Below, in pieces: positions 1 to 19,508 of a stretch of 19,508 nucleotides of DNA. Source of the stretch: Desulfobacula sp. (GTDB lineage Bacteria > Desulfobacterota > Desulfobacteria > Desulfobacterales > Desulfobacteraceae); the NCBI GenBank assembly GCA_011390085.1, contig JAABTB010000003.1, positions 1-19,508 on the forward strand, given 5' to 3'. A program made the translations under genes and the position numbers. The notes beneath the pieces are model-generated. The model searched no databases, was not told the origin of the DNA, and was given only the letters and a program-made list of their open reading frames with translations. How positions within the stretch are numbered: the first letter of the stretch is position 1; each line of letters begins with the position of its first letter.

Positions 1-1218
1 GGCAGGAGCCTGGATGAGTATGACCAGACCATCCGGAAAAACAGGCTGAACATCAATAAATCATGGTCAACCTATATATTGAATATGGATGCCCTCTGGT
101 ATGACAATATCACTGCCAGACGCCAGGACATCGCTGATACAACCTTGCAGACCCTCCCGGCCATCCAGTTTGATGCGTTCCAGCAACAGCTCGGCGCCTC
201 CCGGTTCTATTATACCCTTGACAGTGAACACCGGTCTTTTTACCGGCAGGACACGACAACCACCTTGGTGAAAGGCCAGAGAACGGATATTTATCCCAGG
301 GTTTATCTTCCTATGCGGCTGAATAAAATATTTTATTTTGAGCCCTCCCTGGGTGCCAGACAGACCCTCTGGTATACAGATGATTTCACGTCGGCGGATG
401 GAGAATCAGATCCTTTGAGGACAAGACACATGGCTGATTTTGGTGCGGAAATCTCGACAAAGATTTTCAGGGTCTTTAATACGGAAAATTCCTTTGCTGA
501 AAAAATCAAACATGAATTGGTTCCAAAACTTCAGTATTCCTTTATCCCGGAGGTGGACCAAAACGATCTGCCGGTATTTGACACCTTAGACCGGATAAAT
601 GAACAGAACCTCATCACCTGGAGCCTGACAAATTATTTAATCGCCCGGAAAACCATTTTAACGCCCCAGGAAAAAGAAATCCGGACATATCGCGATTTTG
701 GCTATGCCAAGCTTTCACAAAGCTATGATATCAAAAAGGAAAAAGAAAATCAGAAGGAACCTTTTTCCGATATCCTGCTGAACGGTATACTGGACCTGAA
801 CGAATTCGTAAGTATGAATACGGATTTTTCCTGGTCTCCCTATGATAATCAATATCAGATATTCAACCTCGGCGGCCTTCTCAAAAATAAGCGGAAAGAT
901 GCTCTGGCGCTTGAATACCGCTTTAACCGAGACACCCCCCTGGAATCCCTGTATTCGGAAATCGATATTGCTCTGACGAAAAAATTAACCGCCTATTATG
1001 CCTTTGAGAAAAACCTTAAAGATGAGCGGACCGTCCAGACTCAGACCGGCTTCATTTTTACAAAAGAGTGCTGGACCCTTGATTTTGCCGTAACTGAAAC
1101 ATCAAACGATCTCAGCGTTGGATTTCTCTTTAGCCTTCACGGCCTTGGAGAACTCGGCACCGGCTCGAAGAAGACCTTGGCTTCCGGTCAATCCTCCCGT
1201 TATCAGAGAGTTCAATAG
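1..1218 (+). CDS. lptD: LPS-assembly protein LptD, C-terminal part (5' end outside window)
   Basis: The frame is open from the first base to the TAG at 1216-1218, so this is the last ~405 residues of a longer gene; the in-frame TTG at 79 and ATG at 85 are internal. The product is the outer-membrane beta-barrel that, with LptE, inserts lipopolysaccharide into the outer leaflet. The visible part has alternating polar/aromatic strands typical of a barrel (for example FYFEPSLGARQTLWY and DALALEYRFNRDTPLESLY). Its end resembles the LptD C terminus: a GFIFTKECW strand containing a Cys-Trp, then a final strand and a HGLGELG tail, like the GLG-LG ending known in the family. The periplasmic jellyroll domain and signal peptide would lie upstream. 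The gene ends 3 bp before the next start. I am confident of the family; the Cys pairing used in oxidative LptD maturation cannot be judged from this fragment. Confidence 0.85.
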   Translation, partial: GRSLDEYDQTIRKNRLNINKSWSTYILNMDALWYDNITARRQDIADTTLQTLPAIQFDAFQQQLGASRFYYTLDSEHRSFYRQDTTTTLVKGQRTDIYPRVYLPMRLNKIFYFEPSLGARQTLWYTDDFTSADGESDPLRTRHMADFGAEISTKIFRVFNTENSFAEKIKHELVPKLQYSFIPEVDQNDLPVFDTLDRINEQNLITWSLTNYLIARKTILTPQEKEIRTYRDFGYAKLSQSYDIKKEKENQKEPFSDILLNGILDLNEFVSMNTDFSWSPYDNQYQIFNLGGLLKNKRKDALALEYRFNRDTPLESLYSEIDIALTKKLTAYYAFEKNLKDERTVQTQTGFIFTKECWTLDFAVTETSNDLSVGFLFSLHGLGELGTGSKKTLASGQSSRYQRVQ

Positions 1219-1221
1219 AAA

Positions 1222-1746
1222 ATGAAAGACCCCTTGAACTGGTTTGTACTGCTGACCAGAAGCAATTTCGAGAGAACGGTTTATACCAGCATTCTTAAAA
1301 AAAAAATATCGGCTTTCCTGCCCCAGATCCGACGAAAAAGCATCCGAAAGGATAGACACCTGATGGTTGAATATCCTCTTTTTCCCGGATATGTTTTTGT
1401 CCAATCAACCTTTTGCCCGGCAGATCAGTTGAATATTCTGAAAACAACCGGTGCGGTAAGGCTCCTGGGCAATCAGACCGGACCTGTGCCCGTCCCGGAT
1501 ATTCAGATTGACTCCCTTAAAATACTGACCAGTTCCCATATGGATCTTATCACAGGCTCAAATATCAGACTTAAAAAAGGAGATCCGGTCATAATCATAG
1601 AAGGCCCCCTGGCCGGGATCAGGGGAGAATTCATCCGACAGAAGGGCCAAGGCCGCGTGGTGATTAAAATAGACCTTCTGGGCCAGTATGCAGGAACTGA
1701 GATTGAAGAAGATAAAATCGAAAAACTCCCTGAACTATTGGCATAA
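1222..1746 (+). CDS. NusG-family transcription elongation factor paralog (RfaH/LoaP/UpxY-like)
   Basis: 174 residues. The N-terminal NGN domain spans about residues 6-105, starting WFVLLTRSNFE and including the family's LFPGYVFVQ strand and the ILKTTGAVRLLG segment. A KOW domain covers about 118-170 (KKGDPVIIIEGPLAGIRGEF). NusG-family proteins bind the RNA polymerase clamp and suppress pausing. The housekeeping NusG gene normally sits next to secE and rplK; this one is between lptD and an HU gene, and its KOW domain diverges from core NusG, so I take it as a specialised paralog acting on particular long operons. ATG at 1222 lies 3 bp after the lptD stop, with only a weak purine-rich AGAGAG around 1205, suggesting translational coupling. 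Which operons it acts on cannot be seen here. Confidence 0.8.
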   Translation: MKDPLNWFVLLTRSNFERTVYTSILKKKISAFLPQIRRKSIRKDRHLMVEYPLFPGYVFVQSTFCPADQLNILKTTGAVRLLGNQTGPVPVPDIQIDSLKILTSSHMDLITGSNIRLKKGDPVIIIEGPLAGIRGEFIRQKGQGRVVIKIDLLGQYAGTEIEEDKIEKLPELLA

Positions 1747-1750
1747 CTCC

Positions 1751-1779
1751 TTGACTTTTTATCCAATTTTCAATAGAAA
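1751..1779 (+). promoter_or_regulatory. Candidate sigma-70-type promoter upstream of the HU gene
   Basis: TTGACT at 1751-1756 and TAGAAA at 1774-1779 are separated by 17 bp, close to the TTGACA/TATAAT consensus (5/6 and 4/6). It lies just after the NusG-like stop and would start transcription near 1786, giving HU and the downstream genes their own promoter. This is a sequence match only. Confidence 0.4.
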
Positions 1780-1826
1780 CAACAAGATGGAAATATGAGT
1801 TCACCCGAAACAAAGAAAGAGGTTGT

Positions 1827-2102
1827 ATGAATAAGCTCGAATTGATTTCAGCACTTAAAGATAGGGCCAATTTGACAAAATCCGAATCGGCAGAGGTCAT
1901 CAAACTGTTTTTTGATTCGCTTTCCGAGGCTTTTAAAGATGGAGAGCGGGTAGAAATAAGAGGATTTTGCAGTTTCCACATCAAAGAATACAAAAGCTAT
2001 ACCGGCAGAAACCCGAAAACCGGTCAAAAAGTCACTATCCCGCCCAAGCGCCTGCCTTTTTTTAAATGCGGAAAAGAACTCAAGGAGAGGGTGGATTATT
2101 AA
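1827..2102 (+). CDS. HU/IHF-family DNA-bending protein
   Basis: 91 residues, the normal size for the family. It begins MNKLELISAL, has a helical dimerisation region (about 1-45), the conserved VEIRGFCSF turn, and the DNA-intercalating beta-arm with GRNPKTG (about residues 60-66), whose proline wedges between base pairs. The C terminus FKCGKELKERV matches the family's F+P-K-LK pattern, with Cys-Gly in place of the usual Pro-Ser. It is expected to act as a homo- or heterodimer that bends and compacts DNA and assists regulatory complexes. It is more IHF-like than HU-like (RNP arm with IPP+), but subunit type cannot be fixed. ATG at 1827 is preceded by AAAGAGG and overlaps the stop of an 11-codon upstream reading frame. 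Confidence 0.88.
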   Translation: MNKLELISALKDRANLTKSESAEVIKLFFDSLSEAFKDGERVEIRGFCSFHIKEYKSYTGRNPKTGQKVTIPPKRLPFFKCGKELKERVDY

Positions 2103-2105
2103 CCC

Positions 2106-3155
2106 ATGGGTATTATTGATCAAACCGCGCCTGATTTTGATCAAATGCAATACCAATCCGAGGCCTTTCTAGAATTAACCCATATCATTCAGACAAAAAA
2201 GATTCCAAACGCCCTTCTTTTCCATGGTCACGAAAATACCGGCAGAAAAGAAGCGGCTTTGATATTTGCAAAAGGCTGCAATTGCAAAAGCAATGCCAAG
2301 CTTTTCTGCAACAACTGCACCCCTTGCCGCAAAATTGACAACAACAGTCATCCGGACATGATATTCATCGACCCTCCGGCAGGAAAAAATATGATTACCA
2401 TCGCCCAGATCCGGGAGCTTGCAAATACCCTTTCCTCCCGGCCCAATGAGGCAATATACAGGATGGTGCTCATTTCAAAGGCCGATGCCATGAATGTCCA
2501 GGCCCAGAATGCCTTGCTGAAAATGCTGGAAGAGCCACCGGACCATACTTTTTTTATTCTCATGGCGGTTAAAATCGATTTTCTTCTTCCCACCATCATT
2601 TCCAGGTGCCGGAAAATCAGGTTCAAGCCTTTGAGCAGTAAAATCATTGCAAAGCGCCTCATTTCCGAATTTCGAACAGATCCTGAATCTGCCTATATTG
2701 TATCCGAGACCCTTGACACGGATTTCAACAATATCCTGGCCTGTATGAATTTCAACACTGAAAAAGACGATTTCAACTGGATCAAACGAAGAAAGTGGCT
2801 CATCGAAACCCTCATTGACCTCATTAAAAACGGTAAAAACGACATATCCAAAGGATTGATGCTGTCTCAGGCATTAAGTCTTGAACCCGACTTTATAAAC
2901 CATGCCTTGTCCATCATGAAAACGTTTTTCAGGGATCTCATGATCTTTCCTATTCTTCATGAAAAAATAGTTAACCTTGATTTTTTTGATTCTTTTTACC
3001 ATATTAGTCCACTAGTGCATAAAGACAGATGTTTTGAATGGTTGAAATACCTTTATGAGGCAGAACAAAAAATAGAATCCAACTGCACACTGAGGCTGAT
3101 CCTGGACGGTTTTTTCCTAAGAATTGCAGGGAACAAAAGGGAAGTTTGTGTATGA
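2106..3155 (+). CDS. holB: DNA polymerase III delta' subunit (clamp loader)
   Basis: 349 residues. The AAA+ fold starts near residue 35 (NALLFHGHENTGRKE). The Walker A position reads G-x4-G-R-K-E instead of G-x4-G-K-[ST], so ATP binding there is probably lost, as in classical delta' subunits. A zinc-binding cysteine cluster follows (C58, C60, C68, C71, C74), then the sensor segment NALLKMLEEPP and the SRC motif in IISRCRKIRF, which supplies the arginine finger to the neighbouring DnaX subunit. The protein belongs to the clamp-loader pentamer that loads the beta sliding clamp. ATG at 2106 is 3 bp after the HU stop; AAGGAGAGG about 2082-2090 lies inside the HU gene, rather far upstream. The 3' end overlaps ricT by ATGA, which indicates coupled translation. 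Confidence 0.9.
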   Translation: MGIIDQTAPDFDQMQYQSEAFLELTHIIQTKKIPNALLFHGHENTGRKEAALIFAKGCNCKSNAKLFCNNCTPCRKIDNNSHPDMIFIDPPAGKNMITIAQIRELANTLSSRPNEAIYRMVLISKADAMNVQAQNALLKMLEEPPDHTFFILMAVKIDFLLPTIISRCRKIRFKPLSSKIIAKRLISEFRTDPESAYIVSETLDTDFNNILACMNFNTEKDDFNWIKRRKWLIETLIDLIKNGKNDISKGLMLSQALSLEPDFINHALSIMKTFFRDLMIFPILHEKIVNLDFFDSFYHISPLVHKDRCFEWLKYLYEAEQKIESNCTLRLILDGFFLRIAGNKREVCV

Positions 3156-3940
3156 TCAAAATAGCCGGCGTTAAATTTAAAACAGCAGGAAAAATATATG
3201 ATTTCAACAGCAGCGCCTTTGTGCTGAAAGAAGGGGATGCCGTCATTGTCGAAACCGAGCAGGGTCTTGGATTCGGGAAAATAGCCATCCCTCCGGCCGA
3301 AGCTGAAAATCAGGGCAAGGAATACAAACAGATCGTCCGCATGGCCACAAAAGAAGATTTCCTGAGAATGGAAGAAATCAAGATTCTTGAAACCAATGCC
3401 TTTGATTTCTGCATCAAATGCATCAATGATCTGGATCTTCTTATGAACCTGTTCAGCGTCGAATGCGCGTTTGAACGCAATAAACTGACTTTTTTCTATA
3501 CCGCCGACGGCCGAATCGATTTCAGGGAGTTGATCAAACTTCTGGTAAAAGAATTCAATATCCGCATTGAAATGCGCCAGGTCGGTATCCGCAATCTTTC
3601 AAAGCATTGCGGCGGAGTCGGCAAATGCGGCAGAGAAATATGTTGTTCCTCTTTTCTGCAGACCTTTGACCCGGTCTCCATTAAAATGGCTAAAGAACAA
3701 GGTCTATCACTAAACCCCACAAAGATATCCGGGGTCTGCGGCAGACTCATGTGCTGTTTAACCTTTGAAAATGAAACCTACAAAAGCCTGAAACGGGACA
3801 TGCCCAAACTCGGAAAAAAAATAAATTTAAAAGACGGTTCGGGAAAAGTCGTCCGCCAGAATGTCCTGAAAGAAACCGTTACCATCCGTATGGAGGACAA
3901 TACGGAAATTGACAGGCATATCCATGATCTGGAGGAATAG
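3152..3940 (+). CDS. ricT: PSP1-domain regulatory protein (RicT/YaaT family)
   Basis: 262 residues from ATG 3152. I prefer this start to the TTG at 3146 because it forms a 4-bp ATGA overlap with the holB stop and follows an AAAAGGGAAG ribosome-binding site. The PSP1 core covers about residues 60-165. Seven cysteines in two groups, C153/C159/C164/C165 (KHCGGVGKCGREICC) and C196/C201/C202 (GVCGRLMCC), match the cysteine pattern of Bacillus YaaT/RicT. There the Ric complex carries iron-sulfur clusters and influences RNase Y processing, sporulation and biofilm formation. In proteobacteria the role is not established, but the location between holB and metG parallels the Bacillus order and supports orthology. 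It is probably cytoplasmic: no signal peptide or membrane segment is seen. Confidence 0.85.
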   Translation: MIKIAGVKFKTAGKIYDFNSSAFVLKEGDAVIVETEQGLGFGKIAIPPAEAENQGKEYKQIVRMATKEDFLRMEEIKILETNAFDFCIKCINDLDLLMNLFSVECAFERNKLTFFYTADGRIDFRELIKLLVKEFNIRIEMRQVGIRNLSKHCGGVGKCGREICCSSFLQTFDPVSIKMAKEQGLSLNPTKISGVCGRLMCCLTFENETYKSLKRDMPKLGKKINLKDGSGKVVRQNVLKETVTIRMEDNTEIDRHIHDLEE

Positions 3941-3955
3941 AAAACACGGAATAAG

Positions 3956-5878
3956 ATGAAAACACAATATTTTACCACGCCCATATATTATGTCAATGCC
4001 AAGCCCCATTTGGGCCATGCCTATACTTCCATTGCAGTTGATACGGCAACCCGTTTCAAAAAAATGGCCGGCATTGATACCTATTTTCTCACGGGAACCG
4101 ATGAACACGGGGATAAAATCGTTCAAGCCGCAGAAAAGCAGAATACGAGCCCGAAAGCCTATGCAGATAAAATCAGCAAACTGTTTCAGGATCTTCTCCC
4201 TGCCTTGAATGTTGAAAACAATCATTTTATACGGACCACGGACCCGTCCCATATCCGAATTGTTGAAGCCCTTCTTTCAAAAATTTATGACTCCGGAGAT
4301 ATCTATTTTTCAAGTTATGAGGGACTTTATTGTTTTGGATGTGAGCGGTTTTACCAGGAAAGGGAACTAGTGGAGGGAAAATGCCCGGATCATGGGGTTG
4401 CACCTCAGAATATCAAGGAATCCAATTATTTTTTCAAAATGGGCAAATACCAGGACTGGCTAATCGACCATATCAAAACCCACCCCGGATTCATTTCACC
4501 TTCCCAATATGAAACCGAAATCCTCTCTTTTTTGAAGGAACCCCTGGAAGATCTCTGCATTTCCCGTCCAAAGACCCGCCTGACCTGGGGCATCACCCTG
4601 CCCTTTGACAAAGGTTATGTGACCTATGTATGGTTTGACGCCCTTGTCAATTATATTTCCGCCCTGGGTTACCCGGACGGGGACCTGTTTAAAAAATTCT
4701 GGCCCGGCACCCGCCATTTTGTGGCCAAGGACATTATCAAACCCCACGGGATTTACTGGCCCATCATGCTGAAGGCTGCGGGCATCGAAATCTACAATGG
4801 GTTGAATGTCCATGGATTCTGGAACGTCAAAGGCAGCAAGATGTCAAAAAGCATCGGCAATGTGACGGACCCCCTGGAAATCATAAAAGAATACGGTGTT
4901 GATCCCTTTCGCTATTTCCTGATACGGGAAATGGCCTTTGGCCTGGATGCCAATTTCACGGAAGATATTCTTGTGACACGGATCAACTCCGATCTTGCCA
5001 ATGATCTGGGCAATCTTTTTTCGCGGGTTCTGTCCATGACGGTAAGATATTTTAAAGGCGAAGTTCAGGCAGCCCATCCTGAAATCGAAAAAGAAAGAAA
5101 AATTTCCCTGGCCCCGGAAGCCGCCAAAACCATTGAAGAATATAAACAGGCCATGGCCTTGTGTGAATTTCATAAAGGCGTGGGAGCCGTCTGGCATTAT
5201 ATCAGCTTCATGAACAAATATATTGACACCACCGAACCCTGGACCCTGGCAAAAGACAAAGCCACTCTCCCTGTCCTTGAAACTGTTCTGTACAATCTCA
5301 TCGAAGGGCTGAGGGTGGTTTCCTGCCTGATTTATCCCATCATGCCCCAGACATCGGTTAAAATACAAAAAGCCCTCGGCATCGCAAAAAAGAATAAGGA
5401 ATTTTATTCCCTGGAAGAAGCCTCGGTTTGGGGACAGGTGCAAAAGGGAACCCAAATTCAATCCCCGGAGATTTTATTTCCCCGGATTGATACAGAACGG
5501 CCTGAACCCAAAACGTCTATCCCGGAAATAAAGGCTTTCTCTCCGGCCCTGAAAGAAGAAATCACTATTGAAGATTTCTTAAAAATCGATCTGAGAACCG
5601 GAACCGTGATGGGTGCGGAAAAAATAGAAAAATCCAATAAACTGTTAAAACTGAGAGTGGATCTCGGAGCCGAGACCCGGCAAATCATCGCCGGGATTGC
5701 CAAGGATTATAGTTTGGATGACATCATCGGCAAAGAAGTCATTGTTGTGGCCAACCTGAAGGAGGCCAAACTCATGGGCGAGCTGTCCCAGGGGATGGTT
5801 CTGGCCACGGATTCAAAAAAACGACTGGTGCTCTCCGGTTTTGATAAGCCGGTAAAGCCCGGACATCCGGTAAGATAA
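3956..5878 (+). CDS. metG: Methionyl-tRNA synthetase with C-terminal tRNA-binding domain
   Basis: 640 residues; charges tRNA-Met with methionine using ATP. Class I signatures are present: HLGH at residues 18-21 (HIGH box) and KMSKS at 295-299. A zinc knuckle C126-x2-C129-x13-C143-x2-H146 lies in the connective-peptide insert, with a histidine as the fourth ligand. The anticodon-binding helical domain follows, and from about residue 535 an EMAP-II/OB-fold domain (IDLRTGTVMGAEKIEKSNKL, then SQGMVLAT) that provides dimerisation and extra tRNA affinity. Length is normal for the dimeric bacterial form. The gene starts 15 bp after ricT; no strong Shine-Dalgarno is present upstream of ATG 3956, only GGAATAAG. 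Nothing is missing from the catalytic core. Confidence 0.97.
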   Translation: MKTQYFTTPIYYVNAKPHLGHAYTSIAVDTATRFKKMAGIDTYFLTGTDEHGDKIVQAAEKQNTSPKAYADKISKLFQDLLPALNVENNHFIRTTDPSHIRIVEALLSKIYDSGDIYFSSYEGLYCFGCERFYQERELVEGKCPDHGVAPQNIKESNYFFKMGKYQDWLIDHIKTHPGFISPSQYETEILSFLKEPLEDLCISRPKTRLTWGITLPFDKGYVTYVWFDALVNYISALGYPDGDLFKKFWPGTRHFVAKDIIKPHGIYWPIMLKAAGIEIYNGLNVHGFWNVKGSKMSKSIGNVTDPLEIIKEYGVDPFRYFLIREMAFGLDANFTEDILVTRINSDLANDLGNLFSRVLSMTVRYFKGEVQAAHPEIEKERKISLAPEAAKTIEEYKQAMALCEFHKGVGAVWHYISFMNKYIDTTEPWTLAKDKATLPVLETVLYNLIEGLRVVSCLIYPIMPQTSVKIQKALGIAKKNKEFYSLEEASVWGQVQKGTQIQSPEILFPRIDTERPEPKTSIPEIKAFSPALKEEITIEDFLKIDLRTGTVMGAEKIEKSNKLLKLRVDLGAETRQIIAGIAKDYSLDDIIGKEVIVVANLKEAKLMGELSQGMVLATDSKKRLVLSGFDKPVKPGHPVR

Positions 5879-5906
5879 GCATGTTGAAACCTTTAATTGA
5901 AAGCAT

Positions 5907-5910
5907 GGGG
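5907..5910 (+). promoter_or_regulatory. Ribosome-binding site deciding a TTG start
   Basis: GGGG lies 7 bases before TTG at 5918 in a gene with no in-frame ATG until after the start of the membrane helix. It is the best-placed purine-rich element and the reason for choosing 5918 over the TTG at 5897. Confidence 0.45.
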
Positions 5911-5917
5911 TATCATT

Positions 5918-7300
5918 TTGAATCATTACAGCAACGATAATTCATGGCGGGAATTTCAATCCGAATATATTGTTCAAAAAAAAAAGAGGGCGCATTTCAT
6001 CAAAACCATTAGATCCGCCATGGGGGTTCTGACCCTTATATGTCTGTTTGCCGGAATATTCTTTTTAAATATCGAAGCGCCTGAGAAAGACAAGGTATCT
6101 TCCAGCCTTGAAGAAAGTCCGGAAGAGGTGGCGGCCCCGGCCCCTCCTTCTGCCGAGACCGATAAATTCTCGAAAGAAAAACTTTTCACCCTTCTTTCAA
6201 AAACGGATATTTCCAAGACCGATAAAAATATTTTCCTAGTGGATACGCCGGAAACCCATTTTAAAATTTCCACCAGCATTGATGTTCCCCTCCAGGAATA
6301 TCTGTTGTCCCTTATCGGTCAGATGAAAAAACTAACCCGGGGCAAGCCTCAGAGGATTGCCTTTGTCGTCATGGAACCGGAGACAGGAAAAATCATTGCC
6401 ATGACCGGTTATGATCTTAGCAGGCCGGACACCAACCCCTGTCTGGAATCGGATTATCCGGCCGCCAGCATCTTCAAAATCGTCACAGCCGCCGCTGCAG
6501 TGGAAACCCTGGGGTATAACCCCCAGACGCAATTGTATTTTAACGGTAATAAATATACCTTATACAAGCGTCAGGTTCAGGAGGGGAAAAATAAGCATTC
6601 CTTTCAGATTTCCTTTTCCAGCGCCTTTGCAGAATCCATAAACCCGGTATTCGGCAAAATCGGAAAGAACTCTCTGGGCAAGGAAAAGCTTGAATCCTAT
6701 GCCAATGCCTTTGGATTCAACCAACTGATTCATTCGGAACTGCCTTTTATTTCAGGCAATTTTGAAACCAACAGCAGCGATTTTCATTTGGCCGAGCTGG
6801 GCAGCGGCTATAATTATGATACCACCATTTCCCCGGTTTTCGGGGCCATGCTCACCTCCGCCGTCATCAACAAAGGCCGGATCATGATGCCGACACTGGT
6901 GGAACACGTCACCGACTCAACCGGCGAGGTGATTTACAAGAGTGCCCCAGCCACCTATACCTCCGCCATCACGCCCCAAACAGCAGAAACCATGATGCAG
7001 ATCATGCAGAAAACCGTGACCACCGGGACTGCCCGAAAATCCTTCAGAAATTCATCCAAAGACCCTGTTCTGTCCAAACTCATCATGGGCGGAAAAACCG
7101 GTTCCCTGCATAACCGGGAACATACCATCAAATACGACTGGTTTACGGGTTTCGGCAAAGAAAAAAACGGGGAAAAAACAATTGCCATGGCTATTGTTGT
7201 GGGTCATGGTAAATATATCGGGACAAAATCCAGCGCCTATGGCAATATGATTTTAAAGCAGTATTTTAAAAAACAACCCGACACCCATGCCCAACTTTAG
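5918..7300 (+). CDS. Membrane-anchored penicillin-binding transpeptidase
   Basis: 460 residues from TTG 5918. A short basic N terminus (KKKRAHFIK) precedes one transmembrane helix at about 33-52, giving an N-in, periplasm-out topology, then a Pro/Ala/Glu-rich linker to about residue 85. The rest is a penicillin-binding transpeptidase domain: S184-I-F-K (acylated serine), S240-I-N and K393-T-G-S, in the usual order and spacing. It should form D,D-cross-links in peptidoglycan. There is no transglycosylase domain and no room for the N-terminal dimerisation domain of FtsI/PBP2, so it is a minimal single-domain enzyme; a class D beta-lactamase-like relative is an alternative. It lies 39 bp after metG and 33 bp before the GlmS-like gene. 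There is no dedicated SEDS partner in view. The start codon is the least certain part. Confidence 0.85.
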   Translation: MNHYSNDNSWREFQSEYIVQKKKRAHFIKTIRSAMGVLTLICLFAGIFFLNIEAPEKDKVSSSLEESPEEVAAPAPPSAETDKFSKEKLFTLLSKTDISKTDKNIFLVDTPETHFKISTSIDVPLQEYLLSLIGQMKKLTRGKPQRIAFVVMEPETGKIIAMTGYDLSRPDTNPCLESDYPAASIFKIVTAAAAVETLGYNPQTQLYFNGNKYTLYKRQVQEGKNKHSFQISFSSAFAESINPVFGKIGKNSLGKEKLESYANAFGFNQLIHSELPFISGNFETNSSDFHLAELGSGYNYDTTISPVFGAMLTSAVINKGRIMMPTLVEHVTDSTGEVIYKSAPATYTSAITPQTAETMMQIMQKTVTTGTARKSFRNSSKDPVLSKLIMGGKTGSLHNREHTIKYDWFTGFGKEKNGEKTIAMAIVVGHGKYIGTKSSAYGNMILKQYFKKQPDTHAQL

Positions 7301-7333
7301 TACCCAAAAACCTGTTTTTATCCGGGAGGAATA

Positions 7334-10300
7334 ATGCCCAAGCCTTTAACCGCTTTTTTGAATAGGCTCAGACGACTCTTTTCTATAAACATTGAAATCG
7401 GAACTTCCCTTGTATCGGCCAAGGAAAATTCCATTATATTTCTGCCCCATCGGCCGAACACTTTTTTCTGCGGGATATCAGCCCTTGTGGCCTTTAAGGT
7501 GACCCCTGCGCTATCTCCCTCGTACCTGGACACCCTAAAGGAAAAAGCGGCGTTTTTTTTAAACGGAAAAACCTTATCCGATCCGGCCCAGTCAATTCAA
7601 GAGGATTTCCTGGGAGGAGACGATTTTTTAAACCGCTTTCTTGAAGACTGTCAGGAATTAAAGCAGGAAAAATATTTTTCAGATATCTTTTTCAACCCGG
7701 ACAAACAAGACCTGCTGGGTTCCTTAAAAGACAGCCTGGAAAAGCTTGCAACCGATCAGAACGCCCATTTTAAACATAAGCTGTCCACCTTTTCACCTGC
7801 TGAAGCTGAAATCATCTCTCAACGGCTGGAAAGGCTCCGGGACATAGCCTGGTGCATTCAAAAAGAAATCCTGGAAAATATTGCCGCCATTGAAAATCTG
7901 GCCCCGGATCTTGAAAACTCAGGCAATGCCAAAGGGTTAAGCGTATTCAAACGGATGAATGCCATATTAAACAGTATTGACCGGCTTGAGGTCAGGGGAA
8001 GGGATTCCGCCGGCATCAGCTCCCTGTTCACCTTTACCAAGGAAGAGTTTGAGCATTTCAGAGACGATCTTATCAAGGCCGGGCATTCGGAACGGCTCAA
8101 ACAGAGAACCAACCATATTGTCCTGTCCAATAACAGCCTGACCATTCATGACACCTTTCCGGAAAACGGCCTGCATTTTGTGTCCATTTCTTTTGTCTAT
8201 AAATTTGCCGCAGAAATCGGAGCCCTTGGAGACAATGTGGCCTTTCTCCGGAGCCAGATCAAAAATGATCATCTCCTTCAACTGCTGGCCCATTATGATT
8301 TTACGGCCAACTCCGTATCCGCTCACACCCGCTGGGCCTCGGTGGGAGATATCACCGTTGCCAACTGCCATCCCCAGGACAATACCCCCACCGATAAAAG
8401 CATCGGCAAGACAGGGATCATCCATGTCTGCCTGAACGGCGACATTGATAATTATCTGGAACTCAAAACCGAATATGAAGCCCGGTATGACAAACTCCAT
8501 ACCGATATCAATACCGACACCAAACTCATCCCGCTCCAGATCGAGCACTATCTCAAACAGGGCAACCCCCTGGAAAACGCCTTCAGGCTTGCCCTCAATG
8601 ATTTTGAAGGCTCCCATGCCATCAGCATGCATTCGGACCTGGCGCCCGGAAAACTCTTCCTGGCCCAGAAGGGAAGCGGCCAGGCTATTTTTGTCGGAAT
8701 TGCGCAAGATCATTATATGGCTGCGTCCGAACTTTACGGCATTGTGGAAGAAACCCAGGATTATATCAAGCTCAACGGAGAAGGCAGAGGTCAGATCGTC
8801 ATTTTGGACCATGAATCCACAGGCGGGATCTCCGGTATCCGGTCCTGTTATTATGACTGCACCCCCATTCCCATGGATGAAACCGGTATCATGACCAGCA
8901 GGATTACATCCCGGGACATTGACCGTCAGAACTTTCCCCACTATTTTTTAAAGGAAATTTCAGAATCCCCGGGCTCTGTCGAGAAAACCCTTGAGAACAA
9001 ATTCAGGCTATCCCCTGAAACCCGGCTTTTTGAGACTGTCCTGGATCCTAAGGTCATACCCTCATCCCTGGAAGAGGATTTCAGACGGCAAAGGATCAAA
9101 AAAATCTATTTCATCGGTCAGGGAACGGCCGGAATTGCTGCCCAGGGCTGTGCCGACCTTTTGAAATATTATATCGGAGATATCGGCATCCAGATCCGGG
9201 CCTTGAAATCCTCGGAACTTTCCGGTTTCTGTATCATTGAAGGGAAAAACGGGGAAAAATCCATGACCGACACCCTGGTGGTGGCCATCAGCCAGTCCGG
9301 CACCACCACAGACACCAACCGGACCGTGGACATGGTCAAGGTCTGCGGCGCCAGGACCCTGTCTATTGTCAACCGCCGGGATTCCGATCTGACCTTTAAG
9401 ACCGATGGGGTCCTGTACACCAGTTCAGGCCGGGACATTGAAATGTCGGTGGCCTCCACCAAGGCCTTTTATTCCCAGATTGCTGCCGGCGCCGTTTTCG
9501 GTCTTCACATGGCAACCCTCACCCAAACCAGATCTGCCGATTTTATCACCGAAGAAATCCATGAAATCCTTTCCCTGCCGGACAAGATGAGAACCATCCT
9601 CGGCATGAAAGAGGAGATCAAGGCCTCGGCCGACCGCCTGGCCGTATCCAAATATTACTGGGCCACAGTCGGCTCGGGCTCCAACAAGACTTCTTCCGAT
9701 GAAATACGGATCAAGCTCAGCGAACTCTGCTATAAAACCATTTCATCGGATTTTATCGAAGATAAAAAACATATCGACCTCTCCAGCGAGCCCCTCATTA
9801 TCGTCTGCGCCGCCAACACAAGGGAAAGCGTTCTGGGCGACATCATCAAGGATACGGCCATTTTCAAGGCCCACAAGGCAACCCCGGTGGTCATCACCAC
9901 CATTGGGGAAGACCGGTTCGACCCCTATGCGGCGGATGTGTTCAAGATTCCGGAAACCAAAGAGCATTTTGCCCCTGTTTTAAATACCCTGGTGGGTCAT
10001 ATCTGGGGATATTACGCAGCCCTGTCCATCAATGAGGGCTCCCGGTTCATGTATGACGCCAGGGCGGAAATCCAGGATCTTCTGGATGAATATACCGCCA
10101 TGGGGCACGACGTCTACGAGGTTCTGCTTGAAAAACGGTTCAGGGAAACCATTGCCCAGTTCTATAACCGGTTTTCCAAAAAGCGACGCCAGGGAAGCTT
10201 TCCTGCCGCCATGGGGCTTGACAATGCCGCCAATCTCACCCTGCTCTTGAAATATCTTTCCGGTCGCCTGCCCGTATCGGATTTTGAAATTGATTTTGAG

Positions 10301-11038
10301 ACCAAGGGCACCCCGACCAATATGCTGAATACGTTTTTCACCAATATCAACTATTCCATCAATATCATGGCAAGGCCGGTGGATGCCATCAAGCACCAGG
10401 CCAAAACCGTCACCGTCGGCACCAGCAGGATCGCGGAAAAATTTGAAGGCATCATTTTCAATGAATTGAATGTCAATAATTTCCAGATCTCCCAGATCAC
10501 CCATAAAAATGTGCTGGTCATTAAAAACCTCCAGGAAGTCATCTCCAGGGTCAACGGCGGACTGGTTTACCAGATTTCGGGCTTGAGCCTTCTGGGAGAA
10601 GTAACTCCGGAAACCAAAATTCAAATCATTAATAAAACCGGAGCATTGAGAGAAGAGCCCTCCCGGGTGGAAAACGATCCCCGGCTCAAAGGCACGAAAA
10701 ATATCATTGTAAGGGAAGGAAATGTCTATATCGGCCGGGGCCGGAAAGACAACAAGAACATCCTGGTGATCCCCATTATTTCGGCCAACCCGGCCACACC
10801 CAATATCATTGGATTTCTCTTGTCACTGAACATCAGCTTCAAATCCTCCGAGGATGTCCCCCTCCTCAAAAAAATCAAGGCCCTGGGCGGAAAATACAAC
10901 CGGCTCAAGGACTGGATTCTTGAAAGCGGGAATTTCCAGTGGGATGACCGGTATCTGAACCTGGTGGAGGTGGATACCCTGTTCGGAGATACGGCTGAAA
11001 AAGTGGTGGAAACCATTGTTTCAAGGATCAAGGCCTAA
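7334..11038 (+). CDS. Giant GlmS-like protein (class II glutamine amidotransferase + two SIS domains)
   Basis: 1234 residues against about 610 for GlmS, which makes glucosamine-6-phosphate from fructose-6-phosphate and glutamine. ATG 7334 has a strong GGGAGGA at 7324-7330. The glutaminase domain is recognisable: C46-G-I-S, R221 in RGRDSAG, R333 in HTRWASVG, N368-G in LNGDIDNY, D395-T. GlmS's inter-domain KEI-SP element is present (FLKEISESPGSVEKTL). SIS1 has GQGTAG (595-600), SQSG (653-656) and SVASTKAF (705-712); SIS2 begins near 773, with H813 at the position of E. coli H504. Unusual features: C46 is internal, so activity would need removal of 45 residues; about 150 mostly helical residues are inserted between C46 and R221; the E488 equivalent appears to be S804; and the tail motif AKTVTVG (1023-1029), like GlmS AKSVTVE, is followed by ~205 residues I cannot assign. 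Glutamine-binding residues are kept, so amidotransfer is likely, but the acceptor may not be fructose-6-phosphate. Confidence 0.8.
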   Translation: MPKPLTAFLNRLRRLFSINIEIGTSLVSAKENSIIFLPHRPNTFFCGISALVAFKVTPALSPSYLDTLKEKAAFFLNGKTLSDPAQSIQEDFLGGDDFLNRFLEDCQELKQEKYFSDIFFNPDKQDLLGSLKDSLEKLATDQNAHFKHKLSTFSPAEAEIISQRLERLRDIAWCIQKEILENIAAIENLAPDLENSGNAKGLSVFKRMNAILNSIDRLEVRGRDSAGISSLFTFTKEEFEHFRDDLIKAGHSERLKQRTNHIVLSNNSLTIHDTFPENGLHFVSISFVYKFAAEIGALGDNVAFLRSQIKNDHLLQLLAHYDFTANSVSAHTRWASVGDITVANCHPQDNTPTDKSIGKTGIIHVCLNGDIDNYLELKTEYEARYDKLHTDINTDTKLIPLQIEHYLKQGNPLENAFRLALNDFEGSHAISMHSDLAPGKLFLAQKGSGQAIFVGIAQDHYMAASELYGIVEETQDYIKLNGEGRGQIVILDHESTGGISGIRSCYYDCTPIPMDETGIMTSRITSRDIDRQNFPHYFLKEISESPGSVEKTLENKFRLSPETRLFETVLDPKVIPSSLEEDFRRQRIKKIYFIGQGTAGIAAQGCADLLKYYIGDIGIQIRALKSSELSGFCIIEGKNGEKSMTDTLVVAISQSGTTTDTNRTVDMVKVCGARTLSIVNRRDSDLTFKTDGVLYTSSGRDIEMSVASTKAFYSQIAAGAVFGLHMATLTQTRSADFITEEIHEILSLPDKMRTILGMKEEIKASADRLAVSKYYWATVGSGSNKTSSDEIRIKLSELCYKTISSDFIEDKKHIDLSSEPLIIVCAANTRESVLGDIIKDTAIFKAHKATPVVITTIGEDRFDPYAADVFKIPETKEHFAPVLNTLVGHIWGYYAALSINEGSRFMYDARAEIQDLLDEYTAMGHDVYEVLLEKRFRETIAQFYNRFSKKRRQGSFPAAMGLDNAANLTLLLKYLSGRLPVSDFEIDFETKGTPTNMLNTFFTNINYSINIMARPVDAIKHQAKTVTVGTSRIAEKFEGIIFNELNVNNFQISQITHKNVLVIKNLQEVISRVNGGLVYQISGLSLLGEVTPETKIQIINKTGALREEPSRVENDPRLKGTKNIIVREGNVYIGRGRKDNKNILVIPIISANPATPNIIGFLLSLNISFKSSEDVPLLKKIKALGGKYNRLKDWILESGNFQWDDRYLNLVEVDTLFGDTAEKVVETIVSRIKA

Positions 11039-12233
11039 AAGGCAAATCCGATTCTTTTTTCTCCAGGGGCGGGTCTTCGAAAAGCGTGATGGAAAAAGAG
11101 GTGCCTTTTCCCGGCGTCGAATCCACATAGATCTTGCCCCCATGCTCCTGGATGATCCCGTATACCACGGAGAGCCCGAGCCCGACGCCCTTGCCTTTTT
11201 TCTTGGTCGTATAAAAGGGTTCAAATATTTTGGATATCATTTCCCGGGGAATCCCGGCCCCTGTATCCATGATCTCTATGCCCACGGTTTTTCCCGGTTC
11301 TTTGCTGAAGGTTCTGATCGTAAGCCATTTTCTTGAAACCTGGGTCATGCTTTCCACAGCATTGGAAAGCAGGTTCATAACCACCTGTTTGATCTGGTCT
11401 TCAGAACCGCAGATCAGGGGGAGGTTATGTTCCAGCTCTTCGATGACCCGTATCCGGTTTAATTTCAGAAGATTTGAATTCAGGATCAGGGTCTGTTCGA
11501 TCAATTCATTCAGATCAAAGCGGACAAATTCAATCTTGGACTGCCGGGCAAAGGTCAGAAGGTTGCCGACAATCCTTCCGATCCGCCGGGTTTCGGTTTC
11601 CATCAGCCCAAGATAACGGCGAAACAGATCCAGCTCTGATTCTTTGATCTCGTCTTCTTTCAGAATCCGCTGGGACAGCATCACCAGATTCAATATCCCG
11701 GCCACGGGATTATTGATTTCATGCACCACTGCGGAGGACAATTTCCCCAGAGAGGCCATTTTATCCTGGTGAAGCAATCGCTCATGGCTTTCTTTGAGCT
11801 GACGGGTTCTCTCTTCCACCATTTTCATGAGATAGTCCTGGGTCTTTTTTTCATCGGCTTTGCGCTTTGTGATATCCCGGCTGATTTCAATGAATTTGGA
11901 GATCTTGCCCTTCTTCTCCCAGATGGGAAAGATGGTCAGCTCCGTATACCTGGGTTTTCCATCTTTTGCCACCCGGTTCAATTCCGCCCGGCAATGGCGT
12001 TTTTCCCGGATGACCGTTTCCAAGGGGCATTTTTCATGGCAATTGCTGCTTTTCCGGGTTTTCTCCCGGAATACCTCATAGCATTTGCGGCCGATGACGT
12101 CTTCCCGCTTACAATTCATATGCTTTAAAAACGCATCATTGGTTTCAAGGATTTCCCGGTCAGGAGAAATGATCAGAATAAAATCCCGGATACCGTTGAA
12201 AATGGTCTCCATTTCATTTTTGGGAAGGTTCAT
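11028..12233 (-). CDS. Soluble PAS-domain sensor histidine kinase
   Basis: 401 residues, with no membrane segment or signal peptide, so cytoplasmic. A PAS domain (about 5-125) contains five cysteines, C41, C51, C65, C69 and C81, including GRKCYEV and CHEKCPL. A coiled-coil linker follows, then HisKA with H171 in VVHEINNPVAGI, and HATPase_c with the N box (NLLSNAVES), G1 (DTGAGI), F box (FEPFYTT) and G2 (GKGVGLGLS). It is NtrB-like in type and a natural partner for the NtrC-type regulator encoded at 15026-16369. GGAGG lies 6 bases upstream of the ATG. It is divergent from the GcvH-like genes across a 370-bp regulatory gap, and its 3' end overlaps the end of the GlmS-like gene by 11 bp. The stimulus is unknown; the PAS cysteines suggest redox or metal sensing. 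Confidence 0.93.
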   Translation of the reverse strand: MNLPKNEMETIFNGIRDFILIISPDREILETNDAFLKHMNCKREDVIGRKCYEVFREKTRKSSNCHEKCPLETVIREKRHCRAELNRVAKDGKPRYTELTIFPIWEKKGKISKFIEISRDITKRKADEKKTQDYLMKMVEERTRQLKESHERLLHQDKMASLGKLSSAVVHEINNPVAGILNLVMLSQRILKEDEIKESELDLFRRYLGLMETETRRIGRIVGNLLTFARQSKIEFVRFDLNELIEQTLILNSNLLKLNRIRVIEELEHNLPLICGSEDQIKQVVMNLLSNAVESMTQVSRKWLTIRTFSKEPGKTVGIEIMDTGAGIPREMISKIFEPFYTTKKKGKGVGLGLSVVYGIIQEHGGKIYVDSTPGKGTSFSITLFEDPPLEKKESDLPFRP

Positions 12234-12454
12234 TATGCCTCCGGAACAATAATAGGACTGGGATAATACCTCATGTTTACCATATGAGCCCCGAGGCCCG
12301 CAAGGGGTGCCGGGAAATAAGACGGGCTGTGGTAAAATCCGGCAGGTCAGGTTTCCTCAGTTCTACCAACGGTTTCCCAAAGAATGGCCGGGGGCCGGAG
12401 GTATCCTCTGCTGCAAAATCCCACACCTGCGAATTTTCACCCGCTTTTCTCCCT

Positions 12455-12480
12455 GAACCCGACGGGTTCCTGAGAAACCC
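12455..12480. promoter_or_regulatory. Overlapping palindromes, candidate activator (enhancer) sites
   Basis: GAACCC-gac-GGGTTC (12455-12469) is a perfect 6+6 inverted repeat. It overlaps GGGTTcCTgAGaAACCC (12464-12480), a 17-bp palindrome with one mismatched pair. Their centres are about 89 and 79 bp upstream of the start predicted from the sigma-54 promoter, the range typical of NtrC-family enhancer sites. No T-run follows, so a terminator is unlikely. Binding by the regulator at 15026-16369 is inferred. Confidence 0.45.
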
Positions 12481-12524
12481 TTTGAAATAAGAGCTCCCAC
12501 GGTTTTATGCAAAAAAATCCGGAC

Positions 12525-12540
12525 CGGCATCCTTTTTGCT
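12525..12540 (+). promoter_or_regulatory. Sigma-54 (-24/-12) promoter for the GcvH-like pair
   Basis: The sequence CGGCATCCTTTTTGCT matches the TGGCAY-N5-TTGCW consensus at all but the first base. GG (12526-12527) and GC (12538-12539) are separated by exactly 10 bp. The predicted start is near 12551, giving a ~53-nt leader before the ATG at 12604, which has AAGGAGG at 12591-12597. A NtrC-type activator encoded 2.4 kb away makes functional use likely. Confidence 0.75.
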
Positions 12541-12603
12541 CTATCCTATTCATAACAAAAAGAAGAACAAACCCATAAAAACAAATCCATAAGGAGGCTC
12601 CCA

Positions 12604-13521
12604 ATGAAACAGATCCGTAAAAACAGACCATCCCGGCAAACCCTTTCCGGAACCCAGACTTTTTCACAGGCCGAAACCGCCCGGCCCTGCATCTGGATGC
12701 AGGCCGGTGTGGCCGCCAAAAAAGACTGTACCCATTATCATGACTGTACCACCTGCAAATACGACACTGCCATGGAAAAACAGGCGGCCGCCGGAAAGCA
12801 TCTTTCCTGGCAGGAGGCGTTGAGAAAGCGGGACAGCCTGGACAGAACCTGCCGTCATACGCTGACCGGACGGGCGGACCACAGGACCTGCGCCATGAAT
12901 TACAATTGTTCCCGGTGTGATTTTGACCAATTATTTGAAGACACCTTGTCTCCGGCCAAGGGATATTCAGGCATTGAGATGAAAGACATCAAAGGATTCA
13001 AACTGGCGGACGGGTATTTTTTCCATATCGGCCACACCTGGGCCGGTATGGACAGCGGCGGCATCATCCGGGTGGGCATGGATGATTTTGCCTTTAAAGT
13101 ATTGGGCGGCCCCGACGGCTTTGACCTGCCCCTCATGGGCCAGGAATTGAATTCAGGTAGACCCGGCTGGGGCATCAAGCGAAACCGGAACCTGGCTGAT
13201 ATCCTTTCCCCGGTCAGCGGCATCATCACAAAGGTCAATCCTGCCATAGCCTCATCCCCGTGCCTGCCGGAACAAAACCCCTATGAAGACGGCTGGCTCT
13301 TCACCGTCCACAATTCCGATCTCAAAGGGGCCGTCAAACACCTCATGGCCGACGAGGAAAGCGTAACCTGGCTCCATGGGGAAATCACAACCCTGGAAGA
13401 AATGATTGAAACCGTCACAGGCCCCCTCAGCACCGACGGCGGTCTGCTCATGAAGGATGTCTTCGGCAATCTTCCGGCCCTGGGATGGGAAAAACTGACC
13501 CGAAGATTTCTGAAATCCTGA
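12604..13521 (+). CDS. Cysteine-rich GcvH-like protein, copy 1 (no lipoyl lysine)
   Basis: 305 residues in three parts. Residues 29-105 hold two cysteine modules of identical spacing, C29-x12-C42-x5-C48-x2-C51 and C83-x12-C96-x5-C102-x2-C105, probable metal or Fe-S sites. Residues ~125-240 resemble glycine-cleavage H protein: GHTW, VGMDDFAFKVLG, DLPLMGQEL, ILSPVSGIITKVNP and NPYEDGWLFTV. A C-terminal tail carries DGGLLMKDVFGNLP and WEKL. In true GcvH a lysine seven residues before the SPVSG serine is lipoylated; here that position is R195, so the protein is probably not lipoylated and is not a glycine-cleavage carrier. No gcvP or gcvT is in view. It follows a sigma-54 promoter and overlaps the second copy's possible upstream start by TGATG. 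The function is unknown; a metal-binding scaffold or sensor is possible. Confidence 0.8.
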   Translation: MKQIRKNRPSRQTLSGTQTFSQAETARPCIWMQAGVAAKKDCTHYHDCTTCKYDTAMEKQAAAGKHLSWQEALRKRDSLDRTCRHTLTGRADHRTCAMNYNCSRCDFDQLFEDTLSPAKGYSGIEMKDIKGFKLADGYFFHIGHTWAGMDSGGIIRVGMDDFAFKVLGGPDGFDLPLMGQELNSGRPGWGIKRNRNLADILSPVSGIITKVNPAIASSPCLPEQNPYEDGWLFTVHNSDLKGAVKHLMADEESVTWLHGEITTLEEMIETVTGPLSTDGGLLMKDVFGNLPALGWEKLTRRFLKS

Positions 13522-13534
13522 TGAACCCGAAAAT

Positions 13535-13541
13535 AAGGGAG
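13535..13541 (+). promoter_or_regulatory. Ribosome-binding site of the second GcvH-like gene
   Basis: AAGGGAG lies 9 bases before ATG 13551 and favours that start over ATG 13521, which overlaps the previous stop codon (TGATG) without a clear site. The 306-residue product from 13551 also matches copy 1 in length and domain register. Confidence 0.55.
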
Positions 13542-13550
13542 ACTTTCTCA

Positions 13551-14471
13551 ATGAACCTGTCATTATTACAAGAGATCACGCCTGACTGCCTCTGGACCCA
13601 GGCAGGCGTAGTCCTCCAAAAAAAGTGCCGCCAAGAATTCGCCTGCACCTTTTGCCGGTTTGAAAAGGCCATGGCAAGGGTGTGCCGGAATAATGAACTG
13701 CTCAAAGAAAACGGATTTGCCCCCAAAGGGCAGAAGGCAGACTTTGTTTACTGGACGGACCGGCTCCTGAAAATGCCGGTATCCAAACGGCCCTGCATCC
13801 ATCACATGAAAGGCCATATCGATTTTAAAGCCTGTACAAAGGCCTATCATTGCATTGACTGCGAATTCGAGCAGTATTTCTATGACCAGTTCAAAGTCCA
13901 TGCCGTATTAAAATCCGTGGATTTTGAAGATATCCACGGCATTTCCCTTCCCGGCGGATATTATCTCCATCCGGGCCATACCTGGATCAAAATAGAAGAC
14001 CAGGGCATGGTCCGCATGGGCATTGATGATTTCAGCGCAAGGCTTTTCGGGAAATTCGACGGCGTGTCCCTCCCACTCATGGGCAAAAAACTGACCCGGG
14101 ACCAACCGGCCCTGACCCTGTCCCGGGAAGGCCATGAGGTGTCTTTTGTCTCTCCCGTCAACGGAGTGATTGTGGATGTCAACCCCCGGATCTCCTCAAC
14201 GCCGGGCCTTATCAATGACGCGCCCTATACCGACGGATGGCTGGTCCTTCTCTATTGCCCGGCCCTGAAACAGGATCTAAAACGCCTCCTGTTCATGGAG
14301 ACGTCACGGGAATTCCTGGACACCACCGTGAACCGGCTCTATGCCTTTCTTGAAGATGAGGCCGGCATCAAGGCCGCCGACGGCGGATCGCTGGTATCGG
14401 ATATTTACGGCAATCTTCCGGGTATATCCTGGGAAAGGCTGGTCACAGAATTCATGGTCCAAGGGCTTTAA
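13551..14471 (+). CDS. Cysteine-rich GcvH-like protein, copy 2 (no lipoyl lysine)
   Basis: 306 residues from ATG 13551; ten more if ATG 13521 is used. It is a diverged paralog of the upstream gene with the same plan. Two cysteine modules, C13-x12-C26-x5-C32-x2-C35 and C82-x12-C95-x5-C101-x2-C104, have spacing identical to copy 1. The GcvH-like domain shows PGHTW, VRMGIDDFSARLFG, SLPLMGKKL, SPVNGVIVDVNP and PYTDGWLVLL, and the tail has DGGSLVSDIYGNLP and WERL. The position of the lipoyl lysine is G194, so this copy also cannot be lipoylated at the canonical site. It is presumably cotranscribed with copy 1 from the sigma-54 promoter. The 3' end overlaps the convergent archaemetzincin gene by 20 bp. 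Two different substitutions at the same site, with the cysteines fully kept, suggest a conserved non-carrier role. Function unknown. Confidence 0.8.
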   Translation: MNLSLLQEITPDCLWTQAGVVLQKKCRQEFACTFCRFEKAMARVCRNNELLKENGFAPKGQKADFVYWTDRLLKMPVSKRPCIHHMKGHIDFKACTKAYHCIDCEFEQYFYDQFKVHAVLKSVDFEDIHGISLPGGYYLHPGHTWIKIEDQGMVRMGIDDFSARLFGKFDGVSLPLMGKKLTRDQPALTLSREGHEVSFVSPVNGVIVDVNPRISSTPGLINDAPYTDGWLVLLYCPALKQDLKRLLFMETSREFLDTTVNRLYAFLEDEAGIKAADGGSLVSDIYGNLPGISWERLVTEFMVQGL

Positions 14472-15006
14472 CGGCGTCGGACAGAAGCACTTTGCAGTAC
14501 CGGCAGAATTGATCGGATTTATGATCCACATCCACCAGTTTCCGGCAATAATGCATAATGCAGCGCGGGTCTTGGCAATGCCGGAGATCAAAGGCATGAC
14601 CCAGCTCATGGGCGGCTTCCTTGACGATTCTTTCCCGGCTTTTTTTCAGGTCCCCGGCTCCGGGATAATCCATGAGGCGGGAGATGGAAACAACGGCTGC
14701 CCTGCCCCCCAGTTGGGCTTCGCCATAGACATGGGTCAGGATCGGGATAAACAGATCTTCCCGTGTCACGGCCAGAACCTTGATACAGCCCAGAGGCAGC
14801 TTTTTTTCCAGTTCTCCCAGGATGGCCGTGGAAAAATACTGGTCTCTTTTTTCGTCATAGGCAAAGAAAAGATCTGCGAGAAGGGGGGCTACCCTTGTCC
14901 TGAAACGAAAAATACGCTCAACGGTTTCGACAACAGCCTTATTGATCCAGTCCGGGATCTCGCCGATGGGTGAAATAAGAATGATCGCTTCCGGGTTCAT
15001 GGGCAT
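14452..15006 (-). CDS. Archaemetzincin-type zinc metalloprotease
   Basis: 184 residues from the ATG whose first base is 15006, the usual size for archaemetzincins; a longer N terminus would run into the upstream regulator gene. The motif HELGHAFDLRHC (133-144) gives zinc ligands H133, H137 and H143 and catalytic E134. It is followed by C149, the Met-turn M151 (CIMHY) and C168-x2-C171, the second zinc site that distinguishes archaemetzincins from other metzincins. The family's conserved glycine in HExxHxxGxxH is D140 here. VYGEA (about 93-97) resembles the family's VFGxA strand. No signal peptide, so cytoplasmic. It sits 19 bp after the sigma-54 regulator gene, probably in the same operon; AAAGAGG lies at a long spacing of 14 bases. 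Substrate unknown. Confidence 0.85.
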   Translation of the reverse strand: MPMNPEAIILISPIGEIPDWINKAVVETVERIFRFRTRVAPLLADLFFAYDEKRDQYFSTAILGELEKKLPLGCIKVLAVTREDLFIPILTHVYGEAQLGGRAAVVSISRLMDYPGAGDLKKSRERIVKEAAHELGHAFDLRHCQDPRCIMHYCRKLVDVDHKSDQFCRYCKVLLSDAVKALGP

Positions 15007-15025
15007 CAGTGCGGCAAAAGCCTCT

Positions 15026-16369
15026 TTATTCCGGTTTGAGGTCGTAGCGGTTGATCTTATTGTACAGGGTTGACCGGTCAATCCCGAGGATGGCGGAACT
15101 TTTTGAAATATTCCACCCGGTCTGGTTCAAAATAGTGAGGATATGCTCTTTTTCCACATCATCCAGGGAAAAATACCGGGTCTTCAATTCTTCTTCCCGG
15201 GAGGTCCCGATGGGAAGATCCGGAGGCGTGATGGTCCGGGTCCGGCACACCACCACGGCTCGCTCCACGGCATTGGACAGCTCCCTCACATTGCCCGGCC
15301 ATTCATAGAGCATGAGTTCATCCATGGCATCCCGGCTGATCCGCTCCACCCCCCGGTTTACCTCCTGGGTGAATTTTTTCAGGAAATGATCCGCCAGAAG
15401 GGGAATATCCTCTTTTCTCTCCCGCAACGGCGGCATGGCAAAGGAAATCACATTCAGGCGGTAGAACAGATCTTCACGAAAGGTCCGGTCTTTGATGGCC
15501 TGTTCCAGTTTTGCATGGGTGGCGGCGATCACCCTGAAATCCGCCGTAATGGGCTGGGTTCCGCCGACCTTGTAAAATATCCGGTCCTCCAGCACCTGCA
15601 AGAGGTCAATCTGCATGCGCATGCTGATCTCGCCGATTTCATCCAGGAACAGGGTCCCGCCGGAAGCCATCTCCAGCCTTCCCTTCCGGGTTTCCTTGGC
15701 ATCGGTGAAGGCGCCTTTCCGATGGCCGAAGAGTTCGCTTTCCATGATATGTTTCGGGATGGCGCCGCAGTTCACGCTGACAAAGGGGCCGTTCCTGAAT
15801 CTGGAATTGGAATGGATGGCCTTGGCTGCCAAGCCTTTTCCGGTCCCGGTTTCGCCGGTGATGAGAACCGATGACGGCACATCCTTGATATCTTCAATGA
15901 GCTTGAAAATATCCTGCATGGCCCTGGACTGGCCGATCATGCTTTCAAATCGGGTCCGGGTCTCATATTCTTCCTTCAGAAATATATTTTCCTGTTTCTG
16001 GGCCCGGTGCTGGACCAGCTTTTTGATCATGAGCCCCAGTTCATCCGGGTCAAAGGGCTTTAACAGATAGTCAAAGGCATGGGATTTCATGGCCTGAACT
16101 GCAGACTGGACAGACCCGAAGGCCGTGATCATGACCACATCGATATCCGGGTATTCTTCCTTGACACGGGAAAGCACCTCCATACCGCTCATCCCGTCCA
16201 GTTGAATGTCCAGCAGCAGGATATCAAAGCCCTTCTGTTTTAAGAGGTCCAGAGCTTCTTCCCCGCCGGCCACGGTACCGACCTCATAGCCGTCCCTTTT
16301 CAGCCACCCGGCAAGGGATTCACGGATGACCAGTTCATCATCCACGATCAGAATTCGGGTCTGTGCCAT
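15026..16369 (-). CDS. NtrC-family sigma-54-dependent response regulator
   Basis: 447 residues. Receiver domain (1-120): acidic D10/D11, phosphoacceptor D54 (LLLDIQLDGMSG), T82 and K104. AAA+ domain (about 143-375): Walker A GETGTGKG (172-179), Walker B LFLDEIGE, arginine fingers in FREDLFYRLNV, and the sigma-54-contact loop GAFTDA (219-224) in place of the usual GAFTGA. The Fis-type helix-turn-helix is at about 405-442 (SAILGIDRSTLYNKI). Phosphorylation should trigger oligomerisation and ATP-driven opening of sigma-54 promoters. The likely kinase is encoded at 11028-12233 and the likely target is the promoter at 12525-12540. AAGGAG lies just upstream of the ATG. The archaemetzincin gene follows in the same operon. 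Confidence 0.95.
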   Translation of the reverse strand: MAQTRILIVDDELVIRESLAGWLKRDGYEVGTVAGGEEALDLLKQKGFDILLLDIQLDGMSGMEVLSRVKEEYPDIDVVMITAFGSVQSAVQAMKSHAFDYLLKPFDPDELGLMIKKLVQHRAQKQENIFLKEEYETRTRFESMIGQSRAMQDIFKLIEDIKDVPSSVLITGETGTGKGLAAKAIHSNSRFRNGPFVSVNCGAIPKHIMESELFGHRKGAFTDAKETRKGRLEMASGGTLFLDEIGEISMRMQIDLLQVLEDRIFYKVGGTQPITADFRVIAATHAKLEQAIKDRTFREDLFYRLNVISFAMPPLRERKEDIPLLADHFLKKFTQEVNRGVERISRDAMDELMLYEWPGNVRELSNAVERAVVVCRTRTITPPDLPIGTSREEELKTRYFSLDDVEKEHILTILNQTGWNISKSSAILGIDRSTLYNKINRYDLKPE

Positions 16370-16448
16370 ACCGATCTCCTTATCTCAAGACAATACCTTG
16401 GGAATTTGTTTTATCATCAGAGCAGCGAGTTGAGAGCAGATGGTTCAG

Positions 16449-16476
16449 AGTATAAATAATTCTTTTCCTAAACAAA
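16449..16476 (-). promoter_or_regulatory. Candidate sigma-70-type promoter for the regulator operon
   Basis: On the minus strand TTTGTT (16476-16471) and TATACT (16454-16449) are 16 bp apart, giving a start near 16442 and a ~73-nt leader before the regulator's ATG. The -10 match is good, the -35 weak. Confidence 0.35.
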
Positions 16477-16546
16477 AGAAATTTGTCACAGGCCGGCATT
16501 TTTTGTCCATGGAATTGGGTTTTCATCGACGCCAAATTTTATCTAT

Positions 16547-16575
16547 TTGCCATCGTGTCGGATAAATGGCAGAAT
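16547..16575 (+). promoter_or_regulatory. Candidate sigma-70-type promoter for the UROD/MetE-like gene
   Basis: TTGCCA (16547-16552) and CAGAAT (16570-16575) are 17 bp apart, about 80 bp before the ATG at 16654. The match is moderate and no operator was recognised around it. Confidence 0.3.
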
Positions 16576-16653
16576 GAAATCCCAACACAGGCGTATTTAA
16601 ACTATGCCGATTCTATGAATAAGGATTCACAACAAGGGAAGGGAGATTAACGA

Positions 16654-17697
16654 ATGCCGATTCCGGGTAATCTGCTGACAACCGCCATGGCAGTCATGCC
16701 GCATACCAACGTGGATAAAGCTTTGGAAACGGCTTTGAGCCTTGATATCCCTTTTTGGCCGCAACTGCCCAATTACAGCTATTATGAGGATATGTATGTT
16801 CAGGCGGCCGAACATTTTCCAGGGATCCTTCTGGATATGGATAAAAGAACATTGCGGTTTTCCATGGACAAGTTTATCTCTGAATTTGAAGAGGTCATGG
16901 CTCATTTTGATGATCCTGAATATTTTGACATAAGCCCCACCTATTCATCTGTATACCACCGGTTTCTCGGCATGGACCTGTCCGGGTACCCGGCCATCCG
17001 GGGGCAACTTGAGGGGCCTGTCAGCTTTGGTTTCAATATCCTGGACCAGGACAAACGGCCTATTCTCTTTGATGATAATGTCCGCCCCTTCATGTTTGAA
17101 TTCATGGCCAAGCGAATCAATAGTCAATTGAAAAAGCTGAAACAAAAGAACAGCAACGCCTTCATGTTTATCGATGAACCGGGCATGCAGTTTATTTTTT
17201 CCGCCCTGTCCGGTTACAGCGATCAAAAGGCAAAACAGGATCTGGACGAATTTTTCTCAATGATTGAGAGCCCGAAAGGGATACACCTGTGTGGAAATCC
17301 GGATTGGGATTTCCTTTTAAACCTGGATATGGATATTCTGTCTGTGGATATACATTCAAATGCTGAAATTTTCGGGTTATCGGTCAATTCAATCAAAAAA
17401 TTTCTCGACAAGGGGGGGACCCTGGTTTGGGGGATCGTTCCCACAGGTTTTGAAAACTTTGGGAAAGAAAACCTGGGTTTGCTGGGTTTCCGGCTCGAAA
17501 CCATATGGAAGGCACTGGATAGGAAAGGAATTCCAATGGATCAAATTCTGGAACAGGGGTTGATCTCTCCGGCCACCTGTTGCCTGGTGAATGAAGATGG
17601 GTATAAGACCGTTGAAAAAGCCTTTCAGGTGACAAAGGCGCTTTCAGAATCCTTAAGGGGAAAATTCAAATTTAAAAATATTGATAAAAGGGGTTGA
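16654..17697 (+). CDS. UROD/MetE-superfamily protein, probable zinc-dependent methyltransferase
   Basis: 347 residues. The TIM-barrel style resembles the uroporphyrinogen decarboxylase / cobalamin-independent methionine synthase superfamily: PGNLLTTAMAVMPH at the N terminus (like the PTTxxGS start of MetE-type barrels), RGQLEGPVSFGF, FIDEPGMQF, GIHLCGN, and SPATCCLV near the C terminus. H211-x-C213 and C309 or C310 match the H-x-C...C zinc site of corrinoid and thiol methyltransferases (MtaA, CmuA, MetE) that binds and activates a thiol. A true uroporphyrinogen decarboxylase would not have this site. The gene stands alone between a promoter region and a 404-bp gap, with AAGGGAAGGGAG upstream of ATG 16654. 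The methyl donor and acceptor cannot be determined; folate-independent methionine synthesis or coenzyme methylation are possibilities. Confidence 0.75.
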   Translation: MPIPGNLLTTAMAVMPHTNVDKALETALSLDIPFWPQLPNYSYYEDMYVQAAEHFPGILLDMDKRTLRFSMDKFISEFEEVMAHFDDPEYFDISPTYSSVYHRFLGMDLSGYPAIRGQLEGPVSFGFNILDQDKRPILFDDNVRPFMFEFMAKRINSQLKKLKQKNSNAFMFIDEPGMQFIFSALSGYSDQKAKQDLDEFFSMIESPKGIHLCGNPDWDFLLNLDMDILSVDIHSNAEIFGLSVNSIKKFLDKGGTLVWGIVPTGFENFGKENLGLLGFRLETIWKALDRKGIPMDQILEQGLISPATCCLVNEDGYKTVEKAFQVTKALSESLRGKFKFKNIDKRG

Positions 17698-17856
17698 CTT
17701 TCGTCTGGTACTTCTATCCTACTCCTTCCATCGGGACTCATTGCTTTTGCGTTCCCGTCATACAGGTCCGTATCCTTTACCAAAAATCATCATATATGAC
17801 CATTGATCAAATATGACGTTTTATATGGATACCACTCCCCCTCCCTGAATATACGC

Positions 17857-17877
17857 TATAAGCAAATTATACTTATA
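17857..17877. repeat. Inverted repeat TATAAG / CTTATA
   Basis: Perfect 6-bp arms separated by 9 bases in an A/T-rich stretch. It could be an operator or chance; the second arm overlaps a TATACT sequence (17868-17873) that has no matching -35 box. Confidence 0.3.
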
Positions 17878-17987
17878 AATCAAAGTGATGGATGGTACGC
17901 CCTGAATATTTGACGCTTGGCACGGAAATTGACAACAAGCAGTCAGTAATCCCAAAACTTAATTTATGTTAAAAAAAAATTGCGTTT

Positions 17988-18001
17988 TTGACTTAAATCA
18001 A
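17988..18001. promoter_or_regulatory. FNR/CRP-family binding site and promoter of the flavodiiron gene
   Basis: TTGACTTAAATCAA fits the FNR-type palindrome TTGAT-N4-ATCAA with one mismatch. A possible -10 box, TAGAGT at 18024-18029, would start transcription near 18036, placing the box centre (17994.5) about 41.5 bp upstream, the class II position for activation by FNR-family proteins. The geometry is suggestive; which regulator binds is not known. Confidence 0.5.
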
Positions 18002-18045
18002 TGAAACACCGGTAAAAAGAGCATAGAGTGAAATTCAGAATCGAC

Positions 18046-18077
18046 AAAGCAGGGATCAGTAATTTCCTTCCTGCTTT
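18046..18077 (+). promoter_or_regulatory. Leader hairpin before the flavodiiron ribosome-binding site
   Basis: AAAGCAGG (18046-18053) and CCTGCTTT (18070-18077) are perfect 8-bp complements around a 16-base loop; a G-T and an A-T pair could extend the stem. It ends 10 bases before AAGGAGG (18088-18094). No T-run follows, so it is not an intrinsic terminator; it could affect mRNA stability or translation, or be an operator. Confidence 0.5.
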
Positions 18078-18101
18078 AAAAAAAGAAAAGGAGGTTTTGA
18101 T

Positions 18102-19280
18102 ATGTTCGCCAGAAAAATAAACGATCGCGTTTTTTGTCTTGGATCAGTGGACTGGGACAGACGTCTGTTTGATACCTTGATCCCTTTACCCGACGGCACC
18201 AGCTATAATGCGTATCTGATTAAAGGCAGTGAAAAAACCGCCCTGCTGGATACGGTGGATCCGCCCAAGACCGATGAACTCATGGCCCAACTGAAAGATG
18301 TCCCCAAAATCGATTTTGTTGTTTCCCTTCATGCCGAGCAGGATCATTCCGGAACCATTCCTCGAATTCTTGAAAAATATCCGGAGGCCAAATTAATATC
18401 AACACCCAAGGCAAAGGGAATGTTGATTGATTTGCTTAAAATATCCGATGAAAAATTTATTACCGTAGAAGATGGTGAAACCGTGTCCCTGGGTGACAAG
18501 ACATTAAAATTTATTTATACTCCCTGGGTGCACTGGCCGGAAACCATAGTGGCCTGGTTGGAAGAAGACAAAATTCTTTTTTCATGTGATTTTTTTGGTT
18601 CCCACATTGCTACCACGGATCTGTTTGTCACGGACGAAGGCCGCGTGTATGAGGCGGCCAAACGGTATTTTGCCGAAATCATGATGCCCTTTCGCAGCAT
18701 CATCAAAAAAAATCTGGAAAAACTGGCCCCTTACCCCATTGAGATGATTGCCCCCAGCCACGGCCAGATTTTTAAGAATCCGGCGTTTATCTTAGACGCC
18801 TATAATGACTGGGTGAGCGGCCGGCCCAAAAATATCGTGGTGCTGCCCTATGTATCCATGCATGAAAGCACGAAACTGATGGTGGAGCATCTCGTGGCAT
18901 CCCTGGTAGATAAAGGTGTTAAGGTGGAACTGTTTAATCTGGCGGTCACCGATATCGGCAAACTGGCCATGGCCTTAGTGGATGCCGCAACCATTGTGGT
19001 GGGCACCCCCACGGTCCTGGCAGGCCCGCATCCGTATGCCGCCTATGCGGCGTTTCTGGCAAATGCCCTTAAGCCGCAGGCAAAGTTCCTGTCCATCGTC
19101 GGTTCCTTTGGATGGGGCGGAAAGACCGTGGAAACCCTTGCCGGCATGATTCCCAATCTCAAGGTCGAGGTGCTGGAACCCGTGCTTTGCAAAGGACAAC
19201 CCGGAGAAAAAGATTTTCGCGCGTTGGAGGATCTGGCGGCGGTAATTGCGCAAAAACATGCGGAAAACGGCTTTACATAG
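18102..19280 (+). CDS. fprA: Flavodiiron protein (A-type), O2/NO reductase
   Basis: 392 residues. The N-terminal metallo-beta-lactamase-like domain carries the full diiron set: H77-x-E79-x-D81-H82 (LHAEQDH), H144 (WVHWPE), D163 (SCDFFG) and H220 (PSHG). The flavodoxin domain begins about residue 243, with the FMN loop SMHEST, then GTPTVLAGPHP and VGSFGWGGKT. The length is that of class A enzymes without fused rubredoxin, so a separate rubredoxin should supply electrons. It reduces O2 to water and/or NO to N2O in the cytoplasm, a standard defence of sulfate reducers. AAGGAGG lies 7 bases before the ATG, predicting high translation. An FNR-type box upstream suggests oxygen- or NO-responsive control. 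A periplasmic adaptor gene starts 19 bp downstream. Confidence 0.95.
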   Translation: MFARKINDRVFCLGSVDWDRRLFDTLIPLPDGTSYNAYLIKGSEKTALLDTVDPPKTDELMAQLKDVPKIDFVVSLHAEQDHSGTIPRILEKYPEAKLISTPKAKGMLIDLLKISDEKFITVEDGETVSLGDKTLKFIYTPWVHWPETIVAWLEEDKILFSCDFFGSHIATTDLFVTDEGRVYEAAKRYFAEIMMPFRSIIKKNLEKLAPYPIEMIAPSHGQIFKNPAFILDAYNDWVSGRPKNIVVLPYVSMHESTKLMVEHLVASLVDKGVKVELFNLAVTDIGKLAMALVDAATIVVGTPTVLAGPHPYAAYAAFLANALKPQAKFLSIVGSFGWGGKTVETLAGMIPNLKVEVLEPVLCKGQPGEKDFRALEDLAAVIAQKHAENGFT

Positions 19281-19299
19281 GGATGCGGGTTGTTGATAG

Positions 19300-19508
19300 A
19301 TGAAACTTCTACAGATAAAAAAGAGAACTTTGGCTATCATTGGGATCGGCATTCCTTTGCTGGTGCTTTTTATTTATGTGGCCCTGCGATCAGGACCCCT
19401 TGCCCCGGTGCCCGTGATATTGACGACCATAAAAAATAAATCCGTTACACCGGCACTATTCGGCATTGGTACTGTCGAAGCTCGTTACACTTACAAGATC
19501 GGGCCGAC
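19300..19508 (+). CDS. RND-type periplasmic adaptor (membrane fusion protein), N-terminal part
   Basis: The first 69 codons of a gene that continues past the window. ATG 19300 is directly preceded in frame by a TAG stop, so this is the earliest start. The basic start MKLLQIKKRT is followed by a hydrophobic helix (about residues 11-25, IIGIGIPLLVLFIYV) that anchors or exports the protein. Next comes a segment ending ALFGIGTVEARYTYKIG, which resembles the first strand of HlyD/AcrA-type adaptors (G-G-VEA followed by a basic/hydrophobic strand). Such proteins link an inner-membrane RND or ABC transporter to an outer-membrane channel. It is 19 bp downstream of the flavodiiron gene and presumably cotranscribed. 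With so little sequence, transporter type and cargo are unknown. Confidence 0.65.
   Translation, partial: MKLLQIKKRTLAIIGIGIPLLVLFIYVALRSGPLAPVPVILTTIKNKSVTPALFGIGTVEARYTYKIGP

Follow-up and report, generated by a model that had tools for sequence, protein, structure and literature searches.

The window, that is, the whole stretch of DNA analysed here, is one entire contig of 19,508 nucleotides from a genome that is 57% complete, and the closest homologs in protein searches include names such as Desulfobacula and Desulfobacteraceae. The first-pass annotation had placed five genes in it, and Pfam and family models confirmed each of them: a sensor kinase, two GcvH-like proteins (A and B), an archaemetzincin and a response regulator. 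These genes and the regulatory features between them are as follows:

11028..12233, minus strand: soluble sensor histidine kinase with PAS, HisKA and HATPase_c domains (Pfam, hydropathy)
12328..12344: enhancer-like dyad 1, TGYNG-N7-CNRCA (pattern match)
12409..12425: enhancer-like dyad 2, lying 81 bp past dyad 1 and 100 bp before the -24 element
12525..12540, plus strand: putative sigma-54 type -24/-12 promoter CGGCATCCTTTTTGCT, GG at 12526 and GC at 12538 (GG-N10-GC), kept in relatives
12604..13521, plus strand: GcvH-like protein A, with a double C4 module at residues 29-105, a GcvH-fold domain at residues ~132-264 and a conserved tail
13551..14471, plus strand: GcvH-like protein B, of the same architecture as A (Pfam, alignment with A)
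14452..15006, minus strand: archaemetzincin (M54) with HExxHx5H and four structural cysteines (Pfam, family models)
15026..16369, minus strand: NtrC-type response regulator with REC, sigma-54 AAA+ and Fis HTH domains and a GAFTDA loop (Pfam)

For the GcvH-like B gene, ATG 13551 was preferred over the listed TTG start, since the resulting 306 residues equal the length of many homologs. This gene and the archaemetzincin gene meet tail to tail with an overlap of 20 nt. The archaemetzincin most likely starts at ATG 15006 or 15000, close after the stop codon of the regulator gene, which lies directly upstream on the same strand.

A and B are 33% identical in a pairwise alignment, and what had been noted for these tandem paralogs, namely a double C4 module, a GcvH-like domain devoid of the lipoyl lysine and a GNLP tail, was found in both. 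The doublet C-x12-C-x5-C-x2-C comprises C29, C42, C48 and C51 and then C83, C96, C102 and C105 in A, all of which are kept in B, and the eight columns hold a cysteine in 172 to 181 of 214 family members. The Cys4 modules are predicted to hold a metal, either Zn or Fe-S. Both proteins have the GcvH fold by their matches to Pfam GCV_H (59.2 bits for A and 65.5 for B; cut-off 22.2). The position of the lipoyl lysine, as read off the alignments, is occupied by R in A and by G in B, and a lysine is present there in 15 of the 214 relatives; A and B are thus predicted not to be lipoyl carriers. With the gcvH equivalog model TIGR00527 they score 56.8 and 56.3 bits, far below its cut-off of 115.85. Membership in the glycine cleavage system was rejected on the absence of the lysine and on these scores, and the label 'glycine cleavage system protein H', carried by many of the named homologs, is probably wrong. 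From GcvH and GcvH-L of Streptococcus, the two proteins differ by the missing lipoyl lysine and by the added double-Cys4 head and tail.

The archaemetzincin scores 73.9 bits with PF07998 (cut-off 24.4) and 145.1 bits with NF033823 (cut-off 145), compared to 90.6 bits with NF033824, the model of a non-proteolytic family. It carries the signature HExxHxxGxxHC-x4-C-x-M and the downstream CxxC, with Asp at the Gly position; 32 of 108 relatives have the Gly. All 108 distinct archaemetzincins examined retain the zinc ligands, catalytic Glu and four cysteines, which argues against a purely structural role.

No membrane segment was seen in the kinase by hydropathy (best 19-residue mean 1.24), and all 98 kinase ORFs with scores of 550 bits or more (copies included; 85 distinct) look soluble. 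Related kinases need not all be soluble, as one of them, in genome G051, starts with a hydrophobic stretch. REC, sigma-54 AAA+ and Fis-type HTH domains are all present in the regulator, and GAFTDA replaces GAFTGA in it and in 36 of 111 module regulators. The regulator label is not generic: its profile ranked the module regulators first in four genomes in which 119 to 150 candidates apiece were scored. The kinase threshold is generic, so that kinase counts alone are weak evidence.

Homologs of the GcvH-like proteins were sought by similarity in 58 genomes (own and related), in 395 genomes of the phylum (among the matches listed) and among the best 80 of 261 matches in contigs of named genomes. 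Forty neighbourhoods each were taken from the 58-genome and the phylum sets, and genes were labelled with profiles built on relatives of the locus genes. Unusual architectures were chosen deliberately in the phylum set, and one locus (L203) was chosen for its missing protease, which lowers the module count. Loci with flanks of 4 kb or more on each side were considered complete, and partners were counted within 5 kb. With identical copies removed, 141 units with a Cys head remained, 83 of them complete. Loci L001-L031 and units without a Cys head or below 150 bits were excluded from the unit, promoter and dyad counts, and 4 of the 141 units, with short upstream sequence, were left out of the upstream counts.

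The first-pass annotation had proposed that the genes form one module and that this be checked by scoring the neighbours of GcvH-like homologs. When this was done, kinase, regulator and archaemetzincin were all found within 5 kb of the GcvH-like gene in 70 of the 83 complete loci (protease in 73, regulator in 72, kinase in 73), and homologs occurring mostly without the two-component genes were thus not what was seen. Thirteen complete units lack at least one partner, and nine lack both protease and regulator. All three partners are present in 102 of the 141 units, many of which are cut by contig ends. The association persists among divergent relatives, with all three partners in 19 of 27 complete loci below 55% identity and in 10 of 15 below 45%. 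The gene set is compact in most loci and occurs in several gene orders. The co-orientation of regulator and protease noted in the locus recurs: in 103 of 106 units the archaemetzincin comes immediately after the regulator and shares its strand. The tandem arrangement of the GcvH-like genes is present in the locus but does not define the module: of the 83 complete loci, 62 have just one Cys-head gene, all three partners accompany 52 of these 62 as well as 18 of the 21 tandem pairs, and in two loci (L167, L170) versions without a Cys head accompany kinase, regulator and protease.

In the reverse direction, the 58 genomes contain 49 archaemetzincin matches of at least 100 bits, and for 45 of these a GcvH-like gene is found no more than 6.5 kb away. 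The four unlinked ones are found one each in G051, G004, G055 and G013. That of G013 stands at a contig end, behind a kinase and a regulator. G004 has a pair without protease and regulator, and regulator, protease and kinase together on another contig. G051 has kinase, regulator and protease as neighbours, and the similarity search of the 58-genome set found no GcvH-like protein there. With cut-offs of at least 100 bits for the archaemetzincin and at least 120 bits for the GcvH-like protein, 37 genomes have both, one has the GcvH-like protein only (G047), one the protease only (G051) and 19, including those with only weaker matches, neither (Fisher p 4e-13, relatedness not taken into account). 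Eight of 57 archaemetzincin matches were under 100 bits and were dropped; one of them, in G039, lies beside a weak GcvH-like match.

These data strongly support the view that kinase, regulator, archaemetzincin and GcvH-like protein(s) constitute one conserved functional module, whose genes usually remain neighbours in sulfate-reducing bacteria and their relatives (Desulfobacterota-type bacteria). By the terms searched, the open-access papers listed give no description of it, and none of those containing 'archaemetzincin' is about Desulfobacterota by its title, and the module is undescribed to that extent; the words 'glycine cleavage' were not met in the available portions of PMC12316311 and PMC2725144.

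Sigma-54 promoters follow the consensus TGGCACG-N4-TTGCW. Sites were scored over 12 consensus positions, with GG-N10-GC obligatory, in the 400 nt before each gene; these scans use approximate gene starts and mechanically defined control ORFs, on loci that are related to one another. A sigma-54 promoter had been claimed before the pair. The site is present and conserved in relatives, but taken by itself it does not exceed chance, as the window holds 19 sites with up to 3 mismatches compared to 24.4 expected; its significance lies in its conservation. With a threshold of 10 of 12 matching positions, a site stands before the leading GcvH-like gene of 82 of 137 units and before 24 of the 1417 further ORFs in these stretches; with 9 of 12, the figures rise to 114 of 137 and 121 of 1417. 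When identical proteins were counted once, sites of at least 10 of 12 were found before 63 of 149 GcvH-like genes with a head (second pair copies included) and 30 of 1083 other ORFs, and before none of 106 regulators, 93 kinases, 102 proteases or 58 HdrA-like genes. Below 55% identity, 15 of 28 units retain such a site. The predicted target is therefore the GcvH-like gene or pair and not all five genes, so that the earlier idea of a five-gene regulon is too broad and would hold for the GcvH-like genes but not for kinase, regulator and protease.

The dyad pattern was derived from an alignment of the locus with six relatives, i.e. seven paired loci, and is thus partly fitted to the paired loci, 28 of 30 of which have at least one dyad (two or more in 19), compared to 41 of 107 single loci. 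After letter shuffling, 0.017 sites per paired and 0.034 per single locus were obtained, and 160 of 1378 control ORFs, some sharing one upstream region, have a dyad. Among all sigma-54-like sites of at least 9 of 12 in the neighbourhoods analysed, a dyad was found no more than 400 nt upstream for 85 of the 151 that precede GcvH-like genes, for 9 of the 180 that precede other ORFs and for 34 of the 616 not followed by an ORF. Two of the nine other-ORF cases (L085, L119) are operons that begin with a gene for a small receiver protein and include HdrA- and FlpD-like genes. Both are transcribed divergently from the GcvH-like gene, so that their dyads may belong to its promoter region. By our estimate, control of the GcvH-like promoter by the two-component system is highly probable.

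Several relatives connect the GcvH-like domain with electron-handling enzymes. It is fused to an HdrA2-like protein in L161 (840 bits, below the cut-off of 1100), and L165 has a similar domain set; further fusions are to a FlpD/molybdopterin-binding/4Fe-4S protein (L162), a 2Fe-2S/4Fe-4S protein (L176) and a 4Fe-4S protein read as HdrC-like (L169). A gene row GcvH-like-HdrC-HdrB-HdrA was identified by Pfam in L129, where the contig ends within HdrA. Sequence clusters alone indicate such a row in L186, L187, L194 and L198, which have sigma-54 sites of 9 to 11 of 12 positions at most 60 nt upstream; the sequence of L129 does not extend upstream of its row. In G047, the one genome of the 58 that has a GcvH-like gene but no protease, the GcvH-like gene is the last in a row with NuoE-, NuoF-, Fer2-, FlpD-, NfnA- and NfnB-like domains, named by our reading of Pfam matches, and a sigma-54 site lies 88 nt before the first gene. 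An HdrA-like gene (loose cluster) is located within 6 kb of 29 of the 83 units, compared to ~6% expected by a rough hand estimate rather than from matched stretches. Such genes are abundant in these genomes, so part of this figure is due to chance, and the fusions and gene rows weigh more. In G008 and G034, the nearest ortholog of a module-adjacent HdrA lies far from the module. No Hdr, Flp or Nfn gene stands beside the module in the locus itself, and the adaptor reading thus comes from relatives. From these, the GcvH-like proteins would most likely be adaptor or electron-transfer subunits for HdrA/Flp/Nfn-type complexes, the chances of a link to Hdr-type complexes being about even.

The explanation that we favour overall, with moderate confidence, is a dedicated control module with an adaptor as output and a protease as off-switch. 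The cytoplasmic PAS kinase would sense an internal signal and phosphorylate the NtrC-type regulator, which would bind the paired TGYNG-N7-CNRCA dyads and turn on the sigma-54 promoter of the GcvH-like gene(s). Their products, with a double-Cys4 metal-binding head and a GcvH-fold docking domain, would serve cytoplasmic HdrA/Flp/Nfn-type electron-bifurcating complexes. The archaemetzincin, whose gene lies directly behind that of the regulator and is therefore not itself expressed from a sigma-54 promoter, would most likely trim or remove them for a quick switch-off, although proteolysis of the GcvH-like proteins has, by our estimate, somewhat less than an even chance. Statistical support from sequence comparison extends to the co-occurrence of the module, the sigma-54 promoter, the dyads, the intact protease site and the loss of the lipoyl lysine; phosphotransfer, dyad binding, metal in the Cys4 modules, service to Hdr-type enzymes and cleavage are what we infer. 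Both the unity of the module and its promoter wiring thus have good support, and the module possibly serves electron-handling enzymes. The complete circuit, with a soluble two-component system and sigma-54 driving non-lipoylated double-Cys4 adaptors for HdrA/Flp/Nfn that a dedicated archaemetzincin removes, would be undescribed and is, with all its parts together, doubtful.

The archaemetzincin might instead be a non-proteolytic partner of the regulator or of RNA polymerase, leaving the GcvH-like proteins uncut. CarG, a Myxococcus archaemetzincin homolog with a degenerate HExxH, functions in transcription, according to the portion of PMC3427221 that treats it, and the position directly after the regulator in 103 of 106 units fits such a role, but the HExxHx5H and Cys4 site is intact in 108 of 108 proteins and NF033824 fits more poorly than NF033823 (90.6 and 145.1 bits), which makes this rather unlikely. 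We regard it as unlikely that the GcvH-like proteins are sensors, whose Cys4 head reads a redox, metal or metabolite state and feeds back on the kinase, with an autoregulated promoter and a protease degrading the sensor in one state. The soluble appearance of 98 of 98 kinases, the conserved cysteine columns (172 to 181 of 214) and the compact gene set would suit it, but the fusions and gene rows with HdrA-, FlpD-, HdrC- and NuoF-type proteins indicate a place in enzyme complexes, and headless versions coexist with kinase, regulator and protease in L167 and L170.

A role of the GcvH-like proteins in glycine or one-carbon metabolism or in lipoate transfer, with a GcsR-like regulator, could appeal to the GcvH fold and to the enhancer-binding GcsR, which governs the glycine cleavage genes of Pseudomonas as far as the available part of PMC4894688 describes it. 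It is very improbable in view of the lysine in only 15 of 214 relatives, the equivalog score of 56.8 against 115.85 and the separate short matches of GcvH size elsewhere in many of the 58 genomes. That unrelated genes are neighbours by chance within one lineage has a negligible probability: shared gene order among close relatives is all that speaks for it, and it is opposed by the retention of the module in 19 of 27 complete loci below 55% identity, by the several gene orders and by the matched presence and absence in the 58 genomes (p 4e-13, relatedness uncorrected).

The preferred reading, a control module with adaptor output and protease off-switch, touches on several known systems. Archaemetzincins are found in archaea, bacteria and animals. 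The biological importance of these proteins is called very little known in a structural study, which, in the part available, describes AfAmzA as inactive on the substrates tested (PMC3427221); AMZ-tk is able to cleave casein, according to a corresponding excerpt (PMC4681839). The module protein shares with the archaemetzincin family (M54; AfAmzA, AMZ-tk, CarG) the family models and the signature HExxHxxxxxHC-x4-C-x-M...CxxC, but differs in sitting behind a response regulator and in having a near-constant genetic partner, which makes a substrate or partner directly testable. If the proposed circuit is true, an orphan protease family would gain a natural substrate. The GcvH-like proteins represent an H-protein fold that has lost its lipoyl lysine and gained a Cys-rich head, and there are hints that they take part in flavin-based electron bifurcation, a process central to sulfate reducers.

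Like some relatives of A and B, the lipoate-binding protein LbpA of the sulfur-oxidising Hdr-like (sHdr) system is GcvH-like and its gene lies beside Hdr-like genes, as stated in the portion of PMC6067878 concerned. LbpA binds lipoate, whereas A and B lack the lysine and have a Cys4 head, with a two-component system and an archaemetzincin alongside. Linkage to hdr-like genes, a criterion for LbpA, is absent from the locus and occurs, as an HdrA-like gene within 6 kb, in 29 of 83 homologous units. DVU2394 of Desulfovibrio vulgaris is a response regulator controlling the adh-hdr operon, which contains heterodisulfide reductase genes; the part of that paper available mentions no GcvH-like or archaemetzincin partner (PMC3333781). 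Systems of the NtrC, AtoC and ZraR types share with the module the REC-AAA+-Fis regulator, the PAS kinase and the -24/-12 target promoter, and differ from it by another type of target gene and by GAFTGA in place of the GAFTDA found in the regulator of the locus and in 36 of the 111 regulators. The promoter and its dyads offer an immediate handle for mapping the regulon.

Besides the regulators of the module themselves, receiver domains or regulator-profile matches were found in the following proteins of homologous loci from related genomes, and these involve HdrA-like genes, a loose sequence cluster:

L119:249-3692, minus strand, HdrA-like protein near the module, Response_reg (receiver) domain within the protein (Pfam)
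L078:4570-8040, plus strand, HdrA-like protein near the module, match to the regulator profile
L085:8910-9347, minus strand, small receiver-domain protein, first gene of a row that also contains HdrA-like and FlpD-like genes
L119:8952-9398, minus strand, small receiver-domain protein, first gene of a row that also contains HdrA-like and FlpD-like genes

The profile match suggests that the L078 HdrA-like protein also carries a receiver domain, and an Hdr-type enzyme could possibly be under direct phospho-control through this domain in the L119 and L078 proteins. Both receiver-HdrA/FlpD-like rows are preceded by a sigma-54-like site and by dyads (TGYNG-N7-CNRCA), which lie within an upstream region common to the divergent GcvH-like gene. 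In genomes G042, G048, G265, G008 and G034, several of the HdrA-like matches have just one in-frame TGA within a frame about 1500 codons long, and this codon may encode selenocysteine.

The sigma-54 contact loop of the window regulator (15026-16369) reads GAFTDA and not GAFTGA; among the module regulators, GAFTDA is present in 36 of 111 and GAFTGA in 64 of 111. At five loci (L073, L077, L085, L086 and L089), the module is adjoined by a second kinase gene and a second sigma-54 regulator-like gene, whose product has about 577 residues where measured.

Two other genes were located near the module in the window:

18102-19280, FprA-like flavodiiron protein (ODP beta-lactamase and flavodoxin domains)
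7334-11038, 1234-residue protein

On visual inspection, the latter resembles a long protein of the GlmS type (amidotransferase and sugar isomerase), and in some close relatives its gene is still found next to the module.
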